Below are positions 1 through 64,000 of a DNA stretch of 64,000 nt, piece by piece. Source of the stretch: Chloroflexota bacterium (lineage in GTDB: Bacteria; Chloroflexota; Anaerolineae; Anaerolineales; UBA4823); contig JAJUJL010000013.1 of the NCBI GenBank assembly GCA_029265355.1, forward strand, positions 62,001 through 126,000. The letters run 5' to 3'. The first letter of the stretch is position 1, and each line of letters begins with the position of its first letter. The notes beneath the pieces are model-generated. The model was not told where the DNA came from and did not search any database. It saw nothing but the letters and a program-made list of their open reading frames with translations. The translations under genes and the position numbers were made by a program.

Positions 1-2
1 CA

Positions 3-2537
3 AAAGAACGCGCTGAGCAGGAAGCGAGAGAAGCGGATCAGCGTCGCGAGCTGGAGGCTGCTCGGCGAATTGCTGAGGAGCAAAGACTGGCGGCTGAGGC
101 GGAATACAGGCGCGCTGCCATTCAGCGCCGCATGTTGCAGGTTGTGGGTGGGCTGTTGGCCGTGGCTGTGATTTTGGCGGTGTGGGCGCTGATGGCGCAG
201 GTTCGGGCGAACGAAAATTTTAAAGAAGCTGCCAACCAGGCTGGCACGGCAACGAATGCGCTGGGGGTGTCGTACCTGCGCGGCACAGAGGCGGCTCAGC
301 AGCGGGAGCTGGCTGCTGCGAATGCATTGGAGGCGAATCGCCAGGCTGAGCTGGCTCTTTCTCGGCAACTTGCCGCCCAGGCGCTGACCGAATTGCTCCA
401 GGGAAACCAATCATCGGCGCTCAAGCTCGCAGCGCATGCCTATCGCATCTCCGATACACCCGCGGCGAGATCTGCCTTGCTCACCGCACTTCAAGAAAAT
501 CCACGCCTGGTTCACCTTTTTACAGGTCATCATGACTTTGTTTTGGATGTGGCTGCCCAACCTGGAGGCGCACTGTTGGCCTCGGCGGGCTGCGGTGGTC
601 GGGATCTCTCGCGTGAAAAGTGTTTGTTTGGCGAGATACGCCTTTGGGATCTGAGCCTCGGCAAACCAACCAGCGAGGTGTTAGGTGAGCATGGAAATGC
701 GGTGCGAATCGTGCAATTCAGCCCGGATGGGCGATGGTTGGCCTCGGTTGATGAGGATGGCGTGATTAACCTGTGGGATGTTGCCACTCGCAGCTTGCAA
801 GCTGGCCCGTTGGCCAGCCTGGAAGAAACGCCTTCATTCCTCAGGTTTTCATCCGATTCAGAGCAGCTATTTGCCCGCTTGCAAGATGGCGCACTGCTTG
901 CCTGGGATCTCTCGACGAAGGCACCCGAAACGGGCGCAATATTTCCGGGATTGCCTGGAGATTTTCGGATCAGCACGATCCATCCAGGCGGCAATCACCT
1001 GGCTGGCCAGGACGAGCGCAACGTGATCCAGGTTTGGAACCGCGACCTGGTTTCGGGAACCTTCCAATTGCAGGCAGAGATCGATGCTTTCACTCTGAAG
1101 GAATCTGTTGGCTTGCTGCTCGGCGGGGCGAATTCAGCGCCGATGCTGGCAATCTCAACCGGCAATGAACTGGTGGTTTATGACGCAAGAACTGGCCAGG
1201 TTTTGACCGATGCGCTGGTCGGGCATCGGGATCGGGTGCGCGCCATGGCATTTTCAGACGATCATCAACACCTGGCGTCTGCCAGCCTGGATGGCACGAT
1301 ACGCATCTGGCACCTGCCAAGCTGGTTTGCCCGCCGCGACCGAGACGCAAGCGCGCAGCAGCCGCCGCAGCGCGAAGTGACCTTCGAACCACTGCTCGGT
1401 CACCAGGATACCATCACCAGCCTGGCATTTGCGATGGGCGGACAATACCTGGTTTCTGGATCGCGAGACATGAGTGTACGGGTGTGGAACTGGGCGGGCG
1501 AGGAGCTTATCGGGCAGCCGATCCTGCAAATTGATGAGGATACCTTAGGCATGAAGTTGAGTCCCGATGGAGACCGGCTGGCTTTTGCGGGCTGCGCCGC
1601 TAGCGTTGGTGAGGATTGCCGCCAAGGCAAAGTGAGCTTCGTTGATCTTTCGGATGGTAATCTGCTCGCTGATGCGCTGGAGGGGCACACCAACCGGGTG
1701 AATTCAATCGCCTATTCACCAGATGGAGCGCGCCTGGCTAGCGGAAGCTGGGATGGCACGATCATTATTTGGGATCTTGCCGCTTCCGCTCCATTGGTTG
1801 GGCCGTTTGCTGCACATGAGGATTTTGTGACTGATCTTGCTTTCAGCCCGACTGGCGACCGGCTTGTTTCCAGCAGCCGGGATGGAAGTATCAAGATTTG
1901 GAAGGCCAGCGACGGCTCACAGATCGGCGAAGCTCTCACAGACCATGCCGAGCGAGTCACCACGGTTGCCTGGAACCCGGTGAGAGACATAATCGCTTCC
2001 GGGGGACGGGATGCAAGGGTTATCTTGTGGGATCTGTCTGCATCCACGGCGGTCTCGACCACCCTCCAAGGGCATGCAGAACAAATTGTTAATGTGCTCT
2101 TCAGTCCGGATGGCAGCCTGTTGGCATCCAGCAGCGCCGATCGATCGGTAATCATTTGGGAGGTGGCTTCGAAGAAGCTCCGCATGCGGTTGCAAGGTCA
2201 TGCTGAGCGCACCACAGGCCTGGCGTTCAGCCCCGATGGAGCGATGCTGGCGAGCGGGTCCTGGGATGACAGCGTTCGCTTGTGGGACACAGCCAGCGGG
2301 CAGCAAATTGGCCGCCCTTTGAGCGGTCACCGAGATAATATCAGCGGACTGGCCTTCAGCGAGGATGGGAGATACCTGTTCTCAGCAGGCCTGGATGGCA
2401 GAGTCATTCGTTGGGAGATGGAGCCAGGTTTGTGGCAGATGCGAGCATGCCAGATTGTCGCGCAAGACTTTGACAGCGAGCAGTGGCGATCGCTGGTGGG
2501 TGAGGATATCGATTTTTCACCGGTCTGCTCGCCTTGA
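3..2537 (+). CDS. WD40-repeat membrane protein, 5' end outside the window
   Basis: The frame is already open at base 3, long before the first ATG at 132, so the gene enters from the left and the ATG is internal. About 844 residues are visible. First comes a charged Ala/Arg/Glu coiled coil, then one membrane segment (the MLQVVGGLLAVAVILAVWAL stretch encoded near 132-190), a second Ala/Glu-rich helical stretch, and then about 14 WD40 blades ending in motifs such as IRLWD, INLWD, VRVWN and VRLWD. This fits two seven-bladed propellers. The tail, with a cysteine near its end, is the kind usually seen after WD40 arrays in Chloroflexota and cyanobacterial signalling proteins. In that class the missing N-terminus often carries a NACHT/AAA, TIR, caspase-like or kinase domain. 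Which one applies here cannot be seen. Likely a propeller sensor or scaffold anchored in the membrane. Confidence 0.85.
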   Translation, partial: KERAEQEAREADQRRELEAARRIAEEQRLAAEAEYRRAAIQRRMLQVVGGLLAVAVILAVWALMAQVRANENFKEAANQAGTATNALGVSYLRGTEAAQQRELAAANALEANRQAELALSRQLAAQALTELLQGNQSSALKLAAHAYRISDTPAARSALLTALQENPRLVHLFTGHHDFVLDVAAQPGGALLASAGCGGRDLSREKCLFGEIRLWDLSLGKPTSEVLGEHGNAVRIVQFSPDGRWLASVDEDGVINLWDVATRSLQAGPLASLEETPSFLRFSSDSEQLFARLQDGALLAWDLSTKAPETGAIFPGLPGDFRISTIHPGGNHLAGQDERNVIQVWNRDLVSGTFQLQAEIDAFTLKESVGLLLGGANSAPMLAISTGNELVVYDARTGQVLTDALVGHRDRVRAMAFSDDHQHLASASLDGTIRIWHLPSWFARRDRDASAQQPPQREVTFEPLLGHQDTITSLAFAMGGQYLVSGSRDMSVRVWNWAGEELIGQPILQIDEDTLGMKLSPDGDRLAFAGCAASVGEDCRQGKVSFVDLSDGNLLADALEGHTNRVNSIAYSPDGARLASGSWDGTIIIWDLAASAPLVGPFAAHEDFVTDLAFSPTGDRLVSSSRDGSIKIWKASDGSQIGEALTDHAERVTTVAWNPVRDIIASGGRDARVILWDLSASTAVSTTLQGHAEQIVNVLFSPDGSLLASSSADRSVIIWEVASKKLRMRLQGHAERTTGLAFSPDGAMLASGSWDDSVRLWDTASGQQIGRPLSGHRDNISGLAFSEDGRYLFSAGLDGRVIRWEMEPGLWQMRACQIVAQDFDSEQWRSLVGEDIDFSPVCSP

Positions 2538-2887
2538 GGTAGCTGGCAGGGGGGCTGATTCGCTTCGCACGCAGTCACAAACCCAAAGCGCTTCGCAAAT
2601 TTTGGAGCAAACGGCTACCGGCTGCCCTGTAGGGTCAGCACCTGAACTGAGCTGTGAGTTCATCCTGGGTGGAGAGCCAGTCGATTGCCTGTCTCGCGGC
2701 GCGTGTGGAAAATGGACTGAAGGCTGATCGACCTCTATGAGAGCTGGTTCAACTGCTGAGGGTCTCCTGGGAGAGCTAGGTGTTTCGCCGGAAGTGTTTT
2801 TACAAAAATCTGACAAGCACCGGCGAAACCCTGGAGTAAACCGCCAACGTGATGGCCGATTTACTCTAAAAACTTTCGGCGGTTTAC
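2538..2887. other. gene-free gap between convergent genes, with two inverted repeats
   Basis: No coding region is credible in this 350-bp stretch between the stop of the WD40 gene and the stop of the response regulator. The right half holds two perfect inverted repeats, listed separately. The left half shows nothing I recognise. Confidence 0.6.
2782..2829. repeat. inverted repeat, 10-bp arms
   Basis: Arms GTTTCGCCGG (2782-2791) and CCGGCGAAAC (2820-2829) are perfectly complementary with a 28-base spacer. The spacer contains a T5 and an A5 tract. It lies between two convergent genes, so a bidirectional transcription stop is possible, although there is no classical U-run right after the stem. 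Confidence 0.55.
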
Positions 2888-2888
2888 T
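2835..2888. repeat. inverted repeat, 11-bp arms, at the response-regulator stop
   Basis: Arms AGTAAACCGCC (2835-2845) and GGCGGTTTACT (2878-2888) are perfect complements with a 32-base spacer. The right arm touches the stop codon of the response-regulator gene. With the preceding inverted repeat it forms a pair of palindromes in one convergent gap. Function is not shown; termination or mRNA 3'-end protection is the simplest reading. Confidence 0.55.
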
Positions 2889-3646
2889 TAGTCGGGTAAA
2901 TCAACTAAACCCAGGCGGACGGCTGCCAGAACTGCCTGGACACGATTTGGCTGGCCCAGCTTGCTCAGCACGCGTTTGGCATGTGTGCGGACTGTTTCTT
3001 CGCTGATCGCCAGCGCATCCGCGATTTCCTTGTAGCTGGCAGGCGTGGTCATGTGTTGGAGGATTTCCATCTCTCGAGGGGTGAAGGTTGGCAGTGCCTC
3101 GCCTTCATCAGATTTCTCGCCGGCAAAAAGGCCGATTTTTGTTTGCCGCGGTTGTGGCGAAGAAACAGACGGAGCTTGCGCCTTTTCAGTTGGTTGAGCT
3201 GGGTGAAGGCGGTCCAGAACTCGACGGGCGACGAGAGGATGGAGATAAGCCTCGCCGTTCATCACACAGCGCATGGCTCGCAGCAGCTCTTTGGGCTCGA
3301 TATCTTTGAGCACATAACCATCTACCCCGATGGCCAACACATCAATCAGGCGATCATCCAACTCTGCACCGCTCAAAATCAGGATGCGCACACCGGGCAA
3401 GGCGCGGCGCATAGCAATGGCAGCCTGTTTCCCATCCATCACCGGCATGACCAGGTCCATTAGAACGAGGTCTGGTCTAAGCCGTTGCACCAGTTCAAGC
3501 CCTTCACGGCCATCACTGGCTTCGCCCACCACCTGGAAGTCGGGTGCAAGCTGCAGGACAAGCGCCAGGCCATGCCGAACGACAGCATGGTCATCCACGA
3601 TGATCATGCGCACCGGCGTTTTGAGAACCATTTCGTCATCAGGCAT
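2888..3646 (-). CDS. NarL/LuxR-type response regulator
   Basis: 252 residues. An N-terminal receiver domain (about 12-130) shows the acidic pair D18-D19, the likely phosphoacceptor D64 (LVLMD) and the conserved Lys in GYVLKD. A Gln/Pro/Ser-rich linker follows. The C-terminal LuxR helix-turn-helix begins at TFTPREMEILQ and has the typical KEIADALAISEETVRTHAKR recognition helix. It overlaps the last 8 bases of the histidine kinase gene upstream, so the two are translated as a pair. It should bind DNA once phosphorylated by that kinase; the target genes are unknown. Confidence 0.92.
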   Translation of the reverse strand: MPDDEMVLKTPVRMIIVDDHAVVRHGLALVLQLAPDFQVVGEASDGREGLELVQRLRPDLVLMDLVMPVMDGKQAAIAMRRALPGVRILILSGAELDDRLIDVLAIGVDGYVLKDIEPKELLRAMRCVMNGEAYLHPLVARRVLDRLHPAQPTEKAQAPSVSSPQPRQTKIGLFAGEKSDEGEALPTFTPREMEILQHMTTPASYKEIADALAISEETVRTHAKRVLSKLGQPNRVQAVLAAVRLGLVDLPD

Positions 3647-5426
3647 ACACGGCTCCAGGCAGCCTGGGAAGCCGCGCTGTCAGAGACGATCCTTGACCCG
3701 CAGTGCTGCTGATTTGCAGGGTACCGCCCAGGGCGTTGACCCGTTCCTGTATGCCGCGCAGGCCATACTTGTCTTGCCCGATACCGGCTGGATCAAAACC
3801 CAGCCCACGATCGCTGACCTGAATGGTGACTTGATCGGCATCGATCTGCACGAGCACCTGCGCGGAATTGGCGTTTGCATGGCGAGCTGCATTGGCGACT
3901 GCTTCTTGCGCGATCTGAAAGATGGTCTGACGCAGCCTGGGGGTGAGCGTCTCAAAATCCCCGCGAGTGGTGAACTCCAGGTGGAATTCACCCGATGGGG
4001 AACACTGGTTGGCGTGCAGGCGCAGGTCGGATTTCATGCGTTCCAGCGCCAGGTTCGAAGGCCACAAATCGTAGATCGATTGGCGCACCTTGGTGTGTAC
4101 CTGGGAAGCCTGGTCACGTAGCTGGATCAACTCGGCGCGCACCTGCTCGACGGAATCTGGTAGCAAATGAATACAGGCGTCGAGGGTGAAGGAGATCCCG
4201 AACAGGGATTGGGCGACGGTATCGTGAATGTCGCGGGCGATGCGGTTGCGTTCGCGTTCGACAGCCAGGCGTTGGGCGCGATCAATGCACAGCATAGTCG
4301 TGCCCAGCGCAACGGCAGCCTGGCTGGCAACCGGATGCAGCAGTTCATGGCTCAAGTGGTTTTCCTGGAGCGAGGCAGGTTGCTCAGCGGCTTGCGTTAA
4401 CATGAGCAAACCCACAGGATGATCCCTCAGTATCAATGGCAAGCAATACCAGACATCGCCCGCCAGCCAACGATCCAACGCCGGGCTGGTGGTGGGCTGA
4501 TCACCACCGGTGAGCAAGAAAGGTTTTGGCGAGTCGATCAAAGCCGCGCTGAAGGGACTGGCGCTTGTTTCAAGCGATATGGAGACGGCCTCAAAGGGTT
4601 CGATGGTTATTGAATGTTCGGAAGCGCCATCACCGACCAACCTGGCGCCTCGCCAACCCTCCAGGCATTCATTGATCGGATTAACCAATCCAATCAGGGC
4701 GCGTTGATAGCCGAGGTCGCGCGTCACGGCTTCCAGAACGCGCTGCTGGACAGACAGCACATCTGGGGCAGCCTGCAGCGAGCTGGTCAACTCATGGATG
4801 ATTTCGAGCTGGCGGTGGGCTTCTGCCAGGGCATGGTTTCTCTCGGCCAGGGTGTTGTGCGCACGGGTGAGCTCATTGCGAGCTGTGTGCAAGCGGTCCA
4901 GCAGCACGGAGGGGTAGCCGAAGAGCACTGCGATCAACCAGATCCCCGCTGTCTGCGTTGTGAGTAAATCCAGTTCGATGACTGCGCCGGTGAAACGCCC
5001 GGTCAGCGTCACGGCAGCCAGGAATAACGGCGTAAATACGGCTGCGAAGACGATCGCGCCGCGCATTTGGAAGAAAAATGCCCCAGCCAGCACAGGGCTG
5101 AGCGCATACAGGTAGTATGGGCTGTGCGTACCACCGGAGATTGCCAGTAAAACAACCACAATCACCATATCGATAAGCAGCAAACCTGGCATGCGCAGCA
5201 AGTAGTTGTTCAACCGGCGGTGGAACAATGTGATCAACAAGGTGTGGGCGATGACCAACAGCAACACCACTGTTCGAAGAGCGCCGATTTGAACCGGAGC
5301 CAGTAAAACCTGGGGTTGGGCGGTCAGTAACCACAACCCAGGCAGCAAACTGGCCCAGCGATATGCCACCAGGAACAGGAACACACGCCCGGGAAAAAGT
5401 TGGGTTTGATTGGGCTGTGCATTCAT
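3639..5426 (-). CDS. membrane histidine kinase, NarX/DegS type with GAF-like region
   Basis: 595 residues from the ATG at 5426. An in-frame GTG at 5462 would add 12 residues but has no Shine-Dalgarno-like sequence. The first ~165 residues are hydrophobic with about five or six membrane segments. Then follow a coiled-coil linker and a GAF-like region. The HisKA_3 dimerisation motif RNRIARDIHDTVAQSLFG has the phosphorylated His near residue 401. The HATPase domain shows EAVANAARHA, SDRGLGF and GLRGIQERV. It phosphorylates the downstream NarL-type regulator, whose start it overlaps. The input signal cannot be deduced. The gene lies 66 bp after the thioredoxin-VKOR gene, possibly in the same transcript. 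Confidence 0.9.
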   Translation of the reverse strand: MNAQPNQTQLFPGRVFLFLVAYRWASLLPGLWLLTAQPQVLLAPVQIGALRTVVLLLVIAHTLLITLFHRRLNNYLLRMPGLLLIDMVIVVVLLAISGGTHSPYYLYALSPVLAGAFFFQMRGAIVFAAVFTPLFLAAVTLTGRFTGAVIELDLLTTQTAGIWLIAVLFGYPSVLLDRLHTARNELTRAHNTLAERNHALAEAHRQLEIIHELTSSLQAAPDVLSVQQRVLEAVTRDLGYQRALIGLVNPINECLEGWRGARLVGDGASEHSITIEPFEAVSISLETSASPFSAALIDSPKPFLLTGGDQPTTSPALDRWLAGDVWYCLPLILRDHPVGLLMLTQAAEQPASLQENHLSHELLHPVASQAAVALGTTMLCIDRAQRLAVERERNRIARDIHDTVAQSLFGISFTLDACIHLLPDSVEQVRAELIQLRDQASQVHTKVRQSIYDLWPSNLALERMKSDLRLHANQCSPSGEFHLEFTTRGDFETLTPRLRQTIFQIAQEAVANAARHANANSAQVLVQIDADQVTIQVSDRGLGFDPAGIGQDKYGLRGIQERVNALGGTLQISSTAGQGSSLTARLPRLPGAVYA

Positions 5427-5492
5427 GCCGCGCCTGGCTCTCACAACGCTGCGGAAGCGCACCGAAGAATAATACCGCTAATGCAAGACACC

Positions 5493-6671
5493 TTACGCCT
5501 CTTCTTCGATTGCCAGATAGGGTTCTTCCCCTTCAAAATCCTCGATGGGTCGGGCGAAATTGGTTGTGACAGCAAGCAGCAAGCTGATGACGATTGCCGA
5601 GGAAATACACCAGATGCAGGTAGCGCCAATCACAAACGGCTCCAGGAATGTCAGGTAGATCGAGAAGATCACACCGAAGAGAGCCATGCCCCACATTGCC
5701 AGGCGGGTAGGGTTTCTCAAGCCCGGAGGAGCGATACGCTGCACCCACCAGGCTATGCCGATCGCCAGGTAGCCCATCAATCCGAAAATACCGACGGGCA
5801 AAAACCCAAACAATGTGGCGTATGGGCTTTGCTGCACCGCATTACAATCGCCCACGGGGCCGCAAATCGCCTCGTTCTTCGTCACTTCAACATAAGTCAT
5901 GTAAGCCGCAATAAAGATGCCCAATAAAACTAGCGCCGGGATCAACCACGGATAGCGTTCGGTTTGGCTATCTGCCGGGAGCGGTTTCAGCACAAACCAG
6001 ATGCTGATGATCACCCCCACGGTCATCACCACCAACAGCCCCACAGCGACGCTGTTTGCCAGTGGATCTTGCATGAACCTCTGCATCCACAGTGGCTGAC
6101 CTGGCAAATCTTGGGCGGGGTTCTGAGCTTGGATCTCACCTTGATTCAGGGTAGCGCTGATTTGCCCGGCCGGTTCGGCGCTGGCCTCGCTCATTGTGGG
6201 CTGAGCGCTTTCGAGGGCAAGGATTTTCTCTTCGAGACCCGGAAGCGCAGGCCAATCGATGCCGCCGTTTTGCAAGCCTTGCTCGATCAATGATTCAAAC
6301 TTTTCAGGTATTTCTTGCGAGCCAACCAGGACGGAGCTGCCGATGATCAGGGTCGGCACGCCCAACCGCTCCTGGGGAATCTGAAATTGTTCAACGGCTA
6401 CCTGGTACAGGTTTTGTCCTTCTGCAAAGGAAACATCCACACCCAGAATTGTCAGCGAATTCCCGAATTTTTCTTGAACAGGCGGCAAGACTTCGGTGAT
6501 CACTTTCTGACAATGACCGCAAGAAGGGGAGTAGAACAGCACAGCTCGCACGACGGGTTCGTTGGCTCGCACAGGAAGCCAGAATAATACTGCGCTGATT
6601 GTCACCAGCATGATGGATAAGCATTTCAACGGGATTTTCTTAAGGTGTTGGATAGGTGTTTTCATGATCAA
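5493..6671 (-). CDS. thioredoxin-like domain fused to vitamin K epoxide reductase (VKOR)
   Basis: 392 residues. An N-terminal membrane segment or signal anchor (about 12-35) is followed by a thioredoxin-fold domain with C51-G-H-C54, a linker, and a VKOR membrane domain of four or five helices. The VKOR part has the shuttle pair C270/C276 (CGPVGDC) and the quinone-proximal pair C352-I-W-C355. Known bacterial Trx-VKOR fusions make disulfides in exported proteins and pass electrons to quinones, replacing DsbA/DsbB. Most known fusions have VKOR first and Trx last; here the Trx domain comes first. The gene is 16 bp downstream of the hydrolase gene and in a run with tatA, which fits an exported-protein maturation operon. 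Confidence 0.9.
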   Translation of the reverse strand: MIMKTPIQHLKKIPLKCLSIMLVTISAVLFWLPVRANEPVVRAVLFYSPSCGHCQKVITEVLPPVQEKFGNSLTILGVDVSFAEGQNLYQVAVEQFQIPQERLGVPTLIIGSSVLVGSQEIPEKFESLIEQGLQNGGIDWPALPGLEEKILALESAQPTMSEASAEPAGQISATLNQGEIQAQNPAQDLPGQPLWMQRFMQDPLANSVAVGLLVVMTVGVIISIWFVLKPLPADSQTERYPWLIPALVLLGIFIAAYMTYVEVTKNEAICGPVGDCNAVQQSPYATLFGFLPVGIFGLMGYLAIGIAWWVQRIAPPGLRNPTRLAMWGMALFGVIFSIYLTFLEPFVIGATCIWCISSAIVISLLLAVTTNFARPIEDFEGEEPYLAIEEEA

Positions 6672-6687
6672 AGACTCTGGATATCGT

Positions 6688-7491
6688 TCAGTTCAGATCA
6701 TCGGTAAGGAAATGAATCACGCTGCGGTTGAACTCTTCCGGGCAATCGACGCTTGCGGCATGCCCCGCCTGCGAAATAACGATTTGCCGCGCGTTGGGTA
6801 TGCGATTGGCCAGGTCGCGTTGAGAAGCAGGAGGTACGGTGGTATCTCTCTCACCCGTAATGACCAGCACTGGGAGACTGAGCTGCGCTAACCTTTCCCG
6901 GACATCGAAGCGCGCCAGGGCGCGCATGGCAGCCCGGTAACCGGCTGGGTCTGCCTGTAAAATCTGGTTGCAAAGCAGGCGGCGCAGCTCTGCTTGGTCT
7001 GGACGTGGGAAGACACGCTTGGCGACGGCTTTGGCCTGGAATGCCATACCCGTGGTGTGAATCAAGATGAAGCGGAGAGCAAAATACGCCCACACGCTGG
7101 CTTTTTGGGGTCGCAAGTGAGAGAAGGTATTGACCAGGACCAGCATATGAACCAGGTGAGGGTAGTCTAAGGCGAGTTGCAAAGCAATCGCTCCACCCAT
7201 GGAGATGCCAACCACATGCGCACGGTCCACGCAGGCAAATTGTAGAAGGCTGACCATGTCTCTGGCAAGCTCTGCAACCAGCATACTGCCACCCGGGTAA
7301 GTGGATCGCCCAAAGGCGCGGATGTCGGGCACGAGCAGGCGGAATCCAGCCGAAGAAAAACTGGGTACCTGCAGGCTCCACGACTCAGCAGTCGCGCCAA
7401 GCCCATGCAAGAACAGAACTGGGGGGTAACCTTGCGGATGAAAATCTTCGAAATGGATGCGTAATCGAGGCGATAGACGGAGCTCTGGCAT
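6688..7491 (-). CDS. alpha/beta-fold hydrolase
   Basis: 267 residues from the ATG at 7491, which lies 2 bases after the upstream stop (TGA-CC-ATG), pointing to coupled translation. An in-frame start at 7596 would be buried in the previous gene. Family landmarks are the oxyanion region FLHGLGA, the nucleophile elbow G-I-S97-M-G-G, the acid in TGERD216, and the base H244 in QAGHAAS. It resembles esterase/lactonase/haloalkane-dehalogenase-like hydrolases. The substrate cannot be told. No signal peptide is visible, so it is probably cytosolic. Confidence 0.85.
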   Translation of the reverse strand: MPELRLSPRLRIHFEDFHPQGYPPVLFLHGLGATAESWSLQVPSFSSAGFRLLVPDIRAFGRSTYPGGSMLVAELARDMVSLLQFACVDRAHVVGISMGGAIALQLALDYPHLVHMLVLVNTFSHLRPQKASVWAYFALRFILIHTTGMAFQAKAVAKRVFPRPDQAELRRLLCNQILQADPAGYRAAMRALARFDVRERLAQLSLPVLVITGERDTTVPPASQRDLANRIPNARQIVISQAGHAASVDCPEEFNRSVIHFLTDDLN

Positions 7492-7493
7492 GG

Positions 7494-8129
7494 TCAACGG
7501 TGTTGCCCGTTCTGGTTCTGCAAGATCTTGTGAAGCGCGGTTTGCGGTATAGTCTCGATGAGGTCGTAATAACCGTCGCCAGCGCAAGTCTTGCACAAAA
7601 TCATTTCCTGGCGATGGATCTCACGCTCGTTGATGATCTCTTCACCGCATTGGTCACAATCCACCCGATAGCCGGGGCGGCTGAGAATGTGCACCAGGGG
7701 CTCTTTCAGTGAAATTTCTTGGAAGACGAACAGCTCCTCCACAGGCATGCGTTGATAGGCTTCCAGCATAGCATAGTAGTGACGGTTTTCCTCAGATGCA
7801 TAATCCCATGCGCGCTGGCGAATATCCAGCCGGGGCGCGATGCGCACTGCCTTGCCATTTGCCGTGTCAACCATGGTAACGGCGATTTTGCCAAGATCTT
7901 CGAGGCGCAGCGTGCGATGTCCCATAGTTGCGCCGGTGGCAACTTCAACGCCATCAGCGAAACAGCCGTCTGTTTCTACAAATACTAACAAACGCTTATC
8001 GTTCTGGGGCACCGGGGCATTGAGAAAGCCAGCACCAGCCAGGCCAGCGCGGACTCCCAAAACTTGCCTGGGGCAGAGATGGCGGTGGCGAGCAGCGCTC
8101 TGATCCAGAAGTTGTTTCAGATCCGGCAT
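7494..8129 (-). CDS. FmdE-family protein with C-terminal zinc ribbon
   Basis: 211 residues. The N-terminal part carries HRHLCPRQVLG and ETDGCFADGVEVATGATMG, typical of the FmdE family (formylmethanofuran dehydrogenase subunit E and relatives). The C-terminus has two CxxC pairs (CDQC and CKTC) that likely bind zinc. In non-methanogens this family is widespread and often linked to molybdenum or tungsten enzymes, but its biochemical role is unclear. It sits 7 bp after tatA. Tat substrates are often molybdoenzymes, so the neighbourhood is consistent with metal-cofactor enzyme maturation, as an inference only. Confidence 0.8.
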   Translation of the reverse strand: MPDLKQLLDQSAARHRHLCPRQVLGVRAGLAGAGFLNAPVPQNDKRLLVFVETDGCFADGVEVATGATMGHRTLRLEDLGKIAVTMVDTANGKAVRIAPRLDIRQRAWDYASEENRHYYAMLEAYQRMPVEELFVFQEISLKEPLVHILSRPGYRVDCDQCGEEIINEREIHRQEMILCKTCAGDGYYDLIETIPQTALHKILQNQNGQHR

Positions 8130-8136
8130 GCGAAGA

Positions 8137-8325
8137 TCACTTCTCTTGGGTATCTTTATCCTTTTCGGATTGCTCTTCTTCCTTCTCTTCGGATTTCAAA
8201 CCCTCACGAAAGGCGCGAATACCGCTGCCCAGTTCTCCTGCGATTTTTCCAATCCGCCCAACGCCGAACAGTATAATGACGATCACCAGGACGATGATCA
8301 ATTCGGTGGGTCCTAAATGTGGCAT
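8137..8325 (-). CDS. tatA: Sec-independent translocase subunit TatA
   Basis: 62 residues, the usual TatA size. A single N-terminal membrane helix (ELIIVLVIVIILFGVGR) is followed by the FG hinge, an amphipathic helix (GKIAGELGSGIRAFREGLK) and a charged Lys/Glu tail. It forms the pore-like part of the twin-arginine translocase for folded proteins. The start has AAGGAG upstream (the minus strand of 8331-8341). It is the first gene of a leftward run with fmdE-like, hydrolase and Trx-VKOR genes. No tatC is in the window. Confidence 0.93.
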   Translation of the reverse strand: MPHLGPTELIIVLVIVIILFGVGRIGKIAGELGSGIRAFREGLKSEEKEEEQSEKDKDTQEK

Positions 8326-8630
8326 GGTAGGTAACTCCTTTATCTGTAATTGGCCAAAGATATGCCTGCTGAATTATACTACTCTGCACCACCCTCAGCG
8401 ATCGTTTTGATGTCAAGCCTTACGCCTTCTACAGGCCAGGTAACCCCTGTTCCCCTATCTCATTCCTGTGAGAGCGCTGTGGCGAGCTATGAGGCGTTGA
8501 GAAAATTGGCTATGCATGGCATCACTCTTGCATCTCATCTCCGTAGAGAACAGGCTTTCTGAAATATTCTGGGACTGGCAATGATGCTCAATATGCAATA
8601 CAATCAATGTTGCTCCTTCCTGGAGAGGAC
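8326..8630. other. divergent intergenic region with a candidate -10 for tatA
   Basis: No credible gene. On the minus strand a TATAAT box (8373-8378) lies about 50 bp before tatA, but its -35 region is not close to consensus. For the rightward gene a TACAAT box is near 8599-8604. Otherwise I see nothing. Confidence 0.4.
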
Positions 8631-11600
8631 ATGCATGGTGCGCGAATGAAGGAAATGAAGACATCACGTCTGATATCTCTACTCCTGTTGTCCCTGGCAT
8701 TGCTCTTATCCATACCTCGGCTCGCCTCAGCGCAGGCAGAGCCTGCGCACGTTCTGCCAGGCCAGTTGGCTTACATTGGAGTGGATGGTAACTTGTGGGT
8801 GCTGCTGCACGATAGCAACGAGAATTTCGCGATCACTGCAGATGCAGGGACGGATCGCAGCTACCTCTCACCGCTCTGGTCTCCAGATGGACAGAAACTG
8901 GCTTACTGCCAGAAAGATCAGGCGACGCAGGCTGGATCGCTCTACCTGGTGCGAGCGGGTGAGTGGTTGCCGATCCAGGTTGCCCAGGATGTGTACTGCC
9001 GGGAGTGGCTACAGGGCAGCTTTGACTGGTCAGCGGATGGATCGAAAATCATTTTTTCCCGCCTTGGCAACCAGGGTGGCGGCCGGGGCGTTTGGATTGT
9101 GGATGTCTTAAGCGGCGTCCAGCAATTATTGGTGTCTTCCCCTGGAGATGGCCAACTGATCTTCCCCAAATACTCACCGGATGGACAGTGGCTCAGGGTT
9201 TACGAACCGCTCTATCTGGAAGGCCTGGGCGTGCTGCGCACCTGGCAAAATGGCGGGGCTGACTTACTGAACTGGCTGGAGCTTGGCAGCGATATCTTCC
9301 CAGGTTTTTCTTCCTGGTCGCCAGATGGCAGCCGGCTGGTATTCGATGAAGTGACCTCCCTCGGTTTCCCTGGCGCAGGTCTATACACGGCTGCCCCGGA
9401 CGGCAATGGATTGCAGAAGATTGTCAGCCGAAATGATGAAGCTGCTGAACGACCGCTGTGGTCGCCGCGAGGCGATCTGATCGTATTCCAACTCACAAGT
9501 CCCGTTGTTTCAGCTTACGCGGGCACACGCCTGGGGGTGATCGATCCTTCGGGGAATGGCTTCCGGGAACTGTACCGAAGCTCGCAGACATTGCAAGCCG
9601 TGACCTGGTCAGCGGATGGCGACACGCTGTTAGTGGGCGAAGGTTCTGATGGCCATGTGCAGCTCCTGGCGTTGGATATTGCCTCGGGTGCGATCCAGCC
9701 GGTGCTGACCATGGGTGGCTGGGATATTTCCTGGAGCGAGAGACCATTAATTCGCGATGTTGTGCAAGATGAAACCCCGGTTCAAGTGGCTGACTTCCCT
9801 TACCGCGATGACCTGTTGCTTTATCTGGCGCCAGACTATCGGTTGGTATTGGTCTCGACTGGGGATGGTAAAACTGCCGATCTCAGCCCCTCGATGACTG
9901 TTGCCGGATACACTGCCTCCCCGAGCCGGCAACGGATCATGACTTATGGCAGGTTGATCTCGGTTGATTTTCAAGAAGATGGCAGCCTGAAGGTGCAGCA
10001 AGGAACACTGCCTCTGCAGGCGGCGAGCCAGCAGATTCGCTGGTCGCCAGATGAAAACCAGGTGGCATACCAGGATGGCAGCGGTGCGATTTGGATTGCC
10101 CGGCTGAATGGAGATGCGTTGCAGATCAATGGGGCGTCGAGTTTGCCGGAGTGGTCGGCAGATAGCCGCTGGCTAAGCTATTGCGATGCCCAATCGAACT
10201 TGTGGCTGGTGGGCTCGGATCGCCCCGCGGAGATCATTGCCAACCATACGAGCTGCGATCAGAAGTGGTCTCAGCGCGAGAACGTCCTGGCATTCAGCGC
10301 GCTGCCCAACGATCAACAAGGCCTTCCATCCGCTTACCTGTATGATCCGAACAGCCAGACACGAGAAGAGATGTTGGCGGGGGCAAAATTCCATAGCTGG
10401 TCTCCTGATGGCCGCCTGGTAGCGTTGCGACAGGACAGCCGCCAGGCAGGAAAGTACACCATTTTCATCCTGGACCCGGTCAGCGGGCGGCAGTTGGCCC
10501 TGGGGCAGTTCGATGAGGCAAGCCTGGGAAAACTGGATTGGATTGCTGTCAGCCAGGGGTATCAGTTTGGCCCTTACCGGCTCTCGGAGGATTTGCGCGC
10601 TTCATCGAAGATTGCCGATGCTGTGTTCGACAGTGCAACGAGCGCAGACCGGCAACTGGTGGCAATCGGCGAACGAGAAATTGTCACCCTGGCATGCCTC
10701 ACCGCTGGCCAGGCGCCGCAGCAATTGTTCACCATGGGGATCACGCAGCCCAGCGACAAACACCTGCCGCCCATCAGCGCTCGAATTTCGCCCACGGGAG
10801 AATGGGCGGCGATCCTGACTTCGAACAAAGATGGTATCCTGTACCAGCTTGTAAACTGCCAGGATGGGCGGCGGATTTTACTGCCCTACGATCCGGGTGA
10901 TCCGAGCGGGGAATTCTCGCAAGATGGAGCCTGGTTTGTCCACACTGTGAAGGGTGATGTGGGCGTTGGCCAGGTGCTGGTTTACGATTTGAGCAGTGGA
11001 ATCAGCCGCACGATCACCACAGTGCAGGGATCGCCGGCATACTGGCTGGGCAAGGCGCCTGGCAAATCAGCTCCAACCAACGCCAAAGGCCGGGTGAGCG
11101 GAAGGTTGCTGGGTTCGCAAGGTGCGCCTTTACCCGGCGTGGAGCTGTATGTCGATGGGCGGTTTTCAGGCGTGACGGATGTATCCGGGCGCTATTTGAT
11201 CACCGGTTTGGAGGAGGGCAGTCACAAGATCGAACCTCGTCTGCCAGATTGGAGCTTCGAACCAACCGTCAAAACCGTGCGCATTCCTCCCGATGCGACA
11301 GATGTCAATTTCGAGGGCATAGCGCCCAGTGTAGTGCAATCGAGCACCCGGCAAAGTGAAGTCGCTTTGCCTGAGCTGAGCGCTGCCCAGACTCCGTACA
11401 GCGCTCCAATCGTGCAAGAGAAAGGATTGCCAGAAGCCCCCCCGTGGTTAATGGCGTGGTGGGAAAAACTCCGCTCCTGGGTCGAGCTGGCGAAGGAATA
11501 CTGGCCAGGGATTGCTAGTGGGATCCGAGATCTGCCGCTCGAGGTGAGCCTTGGGATCAGCGTGCTGGCGCTGTTGGCGCTGGTGCTGCTGACGCGCAGG

Positions 11601-11990
11601 CGGCGGGTGATCGTGCTTTCAAGGGCAAAAATTCAACCGCCCGCTGTAACCAACGCCGCAATCGAGGACACTCAGCCAACGAAAGTGCACCAGCCAGCTC
11701 CGATGGCAGCCATGGCGTCAGAGCAGAACCCGCCCACATCACCGGGTTCCACGGCTGAGCAGTTGCTGAACAATGGAGCAGAGCGGGTAAAGCAAGGCGA
11801 CCTGGAGGGCGGCATCGCCAGCTTGCGCCAATTGTTGGAGATCGAACCAGAGAATCACCGCGCCTGGATGTGGTTGGGTTGGGCCGCGGTGCGCCAGGGG
11901 GATCGCAGAGCGGCAGAAAGGTTCTTCCGCCAGGCGGAGCGCTTGGGACATCCCAAAGCCCATGAAGCGCTGGAGTGGTTGCGCAAATGA
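8631..11990 (+). CDS. secreted/membrane TolB-like beta-propeller protein with Pep-regulatory domain, TM and TPR
   Basis: 1119 residues from the ATG at 8631, which has GGAG five bases upstream; the in-frame TTG-type start at 8607 lacks this. A signal peptide (SLLLLSLALLLSIPRLASA) is followed by many TolB/WD40-like blades with the WSPDG(Q/R)xLA signature. A carboxypeptidase-regulatory-like beta-sandwich follows (GRVSGRLLGSQGAPLPGVEL...VSGRYLITGL), then a membrane segment (GISVLALLALVLLT followed by RRRR). The cytosolic C-terminus has about two TPR units (IASLRQLLEIEPENHRAWMW). So the propeller faces out and the TPR faces in. The role is unknown; an envelope sensor or assembly platform is plausible. 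Confidence 0.85.
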   Translation: MHGARMKEMKTSRLISLLLLSLALLLSIPRLASAQAEPAHVLPGQLAYIGVDGNLWVLLHDSNENFAITADAGTDRSYLSPLWSPDGQKLAYCQKDQATQAGSLYLVRAGEWLPIQVAQDVYCREWLQGSFDWSADGSKIIFSRLGNQGGGRGVWIVDVLSGVQQLLVSSPGDGQLIFPKYSPDGQWLRVYEPLYLEGLGVLRTWQNGGADLLNWLELGSDIFPGFSSWSPDGSRLVFDEVTSLGFPGAGLYTAAPDGNGLQKIVSRNDEAAERPLWSPRGDLIVFQLTSPVVSAYAGTRLGVIDPSGNGFRELYRSSQTLQAVTWSADGDTLLVGEGSDGHVQLLALDIASGAIQPVLTMGGWDISWSERPLIRDVVQDETPVQVADFPYRDDLLLYLAPDYRLVLVSTGDGKTADLSPSMTVAGYTASPSRQRIMTYGRLISVDFQEDGSLKVQQGTLPLQAASQQIRWSPDENQVAYQDGSGAIWIARLNGDALQINGASSLPEWSADSRWLSYCDAQSNLWLVGSDRPAEIIANHTSCDQKWSQRENVLAFSALPNDQQGLPSAYLYDPNSQTREEMLAGAKFHSWSPDGRLVALRQDSRQAGKYTIFILDPVSGRQLALGQFDEASLGKLDWIAVSQGYQFGPYRLSEDLRASSKIADAVFDSATSADRQLVAIGEREIVTLACLTAGQAPQQLFTMGITQPSDKHLPPISARISPTGEWAAILTSNKDGILYQLVNCQDGRRILLPYDPGDPSGEFSQDGAWFVHTVKGDVGVGQVLVYDLSSGISRTITTVQGSPAYWLGKAPGKSAPTNAKGRVSGRLLGSQGAPLPGVELYVDGRFSGVTDVSGRYLITGLEEGSHKIEPRLPDWSFEPTVKTVRIPPDATDVNFEGIAPSVVQSSTRQSEVALPELSAAQTPYSAPIVQEKGLPEAPPWLMAWWEKLRSWVELAKEYWPGIASGIRDLPLEVSLGISVLALLALVLLTRRRRVIVLSRAKIQPPAVTNAAIEDTQPTKVHQPAPMAAMASEQNPPTSPGSTAEQLLNNGAERVKQGDLEGGIASLRQLLEIEPENHRAWMWLGWAAVRQGDRRAAERFFRQAERLGHPKAHEALEWLRK

Positions 11991-12028
11991 GCTTTCTTGC
12001 GCCTGGGGAGTGATCGTCGGCGAAGGGC

Positions 12029-13333
12029 TTATCCGGACCGTTGCTGAATACGCATGCGCACACCGGGTCGCGGCTCGAGCGTGGCGCCCATGTGTGGGTG
12101 AACACGCTTCTCGAGTAGCCGCAGATCAAACTGTTGTAAGATGCGAGCCAGGATGAGCCGGCTTTCAAGTTGTCCGAAGGCAGCTCCGATGCAGTTTCTT
12201 GGCCCACCTCCAAACGCCAACCAGTTGTATGGCGCGGGATGAGTACCCAGGTGGCGTTCGGGGATAAACAGTTCGGGCTGGGACCAGTGCGCTGGGTGGC
12301 GTTGCGTGAGGTAGATCGAATAGATCACCCTTTCGCCGGCAGGGATGAGGTAACCATCATACTCCAGGTCAACTGCCGCCAGACGCGAACCGAGGTGGAT
12401 GGGGGGATAGAGACGCAGCGATTCTTCCAGTACAGCTTGTAAAAAAGGCATCTCCCCCATGCAATTCGCCACTGCGTTGGGGTCTCCACCAGCGACGGTG
12501 TCGATTTCCATGCGTACGCGCTGGTAGGCATCCGGATGTGCGCCCAAGAGATACAACGACCATGAGAGCAAGGCAGTGCTGGTATCGTGACCGGCAATCA
12601 ACATGGTCAGGAGCTGATCGCGGATCAAATTGTCATCCAGGCCTGCCAGTATCAGCGTGCTCAGCAGATCGCTTTTGTTCTCGATGGTCTCCAATTCCTG
12701 GCGGCGCAGGTGGATCATGCGGTAAAGGTATTGATCCAGGCGTTGGATAGCGCGGCGGTAAGAGGGGCGCGGCGCGCTGCGCCAGATCATCCAGACGCCT
12801 GGGGAGATAAATGCGATCACCCCCAGAATGGAATCCCACAATTTTGACATTTCAGAAGAGATGTCGGATTGGAAGAGCGAGCGGGTGAGCACCAACAGCG
12901 CGATCTTGCGCATTTCAATCAGCATGTCTGGCGCGCGATCGGGTTTCCAGGTGCGAGTAACCTGGTCGGTGGATTCGATGATAATTTTCGTATAGCCGTC
13001 CAGCATGTGGCGGTGGAGGGAAGGCGCCATCAAGCGGCGCAGGTAATCGTGCGACTCGCCATCCTCAACCAGGACTCCGTGGCGGAGAAGTTGTGTCACC
13101 GGGTCGTCTTCATTGCGCCAACGGAAGTCATGGCGCCCCTGGACGAGCACAAAACGGGCGGCTTCAGGTCCTGCCATGACGATGGGTGTAAAGCCAGGCA
13201 GTTGGATGCGGAAGACATCGCCCAATTCTCGGTGAAAGACCTGCATGGCGGCCAGGGGGTGGCCTTCTTTGACCAGGGCGCGCAATGCGCGCAATCCTGT
13301 CTCAGGGGAGGGGGTGGGAACCGGGCGGCTCAT
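12029..13333 (-). CDS. cytochrome P450
   Basis: 434 residues, full length for a soluble bacterial P450. The I-helix oxygen-binding motif AGHDTST is at 247-253, ExxR at 304-307, the PERF-like region at FIPERH, and the heme loop FGGGPRNCIG at 374-383 with Cys381 as heme ligand. It is the last gene of the carotenoid operon, 34 bp after the second desaturase gene. Carotenoid-cluster P450s such as Thermus CYP175 hydroxylate the beta-ring, so ring hydroxylation is the likely reaction. A redox partner is not encoded nearby. Confidence 0.92.
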   Translation of the reverse strand: MSRPVPTPSPETGLRALRALVKEGHPLAAMQVFHRELGDVFRIQLPGFTPIVMAGPEAARFVLVQGRHDFRWRNEDDPVTQLLRHGVLVEDGESHDYLRRLMAPSLHRHMLDGYTKIIIESTDQVTRTWKPDRAPDMLIEMRKIALLVLTRSLFQSDISSEMSKLWDSILGVIAFISPGVWMIWRSAPRPSYRRAIQRLDQYLYRMIHLRRQELETIENKSDLLSTLILAGLDDNLIRDQLLTMLIAGHDTSTALLSWSLYLLGAHPDAYQRVRMEIDTVAGGDPNAVANCMGEMPFLQAVLEESLRLYPPIHLGSRLAAVDLEYDGYLIPAGERVIYSIYLTQRHPAHWSQPELFIPERHLGTHPAPYNWLAFGGGPRNCIGAAFGQLESRLILARILQQFDLRLLEKRVHPHMGATLEPRPGVRMRIQQRSG

Positions 13334-13367
13334 CTGCCGAAGTATATCACGCCATGAATCGAGAGAC

Positions 13368-14861
13368 CTAAATCAGACCTCTGGCAAGGTCCTGGAGCAA
13401 CATTTGGCTGGCAACTTTTCCAGAGAGGGTGACCATTGGAACGCCGCCTCCGGGGTGGGTGGTGCCACCTGTAAAGTATAAGCCTCTGACCAGTTGTGAG
13501 CGATTGTGAATGCGCCGAAAGGCTGCCCAGCGGTTATTGGACGATAATCCGTAGAGTGCGCCGCGATACGCTCCCGTTGCACGCTCCAGATCGATCGGTG
13601 TGATCATCCGCTCCACCAGGATGTCGTTACGCAGATCATGCCCAAAACTGGCCAGCTTATCCAATACCAGGTCTCGATAGGAATGAGCCTTTGTATGCCA
13701 GTTCCAGTTGTTTCCCAATGGCGGGGCATTGACTAAAATGAACCAGTTTTCCATGCCAACTGGCGCATCCGAGGGCGTCGAGCGAGAGGTGATGGCGGCA
13801 TAGATCGTTGGATCATCGGGCATGACGCCCAAACGGAATATCTGGTCGAATTCCTGCGCATAGTCTGACGAGAAGAAGATATTGTGATGAGCCAGGGTGG
13901 AGTGAACGCCGCGCACGCCGAGCAGAAGGATGAATCCCGAACAGGAGGGCTCGCCAGAGAGCAACTTTCGCAGCGCATCGGTTATCGTGGGGTGCGAGGG
14001 GAGCAATTTCTGATAAACCGTGGCGACATCCACGTTGGCCACAACCGCGTTTGCGGGAACCCGCTTTCCATCCTGCAGGGTGATCCCGCTGGCTTGTTGA
14101 TGGTGCAGATTGATTTGTTCGACAGGCGTGGCAAAGTAAAACTCCACGCCCATTTCTACCGCAAGCGTCATCAGCGCCTGTGCAAGGGAATACATGCCGG
14201 ACGAGGGATACCAGATTCCCTCATTCAACTCCACATGAGCGATCACGTTCAGCGTAGCAGGCGCCAGATATGGACTGGCCCCGACATAGGTGGCGAAGCG
14301 GCCCAGTAGCTGCAGCAAGTGTGGAGAGCGCACGTAGCTGCGCTGCGCCTGATGCATGGTGCGAATTCCATCAACCTTCACCGCATCCCAGGGCTTGACC
14401 TTGAAGAAACTGCGCAACGTGGGAGGAGAATCATAGATAAATACCGGACCAACGATGCGGTGCAAGTTTCGGGCGTATTCCAAGAAGCGATCATAGCCGG
14501 CTGCATCGGCGGGCTCGATCTGGTTGATCTGCTCTCGCATGCGATCAAGATCGCGGGTGACATCCAGTTGCGTTCCGTCGGGGTAAAAATAACGCGTCAG
14601 CGGCTCAATGGGCTGCAATGCGACATACTCATCCAGGCGCCGCCCAACGGAAGCGAACAGTTCATCCAACACATGGCGCATGGTGAGGACGGAAGGACCT
14701 GTATCCCAGCGAAACCCTTGTTCGACAATTTGATACATCTTTCCGCCCGGCGAGGGGTTTTGCTCGAAAACCTGCACCTTGAAGCCAGCCGCAGCGAGGC
14801 GTATGGCTGCGCTGAGGCCGCCGATGCCAGCGCCAATGACAATCACCGATTTGCTCATCAA
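13368..14861 (-). CDS. CrtI-type carotenoid desaturase/oxidoreductase (second copy)
   Basis: 497 residues. The N-terminal FAD-binding motif VIVIGAGIGGLSAAIRLA is followed by the CrtI-family signature FEQNPSPGGK. The C-terminal FAD contact is GLYFTGGTTHPGGGVPM. It is a divergent paralogue of the desaturase at 19266-20750. Its place after cruF and the glycosyltransferase suggests a later step, for example 3',4'-desaturation of a 1'-hydroxycarotenoid (CrtD-like) rather than phytoene desaturation. CrtP/CrtO-type end-group oxidation is the alternative. Its start overlaps the stop of the glycosyltransferase gene by 4 bases. Confidence 0.87.
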   Translation of the reverse strand: MMSKSVIVIGAGIGGLSAAIRLAAAGFKVQVFEQNPSPGGKMYQIVEQGFRWDTGPSVLTMRHVLDELFASVGRRLDEYVALQPIEPLTRYFYPDGTQLDVTRDLDRMREQINQIEPADAAGYDRFLEYARNLHRIVGPVFIYDSPPTLRSFFKVKPWDAVKVDGIRTMHQAQRSYVRSPHLLQLLGRFATYVGASPYLAPATLNVIAHVELNEGIWYPSSGMYSLAQALMTLAVEMGVEFYFATPVEQINLHHQQASGITLQDGKRVPANAVVANVDVATVYQKLLPSHPTITDALRKLLSGEPSCSGFILLLGVRGVHSTLAHHNIFFSSDYAQEFDQIFRLGVMPDDPTIYAAITSRSTPSDAPVGMENWFILVNAPPLGNNWNWHTKAHSYRDLVLDKLASFGHDLRNDILVERMITPIDLERATGAYRGALYGLSSNNRWAAFRRIHNRSQLVRGLYFTGGTTHPGGGVPMVTLSGKVASQMLLQDLARGLI

Positions 14862-16084
14862 CTCGCTGAGTCCTTCCCCGCCCGGGTATGGTCAGGGCGC
14901 CTGCTGGCAGGGGAATTCAATAAAGCGCGGCCTTTCCATTGAGGCCCGCCGTCTCGAAAATGCCACAGCAAGGATTGCCCTGAGATGATTGTCATCAAAA
15001 TCACCGAAAGCGGCATCCACAGGGCGTCTAACGTTCGGAGATGGGCTGTTTTTGCGGTAATCGCCCGGCTGGCGAGGCCAAGCAGGATCATCACCAGGGG
15101 GAAGACCGGCCAAAGGCTGGGCTGTGGCGTCAGCCAGCCGAGCAAGAGCCACAGCCAGGGAAAGAGGAATAAAGACCAGTGGAACAGCGCCGAGAGCACA
15201 AGAAAGGCGGGGCTGGAGGCATGCCCGGCCAGGATATTTTTAGCAAAGCCGTTGCGCACGGAAGCCCAGTCTTTGTACATTCTACCCGTGATGAAGCTGC
15301 CGCCGAGCGCCATGACCAATTTGCGATGATGACGCTTTACCAAGCGCGCCAGGGCTACATCTTCGACAACTTGATTGGATACTGCTGCGTGACCGCCAAT
15401 TTGCTGATAAGCCTCTCGGGTGAATGCCAGGCACTGCCCGTTGGCGGCGGCAAAAATTGGAAACGGCAGCCAGCGGACGAGGATCTCGGGCAGGTAGCCA
15501 AGCAAAACAAACATCATCATTGGCACAACCAGCCTCTCACTGAAGCTGGCGGTGATTTGCGTGGGCCAGATGGTGATGGCGTCAGCGTGGAATTTTTCAG
15601 AAGCAGCCATGATAGCGGAAAGCGCCTGCGGATGCCAGTGGATATCGGCATCGGTGAAAACCAGCACCTGCCCGCGAGCAAGCTCGGCGAGCTGGTGACA
15701 GGCCCAATTTTTTCCCAGCCAGCCATCGGGTAAAGGTTTGCCATGCACCACTGTGAAGCGGGTATCGCCATTGGCAATGGTCTGCGCCAATTGGAAGGTG
15801 TTATCTTCGGAGTTATCATCCAACACGATCACTTCATAATTCGCGTAATCCTGGGAAAGCCAGGAAACAAGGTTCTTTTGCAGGTTGTCGGCTTCATTCC
15901 GCGCCGGAATGAGAATAGAGACGGTCGAAACTCTTTGCGCCTGGCCGGCCTTCAGGCGTGGGAAGGTGACCGCATTGAGCAGGCTGAGGAGGAGAATGAA
16001 AACCAACCCAATGATCATGATCCACGAAATAAGGGCCAAAGGGTTCTGCCAAAACGGTCGAAGCGAGTCGAGAAATGCATTCAT
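14858..16084 (-). CDS. family 2 glycosyltransferase, CruG/CrtQ-like
   Basis: 408 residues. An N-terminal membrane helix (about 17-38) precedes a GT-A domain with SILIPARNEADN, EVIVLDDNSEDNT, the metal-binding FTDADIH and a GGHAAVSNQVVEDVAL region. Three or four C-terminal membrane helices follow. The architecture matches membrane glycosyltransferases that glycosylate carotenoids (CruG, CrtQ) and the hopanoid-associated HpnB type. Position between plsY-like and desaturase genes and two genes after cruF favours glycosylation of the tertiary hydroxyl made by CruF. It overlaps both neighbours by 4 bases. Confidence 0.85.
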   Translation of the reverse strand: MNAFLDSLRPFWQNPLALISWIMIIGLVFILLLSLLNAVTFPRLKAGQAQRVSTVSILIPARNEADNLQKNLVSWLSQDYANYEVIVLDDNSEDNTFQLAQTIANGDTRFTVVHGKPLPDGWLGKNWACHQLAELARGQVLVFTDADIHWHPQALSAIMAASEKFHADAITIWPTQITASFSERLVVPMMMFVLLGYLPEILVRWLPFPIFAAANGQCLAFTREAYQQIGGHAAVSNQVVEDVALARLVKRHHRKLVMALGGSFITGRMYKDWASVRNGFAKNILAGHASSPAFLVLSALFHWSLFLFPWLWLLLGWLTPQPSLWPVFPLVMILLGLASRAITAKTAHLRTLDALWMPLSVILMTIISGQSLLWHFRDGGPQWKGRALLNSPASRRPDHTRAGKDSAS

Positions 16085-16689
16085 GCCCGGTGGTCACTGC
16101 GTTTGATTATCCGACGCAATCGCGGCGCTGAAGAGAGATCCTGTCGGTGCTTGAAGGCGAGGATGATCAGATTTCCCAGCCAGATGAGTGCAAATACCGG
16201 CTGCCCGGGGGCATAATACGGTATGATGAAGCCTCCAAACAGGGTAAATGCCAGTATCAAAGCCCAGGCGCTGTGGTTGAGCACTGTGAACGACAAACCC
16301 AACAATAAGCCCAGCGTGGTCGGACCGGCGCCAAGGGTGAGGGCGGTCCAGACACCGAAGGTGACTGCGACAGCCTTGCCGCCGCGACCGAGCAAGAAAG
16401 GTGAGAAGGCATGCCCCAATATGGGGGCCAGTGCGATGGGCGCCAGACTCCAACCACTATCGTGACGGAGTAAGTAGACGATGCTCACCGGAATGGCTCC
16501 CTTAAGGTAATCCAGCAGGAAGGCAGGAATCGCCCAGCGCAATCCCACGGCGCGCAGTACATTGGTCGATCCAGGGTTTCGGTCGCCGAAATTGCGGATA
16601 TCAACCCGTCCAGCAAGGTAACCGGCGATGACCGAGAAAGGCAGCGCGCCGCTGAAAAAACCAATCAATGCCCAGAGGATTGTTTCCAT
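16081..16689 (-). CDS. plsY: glycerol-3-phosphate acyltransferase family protein PlsY
   Basis: 202 residues from the ATG at 16689. A longer frame to 16941 would be antisense-like filler inside cruF. Five or six membrane segments are present. The three PlsY signatures are visible: GDRNPGSTNVLR, LDYLKGAIPV and GHAFSPFLLGRGGKAVA. PlsY normally moves an acyl group from acyl-phosphate to glycerol-3-phosphate. The gene overlaps cruF by 25 bp and the glycosyltransferase by 4 bp, deep in the carotenoid operon. That raises the possibility of a dedicated role in acylating the carotenoid glycoside, but the motifs are those of an ordinary PlsY. Confidence 0.9.
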   Translation of the reverse strand: METILWALIGFFSGALPFSVIAGYLAGRVDIRNFGDRNPGSTNVLRAVGLRWAIPAFLLDYLKGAIPVSIVYLLRHDSGWSLAPIALAPILGHAFSPFLLGRGGKAVAVTFGVWTALTLGAGPTTLGLLLGLSFTVLNHSAWALILAFTLFGGFIIPYYAPGQPVFALIWLGNLIILAFKHRQDLSSAPRLRRIIKRSDHRA

Positions 16690-17516
16690 AAAGTCCGCCA
16701 GGCAAGGGCGGTGAAGAAGCCCATGCACAGGAACCCAACCAAAGCTGGGCCAGGCTGTCCCCAAAACAAACCCAGCGCGATGGCCTGGAAAATCCAGGTG
16801 AGGGAGTAAATCACCAACAGCGGCCTGTGCGGAAGCTCGCCGGGCTGTAACACCCTGGTGATCACAGCCGATACCAACCACCAACCCGCAAAATTCGTCA
16901 GTGGGATGCCAAAGTACCACCCGGCTTGGTCCCAGATCCATAGGCCGCGCTGAACCATTTGCGGGTCAAGGTATAAATCCCAAGAGGTAAAAACCAGGCC
17001 AGCCATGCCCGAAAACACCCACGGGTATGCCTCGGGTAGCTTCTGCTTCCAGGGGGAGAGTATGATCTGTGAGACTCCCCAGGCCGGGACCAGCATCATC
17101 AACCAGGCGAGCGGGATGAGAAGCGGCACATTTAAGAGCTGAGGTTGGAGTAGCGCGGTATAGTGATACCTGCCAAAGGGCATACCCGTGGTAGATCCAA
17201 TCCATTCGACCAGCCAGGTCAGCAACAGCAGGGCAGCAACCAAACGCGCCATGCCTTTCACAGGCCAACGGTGAGAAAGCGCCAGGAGGGTAGCCATGGA
17301 CTGGCTCAACACTCCCAGGGTGGAGAGCAGCGAAAAGGTGTGCTCGCCCGCCAGCCACAGGCTGATGGGTGTGGCGATCAAAACAACCAGCCAGATCAGG
17401 AGCGAGATTAACCAGCCTGAGGACCGGCGCGCTTGGTAGTCATCGCCAACCAATACCCGGCTCAGGTGGTGGATTGATTCTGGTTGGAATACTTTGAGCG
17501 GTAGAGAGCGATCCAT
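16665..17516 (-). CDS. cruF: carotenoid 1',2'-hydratase CruF
   Basis: 283 residues, almost entirely membrane helices (about seven). The DUF422/CruF signature EWIGSTTGMPFGRYHY is clear, with further conserved helices (PLAWLMM, GLVFTSWDLYLDPQMV). CruF hydrates the psi-end of lycopene or gamma-carotene to a 1'-hydroxyl, which can then be glycosylated. The start overlaps the end of the cyclase gene by 55 bp; no later Met gives a complete protein. Neighbouring glycosyltransferase and cyclase genes support a monocyclic hydroxycarotenoid pathway. Confidence 0.9.
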   Translation of the reverse strand: MDRSLPLKVFQPESIHHLSRVLVGDDYQARRSSGWLISLLIWLVVLIATPISLWLAGEHTFSLLSTLGVLSQSMATLLALSHRWPVKGMARLVAALLLLTWLVEWIGSTTGMPFGRYHYTALLQPQLLNVPLLIPLAWLMMLVPAWGVSQIILSPWKQKLPEAYPWVFSGMAGLVFTSWDLYLDPQMVQRGLWIWDQAGWYFGIPLTNFAGWWLVSAVITRVLQPGELPHRPLLVIYSLTWIFQAIALGLFWGQPGPALVGFLCMGFFTALAWRTLWKQSSGH

Positions 17517-18274
17517 GATTGAAATCTCGAATAGCTATCAGGTGAAAGCATGAGCGTCATGCCCAGGCTAATGATCAGGTTGGTCATGAAGAAGAAAATC
17601 ATTTCTTCCACAGGCAGCACACCCAGTTTGATACCTGTGGTCTGAGCAGGATCGATCACCCAGGTTCCGCTTTGAATAGCCAGGTAATCCACGATCCACA
17701 AATACAGCGTGGTTGGAATGACCGTCCACAGGACGCGGCGAATATTGGCAAATAGGATGTCCGCGCCGAAAGCAGTTTGTACGATCACCGGAACGAGCGC
17801 CCAGGAGAGGATCAGGGTTAAGTAGGCGCCTGGCTTCCAGCCAGCTAACAGCAAGATGGTGGAGAGAAGCCAGGGAATGCCTATCAACAGGCTGCTGCGG
17901 ATCCGCATTGAAACGCTTTCCCGGACCGCGCCGATTTCTGTAACGATGTTGCGCATCACGAACAGCGCCCATAAACCGGTCATGAGAGTCTGGACGATGA
18001 AGAAGGTGTATTCTTCAATGGGGACATAACCCAGAGTGAGACCTGTTACCAGGTCAGGGTCGTACCACCAGACTTGGGTCGCGACCAGATAATTATCCCA
18101 AGGTGTGGTATAAACCAACGCCAGCGCTACATGGATCAGTATGATTTTATAGGGTTTCCAATCCACTGGCGCCCGCCGATCTCGGAACCGCCGCCAAACG
18201 TCCCGGGGCACCAGGATTAACAAGGCCATCAATGGCGGTAGAATGAAAGTTGCCAAAACTCCAAAATAAGTCAT
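17462..18274 (-). CDS. fused CrtYc-CrtYd type lycopene cyclase
   Basis: 270 residues from the ATG at 18274, which has AGGGA just upstream; the frame opens at a TTG at 18295 with no ribosome site. Six or seven membrane helices form two homologous halves. Each half contains the family motif: VPIEEYTFFIVQT and LPVEEMIFFFMTN, with PWDNYLV and DYLAIQSGTW upstream of them. This is the heterodimeric-type lycopene beta-cyclase (CrtYc and CrtYd) as one chain, as in archaea, Myxococcus and some Bacteroidota. It cyclises one or both psi-ends; with CruF next to it, a one-sided product (gamma-carotene) is likely. Confidence 0.9.
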   Translation of the reverse strand: MTYFGVLATFILPPLMALLILVPRDVWRRFRDRRAPVDWKPYKIILIHVALALVYTTPWDNYLVATQVWWYDPDLVTGLTLGYVPIEEYTFFIVQTLMTGLWALFVMRNIVTEIGAVRESVSMRIRSSLLIGIPWLLSTILLLAGWKPGAYLTLILSWALVPVIVQTAFGADILFANIRRVLWTVIPTTLYLWIVDYLAIQSGTWVIDPAQTTGIKLGVLPVEEMIFFFMTNLIISLGMTLMLSPDSYSRFQSWIALYRSKYSNQNQSTT

Positions 18275-18351
18275 CTTTTCCCTGACCAATAACAAAGGCT
18301 AGGCGTTCAGCGCCGCGTTAGGGGACGAATTCTGCCAACATGACCGGAGGA

Positions 18352-19275
18352 TCAAGGCCTAATTTGTAGAAAAGCCTTGACCACAAGCGCAAACTTTTGG
18401 CGAGAGGTCGTGCCAGCCCGGCGGTTGAAAACATCGTACCGATGGGAGCGGATGTCGCGCATAATGGCTCGGTAAATTTCGAGAGCGCTCATCACTGCCA
18501 ACCGACCGCTGGCGAGCAGGTTCACCTTTGGGCGCGCGATGTCGTAGTACTGCTCGGTGCGGGCAAATTGAAATTCCAGCAGATCGACCAGGTTCGAATT
18601 GATTCTCTGCGCGGCTAAGTCCGCTTCACTGTAGCCAAACAAATCCATGTCTTCTTGTGGGATATAGATGCGCCCGATGCGCCAATCTTCCCCGATGTCG
18701 CGCCAAAAATTGCTGAGCTGCATGGCTATGGAAAGAGCATCTGCACCTGGAAGGGCCTCCTCAATCGTATGCGGTTGGCGAGTGCCCAAAATGTAGGTCA
18801 TGGCGCGGCCGACGGGGATCGCGCTCCCATCCATATAATGCATGAGATGATTAAAGGTGGGAAAACGTTTGATGGTCAGGTCTTCGCGCATGGCGGTGAA
18901 ATAAGCAGCCATCACACCTGCTGGTATTCCGAATTTGATGGCGGTGTCCAGGTAAGCGCGCATGACCGGGTGCGGACTGTCGCCGGTTTCAAAAGCTGAC
19001 CAATATAAGCGTTCCCAATTGTCAATGGCTTCCAAAGGCGAGGTGAAGCCGTGATGGGTCACATCCACGCGATCATCCCCCACGCGCATCAGGGCATACA
19101 AGGCCTCCACATGCGGGAGTATACTGGCGGGCAAATAGGTGCTGGCCGTGCTGTAATTCTTGCTGGCCTGGAGCATGATGAGGCGGCACTGTGCGTAGTC
19201 CTCACGGCTGGCAATGTGTATTTGTTCCCCGGACAATGTTGCCAGGTCACTATTCATGCGGTATTCTATTGCCAT
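18352..19275 (-). CDS. crtB: phytoene synthase
   Basis: 307 residues, typical of bacterial CrtB. The first Asp-rich motif is D67-D-R-V-D71 and the second is N189-FWRDIGED197. Both bind the Mg2+-diphosphate of two geranylgeranyl diphosphates, which the enzyme joins head to head to phytoene. The start overlaps the end of crtI by 10 bases; a second in-frame ATG lies 18 bases later. A 77-bp gap separates it from the cyclase gene. The second motif uses FWRD where many family members have ILRD. Confidence 0.93.
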   Translation of the reverse strand: MAIEYRMNSDLATLSGEQIHIASREDYAQCRLIMLQASKNYSTASTYLPASILPHVEALYALMRVGDDRVDVTHHGFTSPLEAIDNWERLYWSAFETGDSPHPVMRAYLDTAIKFGIPAGVMAAYFTAMREDLTIKRFPTFNHLMHYMDGSAIPVGRAMTYILGTRQPHTIEEALPGADALSIAMQLSNFWRDIGEDWRIGRIYIPQEDMDLFGYSEADLAAQRINSNLVDLLEFQFARTEQYYDIARPKVNLLASGRLAVMSALEIYRAIMRDIRSHRYDVFNRRAGTTSRQKFALVVKAFLQIRP

Positions 19276-20750
19276 TCTGACACCACCCTTTCTGTCACCA
19301 ATCTCGATGATATCATTACCATGGGCATTCCGATACCCGGATAAGTGCCTTGTCCGACAAAATAAAGGCCACGAATGTGGCGATCCTTGTTGTGAGGCCG
19401 GAAATAGGATGATTGGAAGAAACCCTGAGCCAGGGAACCAAAGGCGGTTCCCAGGGTGGCATTGACATCAGTTTCCCAGTCCGTTGGAAGATACTGGCGC
19501 TCCCAGACGATGTGCCTGCGAATCTCTGGATCGATCAATTTTTCCAATGTGCCTAACAACTGATTGCGCACGATGGGCGCGCTCTGTTCCCAATCGATGT
19601 CTGCCTGAAGGTTGGGCATGGGAGCCAGCACGTAGATCAGGCTATGGCCGGGAGGCGCCAGACTCGGGTCGCTCACGGTAGGAATGTTGAGGTGGAACGA
19701 AGGCTCGGCAGGGAGAGTGTAGGTTTTGAAAATTGCATCCAGGTTGGCGCGGTAATCTGCCGAGAAATACAGCGCCTGGTGGCGAGCATGGGGATAAACT
19801 TTATCAACCCCCAGGTAGAGAATGTAGCCTGAGCAGGCATATTGCATGCGCTCGATCTTCCGGTCTGGAAAATGGGGGCGGTGCGTCGGGTCAATCAACT
19901 TGCGGTAGGTGTAGGGCAGATCCGCATTGGATATGACCAGGTCAGCAGGGATAAATTCGCCAGAAGCGAGGCGCACACCGGTGACGCGCTGCTGCTCGAT
20001 ACAGATCTGATCAACCGGGCTGTTGGTTCGAATTTCGACGCCCATCTTCTCCGATAACTCGACCATATCCTCAATGATGCGGTAGATGCCGCCCCGCGGA
20101 TACCACATACCGAGGGCCAGGTCGGCGTAGGTGATCAGGCTGTACATCGCCAGAGCATCGAAAGGTGAGAGCCCCAGGAACATCGAGTGGAAGGAAAAAG
20201 CTTTGGTCAACTTGTCGTTGTGGTTGAAAAACCCAGCCACCTGAGCATAAAGGTTCTGATGGGCTTGGGTCTGCCATAAACGCATCCCGGCAATGGGATT
20301 GGCGAGATCCGTGATCGCATCGAAATTGCGATCCACAAAATCCATGCCGAGTTCGTACTTTCGCGCCCCGGCGCCAATGAAACGGAACAAGCGTTCGCGG
20401 CTACCGGGCTCGACTTTTTCGATCTCTTCGGCTAACTGCGCCATGTTGCTGTACAGGTCGAGATGGGTGCCATCGTGATAGTAGATGCGATAATTGGGGT
20501 CGAGCTGGATAAAATCCAACCTCTGGTTGATGTCTTCTCCGAAGGCGCGGTAAGTGCGCTCGAACTCATCTTTCATGACCAGAATTGTTGGGCCGATATC
20601 GACGCGGAAGCCACGCTCCTGTATGATGTTGCTGCGCCCTCCAGGGCGGGCTTGTTTCTCGAGGACAGTGACGCGAAAGCCTTTGTAGCGGAGCTGCAAA
20701 GCAGTTGCCAGCCCTCCCATACCTGCACCGATGATGACCACATGTTTCAT
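19266..20750 (-). CDS. crtI: phytoene desaturase, CrtI type
   Basis: 494 residues. The dinucleotide-binding N-terminus VVIIGAGMGGLATALQL is followed by EKQARPGGRSN. The C-terminal cofactor motif is GLYFVGQGTYPGIGMPM. It is the first gene of the carotenoid operon and directly precedes crtB, the usual arrangement for true phytoene desaturases, which introduce three or four double bases' worth of desaturation to reach neurosporene or lycopene. The transcript should start about 38 bases upstream from the promoter at 20795-20823. Confidence 0.9.
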   Translation of the reverse strand: MKHVVIIGAGMGGLATALQLRYKGFRVTVLEKQARPGGRSNIIQERGFRVDIGPTILVMKDEFERTYRAFGEDINQRLDFIQLDPNYRIYYHDGTHLDLYSNMAQLAEEIEKVEPGSRERLFRFIGAGARKYELGMDFVDRNFDAITDLANPIAGMRLWQTQAHQNLYAQVAGFFNHNDKLTKAFSFHSMFLGLSPFDALAMYSLITYADLALGMWYPRGGIYRIIEDMVELSEKMGVEIRTNSPVDQICIEQQRVTGVRLASGEFIPADLVISNADLPYTYRKLIDPTHRPHFPDRKIERMQYACSGYILYLGVDKVYPHARHQALYFSADYRANLDAIFKTYTLPAEPSFHLNIPTVSDPSLAPPGHSLIYVLAPMPNLQADIDWEQSAPIVRNQLLGTLEKLIDPEIRRHIVWERQYLPTDWETDVNATLGTAFGSLAQGFFQSSYFRPHNKDRHIRGLYFVGQGTYPGIGMPMVMISSRLVTERVVSEWQ

Positions 20751-20794
20751 GCGAAAATTCCTTATCGAGAGAATTCCTGTCTAAATTCCTTCGG

Positions 20795-20828
20795 ATTATA
20801 CCAGTATGTCAATATAATGTCAATATAA
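20795..20828 (-). promoter_or_regulatory. carotenoid operon promoter with 11-bp tandem operator
   Basis: On the minus strand TTGACA (20818-20823), 17 bp, TATAAT (20795-20800): a perfect sigma-A consensus. The -35 lies in a perfect tandem repeat of TATATTGACAT-type units (plus-strand TGTCAATATAA at 20807-20817 and 20818-20828). A second TTGACA sits in the repeat nearer to the -10. The repeat probably is an operator for a repressor that occludes RNA polymerase. Confidence 0.75.
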
Positions 20829-20858
20829 TCTCTACAAATAGTGTGCAATGGGCGGTTT

Positions 20859-20896
20859 AAAAAAAGAGTTGGCGGTGATCCATCCACCGCCAACTC
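20859..20896 (-). terminator. intrinsic terminator of the PPIase gene
   Basis: A perfect 12-bp stem (20866-20877 with 20885-20896), 7-base loop, then seven U on the minus strand (A run at 20859-20865). It lies 21 bp after the PPIase stop and isolates the carotenoid promoter from upstream transcription. Confidence 0.9.
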
Positions 20897-20916
20897 ACCA
20901 ATGTAGCTGGTATCAA

Positions 20917-22260
20917 TTATGGCGTGACTTGCAGCTCTGGTTGAACAGGATTGCTTGTGTTCTGCAAGCTTAGCAAGTAATTTTGCAGCTCAGTTGGCTC
21001 GGCCGGTAGGTTGGGGACGACTTGCCGCCAGAGATCGCGAATCTCCACCTCGGCATTCGCCCGCTGCTCGTCCAACCAGGTCTGGAACGCCTGGCTACGC
21101 TTACTTTCGTAAGTGGATTGATCGAGCTGGCGATCTTCATGTCCCAAAGCCTGGATGATGTGGAAGCCAAACGTGGTTTTAACGGGTTGGCTAATTTCGC
21201 CCACCTGTAGCGCATAAGCTGCTGCTTCGAACTCGGCTGCCATGCGCCCTTTTCCAAACCAGCCAAGATTACCGCAATTGTCTTTATTGCTCGTATCGGT
21301 AGAGAAGGTTGCGGCAAGCTCACACCAGTCCTCGCCCGCATTCAGTCGCTCGAGCACCTGCTGGGCGGTGGCCTCATCGGGTACGAGAATATGCCGCGCC
21401 CAGACTTGCTCTTCGACTGGGGTGACCCCTAACTCTTCCAATACCGCATCCTGCAGTCGTTGGTTATAGAGGATGGCCTCAGCCAGCTTGTGCAGGTCAG
21501 ATTCATCAAAATCGATCGCAGAAAGCTCAGTGAGGCGCTGGTTGAGGGTATCCTGGTAGCCTTGCTGAGTGTAGGGGGTGGGTGTGCTGGTTGCAGGCCT
21601 GGTCGGTGTGATGGTGGGCACCAGGGTAGCCGTCGCTGTGGCGGTTGGAGTAGCGGTGGGGGTGAGCACCGCTGTGGCAGTGGGCGTGGGCGGTACAAGC
21701 GTGCGTTGCAGCGGGGATAGTGTGGAGGTGGGCAAAATTTCCAGGGTGGGTTGGGGCGTGGGTGTGCCATTCGGGAAGTAGCCCAACGATTCCTGGAGCA
21801 ATTTATTGATGTCCTCGCTGGTGACCGTGATATTGCGTTTCTTGGCCTCCTGGCGAATGATAGCTTCGTTCACCATTTGATCCAATACTTGCTGCCCGAT
21901 GATCTCCGGCGATTTGAGGTTTGTGCTGGCTTCTTGTATCTGTCCTGAGATGAAAGATGCCATCTCTGGGCTGCTGCCAAACACCTGGATCAGATAAATG
22001 GCGTTGTTGATCGTTTGTTGGCGCTCATAGCGCACGCGCGCCTGGAAATCGGAGGTGAGAATCTTCTCGCCATTCACCACCGCCACGGGCTGGCGTTGCT
22101 TCAGATAGAGCTCGTTGAATGCGCCGTACCCGATCACCAGCACCACCAGCCCGATCACGATGATCGAAGCGATGGTCACGTAGCGGCGCTGAAGTTGTTC
22201 CCGCTGGATGCGCGCAAGATGCTTCTTGGTGACCAGCGGTTGTTTAGGATTCCTAGCCAT
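20917..22260 (-). CDS. membrane-anchored parvulin-type peptidyl-prolyl isomerase (PrsA/SurA-like)
   Basis: 447 residues. A basic N-terminus is followed by one membrane anchor (IASIIVIGLVVLVIGYGAF), a SurA-N-like helical chaperone region (VAVVNGEKILTSDF onward), a Thr/Pro/Ala-rich spacer (about residues 165-230), and a parvulin domain (WARHILVPDEATAQQVL, then FGFHIIQALGHEDR). These enzymes help exported proteins fold outside the membrane. Low-complexity Thr-Pro spacers like this recur in the PBP of this window and seem typical of envelope proteins in this lineage. Confidence 0.9.
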   Translation of the reverse strand: MARNPKQPLVTKKHLARIQREQLQRRYVTIASIIVIGLVVLVIGYGAFNELYLKQRQPVAVVNGEKILTSDFQARVRYERQQTINNAIYLIQVFGSSPEMASFISGQIQEASTNLKSPEIIGQQVLDQMVNEAIIRQEAKKRNITVTSEDINKLLQESLGYFPNGTPTPQPTLEILPTSTLSPLQRTLVPPTPTATAVLTPTATPTATATATLVPTITPTRPATSTPTPYTQQGYQDTLNQRLTELSAIDFDESDLHKLAEAILYNQRLQDAVLEELGVTPVEEQVWARHILVPDEATAQQVLERLNAGEDWCELAATFSTDTSNKDNCGNLGWFGKGRMAAEFEAAAYALQVGEISQPVKTTFGFHIIQALGHEDRQLDQSTYESKRSQAFQTWLDEQRANAEVEIRDLWRQVVPNLPAEPTELQNYLLSLQNTSNPVQPELQVTP

Positions 22261-22276
22261 AGATTGACCTCATAGC

Positions 22277-22329
22277 AAAAAGACAGGGCATAGGCGCTGC
22301 CCGGTCTTCCGGTTTCGCCTCCTATGCCC
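22277..22329 (-). terminator. terminator after rpsR
   Basis: GGGCATAGG (22321-22329 read on the minus strand) pairs with CCTATGCCC (22286-22294). The stem is followed by TGTCTTTTT. A second GC-rich element lies inside the loop. It closes the rpsF-ssb-rpsR transcript. Confidence 0.75.
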
Positions 22330-22353
22330 CGATTTGTGCAAGTGACAAACCGC

Positions 22354-22623
22354 CTAGCGGATGACTTCACCTGTGTACTGAAGCAGCGCCAGGTGGCGGG
22401 CGCGCTTGATGGCCTGTGCGATTTCGCGCTGGTGTTTGGCGCAGGTGCCCGTTTGCCGGCGTGGGCGGATCTTCCCATCTTCGGAGATGAACCGCTTCAG
22501 CAGATCGGTGTTTTTGTAATCCAGCGTAACGGAATGATCGGTGCAAAACAAGCAAACACGGGGATGGGAGTAGAACCGGCGACCACCACCGCGTGCCTCG
22601 TTTTGATCAGTTTGATTGCTCAC
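22354..22623 (-). CDS. rpsR: 30S ribosomal protein bS18
   Basis: 89 residues with a GTG start preceded by AAGGAG. The protein shows CLFC, then [15 protein letters not shown] and [26 protein letters not shown], all diagnostic of S18. The cysteines CxxC plus TGTC suggest the zinc-binding (C+) form. It binds the platform of the small subunit as a heterodimer with S6, whose gene is in the same operon. Confidence 0.97.
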
Positions 22624-22684
22624 AACAATTACTCCTTGTCTGACTTAAGTGCTTCACGATCTATCGAAAAGTCACCGGAAGGGA

Positions 22685-23077
22685 TCAGAAGGGATATTCT
22701 TCTTCATCCTCTTCTTCCAGTTCGCTTTGATGATTTGACTCGCGGCGGTCTCCAAGCATGATCATCTCACTGGCGACGATCTCTGTGGATGAATGTCGAA
22801 CGCCTTCCTGGTCTTCCCATTGCCGGGATTGCAAGCGCCCTTCCACATACACTTGCTGTCCTTTGGTCAGGTACTGCTTGCATATCTCAGCCAGGCTTCC
22901 CCAGGCGACGATGTTAAACCATTCGGTTTCTGTGCGACGCTCGCCATCCGAGGTGTTCCAGGTGCGGCTGGTTGCGATGTTAAATGTGGTTACGGGACGT
23001 CCAGATGGCGTGTATCGCATTTCTGGATCTCTTCCCAGTCGCCCGATGATCATGACCTTATTCAACCCACGGCTCAT
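22685..23077 (-). CDS. ssb: single-stranded DNA-binding protein
   Basis: 130 residues. The OB fold begins MSRGLNKVMIIGRLGRDPE and includes the WFNIVAWG strand and the GQQVYVEGRLQSRQWED region. The acidic tail ends EEYPF, a variant of the usual DDIPF tip that recruits replication and repair proteins. The linker is short. It sits between rpsF and rpsR as in most bacteria. Confidence 0.96.
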   Translation of the reverse strand: MSRGLNKVMIIGRLGRDPEMRYTPSGRPVTTFNIATSRTWNTSDGERRTETEWFNIVAWGSLAEICKQYLTKGQQVYVEGRLQSRQWEDQEGVRHSSTEIVASEMIMLGDRRESNHQSELEEEDEEEYPF

Positions 23078-23146
23078 ATTTCGGCCTCCAAGAGGTAACG
23101 CACATCAAAGCTATTGCTGACGAAGGTGGTTCTTCGGAAGCGTAAA

Positions 23147-23428
23147 TTATTGGCTGATCACCGAGAAACGCAACACAGGCTCAAGAAAGCGCAGGTTGCG
23201 TTCCAAAACCGCGCAATTCGCAGGCGCCATGCTGAGGTGCATGACAACGTAGTGGCCTTCCAATTGTTTCCGGATGGGATACGCCAGCTTGCGCCTGCCC
23301 CACTGCTCGATTTTTTCGATCTTGCCGCTGGCATCGGTGATCCAGGCTTTCACGCGCTCTACAACTTCATTGAGCGCTGTATCATCCAAATCGGGATGTA
23401 CGATGAAAACCAGTTCATACTCGCGCAT
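23147..23428 (-). CDS. rpsF: 30S ribosomal protein bS6
   Basis: 93 residues from the ATG at 23428, preceded by AAAGGAGG. An upstream Met at 23482 would add 18 unlikely residues. The sequence MREYELVFIVHPDLDD, IEQWGRRKLAYPIRKQLEGHY and AVLERNLRFLEPVLRF is typical of S6. It pairs with S18 on the ribosome. First gene of the rpsF-ssb-rpsR operon. Confidence 0.96.
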   Translation of the reverse strand: MREYELVFIVHPDLDDTALNEVVERVKAWITDASGKIEKIEQWGRRKLAYPIRKQLEGHYVVMHLSMAPANCAVLERNLRFLEPVLRFSVISQ

Positions 23429-23497
23429 TATGTTCCTTGCCTCCTTTCCTCGGGATTGCCCACAGACATGGCGCTGATTCATGCTGCGAGCGGAAAG

Positions 23498-23536
23498 TTA
23501 GCCACGCGTCTTGCGTGGCTAAGTGGTTATAGTATA
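23498..23536 (-). promoter_or_regulatory. rpsF operon -10 and 5'-end hairpin
   Basis: On the minus strand a TATACT box (23531-23536) is followed, about 9 bases later, by a perfect 10-bp hairpin TTAGCCACGC with loop AAGAC (23498-23522). The hairpin would sit at the very 5' end of the mRNA, about 70 bases before the rpsF start. The -35 is weak. rpsF leaders can be bound by the S6:S18 dimer; whether this hairpin is that site is not shown. Confidence 0.5.
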
Positions 23537-23682
23537 CTCTAAAGGTTATCTTTTGTGTAGGTAGTAACAATCATCTCGGCGAGGGGTTGTTGGCTGGCCG
23601 GGGCGTTGCTTGGGCGCTGGATGTTTGCGTAATGAATTGATGCTTGACGTGCAATGATAACAATCGTATATTGGAGTCAACG

Positions 23683-24165
23683 ATGATCGATCCTGAAGAC
23701 TTGCGGCAGGCGATGCGGAAATGGACCACCGGCGTAACAATTGTTTCGGCGCGGGATGGTGAAATCCAACATGGGATGACAGTCAGTTCATTCACTTCAG
23801 TTTCATTGACACCTCCACTTCTCTTAGTTTCACTCGAACAGGTGACCAAGACCCATCGGTTGGTGAGTCAGTCGGGATATTTTGGCGTCTCCCTCCTGGC
23901 GCAACACCAGAAGGAGATTTCCGACCGATTTGCAGGAAGGCACACTGAGCTTTCAAATCGTTTTGAGGGTATTCAAACATTTCAAATGGTATCCGGGGCG
24001 CCGTTGATAGCGGGTAGCCTCTCCGTGTTTGACTGCAAGACGATTTCATCGATTCCAAGCGGTACACACACCATTTTTATCGGTGAAGTGCTGGCAGCCC
24101 GGCAGTTGAGTCACCATCTGCCCTTGATCTATTTCGATCGAGATTATCGAGAGCTGAAGCGATAA
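23683..24165 (+). CDS. flavin reductase family protein
   Basis: 160 residues from the ATG at 23683 with GGAG seven bases upstream; the frame opens at a TTG at 23644 without a ribosome site. The fold signature is LRQAMRKWTTGVTIVSA, then HGMTVSSFTSVSLTPPLLLVSL, and a C-terminal HTIFIGEVLAARQ. These small FMN-binding proteins reduce flavin with NAD(P)H or use it as a tightly held cofactor, often as partner of a monooxygenase. None is adjacent. Its last base overlaps the start of the AMMECR1 gene (TAATG). Confidence 0.9.
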   Translation: MIDPEDLRQAMRKWTTGVTIVSARDGEIQHGMTVSSFTSVSLTPPLLLVSLEQVTKTHRLVSQSGYFGVSLLAQHQKEISDRFAGRHTELSNRFEGIQTFQMVSGAPLIAGSLSVFDCKTISSIPSGTHTIFIGEVLAARQLSHHLPLIYFDRDYRELKR

Positions 24166-24740
24166 TGTCCGAAGAGAGACTGTTGAGCCAGGAAGAGAGG
24201 TCAATCCTCTTGAAGCTTGCCCGGCAAGCGATCGAATCGGCGGTCTGCGGTGGACCGCCGCCGCAGATCGATCTCAGCCAGCTCCCGGAGGCTCTGCAAG
24301 CGCCTGGTGCTTCTTTCGTGACATTGACCAAACATGGCGAGCTGCGTGGCTGCCTGGGAACCCTGGAGGCCAGGCGACCTCTCGTGTTGGATGTGTGTGA
24401 TCATGCGGTTGCGGCAGCCTTGAGTGATTACCGCTTCCCGCCAGTTACACCTGAAGAAGTGCCTGAGCTAGAGATCGAAATCTCTCGGCTCACCCCACCG
24501 CGCGAACTAAATTATCAGCATCCCGATGAACTGCTGAGCTCATTAGTGCCCGGCAGGGATGGTGTGGTCATTTCTGATGGGAACAACCGGGCGACATTTC
24601 TGCCGCAGGTCTGGGAAAAGATTCCCGACAAGGAACAGTTCTTGTCTTATCTGTGCCGCAAGATGGGGGCGAATGCCGGGCTGTGGAGGATGAAAAAGCT
24701 GCGAGTATTAACCTACCAGGTGGAAGAATTCCACGAGTAA
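24165..24740 (+). CDS. AMMECR1 domain protein
   Basis: 191 residues. The hallmark LRGCLG is present (GELRGCLGTLE), with ALSDYRFPPVTPEE, LEIEISRLTPP and GRDGVVISDG..RATFLPQVWE, the usual AMMECR1 order. In prokaryotes this domain is the A component of the AmmeMemoRadiSam set, often next to a Memo-like dioxygenase and a radical SAM protein. Those partners are not here; a flavin reductase is upstream instead. Molecular function is unsettled. Confidence 0.9.
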   Translation: MSEERLLSQEERSILLKLARQAIESAVCGGPPPQIDLSQLPEALQAPGASFVTLTKHGELRGCLGTLEARRPLVLDVCDHAVAAALSDYRFPPVTPEEVPELEIEISRLTPPRELNYQHPDELLSSLVPGRDGVVISDGNNRATFLPQVWEKIPDKEQFLSYLCRKMGANAGLWRMKKLRVLTYQVEEFHE

Positions 24741-24752
24741 CACCGTCGTTGA

Positions 24753-25019
24753 TCAAACCTGGGTGAAGTGATCGACTTTCAGGACAAACACAGTTGCCCG
24801 TTTCACGCCAGTCTCTTCGGGGGGTGCACAATTATCGCGAATGAGCTGGATGGCTTGCGCGACTTTCTCATCATCCAAACCGATCATCAATGTTGTGGAA
24901 CCACGCCGCAGGAAACCGCCAGTTGATGCAATTCGAGTGGCGCGAAAACCAGCGTCGATCAGAGCATGCGCTACATTGTCGCTATCCGAATCCCTGAGTA
25001 TAGCAATGATCATTTTCAT
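24753..25019 (-). CDS. DarA/PstA-like cyclic-di-AMP receptor family protein
   Basis: 88 residues. It has the P-II-like fold signature of this family: MIIAILRDSDSDNVAHAL, FRATRIASTGGFLRRGSTTLMIGLDD. Known members bind cyclic di-AMP as trimers. It lies 2 bp after a longer paralogue, so both come from one transcript. The ends of the motif match well, but the binding of the nucleotide here is not proven. No diadenylate cyclase is in the window. Confidence 0.82.
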   Translation of the reverse strand: MKMIIAILRDSDSDNVAHALIDAGFRATRIASTGGFLRRGSTTLMIGLDDEKVAQAIQLIRDNCAPPEETGVKRATVFVLKVDHFTQV

Positions 25020-25021
25020 GG

Positions 25022-25459
25022 TCAGAACTCCACAAACATCTCAACAGGCAGTGTAAATATGGACGCGCCGCCGACATGCACAGGTGTGGATAGGGGGAGC
25101 GGCATTGGCGCACCCTCCAAGGGGGTAGAAATGTATTCGACCCTCTGCCGGCAGGTTGTCTGAATGATCTGGAGCGCCTGTTCCTGCTGATCTTCGGCGA
25201 GCGGTGTAAGCAGTGTAACATTGCGCCGCCCCAGAAACGCTCCCGAGCTCGCCAGGCGTAGCACTGGAATGTTGATTTTTTCCAACGCTCGGGCGGTCTT
25301 TTGATAGTCCTGCAAGTGAATGACAACCAACATCAGGTGGGTAACCTGTTGCGCTCCTGGCGACGACCGTGCGCCAGCATGATTAGCCGCAGTATCGTTT
25401 ACCCTGGCTTGTGATGCCTGGCTCATCTGATCGCGGATATCGCCTGGCGAACGCTGCAT
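25022..25459 (-). CDS. DarA/PstA-like paralogue with N-terminal extension
   Basis: 145 residues. The start at 25459 is fixed by a strong AGGAGG eight bases upstream and lies 3 bp after the glycosidase stop. The first ~42 residues are Ala/Gln/Ser-rich with no fold visible. From THLMLVVIHLQDYQ onward it aligns by eye with the downstream 88-residue protein (LRLASSGAFLGRRNVTLLTPL). A tandem pair of unlike length suggests a heteromer or two ligands. Confidence 0.75.
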   Translation of the reverse strand: MQRSPGDIRDQMSQASQARVNDTAANHAGARSSPGAQQVTHLMLVVIHLQDYQKTARALEKINIPVLRLASSGAFLGRRNVTLLTPLAEDQQEQALQIIQTTCRQRVEYISTPLEGAPMPLPLSTPVHVGGASIFTLPVEMFVEF

Positions 25460-25462
25460 AAT

Positions 25463-27886
25463 TTAACCTCCTGATTTCGATGTGTCATCCTGAGGAGCCT
25501 GGCTAATTGCTTCCAATGAGACCACCCTGGATGATGAGCCCTCAACCGTGGATGTTTGACCATCGGGAAATATCACCACTGTCTTGTCTTTCTGTCTCAG
25601 CACCGTCAGCCTTCGGTATTTTACCGTAAGAGGCCATGGGAAGGGATGTTTTTCCATGATGATCACTTTTTTTTCTGAGACGATCTGAATTCCCGCAGCG
25701 CGCAGAAACAGACCGAGAGGTGGAAATCCATGAAGCATATCACGCTCGCCGAAGCCTTGCCCGCTATCGGCGTGATATGCGTTCCGAAAGCCACCAGAAA
25801 TTTCCAGATTGCGGATGATGACATCCATCAGCCGGTTCGTCAACTCAACGGCAAGGTCTTGGTTATTGTAATTTAACAAACCCAGGCCGGTGAGCGAATT
25901 CCAAAGCATGTTCACGGTCAGGCAGGCCTGGCTGTCGGCCCCGGGTGGGCGTTGTGGGCAGAGGGGGATGCCATGGGCATGCCAGTAGAGGTCGGGATTT
26001 TTTATCACGTACTCGATAATTTCCTGTGCTTCATCTTCTGCAGACATGCCTGCCCACAGCGGCAAGATGACCGTTTGATCTGGGCAGCAGAAGCCCACGC
26101 GATAGAGTGTGATGTAGTCCTGATCTGACACCCCCTGGATATCCAATTCCTCGATCGACTGGTAAACCCGGTCTCCAGTATGGGTGCCCAGGCCCAGGTG
26201 CCAACGGAACTGGTCTTCCGTAAGTCTTTCAATGCGGTGTTGTCCGGTTGTGTTTACGCCGTGGATCGTGACATTCGGCTTGGGGATTTCATCGGAATCG
26301 GCATGGATTCTGAGCAGCAGGCGAGCAGGCTGCTCGAAATGGTGGTGCAAGCTGATGATGCCTGGGCCATTTCTTTGCCCCAATTTCTCCACAGAGGGTG
26401 ATTGATGGGTATCTCTATCCCAATATTGGTATGTTGCGGCGTCCGGGTTCCAGGCAAAAGCCAGTGCGCTGCGAAGTGTGCTCGAATATTTTTCGAGCGG
26501 GGATAGGGCTTCCTGGTTACCGATCGAATTTGCTATTTGGATTAATGCTGAGCATTCGGCATACAGCATGGCGCACAGTGCAGGACTTTCCACTTTGCTG
26601 ATGTCTACACCCTGTGACCAGGAGTGCCAATAAGAAAAGATCGGGTGATCCTCGAACCCGATCTGCGAGGGATGGCTGAATTCGGGTATGCCATCTTGGT
26701 CGCGATCATTTTCGGCTGAGAACCAATAATCGACAAACTTGACCAGGCCGGGGAAGATTTCTTCCAGGAAGTTTCGATCCTGAGTGTTTTGGTAAGCCTG
26801 CCAGGCAATGCCAGCCAGCAACGGCGTTGCCAGGATACCGCTGCGCTGCCCGGCGACGCCTGGCTTCAAGTCAATGAAGCCATTTTCTGCCTGGATGTGA
26901 ATAAAATTGCGTATCAGGTTTTGAAGCAAGGGCGCAGAGCCGGGGAGAAGAAATTGGGACATGTAGAGCAGATCGAGGGGGGTATAGCCACTGTGGAGCG
27001 GTGGGTGATCCAGGCCATCACCGCGCATCGAATAGCCTTGATCTGGCTGGCGACTCTGCACGAAAGAGATGTGAGGCAGATGCGGAGAGCGGCTTTGCAA
27101 CAGCGCGGTTGCGTTGCGTTGCGCCAGGGCCAGCGCAAAATCCCAATCAGCTCGGCCAGAATAAATTTCCAACTGACTCGAGTTCAGCAATTCGATGCGG
27201 GCTGTTTCGGCTTCCCAATTGTGGGATGCCAAAGATTGGGCGAGCGTGAAGGACGCTTCAGTCCCACCCAAGGCTGCCTGGAACCATTTCAGTGTGCAGG
27301 ATTCTCCGGGCAACAGCGCAAGATCCATCGAAAGCGAGGGGAAAGGGCTGTGGCGGGCTTGGGCTCCTCCCGTCATAAAGACGACCGGGAATAAACCACC
27401 CGAGGAACCAGCCAGAACAGTTGCCGAATTGAGCACAGCCGGCGCCATTCGCTCACCTTCGATTGGAGTTAATAGCGCTGCCAGATCAAAGCGAAGCTTA
27501 CGAGGAAATTTGCTCTGATTGGTGATTAATAATCTGCCACCGAGCGATTGCGAAGTGGGAACCCAGAATTCCAATTGAACGTCTATTTCAGGAAAAGGCG
27601 CATAGTTCAGCAACAAGTAATTGGGATAAAAGCGACGCAATTTGACAGGCGAGCTGAACTCGGAGGCATCCATCACCGATTGTTCGTTTTCAGTAAAGCG
27701 AGGCAATATGCGCATGGCGCGCGCCCGCAGACCGTAAGTGGTCTGTATAGCTAATGCGGGAGGTTCTCCCCCGCCAGCGGATAGCTCCCAGACCTGATCA
27801 TCGAGGTAGCTGGTCTCGGTCAGGCGAGCATCGGCTGCCAGGGTTAATTTGAGTCCTGGGTGTAATGGAGTGTCCCAAATTCGCAT
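25463..27886 (-). CDS. large (alpha/alpha)6-barrel glycoside hydrolase-like protein
   Basis: 807 residues. An N-terminal beta-rich region of about 260 residues (LLITNQSKFPRKLRFDLAAL) precedes a helical barrel region with RGDGLDHPPLHSGYTPLDLLYMSQ, WFSAENDRDQDGIPEFSHP and NMLWNSLTGLGLLNYNNQ. This order is that of GH63/GH37-like or glycogen-debranching-like six-hairpin glycosidases. The region DRDQDGIPEF resembles the acid motif of that clan. A short C-terminal beta tail contains FPWPLTVKYRRLTVLRQKD. Substrate unknown, perhaps alpha-glucosyl compatible solutes or oligosaccharides. First gene of a leftward run with two DarA-like genes. Confidence 0.78.
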   Translation of the reverse strand: MRIWDTPLHPGLKLTLAADARLTETSYLDDQVWELSAGGGEPPALAIQTTYGLRARAMRILPRFTENEQSVMDASEFSSPVKLRRFYPNYLLLNYAPFPEIDVQLEFWVPTSQSLGGRLLITNQSKFPRKLRFDLAALLTPIEGERMAPAVLNSATVLAGSSGGLFPVVFMTGGAQARHSPFPSLSMDLALLPGESCTLKWFQAALGGTEASFTLAQSLASHNWEAETARIELLNSSQLEIYSGRADWDFALALAQRNATALLQSRSPHLPHISFVQSRQPDQGYSMRGDGLDHPPLHSGYTPLDLLYMSQFLLPGSAPLLQNLIRNFIHIQAENGFIDLKPGVAGQRSGILATPLLAGIAWQAYQNTQDRNFLEEIFPGLVKFVDYWFSAENDRDQDGIPEFSHPSQIGFEDHPIFSYWHSWSQGVDISKVESPALCAMLYAECSALIQIANSIGNQEALSPLEKYSSTLRSALAFAWNPDAATYQYWDRDTHQSPSVEKLGQRNGPGIISLHHHFEQPARLLLRIHADSDEIPKPNVTIHGVNTTGQHRIERLTEDQFRWHLGLGTHTGDRVYQSIEELDIQGVSDQDYITLYRVGFCCPDQTVILPLWAGMSAEDEAQEIIEYVIKNPDLYWHAHGIPLCPQRPPGADSQACLTVNMLWNSLTGLGLLNYNNQDLAVELTNRLMDVIIRNLEISGGFRNAYHADSGQGFGERDMLHGFPPLGLFLRAAGIQIVSEKKVIIMEKHPFPWPLTVKYRRLTVLRQKDKTVVIFPDGQTSTVEGSSSRVVSLEAISQAPQDDTSKSGG

Positions 27887-28022
27887 GATTACTATTTATT
27901 GTATGGCAACAACGCCCATAGGTCAAACGCAGCGACCGATAAACTCAATCGAATGGGTGTGAAATGTGCTAGAATGTGTTCCACTACCTGAGATAAGCCC
28001 ATCTCACCACGGAGGTTTTCAG

Positions 28023-28493
28023 ATGAGTCCTTTGCCGGTTACCCCTCGCGGAATGTATTTTGAAGAATTCCAACCTGGTCAGAAGGTTATCAGCGCAGCT
28101 CGCACGGTTACCGAGAGTGATATTACTACATTTGCAGGACTTTCGGGCGACTACAACCAGATTCATGTGGACGCTGAGTACAGCAAGCACACGCCATTTG
28201 GCCAAAGAGTGGCCCATGGATTGCTTGGATTATCCATCGCTTCTGGTCTGGCAGTACAAACCGGCGTTATGGAAGGGACAATTATTGCTTTTCGCGAGAT
28301 CAATGAATGGAAATTTATCAAGCCGATCTTTATCAACGATACCATTCACGTGGAAATTGAAGTGCTGGAAACGAAAGCACTCCGGCGGATCGGAGGAGGA
28401 TCGATACTCATCAGCCTGGATGTCAAGAATCAAAATGGTGAGACGGTCATGAAGGGTACCTGGTCGGCCTTGATTGCCAGCCGGCCCCAATAG
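28023..28493 (+). CDS. MaoC-family (R)-specific enoyl-CoA hydratase-like protein
   Basis: 156 residues from the ATG at 28023 with GGAGG just upstream; the frame extends to 27966 without a ribosome site. The hot-dog fold signature is GLSGDYNQIHVDAEYSKHTPFGQRVAHGLLG, with the hydratase 2 catalytic Asp and His (D..N..H). It hydrates trans-2-enoyl-CoA in fatty-acid or polyhydroxyalkanoate-type metabolism. No fatty acid genes adjoin it; the PBP gene follows after 16 bp. Confidence 0.9.
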   Translation: MSPLPVTPRGMYFEEFQPGQKVISAARTVTESDITTFAGLSGDYNQIHVDAEYSKHTPFGQRVAHGLLGLSIASGLAVQTGVMEGTIIAFREINEWKFIKPIFINDTIHVEIEVLETKALRRIGGGSILISLDVKNQNGETVMKGTWSALIASRPQ

Positions 28494-28509
28494 AAATCGG
28501 AGCGTGAAC

Positions 28510-31500
28510 GTGGAGGATGAGGATTCCAAGCGAAGATCTCCCGACTCAGACGGTCAGGAGGCAAGTGAAAGGTTTCGAAAACTGCTCTCGGATTTCGAAG
28601 AAACCAATCGCCAAATGGAGGAGGCTAAGAGCGGTGCAAGCCAGACGTTGCCTTTGAGCGATGCCGCTCAGGAATCCGAGATAGCCTCTGATCCAAGCAG
28701 AGGGGACGAAAGCGGGTTGCCGGGCAAAGGTCTGCCGGCTCAAGGTACGCCAGGTTACGATACATTGCCGCTTGAAAATGACCAGCCTGTATCCAGCGCA
28801 CAAAACGGCTTGCAGAAGGATCAACAAACAGGGGATACCCTGGCTGATACTCAGCCAGCGCGCACGGTGAGAACTGACCAGACCAGCACACGCCCACAGA
28901 TCGCGCGCCGCCCACCTCCTGAAATCGATGCCCACGGGTTTCCATTACCGCGGCGGGTTGAGCAAAACGACCCATACGCGACACGCGTCTCGCCATCTGC
29001 CTACACACCCATACGGCGCACAGCGGAAACAAGGCAGGAGACGCAAAGTCGTCCGTATTCGGGCACAGACCAGCCAGTTGGAAGAAACGCTGCTGAGCCA
29101 GCACCGGGTATGGGATACATGCCAGTCGCTTCTCCAGGTGGGGCGCAGGGGCGCAGCGCGCTTCAAAGCACCCTGGGGTGCATGCTGCGCGCAATCATCA
29201 TCGGCGCTTTTGCAACTGTTTTGATCGCTTTGATCGCTGGCACTTTTATCGTCTTTCAGTATTTCCGGATTGCACGTTCACTACCGGATGTATCCCAGTT
29301 GCGTGAGAAGGCCTCCAAGTTCGAAACCACGCGCATTCTCGATCGCAACGGCAATGTGCTTTACGAGATCGTTGATCCAAACGCCGGTCGCAGAACCTAT
29401 GTGCCATTGAGCCGGATTTCGCCGTACCTGGTGGCTGCGACGATCGCCACTGAAGATAAAGAGTTTTACAACCATCCCGGGTTTGATCTGTTGGCTATTT
29501 TTCGCGCCTTTTTACAAAATTACCAGAGCGGCGAGACGGTATCTGGCGCATCAACGATCACCCAGCAACTGGCTCGTAACCTGCTTTTTACCCCCGAAGA
29601 ACGCAGTGAACAATCCTACAGCCGCAAAATTCGTGAAGCTGTGCTGGCTGCTGAACTGACGCGTATCTATAGCAAGGATGAAATCCTTGAGCTGTACCTG
29701 AATGAAAATTATTACGGCAATCTTGCTTATGGAGTGGAGGCAGCGGCAGAGACCTATTTCGGCACAACGGCCGCAAATCTCACCCTGGGACAGGCGTCTT
29801 TCTTGGCTGGTCTCCCCCAGGCGCCAGCAGTCTACGATATCTACACAGCGCGGGAGGCGACGCTAAAGCGCCAAGAAGATGTGCTGGTGTTAATGTACGA
29901 GATGTCACAGGAGAAGGGCTGCATCTACGTGAGCAACAGCTCACAGCCGGTCTGCATGGATCCTGTTTCGACAGCCAGCGCCGCCAACGAGATGAAGACT
30001 TACCAGTTTAAATCTCCGGACATTCAAATGCGCTACCCTCATTGGGTTAACTATGTGCGAACACTGCTCGAAGCCCAGTACGATCCTCAGGAAATTTACC
30101 GGGCAGGCTTTTCGGTGTATACCACGCTCGATCCTGAGCTGCAGGATATGGCCGAGCTGATTGTAAAGAACCAGGTGCAGGCGCTGGCTGCCAACCGAGC
30201 CACTAACGGAGCGCTGATTGCTATTCGCCCTTCCACAGGTGAGATTCTGGCCATGGTTGGCTCAGCAGATTTCAATAATGAGGCGATCTCAGGCCAGGTC
30301 AACATGAGCCTCAGCCCGCGCCAGCCAGGCTCTGCGATCAAGCCGGTGACTTACCTGGCTGCTTTCGAAAAAGGATGGACTCCCGCGACGTTGATTTGGG
30401 ATGTGGAAAGCGAGTTTTCGCCATCTGGTCAGCCGAACGATCCCAGCCCGCCTTATGTGCCGGTGAACTATGACGGTCGGTACCACGGACCGGTCACGGT
30501 GCGAACTGCGCTGGCAAATTCCTACAACGTCCCTGCGGTCAAGGCGCTGGATTTTGTGCGCATCTATGATGATCCCAACACGCCTGTACAGGATGGGTTC
30601 ATTGCCATGGCGCGCAAGCTTGGAATCACCACCCTGAATCGCCCGGACTACGGTCTTTCGCTCACCCTGGGAGGGGGCGAGGTCACATTGCTGGAATTGA
30701 CCAATGCATATGCAACGATGGCGAACCAGGGCCGGCGATTGCCGCCGACAGCGATTACGCGGATAACCGACTTCAATGGGAATTTGATCTATGAATACCA
30801 AACACCGCCATTCGAACAGGTTATTCGCCCGGAACACGCTTATTTGATCTCTTCGATCCTTTCTGATAATGAGGCGCGCGCGCCAATGTTTGGGCGCAAT
30901 TCTGTGCTAAATCTGCCATTCCAGGTGGCTGCCAAGACAGGCACCACCAATGATTTCCGCGATAACTGGACCCTGGGCTACACCCCCGATCTGGCGGTTG
31001 GTGTTTGGGTTGGGAACGCGGATTACACGCCGATGCAAAACACCACGGGATTGAGCGGGGCCGCCCCGATCTGGTCAGAGTTCATGAACCAGGCTATCCA
31101 AAAATTGACGGGAGGCAATCCCACTCCTTTCAGCCGCCCTGGCGGCATCGTCGAGCGAGTTATTTGCGAGATTTCTGGAACGGAACCCTCCCAGTGGTGC
31201 CCACGGCAGCGCACCGAGCTGTTTGCCGCAGATCAACCGCCTTTGCCGGCAAGTGAGGACTTGTGGCGAAAGGGAATTGTGGATACCTGGACCGGATTGT
31301 GGGCCTCGAACGATTGCCGTGATTTTGTGGAAGAGCGCTTTGTCCTGAATGTAACCGAACCATCTGCCAAGCGCTGGATTCGCAGAGATCCAGCCGGGCA
31401 ATCCTGGGCAGAGAGCATCGGTTTTAAACAGCCAGTGCCGTTTGCACCGAGCCGCGCCTGCACTCGGGATGACCCGCACGCCATGGTTAGCTTTGCCTAT

Positions 31501-31956
31501 CCTCGGGATGGAGAAATCCTGCGAGAGAGCAGCATTGATATTTACATCCAGGCGAATGCAGACCGCAACTTCGATTACGTGCGACTGGAATATGGATTGG
31601 GAGAGAACCCGGTTGATTGGGTAGTGCTCGAACAAAAATCGACGCCGTTTCCAAACCCAGATCGCATCTACACCTGGAATCTGGCCGATATTCCCTTGGG
31701 TCCGCTCAGCCTGCGTCTCTATATGCATAGCACAGAAGACACATTCGCCGAATTGCGGGTGCGGGTGAGAAACGAAGCTCCCACACCTACACCGACGCCA
31801 ACGACGACTTTGACGCCAACTTTGATTCCCACGGAGACGCCGACCCCCACGCAGACGCCGACCATTACACCGACGCCTACGATCACTCTCCCGCCTCCTT
31901 TGACAGCAACCCCAACGGAGACGCCCTCGCCAACCGCGCCAGACGCCAGTCCTTAG
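28510..31956 (+). CDS. class A penicillin-binding protein (PBP1A type)
   Basis: 1148 residues from the GTG at 28510, which has GGAG seven bases upstream; a TTG at 28474 inside maoC is less likely. A ~225-residue disordered cytosolic N-terminus precedes one membrane helix (IIIGAFATVLIALIAGTFIV). The GT51 glycosyltransferase domain has Glu315 in TEDKEFYNHPGFD and the STITQQLARNL motif. The transpeptidase has Ser608 (PGSAIKP), SYN and K809-TGTT. After it comes a beta-sandwich-like region and a Thr/Pro-rich tail (about 65 residues of TPTPT-like repeats). It polymerises and cross-links peptidoglycan. The long N-terminus and Thr-Pro tail exceed the usual family length. Confidence 0.94.
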   Translation: MEDEDSKRRSPDSDGQEASERFRKLLSDFEETNRQMEEAKSGASQTLPLSDAAQESEIASDPSRGDESGLPGKGLPAQGTPGYDTLPLENDQPVSSAQNGLQKDQQTGDTLADTQPARTVRTDQTSTRPQIARRPPPEIDAHGFPLPRRVEQNDPYATRVSPSAYTPIRRTAETRQETQSRPYSGTDQPVGRNAAEPAPGMGYMPVASPGGAQGRSALQSTLGCMLRAIIIGAFATVLIALIAGTFIVFQYFRIARSLPDVSQLREKASKFETTRILDRNGNVLYEIVDPNAGRRTYVPLSRISPYLVAATIATEDKEFYNHPGFDLLAIFRAFLQNYQSGETVSGASTITQQLARNLLFTPEERSEQSYSRKIREAVLAAELTRIYSKDEILELYLNENYYGNLAYGVEAAAETYFGTTAANLTLGQASFLAGLPQAPAVYDIYTAREATLKRQEDVLVLMYEMSQEKGCIYVSNSSQPVCMDPVSTASAANEMKTYQFKSPDIQMRYPHWVNYVRTLLEAQYDPQEIYRAGFSVYTTLDPELQDMAELIVKNQVQALAANRATNGALIAIRPSTGEILAMVGSADFNNEAISGQVNMSLSPRQPGSAIKPVTYLAAFEKGWTPATLIWDVESEFSPSGQPNDPSPPYVPVNYDGRYHGPVTVRTALANSYNVPAVKALDFVRIYDDPNTPVQDGFIAMARKLGITTLNRPDYGLSLTLGGGEVTLLELTNAYATMANQGRRLPPTAITRITDFNGNLIYEYQTPPFEQVIRPEHAYLISSILSDNEARAPMFGRNSVLNLPFQVAAKTGTTNDFRDNWTLGYTPDLAVGVWVGNADYTPMQNTTGLSGAAPIWSEFMNQAIQKLTGGNPTPFSRPGGIVERVICEISGTEPSQWCPRQRTELFAADQPPLPASEDLWRKGIVDTWTGLWASNDCRDFVEERFVLNVTEPSAKRWIRRDPAGQSWAESIGFKQPVPFAPSRACTRDDPHAMVSFAYPRDGEILRESSIDIYIQANADRNFDYVRLEYGLGENPVDWVVLEQKSTPFPNPDRIYTWNLADIPLGPLSLRLYMHSTEDTFAELRVRVRNEAPTPTPTPTTTLTPTLIPTETPTPTQTPTITPTPTITLPPPLTATPTETPSPTAPDASP

Positions 31957-31990
31957 CTTCCTTCGGGTAAATCGGCAGATCTTGGGTCGC

Positions 31991-32728
31991 TCAACCGGCG
32001 ATCAGGTACAGCGCGGCTATCGCCAGGAGAACGGTTATCAGGCGTTCAAAGGTTTGTTTGTCAACCGTTTCGGACAATCGGCGACCATGCCAGACGCCCA
32101 ATGGTAGCAATGGTAACATCCAGACAATGCTCAGCAGCCGTCCCCAATCAAATAGATTGGCATAGAAATAATACGGTACCTTGATCCAATTGACGATGGC
32201 GAAAAACAGGGCCGAGGTGGCCGCAAACTGCCTGGGTTGCAGGTTTTGCAATAGCAAATACATGCTAAACGGTGGCCCGCCGGTGTGAGCAAGCGCTGAA
32301 GAGAAGCCGGTGACGATCCCGGCAAGGATGCCGTGCCAGGCGCGGGGGCGATACACCATTTTTTTGATTTGCTTCTCAGCCAGGCGGTAAGCTACGAACA
32401 GAATAACGATGACGCCCAATGCCAGGCGCAAGGCATGGGTCGGCGCGTTGGTAATGAAGAAAGTGCCGATTGTAATCCCTGCAATGGCGCCCGGCAGAAG
32501 CAGAAGAATGTGTTTGCTCTCCCATTTTTTCCAATGCCAGGCCACTGCGAACACATCAGCAATCATGAGAATTGGAAGGAGCAAACCGATGGCATCTTGC
32601 GGCGAGAGGACCAATGCCATAGTGGGAGTTGCCAGCGCGCCGAGGGTGCCTCCGAGACCGCCTTTGGATAGTCCAATACCATAGATGACCAGCACCGCTA
32701 CGATGAGAAATTCAACCTGGAGACTCAT
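31991..32728 (-). CDS. TauE/SafE-family membrane transporter
   Basis: 245 residues, about seven or eight membrane helices with the short loops typical of TauE/SafE. Near the start IGLSKGGLGGTLGALATPTMAL carries the family's GxGGG-like turn, repeated as FSSALAHTGGPPFSMYLL in the second half. Members export sulfite, sulfoacetate or related small anions. Substrate here is unknown. It converges on the PBP gene with a 34-bp gap. Confidence 0.87.
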   Translation of the reverse strand: MSLQVEFLIVAVLVIYGIGLSKGGLGGTLGALATPTMALVLSPQDAIGLLLPILMIADVFAVAWHWKKWESKHILLLLPGAIAGITIGTFFITNAPTHALRLALGVIVILFVAYRLAEKQIKKMVYRPRAWHGILAGIVTGFSSALAHTGGPPFSMYLLLQNLQPRQFAATSALFFAIVNWIKVPYYFYANLFDWGRLLSIVWMLPLLPLGVWHGRRLSETVDKQTFERLITVLLAIAALYLIAG

Positions 32729-32755
32729 GGGAGAGGGTCGACTGATTGGTCGAGG

Positions 32756-33679
32756 TTATTGAATCTGAGCAAGAGCCAGGCGGGTAAATACCGCATGGTG
32801 GTCGGAATGTGGCATTTTGGGCGACGTAAGATGGCGTGAGTCGAGCACACTCCAGGACTGCTGAGGATTATGGAGGAAAATATAATCCAGGCGATGTTCT
32901 TTCAGAATGCCGCCCCACGGCCAGCGCAGTGTATGCGTAACGGCTTCGGAATGGGGGTGCAAACGCCGGAAAGTATCAGTCCATACCCGGCGGGCGTGTT
33001 GGATCTGAGGGCTATCCTCCGCAGCATTGAAATCGCCGCCGATCAAAACCGGCGTTTGATGATCGATCATAGCGACCCAGGTGGTTAAGTCGTGAACCTG
33101 GCGGTAGTTTTGGCGTGCATTCAAACCGAGATGCACAGAAAATACCCTGAATTCGCCGCAAGGCGTCTCAACAGAAGCGCCCAAAGCCATGCGATGCACG
33201 AAGGACCGCTTGGATGAACCACCCAGGCGGCGCAAGCTTGGACGGGAGAGTGGAAAACGACTGAGGATTGCCAGCCCCTCCTCGAACCCAATTCCAGGGT
33301 GCCCGTTGGATGGGGCGTAAAGCAAGTGCATATCCAGGTATTGTGCGATCCATTCCGAGGCATGCAGGTGAGGGGTTCGGGCGGCCTCTTGCAGGAGCAA
33401 AATATCGGCATTCTCCGCCGCGGCAAGGCTTGCGAAAGCCTCCAGGCGTTGGGTGATGTTTTTGAAGCGCGGCCAATCGTGCCACAAATTGGCTGTAATG
33501 AAATTTAGCGGGCGGCAATTTTCTGAGACAGAGGAGTCCAGACGGCGCATGTGCTGAATTTCTACTGGCGGTTGCATGATCTCCCGCACCAGCGCTAATT
33601 TAAATAGTTCCGGCCCGATGCGCATTCTGAAGCGTCTCGGGCCGGAGGACAGGTTGGATTGTGAATCGACAGACTTCAA
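32756..33679 (-). CDS. endonuclease/exonuclease/phosphatase-fold protein
   Basis: 307 residues. The first ~55 residues are variable, so the start is uncertain. The EEP fold follows: NFITANLWHDW, ADILLLQEAARTP (metal-binding Glu), FRVFSVHLGLNA (His), LIGGDFNAAEDS (Asp-Asn), HRLDYIFLHN and the C-terminal SDHHAVF. All catalytic elements are present. The fold covers nucleases and sphingomyelinase/inositol phosphatase-type enzymes; the CDP-alcohol transferase-like gene upstream would fit a lipid role, as a guess. Confidence 0.87.
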   Translation of the reverse strand: MKSVDSQSNLSSGPRRFRMRIGPELFKLALVREIMQPPVEIQHMRRLDSSVSENCRPLNFITANLWHDWPRFKNITQRLEAFASLAAAENADILLLQEAARTPHLHASEWIAQYLDMHLLYAPSNGHPGIGFEEGLAILSRFPLSRPSLRRLGGSSKRSFVHRMALGASVETPCGEFRVFSVHLGLNARQNYRQVHDLTTWVAMIDHQTPVLIGGDFNAAEDSPQIQHARRVWTDTFRRLHPHSEAVTHTLRWPWGGILKEHRLDYIFLHNPQQSWSVLDSRHLTSPKMPHSDHHAVFTRLALAQIQ

Positions 33680-33750
33680 ACGACGTGCTCCAGCAAATGA
33701 ATGTTTCGAGCGCTTATTGTATCACATGCCCCGGGATTAGATCTGGGGTG

Positions 33751-34275
33751 TTATTTGTCTCCTTTCAGCCCTCTCAAGAAGCCAGGGATCACTTCAGCAG
33801 GAAAGCGGGGCCAGGTGAAGATGATCGCACCGATCAGGTAGATCACCATGAGCAGACCATAAGGCTGCGCCTCGAGCAGCGCGATCCAGATAATCGCCGC
33901 GTAGACCGGCGCCTGGAAGAGCATGCCGTAAGAGCGCAGCAGTCCAAAGCGTTTGAAGAGCAATGCCCAAAAGAGGAAGTAGATCAACGAGAGCAGCAAA
34001 GGAAAATAGCCTGACAGCGAGAGGTAGACCAGCAAACCGGCGGCGACCGACATATCCACTTCCAGATCATGGTCTCCCAACCAGGTGTGATATTTCAAAC
34101 GGCTGCGGCGGGCGATGAGCCCGTCGGCCAGGTCGCTGAACCAGGAGTACAGCATCAGCAAGCTGATCGCCGGCAAGGCGGTACGTCCGTAGGTGAGGCC
34201 GATCCAGGCAAACACGATCCAGAGCAATCCTCGGCTGAGGGTGATCAAATCGGCAATTTGTTTGGCTGCAATCAT
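33751..34275 (-). CDS. divergent CDP-alcohol phosphatidyltransferase-like membrane protein
   Basis: 174 residues with about five membrane helices. The family signature DxxDGxxAR is present (SDLADGLIARR). The second half, normally x8-G-xxx-D-xxx-D, reads RSRLKYHTWLGDHDLEVD, so the G and the distal Asp pair are shifted relative to the consensus. The enzyme would link an alcohol to a CDP-diacylglycerol head group, or it may have lost canonical activity. Located just upstream of the EEP-fold gene. Confidence 0.75.
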   Translation of the reverse strand: MIAAKQIADLITLSRGLLWIVFAWIGLTYGRTALPAISLLMLYSWFSDLADGLIARRSRLKYHTWLGDHDLEVDMSVAAGLLVYLSLSGYFPLLLSLIYFLFWALLFKRFGLLRSYGMLFQAPVYAAIIWIALLEAQPYGLLMVIYLIGAIIFTWPRFPAEVIPGFLRGLKGDK

Positions 34276-34535
34276 CGCTTACACTCCTTTCCCCCGCGGC
34301 GAGATCCATAAAGTCGTTTGGGCTATGGGCTCTATTAGGAATTTTCGAGCTCCCCGGTCCGCCGCGGGAAGCCTGAACGAGTTCGTGATTCTATTGTAGC
34401 AAATTTGCCAGTAAGATTCTAGTGGGGAACCGGTTTGGGGGATATTTGGACGGGAAAAGACTCAGCTCCTGGATATAGAAGTCTATCGGTGAGCATTGCT
34501 GCTGACGAGGGTGATGTGGCGCTGTCACAGGATGG

Positions 34536-34919
34536 TCATGAGAGATGCTCGCTTTTTTCGCCCGAGTTGTCTTTGGAGGCATTGGGATGCTGTTTCACTC
34601 TTTTTTGTTCTCGAGCCAACTCGTAGGATCGCCTCAACAAGCTGACTGCTCGTTCAACATCCTCAGGCTCCTCGATGTAGAAGCTCACCCAACCGGTTTC
34701 GGGTAAAAGATGATGAGGTTGAGCCAGGCCCAACCCGACAATCTCGTTGCGAATCCGAGTGGGAAACGGAATATCCAACATGAAATCACCGTGGATGTGA
34801 CCAATTTCTCGTTTTCCCAGGCGAAATTCCAGCCCTCCGAAGCGATGAGGGTGTTGGCTGACGCCCTCCCACAGGCTCAATTGAGCAGCGATTTGTTGAC
34901 TTGCGCCGTGGACTCGCAT
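34536..34919 (-). CDS. DUF5519/luciferase-like domain protein
   Basis: 127 residues from the ATG at 34919, which has AGAGG six bases upstream; a TTG start at 34988 is the alternative. The conserved stretch GHIHGDFMLDIPFP, HHLLPETGWVSFYIEEPEDVE and AVSLLRRSYELA is that of a small family annotated as DUF5519 or luciferase-like. No enzymatic function has been shown. The last ~20 residues are charged and disordered. Confidence 0.7.
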   Translation of the reverse strand: MRVHGASQQIAAQLSLWEGVSQHPHRFGGLEFRLGKREIGHIHGDFMLDIPFPTRIRNEIVGLGLAQPHHLLPETGWVSFYIEEPEDVERAVSLLRRSYELAREQKRVKQHPNASKDNSGEKSEHLS

Positions 34920-35030
34920 ACGATCCCTCTGTAAGGAATAAGCTGGAATGCCCAGTTCGCCATTGGCAAGGAATTTCTTACTGGGCAATCCAGCGATGAC
35001 TGAAGGGGGATTGCCTTGTTTGGGCAGGCC

Positions 35031-35579
35031 CTAGGCGTATTGCTCTGATTGAGACTTGACCTGTTGGATCAGCTCGATTTCGATTGTGATATTGATGTTA
35101 TCACCCACCAAAAAGCCGCCGGTTTCCAATGCAACATTCCAGGTGAGCCCCCAGTCTTTGCGGTTGATGTTGGTTGTCGCTGTAAAACCAGCGACGTTCG
35201 CGCCCCACGGGCTGCGCGACATGCCAGCATACACGACATCGAGCGTGACGGGTCTCGAAACGCCCCGGATGGTCAGATCGCCGGTGACACGCCCTTTGGT
35301 CTCGTCAATGACTTCGACCTTGCGGCTTTTGAAGATGATTTCGGGGAAATTCTCGACATCTAGGAAGTCGGGAGATTTGAGATGCGCATCCCGCTGGGGC
35401 TCGCGGGTGTTGATGCTTGCGGCAGCGATGCGAACGTCAACGGATGATTCGGCTGGGCGCTGTGGATTGAACTCTACACTGCCAGTCACCTGATCGAATT
35501 GGCCGCGCACGTTGGCAATCATCATGTGGCGTACCGAGAAAGTTACACTGCTGTGGGCGGAATCTATGTTCCAAGACAT
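35031..35579 (-). CDS. YceI-family protein
   Basis: 182 residues from the ATG at 35579, which has GGAGG upstream; an ORF start at 35618 is less good. MSWNIDSAHSSVTFSVRHMMIANVRGQFDQVTG is the typical YceI opening, with ENFPEIIFKSRKVE and LTIRGVSRPVTLDV following. YceI is a lipocalin-like barrel that binds long isoprenoids such as polyprenyl chains. No signal peptide, so it is cytosolic. A palindromic operator lies 83 bp upstream and is shared with the marR gene. Confidence 0.93.
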   Translation of the reverse strand: MSWNIDSAHSSVTFSVRHMMIANVRGQFDQVTGSVEFNPQRPAESSVDVRIAAASINTREPQRDAHLKSPDFLDVENFPEIIFKSRKVEVIDETKGRVTGDLTIRGVSRPVTLDVVYAGMSRSPWGANVAGFTATTNINRKDWGLTWNVALETGGFLVGDNINITIEIELIQQVKSQSEQYA

Positions 35580-35661
35580 GTTAGTACCTCCAAAAAATAT
35601 TGTGTTGAACTTACCCATTTGGGTGAAGTACCCATCCGAAGTGGGTAGCTCCGGAAATAAA

Positions 35662-35677
35662 CGTTCGATATCGAACG
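35662..35677. promoter_or_regulatory. palindromic operator upstream of yceI-like gene
   Basis: A perfect 16-bp palindrome CGTTCGATATCGAACG. Its core TTCGATATCGAA also occurs upstream of marR (36167-36178). Confidence 0.72.
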
Positions 35678-35693
35678 ATATTCTTAAAAAAAT

Positions 35694-36146
35694 TTATTCT
35701 TGGCTGCTTTTGCCCAGTTTGCGACATAAATCGCCAAGAAGCTGCTGTTCGGTTGGTTCGAGTACGGAAAGCTCAGCGACAATCGCCTCGACGTGCTTCG
35801 GAAAGATCGAACTGATCAGGTCTCTCCCTGCATTGGTCAGGGAAATCTGAAACTTGCGGCGATCATCAGGGTTGATCTCTCGCTTAACCAGGTGGAGTTT
35901 TTCCAAATTGTCGATCACCAGGGTGATATTGGCATTGCTCTTCAAAAGCTTACTCCCCAATTCTCGCTGGCACATGGGGCCCAGGTGAAGCAGTGCTTCC
36001 AAGACGCTGAATTGGGAGACGCTTAAGCCGGGGTGTGTGTTGCGAGCAGCCAGGCGAGCATTGAGCGAATCGCATGCCCGGTTCAGCTTGATGAAGGTAT
36101 TCAGAGCAAGCGTTTGTTGAGCGGTTCCTGTGTAATGTGTTGGCAT
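35694..36146 (-). CDS. MarR-family transcriptional regulator
   Basis: 150 residues, normal MarR length. The winged helix-turn-helix is at SVSQFSVLEALLHLGPMCQRELGSKLLKSNANITLVIDNLEKLHLVKRE, and the wing motif is NPDDRRKFQISLT. The gene lies 114 bp upstream of the YceI gene in the same direction. A 12-bp palindrome occurs before each gene, so it most likely represses itself and the YceI gene until a ligand binds. Confidence 0.92.
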   Translation of the reverse strand: MPTHYTGTAQQTLALNTFIKLNRACDSLNARLAARNTHPGLSVSQFSVLEALLHLGPMCQRELGSKLLKSNANITLVIDNLEKLHLVKREINPDDRRKFQISLTNAGRDLISSIFPKHVEAIVAELSVLEPTEQQLLGDLCRKLGKSSQE

Positions 36147-36166
36147 GATCGTTCTTCATCTAATAG

Positions 36167-36178
36167 TTCGATATCGAA
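36167..36178. promoter_or_regulatory. palindromic operator upstream of marR
   Basis: TTCGATATCGAA, 21 bp before the marR start. Identical to the core of the palindrome upstream of the YceI gene. Confidence 0.72.
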
Positions 36179-36248
36179 ATAATACTATACGACACCGGGT
36201 TTGTCAAGGGTAAACGAGGAAAATATCACCATTTTTGTGCACTTTTGC

Positions 36249-36277
36249 TTGCCGCGGGAGTTGTTGTGATCTACAAT
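36249..36277 (+). promoter_or_regulatory. promoter for a leaderless transcript
   Basis: TTGCCG (36249-36254), 17 bp, TACAAT (36272-36277). The start point expected 6-7 bases later coincides with the ATG at 36284, and no Shine-Dalgarno sequence is present. Confidence 0.55.
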
Positions 36278-36283
36278 TGAAAT

Positions 36284-38350
36284 ATGGGTCCACAACAGAA
36301 GTATCATTTTGCCTGGCAAAATCCATTCTTGCGCGCTACGATCTATCCTTTCCGAAATGAGAAGTTGCGCGATTTTTTGGCGACCTACTACGAAGTAGAC
36401 CTTTGGCGACAGTACCGGTCGCAATCTCCGGATGCCGAAAAAGTGGCCCAGGTTCGGCAAGCGTATGCACAGATCAACGACTTGCTTGCAGAAGCCAAGT
36501 TGGAATTGCAACACGCCCAGGCGGCCATGAAAGTTTTAGAAGCGCAGCACCGAAAACTCCTTACCAGTGAGCCTGTGCGATTGCTTCAGCGCCAGAAGGA
36601 TCTGCTTTTGCAAAAGCGCAAAGACCTCGAGGCGCGCATGCTGCCTTTCGAGCGCCAGGTGGACTGGTACCAGCGTTTTGCTCCAGAACATCCCTACCTG
36701 CAGAAGTGGGAATATGAATTATCGAAGCTGGCAACGCCGATGCAAGAGATCCTGGATGCTTTGAACCTGGTCGAGCAGCAATTGGAGGCTCAGCTTGCGG
36801 ATTACCGCGCTGTGCAGCGCAGCCTGGAGAGCACAGTGACGCGCGCCCTGGAGACTATCGCCCGCGAAACGATCCGCCTGCAGCAACTGCCGCCATTGGG
36901 TCCTTCTGGAGAAGTAACCAACCGTGTTTGGGTGCAATGGGAAGTGGCGCGATACCGCCGTGAACTGGAAGCATTGGAGCACGACGCATTGGTCCAAAGG
37001 GTGGTCGATTTTTTTGATGCCCAAAAAGATCGTTTTCCGACCTGGCTCAAGTACATGGTGCTGCATTTTTCGGGAATGCGCTATCGCAGTGCGCATGGCT
37101 CCTGGGCGGATGCGAAAGATTTGCTGGAAATGCTGGCGATCGAGCGGCTGCGCCAGGAGAATCAATCCGCTAGCGAGGCGCAAATCGCCATCGCCTGTAT
37201 GCAAGCCCTGGAGCAGCTCGAGAAGGAAAAGGCTGTCACCACTGACCGTGAGCAGATTGCATGGATCGATCACCAGATGATGGGGTTGATGTCGCCCAAC
37301 AGGCGGGCGGCGCTGTTGAGGTTCGAAAGCAACCGAGAAATTGCCAAAATCCAGGCCCTCTCTCAGGAAGCCGCGCTCGAAGCGATCAAAGAGATTCACG
37401 CTCACACGCCATTTCCGGATTGGGTGTGGGCTGAAATCGTCAGCCGGACTGAATTGAGATTGGAAGTGCAAGAGACAGCGTGGGAGGATCTCAATGACGA
37501 GCAACGCCAGGCCAAATGGCTGAAGGAAAATTCTCGCTGGCGGGCGATCATGAACGCCTGGCAAAACAAGGATATCACCGGATGGAGAAAACAACATTGG
37601 CTCACATTGTCGCTGATTGTCACCCGCGCAGTTTGCAATGAGATTGCTGAACATATTCAGCACTTGCGCGGTGTCAAGCCAGCAGCCGGGTTGACGGCCA
37701 AGCCCACCTGGTATATGAATATGATGAGGAAAATGCCTGGCCAGGCCTACCTGCGGCGCCCGATGTCTGCCGAGGATTTTTTGCCAGGAGCCAGCATACT
37801 CTTCTTAGGATGGACCAGCCAGCGACCCAATCCCTGGCAGATTGCATTGCGCTTGCCGGGAATCGAGCTGTTGCCCGAGGCGATGCGGCCGGTGAAATCA
37901 GTGCGCAAGTCTATCGCCATGCGCAAGAGCAGCAGCGGCGCAGCGACTGATGAGTGGACTTACCGGGAGAGTGGCAATGAATTTGTGCGCACGATGCGCC
38001 CTTACGTGCGAACTATGGCACCGCTGCCGGAAAGCAAAGTGAAGCAATTGAAAAAAAAGGGCAAGTCTGACCAGGAGATCCGCGCATTGGGCAGAGAGAA
38101 GTTGGTGAGAGGCGACACAATCACCGAATGGCTGCGCTGGACGCATGAAGCGACCGTCATCGAAGTGGTCGAGCTGTCCAGCGGCGCCTATGTGCTAACC
38201 TTCGAAACTGGCAAAATTGGACTCAACCTGCGTCCACTTGCAAGGCTGATAAATGCATGGGATGTATGGGTGGGGTATGTACCCGCCTCTCCCATACCCA
38301 AGGAAAAGCTGGCGGGGATGCTTAGCAGGAAAAAAATCCTGCTAAGCTGA
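36284..38350 (+). CDS. unrecognised 688-residue coiled-coil protein
   Basis: No family recognised. The first ~60 residues (YHFAWQNPFLRATIYPFR) are followed by a long coiled coil (about 65-230), a helical middle section with many Trp, Glu and Arg residues, and a C-terminal region of mixed beta strands (VIEVVELSSGAYVLTFETGK). No signal peptide or membrane helix, so cytosolic. The start ATG coincides with the expected transcription start. Neighbours, marR and ruvC, give no functional hint. Confidence 0.75.
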   Translation: MGPQQKYHFAWQNPFLRATIYPFRNEKLRDFLATYYEVDLWRQYRSQSPDAEKVAQVRQAYAQINDLLAEAKLELQHAQAAMKVLEAQHRKLLTSEPVRLLQRQKDLLLQKRKDLEARMLPFERQVDWYQRFAPEHPYLQKWEYELSKLATPMQEILDALNLVEQQLEAQLADYRAVQRSLESTVTRALETIARETIRLQQLPPLGPSGEVTNRVWVQWEVARYRRELEALEHDALVQRVVDFFDAQKDRFPTWLKYMVLHFSGMRYRSAHGSWADAKDLLEMLAIERLRQENQSASEAQIAIACMQALEQLEKEKAVTTDREQIAWIDHQMMGLMSPNRRAALLRFESNREIAKIQALSQEAALEAIKEIHAHTPFPDWVWAEIVSRTELRLEVQETAWEDLNDEQRQAKWLKENSRWRAIMNAWQNKDITGWRKQHWLTLSLIVTRAVCNEIAEHIQHLRGVKPAAGLTAKPTWYMNMMRKMPGQAYLRRPMSAEDFLPGASILFLGWTSQRPNPWQIALRLPGIELLPEAMRPVKSVRKSIAMRKSSSGAATDEWTYRESGNEFVRTMRPYVRTMAPLPESKVKQLKKKGKSDQEIRALGREKLVRGDTITEWLRWTHEATVIEVVELSSGAYVLTFETGKIGLNLRPLARLINAWDVWVGYVPASPIPKEKLAGMLSRKKILLS

Positions 38351-38367
38351 GCTGGAATAAGGCTACC

Positions 38368-38868
38368 TCAGCGGGTATTCGACTGGGCGCGCAAGTAACC
38401 GGTTGAATGCGCGTAGCAAATGGCGACTGCCAGCGCATCTGCCGCATCGTCGGGACGAGGGATCTCCTCCAGGTTCAAGAGAGTGCGCACCATGTATTGC
38501 ACTTGCTGTTTATCGGCGTTGCCGTATCCAGCCACGGCTTGTTTGATCTCGAGTGGGGTATACTCTGCAACACTGATCCCGGCTTGAGCGAGACATAACA
38601 GCACCACGCCGCGCCCATGTCCAACGCTCATCGCAGTGCGGACATTTTTTTGAAAAAAAAGCTTCTCCACTGCCGCCTTGTCGGGCTTGTGGAGAAGCAA
38701 GATCTGGGAAAGCTCATTGTAGAGTGTCAGCAAACGCTCCGCTAACTCAAGGCCTGCGGGCGTGCTGATTACGCCGTAGGCGACAGCCTGAAGCGAACCA
38801 TCTTCATTTTCTCGTACCAACCCGTAGCCGGTGGTGGCAGTACCCGGGTCGACGCCGATCACGACCAT
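38368..38868 (-). CDS. ruvC: Holliday junction resolvase RuvC
   Basis: 166 residues. The catalytic acidic residues are seen in VIGVDPGT (Asp7), AAVEKLFFQ and the C-terminal RPDDAADALAVAICYAH. It cuts four-way DNA junctions with RuvAB. It starts 2 bp after yebC, a common arrangement. Confidence 0.96.
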   Translation of the reverse strand: MVVIGVDPGTATTGYGLVRENEDGSLQAVAYGVISTPAGLELAERLLTLYNELSQILLLHKPDKAAVEKLFFQKNVRTAMSVGHGRGVVLLCLAQAGISVAEYTPLEIKQAVAGYGNADKQQVQYMVRTLLNLEEIPRPDDAADALAVAICYAHSTGYLRAQSNTR

Positions 38869-38870
38869 GA

Positions 38871-39626
38871 TCAGGCTTCTTCGAGTTGGGCGAGAACCTC
38901 GTCGCTAATACTGAGCGTCGAATAGACGCTCTGCACGTCATCCAATTCTTCGAGAGATTCGATCAGGCGCAACACCTGGATTGCTTGATCGGTGCTCAGC
39001 TCGGTTTCGTTGTTGGCCACGAAACGCAGCTCGGCTTCTTCTGGCGCGACTGAAGCGGCTTTGAGAGCGTCCCAGATTTCTTTGAAGGATTCGACTGGGC
39101 CATATATTTCGCACGTGCCATCGTCAAAGGTCACATCGTCTGCACCCGCTTCGACAGCCAGCTCGAAAATTTTATCTTCGCTATGAGACCCGATTGGGAA
39201 GGCAAAGTAGGCCACCCGCTTGAACTGCCAGGCAACAGAGCCCGCTTCGGACATTGTTCCACCCGAACGGCTGAGTAGATGACGGATCTCCGAAATGGTG
39301 CGGTTTTTATTATCCGTCACGCAGGAAATGAGCATAGCGATGCCATGCGGCCCATAACCCTCGTAAGTGATCTCAACCAGCTCGCTGCCATCCTTCGATT
39401 CACCGGTGCCGCGCTTGATCGCACGCTCGATGTTGTCTTTTGGCATATTGTTGGCACGGGCTTTTTCAACCGCGTACGCCAGCCGCATATTGCTTTCCGG
39501 ATCGCCGCCGCCCTCACGAGCAGCGATGACAATTTCTCTCGCCAGGCGGGTGAATAGCTGGCCGCGCTTCGCGTCTGCAGCGCCCTTCTTGCGCCGAATG
39601 GTTGCCCAGTGTGAATGTCCGGACAT
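38871..39626 (-). CDS. yebC: YebC/PmpR family protein
   Basis: 251 residues. The typical start SGHSHWATIRRKKGAADAKR and the middle GYGPHGIAMLISCVTDNKNRT identify the family. It is described as a transcription regulator and more recently as a translation factor for proline-rich motifs. The latter would fit the Pro-rich envelope proteins here. Directly precedes ruvC. Confidence 0.95.
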   Translation of the reverse strand: MSGHSHWATIRRKKGAADAKRGQLFTRLAREIVIAAREGGGDPESNMRLAYAVEKARANNMPKDNIERAIKRGTGESKDGSELVEITYEGYGPHGIAMLISCVTDNKNRTISEIRHLLSRSGGTMSEAGSVAWQFKRVAYFAFPIGSHSEDKIFELAVEAGADDVTFDDGTCEIYGPVESFKEIWDALKAASVAPEEAELRFVANNETELSTDQAIQVLRLIESLEELDDVQSVYSTLSISDEVLAQLEEA

Positions 39627-39716
39627 ACGAACCTCTCTATGGGTATTGACAATAATGCTTACCAGATCGATTTGCCGGTAAGTGGTAACAATTATACCAT
39701 GCAGCCTGGTAAGCGA

Positions 39717-40805
39717 TCAGGCGTGCTCCTCGCCGCGAATGTAGGCTTCCACCATTTCTTTTGCGATGCTATCGCGAAATTGTTTTGGAGGCGTCTTCAT
39801 GAAGTATGAGGACGGGCCGATGATCGGGCCGCTCAGGCCGCGATCCAAAGCCAGCTTGGCACAGCGGATCGCATCGATCATCACGCCGGCTGAGTTCGGC
39901 GAATCCCATACTTCCAGCTTGGCTTCCAGGTTTAAGGGCACATCGCCAAATGTGCGTCCTTCCATGCGGATGTAACACCACTTGCGATCGGTCAACCAGG
40001 GCACATAATCGCTCGGCCCGACGTGCACATCCTCTTCGGGCAAGCTGTAGGGGAGCATACTGGTCACTGCACCGGTTTTCGAGATTTTTTTGGATTCTAA
40101 TCGCTCGCGCTCGAGCATGTTGAGAAAATCTGTGTTCCCACCAAAGTTGAGCTGGTAAGTGTGTTCAAGTTTGACGCCACGATCCACGAACAGGGTGGTG
40201 AGCACACGGTGCACGATGGTTGCGCCAACCTGGCTCTTGACGTCATCGCCGATCAGGGGCAGATTTCGCTCGCGGAAACGGCGCGCCCAATAATCCTGGC
40301 TGGCGATGAAAACTGGAATGCCGTTGACGAAGGCGCAACCAGCATCGAGGATCTGTTCGACATACCATTTGGTTGCCATCTCGGAGCCAACGGGCAAGAA
40401 GTTCACCACGACATCGGTTTTGGTTTCTTTCAGTATCCCAACAATATCAGCTGTTGGCCCTGGCGCTTTTTTAACAACTTGCTGCAGGTATTTTCCCAAT
40501 CCGTCATGGGTCATGCCGCGCGAGACCGGTACGTCCAGATACGGCACATCCACGAATTTGTAGGTATTGTTTGGATAGGCATAGATCGCTTCGGATAAAT
40601 CTTTGCCAACTTTGGTATCAACCACATCAAATGCAGCGGTGAATTCGATATCTCGTATATGGTATCCGCCCAGATTCACGTGCATGATGCCTGGAATTTG
40701 GTCGTCGTCATGCGCATTTCGGTAGTAGTGGACGCCTTGTACCAGGGACGAGGCGCAGTTCCCGATGCCGATGATGGCGACGCGCACTTTGCTGCTATTG
40801 CTCAT
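39717..40805 (-). CDS. ino1: inositol-3-phosphate synthase
   Basis: 362 residues from the ATG at 40805 with AAGGAG upstream; a longer frame to 40898 adds unlikely residues. [22 protein letters not shown] is the NAD site, and [28 protein letters not shown] and [10 protein letters not shown] are diagnostic of the actinobacterial/archaeal-type enzyme. It makes myo-inositol 3-phosphate from glucose 6-phosphate, used for inositol lipids or solutes. Confidence 0.95.
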
Positions 40806-40917
40806 TTGTCGCTCCTTTTCACAATGTCTGGATTTCAAACGAATTGTATCATTGTGTTGAACGATTGCGAACAGAAGCCATGCTATAATCCTGATCAATC
40901 CTGGTGATGGTCATGCG

Positions 40918-42198
40918 ATGATGGGAGAAAACCCCACTTCTTTGTCGAATGCGAAGCTGAATACTCTGCTGTGGCTGGGCAGGAAGCTGAACGCTGCCAT
41001 CGAGATGGAGCCATTCCTGCAGATTGTGGTCGAAAGTATCTGTCAGCTAACCAGCAGCGAAACCAGCTCTCTATTTTTATTTGAAGCTGAAACCAGTATG
41101 CTCAAGTTTGTTGCTGCGCCGCGTACCTCGAGCATCAAACTGAAGCGTTTGCGGGTGCCCCTCGAACACAGCGTGGCAGGTGAAGCGTATACGACCGGTA
41201 AACCGGTCATCATCAACCATGCACATGAGGATGCCCGGATTTATCGCAGTGTAGATCAGGAATTATCCTTTACCACCCGCTCAATTCTGGCTGTACCCAT
41301 CACCTACCGACATGAGGCGTTGGGTGTGTTGGAGGCGGTCAATAAGCTGGGCGGCGCGCAATACGATGATGCTGACCTAATGGTGATGGAGACGTTAGCC
41401 TCGTATGCAGGCACTTACCTGTTCAATGCGATCTTGTTAGAAGAGGCATTGCAGGCATCACAAGCCCTGGAAGAGATGGAGAAGAAGAAGAACGATTTCC
41501 TGGCCATCGCTTCCCATGAGTTGCGCACGCCCCTAGGTCTGATTGTGGGTCACGCAAGCTTCCTGCGCGATCTGGCGCAATTCGATGAGCAGACCCAATC
41601 TCAGCTTGATACGATCCTGCGCAGCGCGATGCGCATGCGGGAACTGATCGAAGCTATGTCAAATACCCACTTGGGAAGCACCTCGCAGAAACGGCTGAAA
41701 CGAAAATCATTCTCGATCAACCAGATGATCGAAGAAGTGGTTGCCTCGTTCTCGGCGCAGGCCACGCAGCAGAAAATCCAGGTGCGAGTGGACTTACCAG
41801 CGGAGAATCTGCACCTGCAAGGCGACAATGAGAAACTCGCCATTGCTTTTGGAAATTTGTTAAAGAATTCTCTGACTTATACAGAGCCGGGTGGGCACGT
41901 GCTGGTCAAAGTTGAGAAGCTGCCTGGATTTGCCAAGGTTTCCGTGATCGATGATGGCATCGGTATACCGGCTGCTGACCTGCCGCACATTTTCGATAAG
42001 TTCTACCAGGTCGAATCCCATCTCAACCGGCGACACGGCGGGATTGGCTTGGGCCTATCGGTTGCGAAGGTGATGGTGGAGATGCATGGGGGACAAATCT
42101 GGGCGGAGAGCATCGAGGGAAAAGGGAGCAATTTCTCTTTTCTGATTCCGGTTGACCTTGACCAGGGTGGGAAATCAACGAGTATTTTTGCGGCATAA
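40918..42198 (+). CDS. GAF-domain sensor histidine kinase
   Basis: 426 residues, no membrane segment. A GAF domain (about 25-170) with SSLFLFEAETSM and AVPITYRHEALGVLEAVNK leads by a short coiled coil to HisKA (DFLAIASHELRTPLGLIVGH; the phospho-His is in SHELRTP) and to HATPase with N (GNLLKNSLTYT), G1 (DDGIGI) and G2 (GGIGLGLSV) boxes. No receiver gene adjoins it. A TATAAT box lies at 40884-40889. It is the last host gene before the phage. Confidence 0.93.
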   Translation: MMGENPTSLSNAKLNTLLWLGRKLNAAIEMEPFLQIVVESICQLTSSETSSLFLFEAETSMLKFVAAPRTSSIKLKRLRVPLEHSVAGEAYTTGKPVIINHAHEDARIYRSVDQELSFTTRSILAVPITYRHEALGVLEAVNKLGGAQYDDADLMVMETLASYAGTYLFNAILLEEALQASQALEEMEKKKNDFLAIASHELRTPLGLIVGHASFLRDLAQFDEQTQSQLDTILRSAMRMRELIEAMSNTHLGSTSQKRLKRKSFSINQMIEEVVASFSAQATQQKIQVRVDLPAENLHLQGDNEKLAIAFGNLLKNSLTYTEPGGHVLVKVEKLPGFAKVSVIDDGIGIPAADLPHIFDKFYQVESHLNRRHGGIGLGLSVAKVMVEMHGGQIWAESIEGKGSNFSFLIPVDLDQGGKSTSIFAA

Positions 42199-42203
42199 GC
42201 TAC

Positions 42204-42232
42204 TTGTCAAAGCGGGGTGGGTGGATTATAAT
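42204..42232 (+). promoter_or_regulatory. tRNA-Pro promoter
   Basis: TTGTCA (42204-42209), 17 bp, TATAAT (42227-42232), then 13 bp to the tRNA. Close to consensus. Confidence 0.75.
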
Positions 42233-42245
42233 CTCTGGGCTTCAA

Positions 42246-42320
42246 CGGGGCGTAGCTCAGTCCGGCTAGAGCGCACGGTTCGGGTCCGTGAGGCCCGCGG
42301 TTCAAATCCGCGCGCCCCGA
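42246..42320 (+). tRNA. tRNA-Pro, anticodon CGG
   Basis: Complete cloverleaf: acceptor CGGGGCG (42246-42252) with CGCCCCG (42313-42319), D arm GCTC/GAGC, anticodon stem CACGG/CCGTG with loop TTCGGGT (anticodon CGG), T arm CGCGG-TTCAAAT-CCGCG, discriminator A. CCA is not encoded. The integrase gene starts 175 bp downstream, so its 3' half is the likely attB/attL core. Confidence 0.96.
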
Positions 42321-42325
42321 CCTTC

Positions 42326-42362
42326 GCCCGCACGGCTAGAAAATCCTTCTAACCGTGCGGGC
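42326..42362 (+). repeat. 16-bp hairpin just after tRNA-Pro
   Basis: GCCCGCACGG-type left arm (42326-42341) pairs with 42347-42362; 15 Watson-Crick pairs and one G-T or A-C position, 5-base loop. No T tract on either side, so it is not a classic terminator. It sits six bases after the tRNA, inside the expected attachment region. Confidence 0.6.
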
Positions 42363-42436
42363 TCCGGCCCCAAAACACACCTACCCCACCCCACACGGCC
42401 TTCCGGTCACCCGGCGATAAAAAAAACCTGCTTCCC

Positions 42437-42468
42437 ATTATCAGAACAGGCTTTCTATTATCAGAACA
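42437..42468 (+). repeat. 12-bp direct repeats between tRNA and integrase
   Basis: ATTATCAGAACA occurs at 42437-42448 and 42457-42468, two helical turns apart, about 30-60 bp before int. The spacing and place fit arm-type integrase or excisionase binding sites. Confidence 0.5.
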
Positions 42469-42495
42469 CCACCTGGAAAACCGGAGACCGCACGG

Positions 42496-43425
42496 ATGAA
42501 AACCAACCTGACACTCGATCAAGCCATCGACGGCTACACCCTCTACGCCCAGGCCCGCGGCCTATCCCCACACACCATCGCCGACTACACCAACACATAT
42601 CGAAAATTTCGGTACTTCCTTCAAGGAAACCCCCTCCTATCCGAAATCACCCCTGAGCACGTCCAACGATTCCTAACGTCCCACCCCGGCCTCACCCAAA
42701 AAACCCTCCTCAACTACCACACCGGCCTCGCCGCCCTCTGGACCTGGGCCATCAAATACGGATACACCGCTGACCACCCCCTCCACCAGGTAGAACGCCC
42801 TCGCAAAGAAAAGCGCGCCATCATCCCCTACTCAGAGTCTGACCTGCGCGCCATGATCGCCGCTCTCGGCAAATCAAAAACCTACGCCCGTCCGGGCAAA
42901 CGCCCCTCCAGCCACAGCCTCCCTCACGCCGAGCGCAACCGCGCCATCCTGCTCATCCTGCTCGACACTGGCCTGCGCGCCTCCGAGCTTTGTAACGCTC
43001 GCATCCACCACCTCGACCTGCGCAATCGCCGCCTGCGCGTCTTCGGCAAAGGCGCCAAAGAACGCACTCTCCCCTACTCCCACAACACCGGCTCCGCCCT
43101 CTGGCGCTACCTTACCACCCGTCCGGATGATCCCGCCAACGCCCCTCTCATCACCACCGGCGAACACCAACCCCTCACCCGCGACCACCTCTACAACACC
43201 ATTACCTCCATCGCCCAGCGCGCCGGCGTCCACCATGCCGACGTTCACCGCTTTCGCCACACCTTCGCCATCAATTACCTCCGCAACGGCGGCGACGCCT
43301 ACACCCTCCAGATCCTGCTTGGTCATACCAGCATGGATATGGTCCGCACCTACATCCAAATCGCCCAATCTGACATCGAAGCCCGCCACCTCAAAGCCTC
43401 ACCCGTCGCCAACTGGAACCTATAA
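42496..43425 (+). CDS. int: tyrosine recombinase (phage integrase)
   Basis: 309 residues, XerC-like. An N-terminal SAM-like core-binding domain (YTLYAQARGLSPHTIADY) and a catalytic domain with R161 (TGLRASEL), H251-xx-R254-H255 (HRFRHTFA), H277 (LLGHTSM) and the nucleophile Y286 (MVRTYIQIA). All residues are intact. The gene is C-rich at third positions, unlike the host genes to its left. It converges on the SGNH gene with a 2-bp gap. Confidence 0.95.
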   Translation: MKTNLTLDQAIDGYTLYAQARGLSPHTIADYTNTYRKFRYFLQGNPLLSEITPEHVQRFLTSHPGLTQKTLLNYHTGLAALWTWAIKYGYTADHPLHQVERPRKEKRAIIPYSESDLRAMIAALGKSKTYARPGKRPSSHSLPHAERNRAILLILLDTGLRASELCNARIHHLDLRNRRLRVFGKGAKERTLPYSHNTGSALWRYLTTRPDDPANAPLITTGEHQPLTRDHLYNTITSIAQRAGVHHADVHRFRHTFAINYLRNGGDAYTLQILLGHTSMDMVRTYIQIAQSDIEARHLKASPVANWNL

Positions 43426-43427
43426 CG

Positions 43428-44378
43428 TTACAAACCCATCGCTGATTTGATATTTGTCAGGAACACAGCATGACCGGCAGTATTAGGATGTAATCCATCT
43501 GCCGCAAAGTTTGGAGCAGAATATGGGAGTATGTCAGTCCCAAGAATGTAAGTACAATAATCTCTGGATGATGCTGCGGAGTTTATCGCTGTCCGATACG
43601 CTCCCAACGTGTCACCAAATGAATTCGCAACCTCAGATGATCTTCCTATGGGCGACATGCAATAAATCGTCGCATTCCCCAATACAGCGTGAAGTTTATC
43701 TAGCAAGTCGGCATAAGCGACCCCAAAATTTGCAGCACTTTGAGTTTCTAGCCCATAGTCATTTGTTCCGATGGTTAACAACACACTTTCTGGAGCATAA
43801 CTGGCGACTCTGGCAGCGAATGCAGTACGCCCTGCCGCATCCGGACAGTCTGCAAATAACGTCCTCCATCCATAACTTTCGTGAATTACTGGAACCGTCA
43901 GCCTCAATTTTACGTTCCACGATTCGCTTGCTGGATTATCTGCATTTCCTCCGCATGAAATACTATCCCCGTAGATACAAATGCGATTAATCGGCGACTT
44001 TGGCGTAATGAGAGAAACATATCCATCTCCACCAATAAAACGAATAGCCATTGGAAATGTTCCTAGAATTGTCGCTGCAGGTTTTGTCTGCAAACCCGCA
44101 ACAATATCAACCACCTTAGATCCTGCCGGTAGCGCCACAGTGAAAGCAAGAGCTGAAAATTGCACCTGAGAATAATAAACATCGTTCACAAAAATATGCA
44201 AATAGGCATATTCAGGTATTGACGCGTAAATATTGCTCCACGCCTTCAACCACACCTGATCAGCAGTCGTACGAAAACGCCATCTGGCAAATGCCGAACA
44301 CTCCCGATAATTTGTTTTATCGGTCGTGTATCCATTATCTTGCATGGTGTTTGTTGAGCCGATTCCATAACTAATCAT
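43428..44378 (-). CDS. virion-type SGNH/GDSL hydrolase
   Basis: 316 residues. An N-terminal beta domain (about 1-125) precedes the esterase part with block I GDS139 (YGDSISCGG), block III GTND (204-207) and block V DGLHPN with D294 and H297, so the catalytic triad is complete. As the last gene of the tail module it is probably a receptor-processing deacetylase or esterase at the tail tip. It is A/T-richer than neighbouring phage genes, which suggests separate origin. Starts by overlapping the previous gene by 4 bases. Confidence 0.85.
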   Translation of the reverse strand: MISYGIGSTNTMQDNGYTTDKTNYRECSAFARWRFRTTADQVWLKAWSNIYASIPEYAYLHIFVNDVYYSQVQFSALAFTVALPAGSKVVDIVAGLQTKPAATILGTFPMAIRFIGGDGYVSLITPKSPINRICIYGDSISCGGNADNPASESWNVKLRLTVPVIHESYGWRTLFADCPDAAGRTAFAARVASYAPESVLLTIGTNDYGLETQSAANFGVAYADLLDKLHAVLGNATIYCMSPIGRSSEVANSFGDTLGAYRTAINSAASSRDYCTYILGTDILPYSAPNFAADGLHPNTAGHAVFLTNIKSAMGL

Positions 44379-45343
44379 GGTGTCACCTGAAAATCATCCA
44401 CATAGGTCGTTGTAAGCTCTGAATACAACCCGTGCATAGTCTCCGTCTGATTGTAAGTGCTCGTGCGCGAGTATTTCAATACTCCATCAATATATAAGCT
44501 AATTGTACTGCCACTCAGCACAACCTCAATCGCATATTCCACATTCAACGTCAGCGATATACCGATATTGCTACCAATCAATGATGCTGATCCAGATTGA
44601 CGCTTTGCTAACCCGCAAGCGCCAGTCGTGAAATATGCAATGATGCAATTATTTCCATCAATTGCCCGCAGCACAAATCCCTGGTTAGACGCTTTTGCCT
44701 TGATCGTGGCAGATATGGAACAATTGGCCAAATTGCTATTGATATAGGCTGTTGCAATACCACTCCCCAGCGAAGCGCAGTTACACACATTGCTCTGAAT
44801 ATCAAATGTCCCATGCGTAAATGCCCAGGTTGATCCGACAGGTGCCTTATCTGGCGTGTGCGCAGATAACAACGTACCATTCACATCGGTAAATTGGTCA
44901 AGCACCAAATTTACAACATCCCACGCCGGCGCCGTCTCCCCATAAACCCGCAGGCTCGCCGTCATCACATTCGCCCCCTTCGCTCCCACCCCAAAACTGA
45001 CCTTGCTGCACCAAAACTCCCCGCTGAACTCCGGATCACCCACCACCGGCGCCGCATTCTGCCCCACCTGCACCCGCAGCGAATACCCCGCCGCCTTCCC
45101 CGCAATCCCCCTCACCACGTCGTATAAGCTCCCGCTGGCAGGCGAAAACAAACCCGTAATCTCCACCGGCATACCCGGCAGCCCAGGGATACTGTTCTCT
45201 GTCCCCTCGCTCAACCCCGTTGTATCCACCTCCAAATACTCATCCGGGATTTCCACACTTTGAATCCCCGCGCTCACGTCCTGCAGCACGCCCCCCGCAT
45301 CCTCCAAATACACCCTCAAAAACCTTCCAGCCAGCTTCGCCAT
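44375..45343 (-). CDS. tail-tube-like domain fused to a LamG-like lectin domain
   Basis: 322 residues. The first ~140 (MAKLAGRFLRVYLEDAGG..., PDEYLEVDTTGLSEGTENSIPGLPG) closely match the tail tube protein at 52725-53162. From about 145 on (DQFTDVNGTLLSAHTPDKAP onward) it becomes a concanavalin/LamG-like sandwich with Asn/Ser/Thr-rich strands. The tube copy has been reused as an adaptor for a carbohydrate-binding domain. The codon composition also changes at the join: the 3' half is A/T-richer. Most likely a structural adhesin at the tail end. Confidence 0.75.
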   Translation of the reverse strand: MAKLAGRFLRVYLEDAGGVLQDVSAGIQSVEIPDEYLEVDTTGLSEGTENSIPGLPGMPVEITGLFSPASGSLYDVVRGIAGKAAGYSLRVQVGQNAAPVVGDPEFSGEFWCSKVSFGVGAKGANVMTASLRVYGETAPAWDVVNLVLDQFTDVNGTLLSAHTPDKAPVGSTWAFTHGTFDIQSNVCNCASLGSGIATAYINSNLANCSISATIKAKASNQGFVLRAIDGNNCIIAYFTTGACGLAKRQSGSASLIGSNIGISLTLNVEYAIEVVLSGSTISLYIDGVLKYSRTSTYNQTETMHGLYSELTTTYVDDFQVTP

Positions 45344-45352
45344 ATCATCCTG

Positions 45353-45406
45353 CCTTAGCGCCCATAAGATTCTTCGCGCCTTTGCGCCTTCGCGGTAAAT
45401 TCTTTG
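45353..45406 (+). repeat. dispersed repeat family B, copy 1
   Basis: CTTAGCGCC...TTTGCGCCTTCGCGGT type, with an internal period of about 10-11 bp. It fills the gap between two phage genes. Other copies are near 55191 and 59406. Confidence 0.7.
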
Positions 45407-45429
45407 TTGTGCTAATTCCTATTACCTGT

Positions 45430-47208
45430 TCAGCCCTTCTTCCGCCTTTTCGCCCGCCACGCTGCCAAATACGCCTCCCGCTCCTGCCAGTTCATCTTCG
45501 ACAACCGATCCCACAGCGCCGTACCCGGCTTCGCCCCCACCTTCCGCTTCCAATTCAACCGCTCTCGACCTCCGCCGCCACCACCGCCCGAACCATCGCC
45601 CGCCTCCACCTCATCCTCTGGCGCCTTCCCCTTCCAAACCATGCGCGGGAACAGCAGCGTGTCCAGCTCCCCAAACTGCATCGAAAGATACTCCCCAGCA
45701 TCTTCATAGCGCGTCCGGGTGATCGTCATCGTCAACCCCGTCCCCTGTGCATCCACCAGCACATCCTCAATCCGCAGCCGCATCCCCGCCGTCACCTCGC
45801 AGGCCGGGATTACCCGCTTGCCCTGCCCCCGCACATAACCCTGTACTACCAACGTCCCCCGCACCCTGTATCTCGGATCCTTATAATAAGCCAGGTAACG
45901 CTGCCCTGCCGCCAGCGCAATTGCACTCGTACTATCCCCCAGCTCCAACACCTCATCCCGCTGCCCGTATGCCGTGATCGAGTCCGTATTCTTCAAACTC
46001 GCATCATCATCCGGCGTAACATACTGCTGCACCCCATTCTCATCCGTATAACCCACCACCACCCAATTTTTAACCCGCAGATTATCCCGCACAATCTGCA
46101 CCTGCCGCACCAGGTTCCGATCGCTCAATCGTAGCGCCAGGTCATAATCCGTTTCCGCCGGGAACTGCCACAGCTTCAGCACCGGCAGCCCGTCCGGGCT
46201 TACCACACTCTCCGATCCTACCACCTGCACCGCCCACGGGTTATACGCCCCGTCGCCGCGCTCCACCGCCCTGGCCAGCACATCCGCCCACGTCGCCCAA
46301 TCGTCCTCCATGAACGGCGTCAAATCCAGCTCAGTCCCCGCCGCCGTAACCAACCCCGTCGAGCTGTTCAACTCCGCGCTCAACGTCCCCACCGCATCAA
46401 TGCAAATCTCCTCCATGTTGATCTGCGATGTCTCTGAGTACACCGTAATATTGCTAAACTCCCCGTAATACGTCCCATCGCTGGATGGCGTCTGATTTGC
46501 CCGTGCATAGTATCGCAGCTCGATACTTTGGCTCGGCGTCGCCAACGTGTGGCTTTGACTTGCCGCCGTCCCCGAGCTGGTCACACTTACCACATCCGTG
46601 CTCGTTCCCACGTTGTGAATAGCAATCTCCCACGCCTGCGCCCCCTCCTGCAGATCATAATCGTAATCGATCTTCTTCACCGTCTGCCCGGTCGGCATCG
46701 TATACCGCACCGCCGCATACTCGCCCGATGTCCACGCCTCCGCCTTCGGCGTAAACCGCATTCGATAAGTCCGGTCGATCCCGCACTTTTCCGCCCCGCT
46801 CGCCCCCGTCTGCCAGGCCCACGCCCAATCGTCCAACCGCTGGTCACTCCAACGCTTGCGCAGCCTGCGCTGCATCAGCGCCCCGGACCAATACCCCACC
46901 GTCTCCAACGGCGCCCCCTGTACATCCCCCACCTCAAACCCCTCGCTCGCAATCTTCCCCTCATACACCAGCTTCTGCCCATTGCGGAAGACCACCCGCC
47001 GCCCGCCCCGCACCTGCCATGTGCGCAGCGCCTTGCGCGGTACGAAACACTCCCCCTCCAGGTACAACCCCGCTGGAAATCCCGTAGAAAATGATATATT
47101 CTCCGCCCGCCCCAGCTCGTCGCCCGGGTCCGCAATGCGCGTCGTACCCGATCCGTACACCTCAACCCGCAAATTATTCCAGCCCGTGCGCCTCATCCGA
47201 TATACCAC
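45430..47208 (-). CDS. tail hub/tip structural protein (Gp37-like)
   Basis: 592 residues. N-terminal beta region (WNNLRVEVYGSG), a middle domain with Thr/Ser-rich strands resembling a carbohydrate-binding module (about 175-270), then a region with WVVVGYTDENGVQQYVTPDD and RIEDVLVDAQG that is reminiscent of siphophage tail-tip or ReqiPepy6 Gp37-like proteins. It ends with a Gly-rich linker and a basic helix (AAWRAKRRKKG). Starts inside the end of the previous gene (16-bp overlap). Function from position in the tail module only. Confidence 0.65.
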   Translation of the reverse strand: MVYRMRRTGWNNLRVEVYGSGTTRIADPGDELGRAENISFSTGFPAGLYLEGECFVPRKALRTWQVRGGRRVVFRNGQKLVYEGKIASEGFEVGDVQGAPLETVGYWSGALMQRRLRKRWSDQRLDDWAWAWQTGASGAEKCGIDRTYRMRFTPKAEAWTSGEYAAVRYTMPTGQTVKKIDYDYDLQEGAQAWEIAIHNVGTSTDVVSVTSSGTAASQSHTLATPSQSIELRYYARANQTPSSDGTYYGEFSNITVYSETSQINMEEICIDAVGTLSAELNSSTGLVTAAGTELDLTPFMEDDWATWADVLARAVERGDGAYNPWAVQVVGSESVVSPDGLPVLKLWQFPAETDYDLALRLSDRNLVRQVQIVRDNLRVKNWVVVGYTDENGVQQYVTPDDDASLKNTDSITAYGQRDEVLELGDSTSAIALAAGQRYLAYYKDPRYRVRGTLVVQGYVRGQGKRVIPACEVTAGMRLRIEDVLVDAQGTGLTMTITRTRYEDAGEYLSMQFGELDTLLFPRMVWKGKAPEDEVEAGDGSGGGGGGGRERLNWKRKVGAKPGTALWDRLSKMNWQEREAYLAAWRAKRRKKG

Positions 47209-49721
47209 CTGGGTGTCACACCCACCTCAACCTTCGTTGTCGTTGCAATCGCATGTCCGCTCGCCAAATTGTTGATCACATAAAAGAAATTATTGGCATC
47301 CGGCATCACCTCCAGGATATCCCCGCGTAATTCCGGGATAACATCCACCGAATCCCCATAAACCTGTTCATCTTCAATTACCACCGACGTTGTCGCAGCG
47401 TAAACGTATGTAAGCTGGTTATCATGTGGCGCCCGCGTCGTCAGCGCTGAAATCCGCAGCAGCTCGCCGTTGATCACCTGCATGAAATCATAGTACAGTG
47501 TCACACTCGCGCTGCTGCCCGGAAACACCACCCCCGGTTTGATCACCGTATCATCCCAATCCAGGTAATTCGGCTGCTCGATATCCACCTTCCCGCAGTA
47601 ATGCGCCTTCCAGGTCGCCGTCAGTGCTAGCAAAATATCATCCCCCTCCACAAATCCATTTCGCAGCCCCACATAAGGCGTCGCCGTGATCGTCGATGTA
47701 GAGCTTGCCAATTTCAGCCGCGCAAATACATGAAACGTCCCGTTCAGATACCAAGGCCTGGCTGCCGTCACCTGGAAATACGGATAATTTGTTCCGGCCA
47801 CCACCGGCACCGCCAGGCTGTCATACCCGCCCCCGCTCGAGCTCGCATCCACATTTGTGTTGCGATCATGATAATAATCGCCGCTGTTGATCGTCGGAAT
47901 CGTCAATCGATCCTTGTGAAGCCCCAGCCATACCACATCCCCATTGACCATCCCCGTCCCAACATTCGGCGTCAAAGTCCATCTCGTTTTGGCTGGCGCC
48001 GTCCCAGGCACACCCCCCACGTAACCCCAATTATCATACGTACTGTCATCGCAGTTATCGACAACCGCATCCCCATCCTTTACCCACACATACGGAATCC
48101 CGCTCACCCGCATCCCGTAACCATCCCCTCCGGTCGCTTTTGCGTAAACATTAACATAATCGTTGGCAATTTGGGTCGCAGTAAGTGCGCCTCCAAAACT
48201 GCTGAAGTCAAGAAAAGTTCCGCCGATCTGCGCCGAATACGTGGCATTATCCACACCGACCAGGATATCAGCCGTAATATTAGCTAGCGTATACGTCGCG
48301 CTGGTCGCCAATTCGGAGCCATTCACATACATCGTGATTCCCGCGCTCGACCAAACAAAATGGAAAACGATCACATCCCCAGCGCTGAAGGAATCCGTGC
48401 CAGAAGATCGTGAAATGCTGGTGGCGCTATCACTGAAAACCCATTTAGTCGTTGTATTATCCCAATACGCTGTAAAATTAACCAGCAAGGACGTTTGTAC
48501 AGCGAACAAATACCGCACATCGCTATAAGTTGTAGATGCTCGGGCAGCCTTCCAAACTACTCGCAGCGTGCCCTGACCGATGGAAACTTTACCCGCAGAT
48601 GGTAGTCTTAATATCCCTGCGCCGCGCGTGGTCGTCGAAGCATGCGCCGTGCCGCTCCAGGCGCAGCCCGGCAAATCGCCATAAGCCAGCGAAGTGATGT
48701 ATCCCTTCGCCTCGAGCTGGAACCCGTCCACATAGATCGTTTGTCCGGCCTTCACTCGAACGCCTGTAATCCTGGCAACACCGTCCCCCGTAAACGTGCA
48801 CCATACCCGGTACCAGCCATTTCCAACAGCGGTATATGTGCACGTCTGATTGGCAGCTATTGCCCAAACATTGGTCTCCGTCGCTGTTACTGCTCCACCA
48901 TCTGGGCGCTTAGCATAATAAGAGCATGCGTACGTGGTCGCAGCCGCTGGTGTAAGCGTTTCTCCCCAACTGTGCCCGTTCACCGTGTCAGTGTTAATCA
49001 GTTTGACCGAATTTTTCCCGAACAGCAAGTAATCACCGAGATTGTTTTGTTCATCCAACAAACTCGCCGAACTCTGCGACCAATTGGTATCATAAGTCGC
49101 ATTACCATAAATCGGATTGGTGTAAAGATTGGTTGTTGCCTCTGGAATCATCGTTCCCCGGCTGCGCTGATCCACTGTTCCGATCCAGTCCTCCAACACA
49201 CCGCCCTGAGCCCACCCGCTCTGCTGGTATATTCCCTCCGCAAAAGGTAAAATCTCCATACCAACCCGGCAGTTTGGCAGCCGGTTTGCTCGCATCGTCC
49301 GTATACCATACACCGGAGACATCGCAGCCGCCCCCCGCACAATCGTCAACCGCCGTGTAGCCCCCAACTGCCCGAACAGTGGCTCCTGCGCAAAATTATC
49401 ATCTGGCCTGTACGCCAGCTTCACTGGCTCCCGCAGTGTATCCCCGCTGCGCAGAAACGCATCCAACGTATCCACCCGCTCCTGGATCTCCGCCGAGCTG
49501 CTCCCCTCCACGTGCACCCCGAACCCGAAATTCTGGTTGACCGCCTTCACATCTACCAGCCGCGCCCCGCCCCGCCTGTTCAGCATCGACCCCCCCGCCG
49601 TCAACACATCCTCGCTCGTCGATGGCGGCGCAAAGTCCAGCGCCAGCCGGTACCCCTCGCTCCCGTCCAGCCTCAGTTTACTTTGTCCCTTCTCCAACCA
49701 CGCCAGATAACCCATACTCAT
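47193..49721 (-). CDS. distal tail/adsorption protein with CBM- and LamG-like domains
   Basis: 842 residues. The N-terminus (about 1-130: GYLAWLEKGQSKLRLDGSEGYRLALDF, TLDAFLRSGDTL) resembles distal tail (Dit) proteins that follow the tape measure. Next comes a carbohydrate-binding-module-like sandwich (SWGETLTPAAATTYACSYYA, about 195-340), then a LamG-like domain (VWKAARASTTYSDVRYLF, VFHFVWSSAGITMYVNGSEL, about 375-540) and a beta-rich C-terminus. This is a typical Siphoviridae host-contact protein. Two sugar-binding modules suggest glycan recognition on the cell surface. Confidence 0.72.
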   Translation of the reverse strand: MSMGYLAWLEKGQSKLRLDGSEGYRLALDFAPPSTSEDVLTAGGSMLNRRGGARLVDVKAVNQNFGFGVHVEGSSSAEIQERVDTLDAFLRSGDTLREPVKLAYRPDDNFAQEPLFGQLGATRRLTIVRGAAAMSPVYGIRTMRANRLPNCRVGMEILPFAEGIYQQSGWAQGGVLEDWIGTVDQRSRGTMIPEATTNLYTNPIYGNATYDTNWSQSSASLLDEQNNLGDYLLFGKNSVKLINTDTVNGHSWGETLTPAAATTYACSYYAKRPDGGAVTATETNVWAIAANQTCTYTAVGNGWYRVWCTFTGDGVARITGVRVKAGQTIYVDGFQLEAKGYITSLAYGDLPGCAWSGTAHASTTTRGAGILRLPSAGKVSIGQGTLRVVWKAARASTTYSDVRYLFAVQTSLLVNFTAYWDNTTTKWVFSDSATSISRSSGTDSFSAGDVIVFHFVWSSAGITMYVNGSELATSATYTLANITADILVGVDNATYSAQIGGTFLDFSSFGGALTATQIANDYVNVYAKATGGDGYGMRVSGIPYVWVKDGDAVVDNCDDSTYDNWGYVGGVPGTAPAKTRWTLTPNVGTGMVNGDVVWLGLHKDRLTIPTINSGDYYHDRNTNVDASSSGGGYDSLAVPVVAGTNYPYFQVTAARPWYLNGTFHVFARLKLASSTSTITATPYVGLRNGFVEGDDILLALTATWKAHYCGKVDIEQPNYLDWDDTVIKPGVVFPGSSASVTLYYDFMQVINGELLRISALTTRAPHDNQLTYVYAATTSVVIEDEQVYGDSVDVIPELRGDILEVMPDANNFFYVINNLASGHAIATTTKVEVGVTPRWYIG

Positions 49722-49730
49722 CTCCTCCCC

Positions 49731-49766
49731 TCTCCCCTTCCCTTTAGAGAAGGGGTTGGGGGTTAG
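49731..49766 (+). repeat. dispersed repeat family A, copy 1
   Basis: A CCCCTTCCCTTTAGAGAAGGGG hairpin-like core followed by GGGGGTTAG. Related to copies near 53181, 59322, 60194 and 63094. All point the same way. Confidence 0.7.
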
Positions 49767-49800
49767 TCCTGTTCAAGTAATAACCCTTACCCGCCGCCTT

Positions 49801-49833
49801 TTCAGTGCCTCAGTGCTATCAGTGCCTCAGTGA
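49801..49833 (+). repeat. dispersed repeat family C, copy 1
   Basis: TCAGTGCCTCAGTGCTATCAGTG, a short-period repeat that abuts the tape measure stop. Other copies are near 53302 and 63276. Confidence 0.65.
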
Positions 49834-52107
49834 TCATGCACCCGAATACTGCGCTCCCGCCCGCGCGCTCCGGCTCACCTGATCCTGCAGCGCCATCGCC
49901 ACCTCCGCATACACGTCGCCAGGCTCCCCGCCTCCCATCACCACAATATCCCCATACAACGTTACGCTTCCCCCACCTCCACCGCCCTGTGCCCCAAATC
50001 CCTGCGCCTGCTGGTTATTCAAAATCATTCCGCTTGTCCAGGGCACAAATATTTCCGGCCCCATCTCACCCACCAGGTAAGGCCAACCGCGCCCGATCGG
50101 ACCACCCGCGGCTTTCTCCCTTTTGCCTGGCTTTCGTATCGGGATGTTTCCCCGGTTCGGATCGGTCAATGGTGGCAAACCAGGAGGCAATGTACCCTCG
50201 TAATTTACCTTCACATTAATAATCCATTCCGTTCCCGTGATCTGATCCAGCGCGCCCTGGATACCATCCGTCCCCAATATATAAGTTTTGGCATCCTCTG
50301 CCGTAATCCCCAGCGTGCTCGAAATGTTTGCCGCTGCATCATCGATATTCAACTTTCCCAGCTCGACCTGCATATCCTCCGTCGCCTTATACAGCTCCCC
50401 GGCCCACACCTCCGCCTCTGCCGGCGTAATCGCCCCCGACTCCAAACCACCCTTCAGCGCCTCGAATGCCGCCTGGATTCGCCACCCGCCCGCCTGGAAC
50501 CACTTCAAATCCTCGATGAAACCCGCAATCGGGCTGCTCAGCTCCCCGCTCATCAGATCCAACACATTCTTAATCGGTCGCTGCGCTTCCTCCGCCTTCT
50601 TCTTCGCATCCGCCAGTTGTGCATTCATCACGCTCAAGCCGGAAATTAACCGCGCCGACTCCACCGGCGTATACATCAAATCCCCCATCGCCTGCGCCGC
50701 GTTCTCCGCCTGCGTTTTTGTCCGGCTAAGCTCCTCTTTATACTCTTCCAGTGTTCGCTTCCCATCCACTGTCGCCTGAGAAGCCCTGGAAGCCGCCTCC
50801 GCCCTCAGCTCCTCTACCCGCGCCGTCGACTCGATCTCATCCCGCAATTGCCGGTACAAGTCTGTCTGGTCGATCAGCTCCCCGCCCATTCGCTGGTAAG
50901 CCCGTACCTCCCCATCCACCAGCATCGTAATGAACTTCATCCCCCCGATCAATTCATCTTGCTTCGTCAGATTTGCCGTCAGAGTATTCGCCAGCGAAAC
51001 CCCCGCCGGCGCCAGCCTCATTTTCCACGCATCCGCCAGGTTCGTGCTTGCCGTCTCCCAGCGCTCGAACGCCGTTGCATTATCCGCTGCCAGCCCGCCC
51101 GCCGCCGCAATCTGCCGCTGCCCGTCCGCAATCGTCGCATTCAACAGCGCCTGCGTCTGCTCCTGCTTCGTCAGCTCATCCGCGCTCTTCCCGATCTGCT
51201 CCGCATACCGCTTGTACGTCGCCTCGGCATCCAGCACAATACCCAGGTTATCCAAAATCATCGGGCTGGCCCGCCCGATACCCGTCACGATATCGCTGAA
51301 CGCCTGGCTTGTGCTCAACCCCATCGCCCGCCCGCGAAATGAAGCCACCTCCATCAACTGCCCCAACTTCTCCGAATCGCCCCCCAACCCCAGCATCATC
51401 GCCCGGTTCGCGCTTAACATCAGCTCGCTGTTGCTGATCGTATTCAAGCTCGCCTGGCGCAGCTTATCCATCAGCACATCGTAAGAGCTGTCCAGGCCCG
51501 TCGCCAGGTTCGTCCCCGCCTCCTCAAGCCGCTGTAAATTGGCTCCCGCCGCCGCAAAATCCAACCCCTTATTGACCGCCGCCCCCACCCCCACCACCAC
51601 CCCGGTCACCACCGCCAGTTTACTCGCCAGCGCCGGCAGGTTGCCGATCAACCCCTGGATACCGCCTTGCGCCACCTCATTCTGCCGCGCCCACTCGCCC
51701 CACGCCTTCCCCGCCTCGCGCGTCGTCATCGTCCCATCTTTGACCGCCTGCGCCAGCTCACGCGACTTCGCTGCCCCCATCGCTGACACTCGCGCCGCCT
51801 GCATTTGCCGCGTCGAATAAATCCCCGTCGCCCCCGTCAGCCTGGCGATCTGCGAAGTCCCCAGCCCCACCTCCTGGCTCGCCTTGCTCATCATCTCCCC
51901 AAAATCGGAGACCGTTACCTTACCCGCCTTCAGCCCGCCCAGGAACTGCCCCGTGAACTGCGTGTTGAACTTCTGCATCCCCGCCCCGGCAGCGCCGAAT
52001 CCATTGCTCAGCGTTCCCGCCGTCTTGCGCGCGTCGCTCTCGAGCTGCGTAAACGCCGCCCGCGCCTGGTTCCTCGCACTTAAGACAATCTGCTCATTAA
52101 TCGCCAT
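49834..52107 (-). CDS. phage tape measure protein
   Basis: 757 residues. N-terminal coiled coils (VLSARNQARAAFTQLESDAR), a hydrophobic helix hairpin (LPALASKLAVVTGVVVGVG, about 160-185), long helices and a Gly-rich C-terminus. It sits just after the tail assembly chaperone gene, as in all long-tailed phages. It sets tail length; by the usual 1.5 Angstrom per helical residue the tail would be roughly 110 nm, as inference. Start has AAGGTGA upstream. Confidence 0.88.
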   Translation of the reverse strand: MAINEQIVLSARNQARAAFTQLESDARKTAGTLSNGFGAAGAGMQKFNTQFTGQFLGGLKAGKVTVSDFGEMMSKASQEVGLGTSQIARLTGATGIYSTRQMQAARVSAMGAAKSRELAQAVKDGTMTTREAGKAWGEWARQNEVAQGGIQGLIGNLPALASKLAVVTGVVVGVGAAVNKGLDFAAAGANLQRLEEAGTNLATGLDSSYDVLMDKLRQASLNTISNSELMLSANRAMMLGLGGDSEKLGQLMEVASFRGRAMGLSTSQAFSDIVTGIGRASPMILDNLGIVLDAEATYKRYAEQIGKSADELTKQEQTQALLNATIADGQRQIAAAGGLAADNATAFERWETASTNLADAWKMRLAPAGVSLANTLTANLTKQDELIGGMKFITMLVDGEVRAYQRMGGELIDQTDLYRQLRDEIESTARVEELRAEAASRASQATVDGKRTLEEYKEELSRTKTQAENAAQAMGDLMYTPVESARLISGLSVMNAQLADAKKKAEEAQRPIKNVLDLMSGELSSPIAGFIEDLKWFQAGGWRIQAAFEALKGGLESGAITPAEAEVWAGELYKATEDMQVELGKLNIDDAAANISSTLGITAEDAKTYILGTDGIQGALDQITGTEWIINVKVNYEGTLPPGLPPLTDPNRGNIPIRKPGKREKAAGGPIGRGWPYLVGEMGPEIFVPWTSGMILNNQQAQGFGAQGGGGGGSVTLYGDIVVMGGGEPGDVYAEVAMALQDQVSRSARAGAQYSGA

Positions 52108-52133
52108 CGTTCACCTTGCAGTTCCGATAATAC

Positions 52134-52714
52134 TTATTGCCTGTTCCGCAATTCTTCCACCCAGCCCACCGTCTCCGCCTGGTCAGGCGTCATCTTCTCC
52201 AGGTCTTGCCCATATTGCTGGTAAGCGCGGTAAACATGCAGCAGCATCAACGCAGATCGCAGCTCCTGCACGTTCACCTCGTCAAGCTCCCACGGCTTGA
52301 TGGCCCAATTCGTGCGCTCGCATAATAGCGCTCGCTCAAGGTCACTTGGAATATAGCGGCTGGCGGAATCATCCTCATCCAGCCCGGCCTCCGCCGCCGC
52401 TACAATCCGTTTGGGTCAGGCTGCCCCGCCCGGTTATATGCCTCCAGGAACGCCACCCCTACAATCCAGCGCACCATCACCGGCTCCAGCTCGTCGAAAG
52501 CCGCCGCACCCGCCTTGAACTCCAGCGGCTGCCCGTCAGCCCGCAGATTCCAACCCGCAATCCGCTCACTGACCACCTTCGACGCCTCTGAGCTGCTGCG
52601 CGCCTCTTCCCACGTTCGCAAGTGCTTAAACTTCCAGCCCGCCGCCTTAAAATCCACGTGCAGGCCATCGCACCCATCCAACTCGCAATCGATCCGGATC
52701 ACACCCTCAGCCAT
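52134..52714 (-). CDS. tail assembly chaperone G-T fusion by -1 frameshift
   Basis: The gene at 52400-52714 ends in DPNGL-stop. Its last codons contain C CCA AAC (52409-52415). If ribosomes slip back one base, the frame stays open for 91 further codons to TAA at 52134-52136, giving a 193-residue protein. The added part (RIVAAAEAGLDEDDSASR..., LRSALMLLHVYRAYQQYGQ) is coded without any ATG start near its beginning and ends 26 bp before the tape measure gene. This is the standard G/GT arrangement of long-tailed phages, where both forms are needed for tail assembly. Confidence 0.85.
52400..52714 (-). CDS. tail assembly chaperone, short form (G-like)
   Basis: 104 residues: MAEGVIRIDCELDGCDGLHV, then a helical C-terminus (VRWIVGVAFLEAYNRAGQPD). 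It lies between the tube gene (10 bp before) and the tape measure, the invariant place for chaperone G. Ribosomes that do not slip make this form. Confidence 0.82.
   Translation of the reverse strand: MAEGVIRIDCELDGCDGLHVDFKAAGWKFKHLRTWEEARSSSEASKVVSERIAGWNLRADGQPLEFKAGAAAFDELEPVMVRWIVGVAFLEAYNRAGQPDPNGL
52409..52415 (-). promoter_or_regulatory. slippery heptamer C CCA AAC for -1 frameshifting
   Basis: On the minus strand CCCAAAC fits X-XXY-YYZ with the codons CCA-AAC in the zero frame and CCC-AAA after slippage. The zero-frame stop TAG follows 7-9 bases later. A strong downstream stem is not obvious. Confidence 0.82.
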
Positions 52715-52724
52715 AACCCACTCC

Positions 52725-53162
52725 TTACACAGTACCCCAGGCCGGAGCCGTCGAGCCGTAAACCCGCAGGCTGGCGGTTAAGGAAACCTTCCCCTTCGGC
52801 GTCGCAGAGATGTTCATCTTCTGCACCCAGAACTCACCCTCGAACTCTGGATCACCGGTGGTCGGCGTGGCATTCTGCCCGACCTGCACCGTCAGCGTCC
52901 TGCCAGCGTATGTTCCCAGGCTGCCCTTCAGCACGGTATAAATTCCCGTGGTCGCCGCTGGGTTGAAATTTGCCTGGATCTCCACCGGAAACGACGGCAG
53001 GCCTGGAATGCTGTTCTCAGCGCCCTCGCCAAAACCGGTCACATCCAGCTCCCCGTACTCATCCGGAACATCGATACTTTCGATGTCTGCGCTCACATCC
53101 CGCGCCGTCCCACCCGAGTCATCAAGCAACACTTTCAAAAACCGACCTGCTAACTTTGCCAT
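52725..53162 (-). CDS. major tail tube protein (copy 1)
   Basis: 145 residues: AKLAGRFLKVLLDDSGGTARDVS, DEYGELDVTGFGEGAENSIPGLP, and a C-terminal GKVSLTASLRVYGSTAPA. The size, place before the chaperone gene and pattern of short beta strands are those of tail tube subunits. Its N-terminal sequence is repeated in the fusion gene at 44375-45343 and, more distantly, in 53331-54059. Confidence 0.8.
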   Translation of the reverse strand: MAKLAGRFLKVLLDDSGGTARDVSADIESIDVPDEYGELDVTGFGEGAENSIPGLPSFPVEIQANFNPAATTGIYTVLKGSLGTYAGRTLTVQVGQNATPTTGDPEFEGEFWVQKMNISATPKGKVSLTASLRVYGSTAPAWGTV

Positions 53163-53180
53163 CTCAAGCCTCCTTCTAAA

Positions 53181-53223
53181 TCCCTCCCCCCTTCCCTTCA
53201 GGGAAGAAGTAGGGGGTTAGGTC
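53181..53223 (+). repeat. dispersed repeat family A, copy 2
   Basis: CCCTTCCCTTCAGGGAAG core followed by AGGGGGTTAGGT. Fills the gap upstream of the tube gene. Confidence 0.7.
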
Positions 53224-53301
53224 TGTTTTGATAATCGGCCTTACCAGCCGCCTACATCTGCATACATCCTGTCCATATCAATGGACACTTGTCCAAAAAA
53301 A

Positions 53302-53329
53302 ACTCAGTGCTCTCAGTGCCTCAGTGATG
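53302..53329 (+). repeat. dispersed repeat family C, copy 2
   Basis: CTCAGTGCTCTCAGTGCCTC and two more TCAGTG units, directly before the stop of the second tube-like gene. Confidence 0.65.
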
Positions 53330-53330
53330 A

Positions 53331-54059
53331 TCAATTCCTCGCCAGCACCACCGCCAGCTTAAAACTATCTCCCGCGCTCCCCGTGCGCGTCGCCACCGCC
53401 CGCACATACCGGTCAACCGTCCCCGTCACCGCAATCCGCTCGCTGCCCCGCACCGTCCCATTTAGCGTGAACGTGATCAAATCCGCCCACGTGCTGTTAT
53501 CCGGCGCATCTTGCAGCTTCACCACATACGTATCCGTCGATGTCGGCGTCAACACCTCCAGATACCCGCTCGCTCCATTCGCCGAGCTTGCCGCGTTATC
53601 CACGCTGGTGAAGTTCGTCGTAGCCGTGATCGTCGTATTCGCCTGCACGATGCCATTTACGTCCGGCTTCTGCCCCGCCCCCAGGAACTTTGCGTTCGCA
53701 ATCACCGCATTTTTAACCGTTATCGGCGTCGTATAAGCGAACTCCTTGCACAGCAGCGCAAATGCCCCATCCCCGATCGTCGGCGCCGCATTATTCCCGA
53801 ACAGCGCCATGAACACCTTATCCGTATACCCGCCCGGCGATTTCAGCGCATCATGGCTCTGGTTTGCCACCGGATCCAAGAACGTGGTAATATTCGCCTC
53901 CCCTCTGGGCACCCCTGGCCCGCTGTTCTCCGAGCCATCCCCGAACGCTGCCAAATCCAGCTCGCCGTACTCAGCGATTGCATCCACCTGGTTGGATCGT
54001 CCGGTCAAGTCATACCCTGCAAAATAAATCTGTGTAAAACGTCCTGCCGTTCCGCTCAT
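53331..54059 (-). CDS. tail tube-like protein (copy 2)
   Basis: 242 residues from the ATG at 54059, whose A is shared with the TGA of the previous gene (TGATG); an ORF start at 54104 would lie inside that gene. MSGTAGRFTQIYFAGYDLTGR and EYGELDLAAFGDGSENSGPGVP align by eye with the other tube-like proteins, at lower identity. The second half (about 145-242, DTYVVKLQDAPDNSTWADLI) is an extra Ig-like or coat domain. It may be a second tube component or decorated tube subunit. Confidence 0.7.
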   Translation of the reverse strand: MSGTAGRFTQIYFAGYDLTGRSNQVDAIAEYGELDLAAFGDGSENSGPGVPRGEANITTFLDPVANQSHDALKSPGGYTDKVFMALFGNNAAPTIGDGAFALLCKEFAYTTPITVKNAVIANAKFLGAGQKPDVNGIVQANTTITATTNFTSVDNAASSANGASGYLEVLTPTSTDTYVVKLQDAPDNSTWADLITFTLNGTVRGSERIAVTGTVDRYVRAVATRTGSAGDSFKLAVVLARN

Positions 54060-54538
54060 CAAATCACCTCCTGCGGATGCACCAGCAGCTCCGCATAATG
54101 GCATAATACCCCGGCGAACATTCGATGCTCCATCGTCGCCAGGCTGACCACCGGCTCCTCCCGCTCCAAAACCGCGCTTTGCAGCGTTGTACTTGCCTCC
54201 AGCGCCGTCATCACCGCCAGCACCAGCGCAGCAAACGTCTTCTCCGTCGCCGCGCTGTCATCAACCGCCAGATACCCCCGGATGCGGTACGTATACCGCA
54301 CCCAGATCGTCCCCGTCGTGCCACCCCCCTCGAACCCGATCACCTCCTGCTGCACCTGCTGCAGGCTGATCTCCCACGCCCGCAGTTGGTCCACCCCGCC
54401 AATCGTCGCCTTATACAAAGCCAGGAGCTGCGCCCAATCGTCCATCCAGCGCGTATAATCGTGCACCTGCCCAATATTCGTCACCCCTTGCAGTACACTC
54501 TTGATCGCAGCCCGGTACGTCGTCTCACTGTAAGCCAT
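54059..54538 (-). CDS. putative tail terminator/completion protein
   Basis: 159 residues: AYSETTYRAAIKSVLQGVTNIGQVHDYTRW with VRYTYRIRGYLAVDDS, the helix-strand pattern and size of siphophage tail terminators. Place between gp10-like and tube genes supports this. No motif proves it. Confidence 0.6.
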   Translation of the reverse strand: MAYSETTYRAAIKSVLQGVTNIGQVHDYTRWMDDWAQLLALYKATIGGVDQLRAWEISLQQVQQEVIGFEGGGTTGTIWVRYTYRIRGYLAVDDSAATEKTFAALVLAVMTALEASTTLQSAVLEREEPVVSLATMEHRMFAGVLCHYAELLVHPQEVI

Positions 54539-54545
54539 CTTTATG

Positions 54546-54611
54546 CCTTAAAAATCTGTGACATCTGTGTAATCTGTGGAAAAATCTTTATCTGCGAAAA
54601 TCTGCGGATTG
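54546..54611 (+). repeat. dispersed repeat family D
   Basis: ATCTGTGACATCTGTGTAAT and further CTGTG/CTGCG units; internal period about 11 bp. It fills the 76-bp gap between two phage genes. On the minus strand it reads CCGCAGATTTTCGCAGAT. Confidence 0.7.
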
Positions 54612-54614
54612 TAT

Positions 54615-55184
54615 TTATCCCGCATCCTGCCTCAACCTCGCCACAACCTTCTCCGGCACCTGGTTCCAAATCCGCTCCACCCCACTCTGCCCGCCCTCAT
54701 TCCACGCCCGCTCGAACATATGCGCACCCTGCGTCCCATAGCGCGCAATCTTCGCCCGTACCGCCTTCGCAATCATCAGCGCATCCTCCCCCGGAAACTT
54801 CCGCATCGCCCACATCTCCAACGGCGCCAGCGGCGGCCAGTGCGGCCTGGTACCCTCTTCCACCCAATCCACATACGCGCTGGGCATCGCTGCCCCGGCC
54901 GCCCCACCGCCTGGACCATCTCCCGCACCCACCAAACCGCGCAGCTCGTCGATCGTGCTCGACTTCTCGAAACCATACGGCCAGGAAATCGCCGACCGCA
55001 GCAAGCCATAATTGACCGGCGCCCGCGCCGCAGCCATCCCCGTCAGCAGCATCCCGCTCTCATCCATCGCCTCCCCCATCACCTCCTCGATGTAATCCAC
55101 CACACCCGGCAGTGCATCAGCAAGCCTCAATAGCTCGCTAACATCGATGTCAACCGTAAAAAAAGCATCCTTTACTTCAGGCAT
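54615..55184 (-). CDS. HK97 gp10-like head-tail/tail component
   Basis: 189 residues. MAAARAPVNYGLLRSAISW, AYVDWVEEGTRPHWPPLAPLEMWA and a C-terminal helix (GVERIWNQVPEKVVARLRQ) are the conserved order of HK97 gp10-like proteins, which join head and tail. The basic and Trp-rich middle is typical. Confidence 0.82.
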   Translation of the reverse strand: MPEVKDAFFTVDIDVSELLRLADALPGVVDYIEEVMGEAMDESGMLLTGMAAARAPVNYGLLRSAISWPYGFEKSSTIDELRGLVGAGDGPGGGAAGAAMPSAYVDWVEEGTRPHWPPLAPLEMWAMRKFPGEDALMIAKAVRAKIARYGTQGAHMFERAWNEGGQSGVERIWNQVPEKVVARLRQDAG

Positions 55185-55190
55185 CTTAAA

Positions 55191-55224
55191 ACCTTCGCGT
55201 CTTAGCGCCTTCGCGGTTCATCTC
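55191..55224 (+). repeat. dispersed repeat family B, copy 2
   Basis: CCTTCGCGTCTTAGCGCCTT plus CGCGGTTC. It overlaps the last codons and stop of the connector gene (55218). Confidence 0.65.
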
Positions 55225-56423
55225 TTTGACTTCCGGTGGAACAGAAAATCTGCTCCCACCTCATACGCATAATCGATATCCGCCAGCGCCTGCCCGGGCT
55301 GCTTCTGCTCCTGCCCGATACCCGCCAGCATCTCATAACTCTTGCGGAACCGGTTCGCCAGGCTCAAATAAACATCCGCCTGCGTCCGCCGCTCCACACT
55401 GTCCGCTGCGATGCTCGAGGCTCGCTTCTGCCCATAGCGGGTCGCCAGCCATTCACAGCTCACACTTGCCGCCAGGTTGCATACCGCCTCAAAATGCCCC
55501 ATCGGCAAATCGATTAGCGCATCACTCGCCTCAACCCATACATATGACTTGCTGATTGCCAGGCGCACCGTCTCCGTGCTCGCCGGCGCATAACCGATCA
55601 ATCGCAGCCACTCCCCAGCCTCCGTCTCGTAAACGGTAAACTCTTCCTTCTCCAACTCCTGCGGATCCTCGTTGCTGCTGATCGAAGCTGCCGGGTATTC
55701 CACACCGTCCACGCTCGAGACGCCTTCCCGCCAACCCGGAACACTGGCCACGACCTCCAAAATTCCCGCGCTGTCCGTACCATACGCGCTCCACGCACTC
55801 CCGTTATACGTACTCACTGTCGCCGTCACACTGCTCTGGTCCACCCCCAGGATCACCTCCGCCGAACCATTCGCATACGTATACCCAGAACTTCGCAGCA
55901 CCGCATGATAATCGCCTGCCGGAAGCTCGTAGATCGTCCCAAATGTAAACCGCACCCGGTCATAACGACCCAGCGGCGCGCCATCCACGCCATCCAAATC
56001 AAGCGCCTCCGAGCTGACAACCAACTGGTCTGGAAGATCACTCCCGTTATCCGTCTTGACATCCACCAGCAGCGTCCCTGCCACCGTCGAGCCGGTTCTC
56101 CGCAGCCATAAGTTAATCCCGTGGATCTCCATCCGCCGCGCCAGCGTGAACTTGATCCCCAACTGCGAATCCGCCCCGCTGCTCGTCAGATCGATCCCTG
56201 CATCCCTGCCCGTCTCATCCACATCCACCACCCGGCCATAGAGCAGATAATAGGATTTACCGTCACCGGGAAACTCAACTGCCCGCCGCTCTGGCAGATC
56301 CCGGCTGTAACCACTGACCGCATGCCGAATTGCCAGATTGCGGTCAGCCTCGCTCAAATCGCTCGTCTCGATTCCCTGCAGCAGGCTGTCCAACCGAGAA
56401 TTAAAAGCTGATAACTTAATCAT
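55218..56423 (-). CDS. head-tail connector-like protein with inserted beta domain
   Basis: 401 residues. The N-terminal ~55 residues (LSEADRNLAIRHAVSGYSRDLPE) and the C-terminal ~110 (GHFEAVCNLAASVSCEWLATRYGQ, SLANRFRKSYEML) are helical and look like a head-completion adaptor. Between them (about 75-215) is a beta-sandwich (GIKFTLARRMEIHGINLWLRR, YELPAGDYHAVLRSSGYTY) of the kind found in carbohydrate-binding or choice-of-anchor modules. So an adaptor seems to carry a surface domain. The split is by eye. The 3' end overlaps a dispersed repeat. Confidence 0.6.
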   Translation of the reverse strand: MIKLSAFNSRLDSLLQGIETSDLSEADRNLAIRHAVSGYSRDLPERRAVEFPGDGKSYYLLYGRVVDVDETGRDAGIDLTSSGADSQLGIKFTLARRMEIHGINLWLRRTGSTVAGTLLVDVKTDNGSDLPDQLVVSSEALDLDGVDGAPLGRYDRVRFTFGTIYELPAGDYHAVLRSSGYTYANGSAEVILGVDQSSVTATVSTYNGSAWSAYGTDSAGILEVVASVPGWREGVSSVDGVEYPAASISSNEDPQELEKEEFTVYETEAGEWLRLIGYAPASTETVRLAISKSYVWVEASDALIDLPMGHFEAVCNLAASVSCEWLATRYGQKRASSIAADSVERRTQADVYLSLANRFRKSYEMLAGIGQEQKQPGQALADIDYAYEVGADFLFHRKSKR

Positions 56424-57331
56424 GACAACCTCGCCATCTCCACCAATACCTTCTCAGCCGGTCGCCCCAAAATATCCGCATTCCGCCAATTGCTCAGCAG
56501 CGCGTAAGGCATATAAGCCTCACACCCCACCTCGCGCGCAATCCAACACATCCGCCCCAACCAGGCCGCCTGCGCCGCCAAATACTCCGGCGTTGCTTCC
56601 CCATCATGCAATAAATTTGCTTCCGTCACCCAAATTGGAAGCTGCGACCATCGCCGGATTGCCTTGATCTCCTCATCGAACTGCGGCGGATTGACCTGGC
56701 CCCACCCGTTATAAAAATGCACATTCAACTGATCCACGAACGCCAACCCGCCTCCGCTCACAAAATCCGAGAAGAAATCTGTTACATACGTCGTCAGCCC
56801 CATCGAGATCACCAACCGCGGATGATCCCGTTTCAGCGCGTACGCCTGGCGCATGATCTCCAGGTACAACCCCGCATCTCCCAGGCAGCCGTAATGATCC
56901 TCGTAACCTGTCGCATTGTCCGGCTCATTCATCACCTGCACATACACCAGCTCGCCGATCGATCGCGCCACCAGGTTAATAATCTCCACAAACCGCCCAA
57001 TACACTCCGCCCGAATTGGCGAATCACCTACCAACGCATCCTCCTGCGCCCACCTCGGAATGCCGAAGAAATTCACCAGCGCCGGGATACCCAGCCGTTT
57101 CGCCTCATACCACACGTGGAAATACGACATCAAATAATCGAAATCCACCTGCCCCGGCTCCGGCTCGAACCTCGACCACAGAAAATTCGGCAGCCCCACC
57201 ACCTGCAACCCCAGGTTAGCATACACCTTTGCATCCAGTATCACACCCACCGAAGCCCCCACGCAAAAACCCTCCCGCTTGAGCAGCAGGCTCGGAGCTT
57301 TCAAAATTATCGGCATGTAAACCTGGGTCAT
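56420..57331 (-). CDS. clan GH-A glycoside hydrolase (TIM barrel), copy 1
   Basis: 303 residues. Clan GH-A marks: acid/base Glu136 in VMNEPDN after strand 4 and nucleophile Glu237 in WVTEANL after strand 7, with LNVHFYNGW between. Looks like endo-mannanase, cellulase or beta-galactosidase-type enzymes; the exact substrate is not clear. It lies inside the head-connector module, overlapping the connector gene by 4 bases, so it is likely a virion component rather than a lysis enzyme. No signal peptide. Confidence 0.78.
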   Translation of the reverse strand: MTQVYMPIILKAPSLLLKREGFCVGASVGVILDAKVYANLGLQVVGLPNFLWSRFEPEPGQVDFDYLMSYFHVWYEAKRLGIPALVNFFGIPRWAQEDALVGDSPIRAECIGRFVEIINLVARSIGELVYVQVMNEPDNATGYEDHYGCLGDAGLYLEIMRQAYALKRDHPRLVISMGLTTYVTDFFSDFVSGGGLAFVDQLNVHFYNGWGQVNPPQFDEEIKAIRRWSQLPIWVTEANLLHDGEATPEYLAAQAAWLGRMCWIAREVGCEAYMPYALLSNWRNADILGRPAEKVLVEMARLS

Positions 57332-57357
57332 CTAAAATCCTGTATCGATAATAAGAC

Positions 57358-58194
57358 TTAGCGGAACAAATCAACCTGTTCTTTCAGGCTCGCATTGCGC
57401 CAGCCCGTGTACCAGGTATAGCCCAGAACAACCTCGATAGCATAATGCGGTGCTTCGCCCAGCACCCAGGCGATGTACTCCGTCTGCAATTCCTCGAAGC
57501 GCGCTAAGTCGGAAGGCGGGTCGTCTGTCGCCGTGATCAGGTTCATCTCGGTCAGCCACAGCCGCGCACCTGGCAGGTATATCGTCATCAGGATTACTTT
57601 GCGGTCAAGGTCGTGACGGGGTATCCCCGGCATGCCGTCCCAATAGCCCGCGTAATCGTGGAAGCCCGCCGCGTAGACGGGCATTGCGCCAAGTTGCGCC
57701 AGAAACGCCTCGCTATTTTTATGCAACATAAAGCCGGTCACTAGCTTGCATCCTGGACATGCCTTCGCCACAGCCCGGACAAGTGCGCCGTAGGCTGGCG
57801 CTCTCGCCTCCCCCCAACAGCCGAAAAACTCAGCCGCCCCGCAGTAATCTGTGTCCGGCTCGTTCCAGGGCACAATATAATCCGCCCCGGTCAAGCGTTC
57901 CATATTCGCCGCCCATGCCGCCCAAACAGGAATAGCCGCATCGGTCAGCCCGCCCAGCGGGTGCATCATCCAGGCGGGCGCGCCGTGCAGTATCACGCCA
58001 CACATGCTACCCAGGGCGTGTATCTCTGCGCACCGGGCAGCCCACCATGCCGGATCGTCGCCGTAGCTCAGGTTAGCAAGCGCCTGCACAGCCACACTGG
58101 GTAGCGGCTTGTCAGCCTCGATGTTTATGCCGCGGATAACCGGCGTATGAATAAGAAGCGGAATAAAAATCAACCAGGTCAATCTTGCCCCCAT
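57358..58194 (-). CDS. clan GH-A glycoside hydrolase-like protein, copy 2
   Basis: 278 residues. Acid/base Glu112 in WNEPDTDYCG and probable nucleophile Glu216 in WLTEMNL. Its N-terminus has a hydrophobic stretch (LTWLIFIPLLIHTPVI) that may be a signal or a barrel strand. Related in plan but not close in sequence to the enzyme encoded next to it. It overlaps the LamG gene by 16 bases. As with its neighbour, presence in the head module is unusual. Confidence 0.75.
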   Translation of the reverse strand: MGARLTWLIFIPLLIHTPVIRGINIEADKPLPSVAVQALANLSYGDDPAWWAARCAEIHALGSMCGVILHGAPAWMMHPLGGLTDAAIPVWAAWAANMERLTGADYIVPWNEPDTDYCGAAEFFGCWGEARAPAYGALVRAVAKACPGCKLVTGFMLHKNSEAFLAQLGAMPVYAAGFHDYAGYWDGMPGIPRHDLDRKVILMTIYLPGARLWLTEMNLITATDDPPSDLARFEELQTEYIAWVLGEAPHYAIEVVLGYTWYTGWRNASLKEQVDLFR

Positions 58195-58880
58195 GTTCCG
58201 CCAGTAATCGTGCCGTTATTATTATTCACGCTTATATCATCCGCGGCCGTACCGGTTCCCTCATTAAGCGGCGCAAGTAGTATTGTGTTAGCATCAATGG
58301 CCGGGGTTGTTTTGCGGGCCGGTGGGGTAAAGTTGGTATTGTATCCGAGCTGATTGCCAGTCGATATCCGCAACCATCCATGCTTGCCGGTATGATAATT
58401 TGTCCAGCCTTCGCCACGTTTGCCCAGGAACAGCGAATAGCTCGCATCCGAAGGTATGCCACCGGATATATTTGTCTTGGTCGAATACGAAGAGGCCCAA
58501 GTGCCATTTATCGCAATCCAGTTGGTTGTGCCATCAAAATATAAGGCATAGTGAAACCAGACACCAGCGGCAGGCGTGCTGGTTGTTATCGCGGCAACAG
58601 CATTAGTAGTGACGCCTTTAATCGTAAATGAGAACGCTGCTCCGGCACTGTAAATCACCGCAAATCCCGCTGTTGCGACATTGACATCTGCTTTCGATAT
58701 AAGATACTTGCTTGCCACGTTCTCAAAGTATGTCCAGCCATCAATCGTAAATGCTCCTGCCGTAGGAATATCATCTAAGCTGGCAGCACTGCCGAAGTTT
58801 ACATACGTGCTAGTGCCGTTAAATATCAAATACGGACGTTTCAACCCTCCCCCCAGCACCGTCATCAATGACATCCTCAT
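58179..58880 (-). CDS. LamG/concanavalin-like jellyroll protein
   Basis: 233 residues, a single LamG-like domain: YLIFNGTSTYVNFGSA (start strand), GAFTIDGWTYFE, VWFHYALYFDGTTNWIAINGTW and HGWLRISTGNQL (end strands), with a C-terminal NNNNGTITGGTWG tail typical of laminin-G/pentraxin-type repeats. A capsid-surface or tail glycan binder, judged by its glycosidase neighbours. Confidence 0.8.
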   Translation of the reverse strand: MRMSLMTVLGGGLKRPYLIFNGTSTYVNFGSAASLDDIPTAGAFTIDGWTYFENVASKYLISKADVNVATAGFAVIYSAGAAFSFTIKGVTTNAVAAITTSTPAAGVWFHYALYFDGTTNWIAINGTWASSYSTKTNISGGIPSDASYSLFLGKRGEGWTNYHTGKHGWLRISTGNQLGYNTNFTPPARKTTPAIDANTILLAPLNEGTGTAADDISVNNNNGTITGGTWGQD

Positions 58881-58948
58881 CTTCCACCTCCGCGGATAAC
58901 CGCCATTATCGGTACAGAATCACCGGCCATCGTCATCACCTTATCCAC
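58877..58948 (-). CDS. possible very short phage ORF
   Basis: GTG-initiated frame of 23 residues (DKVMTMAGDSVPIMAVIRGG), whose TGA shares bases with the ATG of the LamG gene (ATGA). A G-rich run lies upstream. Could be translational coupling only. Confidence 0.25.
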   Translation of the reverse strand: MDKVMTMAGDSVPIMAVIRGGGR

Positions 58949-58969
58949 AATAAAGGCGGTCCCCCCGCC

Positions 58970-59227
58970 CTACCAATACTTCAAAAAGCACACCTTATCC
59001 CCGTTCGTCGCCACATCGAACTCCAGCTCATTCAAATTACTCACCCGCACCACCACCTGCGCCCCGGCTGGAATCGCATACTTCTCCGTGCTTCCCACAG
59101 TCCCCACCAACACATACGCCCCCGTATTCGTCGGCATCGGCGCAATATAAAACTCCTGCCCGGCCTCATCATCGCCTTGCACCGGCGTCCCAGCAGTCGT
59201 CACCGTGATTTGCCCTGATCTTGCCAT
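58970..59227 (-). CDS. small phage structural-like protein
   Basis: 85 residues of mixed short strands: ARSGQITVTTAGTPVQGDDE, GAYVLVGTVGSTEKYAIPAG, AQVVVRVSNLNELEFDVATN. No family recognised; a small head-decoration or fibre-type beta barrel would fit size and location. Confidence 0.65.
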   Translation of the reverse strand: MARSGQITVTTAGTPVQGDDEAGQEFYIAPMPTNTGAYVLVGTVGSTEKYAIPAGAQVVVRVSNLNELEFDVATNGDKVCFLKYW

Positions 59228-59272
59228 CGCCTTAACTCCTCAAGGCCCGGCCTCATCGACCGGGCCTTGCAT

Positions 59273-59590
59273 CTACTTCCTCTTCGACCGCTTCGTAGCG
59301 ACCCGCTTCTCTGGCTCCAGTTGCCCCTTCCCTTCAGGGAAGGGGGGTGGGGGGTTAGGTGCTTCCGGCATCTCCTCAACCGCTACCGGCTTTTCTTCCT
59401 CAGCCAAACTTAGCGCCTTTGCGCCTTCGCGGTAAGGAAACTGAAACACCTTGATCCCACCGATCCCCTCATCCACCAGCACACGCGCCACCACCGACCC
59501 GTCCGGCTCATACTGCCATCGCGCTGAGTGCACCCTGGCCCCTGGCGCGAGCTTCAACTCCGCCAGGACGGCCTGCAGTTTCTCATCCAT
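59273..59590 (-). CDS. phage protein containing two dispersed repeats in frame
   Basis: 105 residues. The first ~50 (MDEKLQAVLAELKLAPGARV, VARVLVDEGIGGIKVFQFPY) look like a normal small phage protein. The last ~55 are largely made by two intergenic repeat families read in frame: family B gives YREGAKALSLAEEE (59406-59441) and family A gives NPPPPFPEGKGQLE (59322-59360). A basic tail RVATKRSKRK ends it. So the C-terminus has probably been extended by repeat insertion. Confidence 0.65.
   Translation of the reverse strand: MDEKLQAVLAELKLAPGARVHSARWQYEPDGSVVARVLVDEGIGGIKVFQFPYREGAKALSLAEEEKPVAVEEMPEAPNPPPPFPEGKGQLEPEKRVATKRSKRK
59322..59360 (+). repeat. dispersed repeat family A, copy 3 (inside a CDS)
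   Basis: CCCCTTCCCTTCAGGGAAGG then GGGGTGGGGGGTTAGGT. The clearest copy of the family. Confidence 0.75.
59406..59441 (+). repeat. dispersed repeat family B, copy 3 (inside a CDS)
   Basis: CTTAGCGCCTTTGCGCCTTC then GCGGTAAGG, identical over most of its length to the copy near 45382. Confidence 0.75.
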
Positions 59591-59596
59591 GATGAC

Positions 59597-60106
59597 CTAC
59601 AGCCGTACGTCGAACTTTGCGATCGCGTCACCGACCTTGACAACGGTGGTTGCAGCCGCATCGACGGACAACTCAACGAAATACATCGCATCGTCATCCA
59701 TCCATTCAGGAGTGCTGACCGTCAGCACCATCGTGTGCTCGTCGGCCGCGTAGCGCTCAGCTGCCGTGTCGTGGCCGGTATCGTACGTGGTGGTGACTGC
59801 CGCAGCAGACATCGCCGTACCATTGACCGGCATGCTCGCCTTGTACAGCGCAGCCGAAACAGCATCCGCAGCCGCCGTCCCAATGACATAGTAGATCGTC
59901 ACGCTCTTGATCCGGCAGCCCTTATAGCCGTTGGCATTCTGCAGCGGCGCATTGATCGGAATGCGGATCGTCGAGGCCTCATCGGTGGCGGTCTTGTTGT
60001 TGGTCCACACATTGCTGGCGACCGTCTTCGTCCAGGTGCCGGTAACGAACTCCATCGCTCCGATCGGAATTACCACCGCGCACTCGGTATCATGTACGTA
60101 ACCCAT
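59597..60106 (-). CDS. unrecognised phage head-module protein
   Basis: 169 residues, 6 bp before the repeat-bearing gene. Short strands and Ala/Thr-rich loops (RIPINAPLQNANGYKGCRIK, SAALYKASMPVNGTAM, MYFVELSVDAAATTVVKVG) suggest a beta-rich decoration or fibre protein. No family recognised. It is the first gene after the capsid gene. Confidence 0.7.
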   Translation of the reverse strand: MGYVHDTECAVVIPIGAMEFVTGTWTKTVASNVWTNNKTATDEASTIRIPINAPLQNANGYKGCRIKSVTIYYVIGTAAADAVSAALYKASMPVNGTAMSAAAVTTTYDTGHDTAAERYAADEHTMVLTVSTPEWMDDDAMYFVELSVDAAATTVVKVGDAIAKFDVRL

Positions 60107-60193
60107 CGCTTAATCCTCCTGTCCGGACCGGTCTACCCGTCCCGGCTCCTATATCCCTTTCGGGTTGCTAACACACATTACCTGCTCAGAAAT

Positions 60194-60237
60194 CCCTTCC
60201 CCTCTCCCAGGATGGGAGAGGGGTCAGGGGTGAGGGC
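60194..60237 (+). repeat. dispersed repeat family A, copy 4
   Basis: CCCCTCTCCCAGGATGGGAG, then AGGGGTCAGGGGTGAGGG. The core palindrome differs from the other copies but the layout is the same. It ends two bases before the capsid stop. Confidence 0.7.
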
Positions 60238-60238
60238 A

Positions 60239-62878
60239 TTACACGTTCGCCTTGTACAGCGGGCGGAAGTCGCTAACCGGCGCGCAGTCGTAGGTGCTGC
60301 TGTACCGGAACCCGAACTGGCGCACCTTGAAGCGCAGCTCGTCGTTCGTGAACATCGCACCGCTGCGCTCGTCCTCCGCGCTGAACAGCTCCGGAGTGCG
60401 GCGCCCGCGCAGCCAGATCAAGTGGATCGCCGGGAACTGCACCGGGTCGGCCACCGCAGCCCAATTGTTCGTATCGGTCCAATCCGGCACCGTCACGATC
60501 TCGAACTGCCCCTTCACGGAGTTGAGCGTCTGGAACTCAGCCGTAGCGGTGGTTACCGCATCCTGGGACGGCACCAGCTCGCTGTTGCGGATCTGCTCCG
60601 CAGTCGCCAGCAGGTCAACCGGCACCAGCAAGTACTTCGGGCGGATGTTCAAGCGGCGCCCGACGCCCAACGGCTGGTCGGTCTGCTTCATCATCGCCGT
60701 GCGAGCCGCGATGAAGGTTGCGTAAGTCAGCGCCGAAGTGCCCAGGTTGGCATGCCCACCGGCGGTGGTCACCGCGGTGGCATTGAACAGCGCCCCGGTA
60801 TCCGCCAGAACTGGACCAGTCGCGGTGTTGACCGTGAAGACCGCCGAAACCAGCGCGCTCACCGTGTTGTACCAGGCATTCGCCAGGCGGGTCGGCAGCG
60901 TGCGCACCCGGTTCAGCTTGTCGAGCAGGAAAGTCTCCAGGCTGACCCCGATGTAATTGCCGCGCTTGGCGTAGGATGCGGTCTCTTCCTCGTCGCTCCA
61001 GGCCGCCTCGGTATACGCTGCGCCCTCGGAGATTTCCGACAAGTTGCTGATCCCGTACACCCGCACCAGGGTCGCCTGGTCCAGGGTGTCCACATCCTCC
61101 TGGCGCACGATCGAGCCCCACCACTGCTCGCGCACCGAGTAATCGGCAGCCAGCAGCAGGTTCACCGTGTTCTTCACGATGCTCGACAGCGTGGAGCTGG
61201 TAACGTTCGCCTCACGCAGGCGGGGGTTGGCGAAGATCCCGACCCCATCCAGGTCATGGGTGAACTCGTAATACCATTCGGACAGGCGGCGCGCCTGTGG
61301 GATTGCCGGGCGTCCGGCCTCCACATAGCGCTGCAGCGCGTCGAAACCGTGGTATTCCGCATTCTCGCGGGTTGCGAGCTGGTTGAAACGGGTCGCCCCG
61401 GCCACCAGGCGCAGGAAAGCCAGCGCATAGCGATCGACCTCGGTCACCGGGCTCATCGACATCCGGGCGCCTGCCGGCAGGATCACCTGCCCGCTCTCGG
61501 ACAGCTTCGCCAATGCCTCACGGTGCTCCTTGATCGCCGCATCCAGCTCGGCTTCCTGGAACTCCTTACCGCGGAACTGCTTTGCCACGATTTCCCGGTA
61601 CGATTCCGGCAAACCAGAAGCCTGCAGCTTGTTCGCCAGCATCAGCGTGCACTCGTTCAAGCGCGCCTTCTGCTCAGCCTGCCTGACCAACTCCTCAGCC
61701 TTGCGGACCGCCTCCTGCACTGCGGCAGGAACTTCCACAGGCTCTTCCTGGCCGGGGGTTTCATCTTCCTCCGGCTGATCCTCCTGCTGCGCTGCGCGAG
61801 CCTCAACCACCTGCAAACGCTGGTCGATTCCCGCCAGAGCAGCAGAGACCGCATCACCAATCAGCTTCTTCAGCTCTTCGGGATCCATCTCTACCTCCTC
61901 TGTAGATTGATTGATCTGCAGCGGGTTCATGCCCGCTATCATGCGCGATAGCCGTCCGCCCGCTGCCGGGTCCGCTACCACGTCAACACTCAACGCCTGT
62001 GCGATCTTCGTCACCACCGGCATACTTGCCCCGGCGATCTGCATCTCCAGCCCTTCCCCCAGCGCATCGATGCTCAGACCGATCGCATGCAACACCCCCG
62101 CCTTCTCCGCATTCACCAGCTTCTCGCGCAGCTTCTCGTCCACCACCTTCAACACCCCCGTAACTGCCTTCCGGGTAGCATCCCACGCTGGCTGCACGAT
62201 CACACCCACCCACTCGTTCACCACGCTGCGCATCCCCTGCTTTGCCGCCATCTCCTCGTCCGTCAGATGGTTGTCATACACCTTCACACCATCCCACAGT
62301 GGAGCCGACGCCTCCAACGCAGCAGCCTGGTACAACCTGCCATTCTTCGACCGGATGAACGTCTCCTGACCTTCAACCACCAGGTCAGCTTCCGTATCCG
62401 GCCCGATAATCACCACCTCCCATTCGCGCCCCTCCTGCTGGCCGTCCTTCTTCTTCGAAGCCACGATCCGCAGGCTCTCGCTCACCGGAACATACGCCTT
62501 CTCAACCTTCTGCCAGGCCTCCGGCTCCGAGAACTTCACCAGCCCGTTTTCGATCACGTATGGGATAGCGTAATAAACATCCCCGTCCCACTCTGCCACC
62601 ACCCGATCATCGTAGATCTCGCGGCAGTAACGCCCGCCGATATACTCCCCATTCGGCCCGTACCGCTCGAAATGCTCCTCGAACGCCCGGCGCACCTGGG
62701 AAACCAAATCAGACAGGCTCTTAGCGCCCTCGATCTTCGCCTCTTTGCTCGCCACATTGATATTCAGCGCCGACTGGTGCTTGCGCGCCTTCTCCTCCGA
62801 TGGATGCTCCCCCATCTCCTTCCCCTTATCATCCACCACCACCCACTTCTTACCCTTCCGCTTCACAAAATAAGGCAT
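60239..62878 (-). CDS. fused prohead protease, scaffold and major capsid protein
   Basis: 879 residues from the ATG at 62878 with GGAGGTGAGCG upstream; the ORF to 62917 adds residues without support. A small N-terminal domain (PYFVKRKGKKWVVVDDKGK) is followed by a protease-like region (about 140-325: VKVYDNHLTDEEMAAKQ, VLHAIGLSIDALGEGLEM, DVVADPAAGG), a charged coiled-coil scaffold (about 330-480) and a capsid domain (about 485-879: GARMSMSPVTEVDRYALAFL, IRPKYLLVPVDLLATAEQI). Such fusions are known in HK97-fold phages where protease and coat are cut apart during maturation. The limits are by eye. Confidence 0.8.
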   Translation of the reverse strand: MPYFVKRKGKKWVVVDDKGKEMGEHPSEEKARKHQSALNINVASKEAKIEGAKSLSDLVSQVRRAFEEHFERYGPNGEYIGGRYCREIYDDRVVAEWDGDVYYAIPYVIENGLVKFSEPEAWQKVEKAYVPVSESLRIVASKKKDGQQEGREWEVVIIGPDTEADLVVEGQETFIRSKNGRLYQAAALEASAPLWDGVKVYDNHLTDEEMAAKQGMRSVVNEWVGVIVQPAWDATRKAVTGVLKVVDEKLREKLVNAEKAGVLHAIGLSIDALGEGLEMQIAGASMPVVTKIAQALSVDVVADPAAGGRLSRMIAGMNPLQINQSTEEVEMDPEELKKLIGDAVSAALAGIDQRLQVVEARAAQQEDQPEEDETPGQEEPVEVPAAVQEAVRKAEELVRQAEQKARLNECTLMLANKLQASGLPESYREIVAKQFRGKEFQEAELDAAIKEHREALAKLSESGQVILPAGARMSMSPVTEVDRYALAFLRLVAGATRFNQLATRENAEYHGFDALQRYVEAGRPAIPQARRLSEWYYEFTHDLDGVGIFANPRLREANVTSSTLSSIVKNTVNLLLAADYSVREQWWGSIVRQEDVDTLDQATLVRVYGISNLSEISEGAAYTEAAWSDEEETASYAKRGNYIGVSLETFLLDKLNRVRTLPTRLANAWYNTVSALVSAVFTVNTATGPVLADTGALFNATAVTTAGGHANLGTSALTYATFIAARTAMMKQTDQPLGVGRRLNIRPKYLLVPVDLLATAEQIRNSELVPSQDAVTTATAEFQTLNSVKGQFEIVTVPDWTDTNNWAAVADPVQFPAIHLIWLRGRRTPELFSAEDERSGAMFTNDELRFKVRQFGFRYSSTYDCAPVSDFRPLYKANV

Positions 62879-62902
62879 ACGCTCACCTCCTCCAAAATCG
62901 CA

Positions 62903-63011
62903 ACACGGCCTGATCATTGCTGACCAGGCCGTGTATCCAGCGTTTCACGTCCTACCCAAAATAAAACGGCTCGCCAGGTCAACCCAGCGAGCCGTGTATC
63001 ATCGTTTCACG
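62903..63011 (-). promoter_or_regulatory. duplicated terminator-like leader of the capsid operon
   Basis: Two hairpins lie in tandem on the transcript between the late promoter and the capsid start. The first (62966-62974 with 62987-62995) has a 9-bp GC-rich stem followed by TTTTATTTT. The second (62903-62912 with 62925-62934) has a 10-bp stem followed by TGCGATTTT. Each is preceded by the same module CGTGAAACG..TG..ATACACGG. Short leader reading frames begin in both modules. Looks like an attenuator. Confidence 0.6.
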
Positions 63012-63021
63012 CCTCCTCCCT

Positions 63022-63050
63022 AATGTAGCACACTACGTACAAAATGTCAA
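63022..63050 (-). promoter_or_regulatory. late operon promoter
   Basis: TTGACA (63045-63050), 17 bp, TACATT (63022-63027) on the minus strand. Start expected near 63015, ahead of the leader hairpins. Confidence 0.7.
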
Positions 63051-63072
63051 TTGCTGCGTACACCTGTTCGAC

Positions 63073-63086
63073 GTTTGCATGCAAAC
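63073..63086. promoter_or_regulatory. 14-bp palindrome upstream of the late promoter
   Basis: GTTTGCATGCAAAC is a perfect palindrome centred about 65 bp before the expected start point. A likely site for a dimeric phage regulator. Confidence 0.6.
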
Positions 63087-63093
63087 AATAAAC

Positions 63094-63127
63094 TCTCTCC
63101 CTGGAAGGGAGAGGGCAGGGTGAGGGT
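63094..63127 (+). repeat. dispersed repeat family A, copy 5
   Basis: CTCTCTCCCTGGAAGGGAGA then GGGCAGGGTGAGGG. Sits between the palindrome and the RNA terminator. Confidence 0.65.
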
Positions 63128-63156
63128 CAGCTTCGCTAAGCTCAATTACCGGAACT

Positions 63157-63185
63157 AAAAGCCCCACCCGACAGCCAGGTGGGGC
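63157..63185 (-). terminator. intrinsic terminator of the tRNA-like RNA
   Basis: GCCCCACC (63178-63185 read on the minus strand) and GGTGGGGC (63161-63168) form an 8-bp stem, then TTTT. It begins 2 bases after the discriminator base of the tRNA-like RNA. Confidence 0.8.
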
Positions 63186-63187
63186 AG

Positions 63188-63272
63188 TGGAGCTGCCCGG
63201 AATCGAACCGGGGTATGTGTGCAAAACATCAGCCCTAAGCTAACATCTTGCACACCGTTCCCTGTCAGCCCC
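63188..63272 (-). ncRNA. 85-nt tRNA-like RNA with alanine-type acceptor and no D-stem
   Basis: The acceptor stem GGGGCTG (63272-63266) pairs with CAGCTCC (63195-63189), with a G3-U70 wobble, the alanine identity element. Discriminator A at 63188; CCA is not encoded. The T arm CCCGG-TTCGATT-CCGGG is standard. In place of D and anticodon arms there is a 10-base single strand and one continuous 16-bp stem (63240-63255 with 63217-63232), capped by the 7-base loop CTTAGGG. Four of its 16 pairs are G-U on this strand and would be A-C on the other, so selection is for the minus-strand RNA. The layout resembles the tRNA-like domain of tmRNA without its mRNA part. It may be processed from the transcript of the gene upstream. 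Confidence 0.72.
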
Positions 63273-63275
63273 AAT

Positions 63276-63319
63276 TCAGCGCCTCAGTGCCTCAGTGCCC
63301 TCACCTCTTCAGTGATCTT
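63276..63319 (+). repeat. dispersed repeat family C, copy 3
   Basis: CAGCGCCTCAGTGCCTCAGTG, then CCCTCACCTCTTCAGTG. It overlaps the last codons of the small gene at 63301-63537. Confidence 0.6.
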
Positions 63320-63537
63320 AGCACCAACACCTTATGCCCCTTCCCATCCGCCAGCTTCAACAGCTCGAACTCATCCATGTTCGCAGATGCGAACGCCGCC
63401 ATCCACTTGCGCGCCGTCGCAAGACTCTTACACGGCAACTGTCTCATCACATCTGTCACCAACACATCATCCGGCTGCACACTCGTCCGCCTGGCAAACT
63501 CCCGAATCCTCCCAACCACCTCCGCCTTATCCATCAT
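63301..63537 (-). CDS. small phage protein, helix-turn-helix-like
   Basis: 78 residues: VVGRIREFARRTSVQPDDVL, VTDVMRQLPCKSLATARKWM form three helices like a small DNA-binding domain. The family is not recognised. It overlaps the metallophosphatase gene by 4 bases; its stop is 28 bp before the tRNA-like RNA. Confidence 0.6.
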   Translation of the reverse strand: MMDKAEVVGRIREFARRTSVQPDDVLVTDVMRQLPCKSLATARKWMAAFASANMDEFELLKLADGKGHKVLVLRSLKR

Positions 63538-64000
63538 ACCTCCACATACTTCCGCAAATCGATCTTATCCAACACCGGCTCCACCATCCCCACCCGTCCA
63601 TCCACGCACTCAACCAGCACCATACCGCACGTCACCTCACTGATAGACCTGGTAGCCTTGCGCGCATGCCCCCCTGGGATGCACAGCGCCGGCGTGATCA
63701 CCAGCCTGCTCTCCGATCCATTCTCGCATACCACCTCGTTGATATACGTGTGAAAATGCGACCGGATCACCAGATCGGGCGGCTTCTTCATCGCCATCAA
63801 ATTCTGAATCATCACATCTCGCAGGTAAAAGCGCGCAATATTTCCCCGCAGCCAACTGCGGCTTCCCGGATGCGGCCCGTGATGCGCCAGGTCGATACTC
63901 ACCCCGGCCACATTTAGCAAATAATGATAAGCGCTCCCGATCGTCCTATCTGGCCAGGCTTCCCGCAGCATATCTGCCAGCAGCACACTCGCCGACCCCT
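63534..64000 (-). CDS. metallophosphatase-like phage protein, 5' end outside the window
   Basis: The frame is open to the right edge without a stop, so at least 155 residues are the C-terminal part of a longer protein. Motifs VSIDLAHHGPHPGSR and VIRSHFHTYI give the two His-rich metal sites of calcineurin-like phosphoesterases. Phage enzymes of this kind act on nucleotides or DNA ends. The upstream half with the first Asp motifs would be beyond 64000. Confidence 0.75.
   Translation of the reverse strand, partial: GSASVLLADMLREAWPDRTIGSAYHYLLNVAGVSIDLAHHGPHPGSRSWLRGNIARFYLRDVMIQNLMAMKKPPDLVIRSHFHTYINEVVCENGSESRLVITPALCIPGGHARKATRSISEVTCGMVLVECVDGRVGMVEPVLDKIDLRKYVEV

Follow-up and report, generated by a model that had tools for sequence, protein, structure and literature searches.

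The closest described counterparts of the RNA reported here are tmRNAs without a message. The G3–U70 base pair and A73 are identity elements for alanyl-tRNA synthetase (AlaRS), and the message-free tmRNA of jakobids has a permuted origin. Mycobacteriophage DS6A is described as carrying a "TLD only" tmRNA, with little beyond the tRNA-like domain (PMC4131195; PMC11915505). A DS6A-like molecule is reported to inhibit tmRNA strongly, whether or not it can be charged, perhaps by titration of SmpB (Mao et al. 2009, cited in PMC4131195). Message-free tmRNAs are also described from mitochondria and plastids, and a helpful role on incomplete mRNAs has been suggested for the mitochondrial forms (PMC11915505). 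The 2025 tmRNA database holds nine entries classed as "standard, no CDS" among 97,179, and its phage tmRNAs, whatever their form, number 79 (PMC11915505). With the DS6A and organellar molecules already in print, the claim of the initial annotation that the RNA studied here is of a new kind is not borne out.

The window (the whole 64,000-nucleotide stretch of DNA that was analyzed) encodes a small RNA, here called a mini-tmRNA, whose elements are given in Table 1. Judged from its sequence, this RNA is the tRNA-like domain of a prophage tmRNA in which the tag message and pseudoknots are replaced by one hairpin. The acceptor stem comprises 7 bp including G3–U70, and the long stem holds 16 uninterrupted pairs, 4 of which are wobbles; this helix occupies the place of H2, the pseudoknots, and the tag message of tmRNA. 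The structure as first described (acceptor, G3–U70, linker, 16-bp helix, T arm, and terminator) was verified in every part on the minus strand. The minus-strand fold has a predicted energy of −44.3 kcal/mol (z −5.79), and none of 200 shuffled sequences folds equally well. At the same site, the plus-strand fold has an energy of −26.4 kcal/mol (z −1.74), and 11 of 200 shuffles are equally good.

TABLE 1. Features of the mini-tmRNA and the surrounding prophage (positions in the window)
Feature	Position	Strand	Remarks
mini-tmRNA (tRNA-like domain only)	63188..63272	−	85 nt, G1 to discriminator A73; CCA unencoded
Acceptor stem 5′ strand GGGGCTG	63266..63272	−	
Acceptor stem 3′ strand CAGCTCC, U70 facing G3	63189..63195	−	A73 = 63188
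D-loop-like linker ACAGGGAACG, 10 nt, without D-stem	63256..63265	−	
16-bp helix, tmRNA H2 position	63217..63255	−	7-nt loop CTTAGGG = 63233-63239
Linker ATAC, 4 nt	63213..63216	−	
T arm CCCGG-TTCGATT-CCGGG	63196..63212	−	Pairing perfect
Terminator-like stem-loop, then TTTT	63161..63185	−	Directly 3′ of mini-tmRNA
tRNA-Pro(cgg), presumed attachment site	42246..42322	+	
Tyrosine integrase, left end of prophage	42496..43425	+	Pfam/PHROGs profile matches
ORF, 78 aa, immediately upstream of mini-tmRNA	63301..63537	−	
Promoter-like TTGACA-17-TACATT	63022..63050	−	Between terminator and capsid gene; conserved in L380
Head maturation protease / major capsid protein, 892 aa	60239..62917	−	Next gene downstream of mini-tmRNA

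The Rfam tmRNA model (RF00023) matches the window RNA with 40.6 bits (E 1.6e-14), second in the genome to the real tmRNA. This score is under the gathering cut-off of 47 bits; the relative L009 reaches 49 bits with the same model. The host's own tmRNA is full-length, with 397 nt against the 85 nt of the window RNA. At the position of the D-loop-like linker the host tmRNA reads ACAGGCTTCGACGGG, and the window linker likewise starts with ACAGG. The 4-nt linker before the T stem is ATAC in the window RNA, GGAC in the host tmRNA, and GAAC in a homologue, L380, described below. The window RNA departs from the D-loop motif GG.TTCGA and reads CAGGGAACGG: GG is present and TTCGA is absent, with GGGAAC instead. 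The tag reading frame and pseudoknots of tmRNA are also absent, and the inner part of the RNA is paired. The earlier proposal of an alanine acceptor domain of the tmRNA type that has no tag frame is supported. At curated cut-offs, the only Rfam entry within the window is tRNA-Pro.

A search with the capsid protein yielded 18 related viral loci. In one of these, L380, the capsid is 82% identical to that of the window over the 185 residues present, and a 75-nt RNA lies at the same gene position. The two RNAs are identical in their first 15 nt and have 10-nt and 4-nt linkers of equal length, and one T-stem pair has changed from C–G to G–C. Among the 11 shared pairs of the long stem, nine are changed on both sides, one is changed on one side, and one is unchanged. 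The initial annotation had staked its case on compensatory changes in homologues of this stem, and such changes are what L380 displays. Selection for the minus-strand RNA, claimed at the outset, is supported. The terminator of L380 differs in sequence from that of the window, and the downstream promoter is conserved. ARAGORN labels the L380 RNA as tRNA-Gly, a label for which its structure gives no support.

The 15 other capsid relatives with at least 1.6 kb upstream of the capsid gene gave no RNA match at E ≤ 1; two more, L363 and L376, have no sequence ahead of the capsid gene and fall outside the judgeable set. Because just two of the 17 judgeable capsid relatives, window included, carry a mini-tmRNA, the RNA is regarded as accessory. 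L363 and L380 share a sample, and the former may represent the other half of the latter.

The D arm and the 5-bp anticodon arm of canonical tRNA are both absent from the window RNA, and ARAGORN predicts neither a tRNA nor a tmRNA at this site. An ordinary tRNA is rejected on these grounds, and the early judgment that this is not a usual tRNA stands. The loop, 7 nt long with U33, might instead suggest an unusual CUA-reading tRNA (anticodon UAG) whose anticodon stem is extended. This reading is contradicted by the missing D arm, the alanine identity, and the silence of ARAGORN in the window, and the loop is unconserved, being TCACCAG in L380 versus CTTAGGG in the window. We find such a tRNA barely conceivable, and the "anticodon" noted in the loop is unsupported.

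The window RNA lies inside a prophage, with the integrase after tRNA-Pro and phage genes filling the rest of the assembled contig. The gene order is tail, capsid, Mu-F-like, terminase, methylase, ParB, and AAA-ATPase, and then the contig ends. The mini-tmRNA sits at the end of the head/packaging gene run, ahead of the terminator-like site. Searches of Pfam and PHROGs gave no match for the 78-aa ORF. The assembled part revealed no second copy of tRNA-Pro, and the right attachment site is therefore unseen.

Several other elements of this region were recorded. A short repeat (ACTGAGGC-like) at window positions 63275-63320, just upstream of the mini-tmRNA, matches many places on contig C9 and one on contig C46, both belonging to this genome. 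The capsid gene leader (62905-63005, minus strand) contains two hairpins in tandem, both preceded by a copy of the repeat GTGAAACGnTG..ACACGG. The first hairpin is terminator-like and lies 3′ of the promoter, and the arrangement, possibly an attenuator, is conserved in L380. A glycosyl hydrolase core domain (PF11790; 56420-57331, minus strand) occurs within the structural region of the prophage. Two genes upstream of the mini-tmRNA is a 277-aa protein (63534-64000 and L361:35-868) for which Pfam gave no match; it starts near IFSDMHSG, which, we presume, recalls metallophosphoesterases.

The setting in a prophage raises the question of an attachment-site copy, or of a decayed host tmRNA gene fragment left by integration. 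The mycobacteriophage TClif reportedly uses the tmRNA attB (PMC10865867), and tmRNA-3′-end-like stretches occur in TClif (a BLAST match) and, beside an integrase, in Mycobacterium phage Shandong1. The integrase of the window, however, is 20 kb from the mini-tmRNA and sits beside tRNA-Pro, and comparison with L380 shows intact, covarying acceptor strands (both of them) and an intact, covarying long stem. Moreover, the acceptor and T-stem sequences are unlike those of the host tmRNA, and so the window RNA is not an integration-site copy of host ssrA. An attP copy of ssrA is rejected because the host ssrA 3′ end differs and the integrase is at tRNA-Pro, and we consider an origin of this kind extremely improbable.

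The window RNA has many relatives in viral contigs. Pattern scans of IMG/VR for short acceptor domains returned at least 120 stretches plus 43 stretches, with more than 100 distinct relatives among the matches listed. The patterns left positions 5–68 and A73 free. Among the matches listed, 5–68 can pair in 101 of the 105 distinct sequences shorter than 100 nt and in 34 of the 35 of at least 100 nt, and A73 is present in all 105 and all 35. A pairable 5–68, a full T stem, and silence of ARAGORN in a short window were found together in 128 of these 140 distinct sequences among the matches listed. ARAGORN calls in the short windows overlapped six of the 140 (among the matches listed), and every call was a tRNA. 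The D-loop TTCGA-type motif went undetected by a coarse regular expression in 29 of 73 clusters among the matches listed, a figure that is an upper bound because some missed rows hold close variants.

Gene contexts of the family vary, and the L018 RNA, for example, lies between terminase and portal genes. The commonest neighboring PHROG accounts for 4 of 64 upstream and 4 of 58 downstream genes among the matches listed, and no linkage to one neighbor gene was seen in this PHROGs survey of 64 upstream and 58 downstream genes. A tRNA is within 3 kb for 28 of the 128 distinct RNAs among the matches listed.

For covariation analysis, 40 RNAs of near-canonical length and form were picked from the 73 clusters, with the window RNA excluded. 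Covariation in this alignment is strong, with a score of 0.494 compared with 0.142 in shuffles; slid controls do not exceed 0.145. All eight pairs of the inner helix show changes on both sides, and 68.9% of the cells of this helix are paired in the plain MAFFT alignment. A count of the pairs that show any double change is less telling: it is 16 versus 14.4 in shuffles, and 46 of 500 shuffles reach 16. A covariance model built from these 40 IMG/VR phage RNAs (R1; window RNA left out) matches the held-out window RNA with 51 bits (E 5.7e-9) and pairing intact. This match and the Rfam tmRNA match (E 1.6e-14) together exclude chance.

Of 63 RNAs, 38 have a stop triplet within the 8 nt that immediately precede the apical hairpin, compared with 21.2 (sd 3.5) in shuffled sequences; the hairpin was located by a rough script, and none of 2000 shuffles gave as high a count. 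The loop of L380, the closest homologue of the window RNA, has no stop triplet, and the triplet atop the inner helix could be an internal-loop motif, not a stop codon. The motif GTAA(A/G)RCC..GG(A/G)A tops the inner helix of canonical members, for example at L046:1927-2005.

R1 finds nothing else at E 0.001 in the window's own genome. The model is imperfectly specific, as tRNA-Ala genes in other genomes score up to 47 bits. When it was run on 400 genomes of the host phylum, 14 of them matched at E ≤ 1e-5: the window's own, 10 tRNA-Ala, 2 full tmRNAs, and L381, at which ARAGORN is silent. No second mini-tmRNA was recognized in these 400 genomes with R1 and strict filters. A pattern scan of named genomes gave at least 118 stretches (110 distinct among the matches listed, most with actinobacterial titles), and position 5–68 is pairable in 18 of the 110 versus 101 of 105 when this pattern was applied to viral contigs, again among the matches listed. 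The named-genome sequences resemble the 3′ part of full tmRNA. Because of the few 5–68 pairs and this appearance, the scan was not used for distribution, save for three loci from Poribacteria and Acidobacteria (L184, L225, and L257), to which R1 gives 54-57 bits.

Isolated phages also carry the RNA. BLAST searches of isolates used the window's 171-base stretch and three single RNAs as queries, and three records covered at least 80% of the query, all from one single-RNA query. A mini-tmRNA scoring 52.8 to 75.3 bits with R1 is found in the Streptomyces phages LuckySocke, GiJojo, Shaeky, pSt2308, and Tomas, where it stands amid tRNA genes. None of the five records annotates it as RNA, and in GiJojo a hypothetical ORF overlaps it. 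G3–U70 is present in all five and pair 4–69 is changed in three; the LuckySocke and GiJojo RNAs are identical. BLAST matches were also obtained to Alone3, Naboo, and BRock. Among the weaker BLAST matches, RpAliso, S-CAM1, and FBPa45 were rejected as members (28 to 35 bits with R1), as were Shandong1 (17 bits) and Dardanus (no R1 match). The unannotated tmRNA-3′-end-like stretch beside the tyrosine integrase of Shandong1 (L399) fits attP use of ssrA, a use reported for some mycobacteriophages (PMC10865867).

The tmRNA model was also applied to 45 phage records and the host. At E 0.001, RF00023 has some match in all 46, and 37 exceed the cut-off. In 34 of the 45 phage records, the cut-off is exceeded by a 73-133 nt match, assigned to the mini RNAs by size; a full-length tmRNA exceeds it in the host, L061's record, and Tomas, and L028's record has both kinds. 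The Tomas mini RNA is found by R1 and unmatched by RF00023. Mini-tmRNA and full-length tmRNA thus occur together in three phage records, L028, L061, and Tomas (L402, L405), and tag sequences could be read in the full-length tmRNAs of L028's record and Tomas. SmpB (PF01668) is present in the host and was found in none of the 45 phage records, which comprise five complete named genomes and IMG/VR records that may be fragments.

To assess alanine identity, we used an IMG/VR scan blind to the acceptor, in which only the D-loop motif, the GGAC linker, and the T arm were specified. It returned at least 120 stretches, 92 of them distinct among the matches listed. A full 7-bp acceptor is present in 89 of the 92, and G1–C72, G2–C71, G3–U70, G7–C66, and A73 are found in 89 of these 89, while the pair types number five at 4–69, six at 5–68, and four at 6–67 (all among the matches listed). 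When these sequences are clustered at 85% identity, G3–U70 is present in 57 of 57 clusters among the matches listed. The search for the 5′ acceptor strand scored G–U lower than Watson–Crick pairs, and the G3–U70 result was therefore not favored by the search. L425 is a contig near-identical to L409 minus two bases in the 3′ acceptor strand, and is a broken copy or a sequencing error. L454 and L506 lack an acceptor in the vicinity of the D-loop motif and appear to have matched by chance.

Scans with an altered 3–70 pair recovered 19 stretches with G3–C70 (15 distinct, 6 called tRNA) and 43 with A3–U70 (36 distinct, 24 called tRNA). The maximum R1 score over all 62 of these loci is 43.8 bits. 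On 94 loci from the G3–U70 patterns, 78 of 96 matches score at least 50 bits, although many of these loci are training members of R1 and the model itself was built from G3–U70 sequences. One exception is an L020-like 90-nt group with C70, comprising six loci and two distinct sequences (L301, L302, L304, L306, L308, and L316). The remaining non-tRNA matches, taken as groups, add seven distinct sequences with C70 and 12 with A3–U70. L020 itself keeps G3–U70 while its 90-nt relatives have G3–C70, a natural test of the loss of alanine identity.

The invariance of G3–U70 and A73 amid covarying pairs at 4–69, 5–68, and 6–67 argues that charging is probably used, and alanine charging appears to be selected in the TTCGA-type family. 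The window subtype has the acceptor marks of that family, yet a different D-loop. A simpler use of alanine identity would be a sponge for AlaRS or EF-Tu, or a donor of alanine for a nonribosomal reaction. This accounts for the conserved identity, but a plain tRNA-Ala would suffice, and the tmRNA-type linker, the missing D-stem, and the H2 position are left unexplained; we judge it very improbable. In both the window and L380, the last ORF precedes the RNA and a terminator-like site follows it, an arrangement also expected if the element formed the folded 3′ terminus of the packaging mRNA, as a tRNA-like cap or an RNase P site that fixes where the mRNA ends and how stable it is, with charging incidental. 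Such a cis role leaves the invariant G3–U70 and A73 unexplained and does not fit the Streptomyces phage copies amid tRNA genes or the L018 copy between terminase and portal. It seems improbable.

We lean, if only slightly, toward a mechanism in which the prophage mini-tmRNA, once charged, competes with host tmRNA and so blocks or diverts trans-translation. RNase P would excise the RNA and CCA would then be added, host AlaRS would charge it with alanine, and host SmpB and EF-Tu would bind it. No SmpB was found in the 45 phage records; binding of host SmpB by the window subtype may be weaker because its D-loop has no TTCGA. The charged RNA would reach stalled ribosomes instead of host tmRNA. Because it has no message it could not tag the chain, and trans-translation would be blocked or diverted during late gene expression, so that phage proteins and mRNAs would escape tagging and decay. 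This is plausible and has a precedent in the inhibition reported for a DS6A-like molecule (PMC4131195; PMC11915505). Against it, a few relatives have G3–C70 and the RNA is accessory among capsid relatives.

A pure block sits oddly with the three carriers that also have a full-length tmRNA. Their coexistence fits a separate job, for instance tagless rescue, in which the charged mini-tmRNA and SmpB would enter the A site and the chain would move onto alanine and be freed, untagged, by another factor. Ribosomes would then be recycled without loss of protein, much as suggested for message-free mitochondrial tmRNAs (PMC11915505). G3–U70 and A73 in 89 of 89 sequences (among the matches listed) amid covarying pairs likewise suggest that charging matters. 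The cited test, however, gave inhibition and not rescue (PMC4131195), and the peptide-release step is without a known candidate. On this evidence we regard tagless rescue, and the gain it would bring, as unlikely.

The manner of action is a further question. Because inhibition is reportedly independent of charging (PMC4131195), the conserved alanine identity exceeds what an SmpB sponge needs. It is possible, albeit doubtful, that in many lineages an alanine-charged, message-free phage tmRNA acts actively at stalled ribosomes, by tagless rescue or by capturing the ribosome, and is not a passive SmpB sponge. If this were true, control of trans-translation would be a widespread phage strategy overlooked by gene callers. 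The presence of mini-tmRNAs in many phages suggests that phage interference with ribosome rescue is common. Uncharged forms inhibit, as cited in PMC4131195, yet charging looks selected in nature, and this tension is worth testing. Conserved alanine identity turns the loose idea of SmpB titration into a testable question: Is charging needed, and is rescue blocked or replaced?

No description of a phage-wide mini-tmRNA family was found among the top matches of literature searches, which covered PMC and few subscription papers. Within that scope, the breadth of the family, the conservation of alanine identity, the named isolates, and the present subtype, which combines an uninterrupted helix with the lack of TTCGA, are new. 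The window RNA resembles canonical tmRNA (ssrA, RF00023) in its alanine acceptor with G3–U70 and A73, its T arm, its D-loop-like linker without a D-stem, its helix at the H2 position, and its 4-nt linker before the T stem. It differs in having neither tag frame nor pseudoknots, in its length of 85 nt, and in its score below the cut-off. The mitochondrial and plastid message-free tmRNAs (PMC11915505) have likewise lost the message part and retained the acceptor domain, but they are organellar, whereas here one continuous gene is found in phages. The full-length and two-piece phage tmRNAs (Melnitz, PMC9004378; Tomas) are phage-encoded and have the same type of acceptor domain; unlike the window RNA they possess an mRNA part, and Tomas has a tagged tmRNA plus a mini one. 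The window RNA is a phage gene limited to the tRNA-like domain of tmRNA, as in the DS6A kind. Compared by description, both are phage-encoded, nearly bare tRNA-like domains without a tag frame; the passages cited on DS6A name one phage, whereas here more than 100 distinct relatives are found among the matches listed and their alanine identity is measured.
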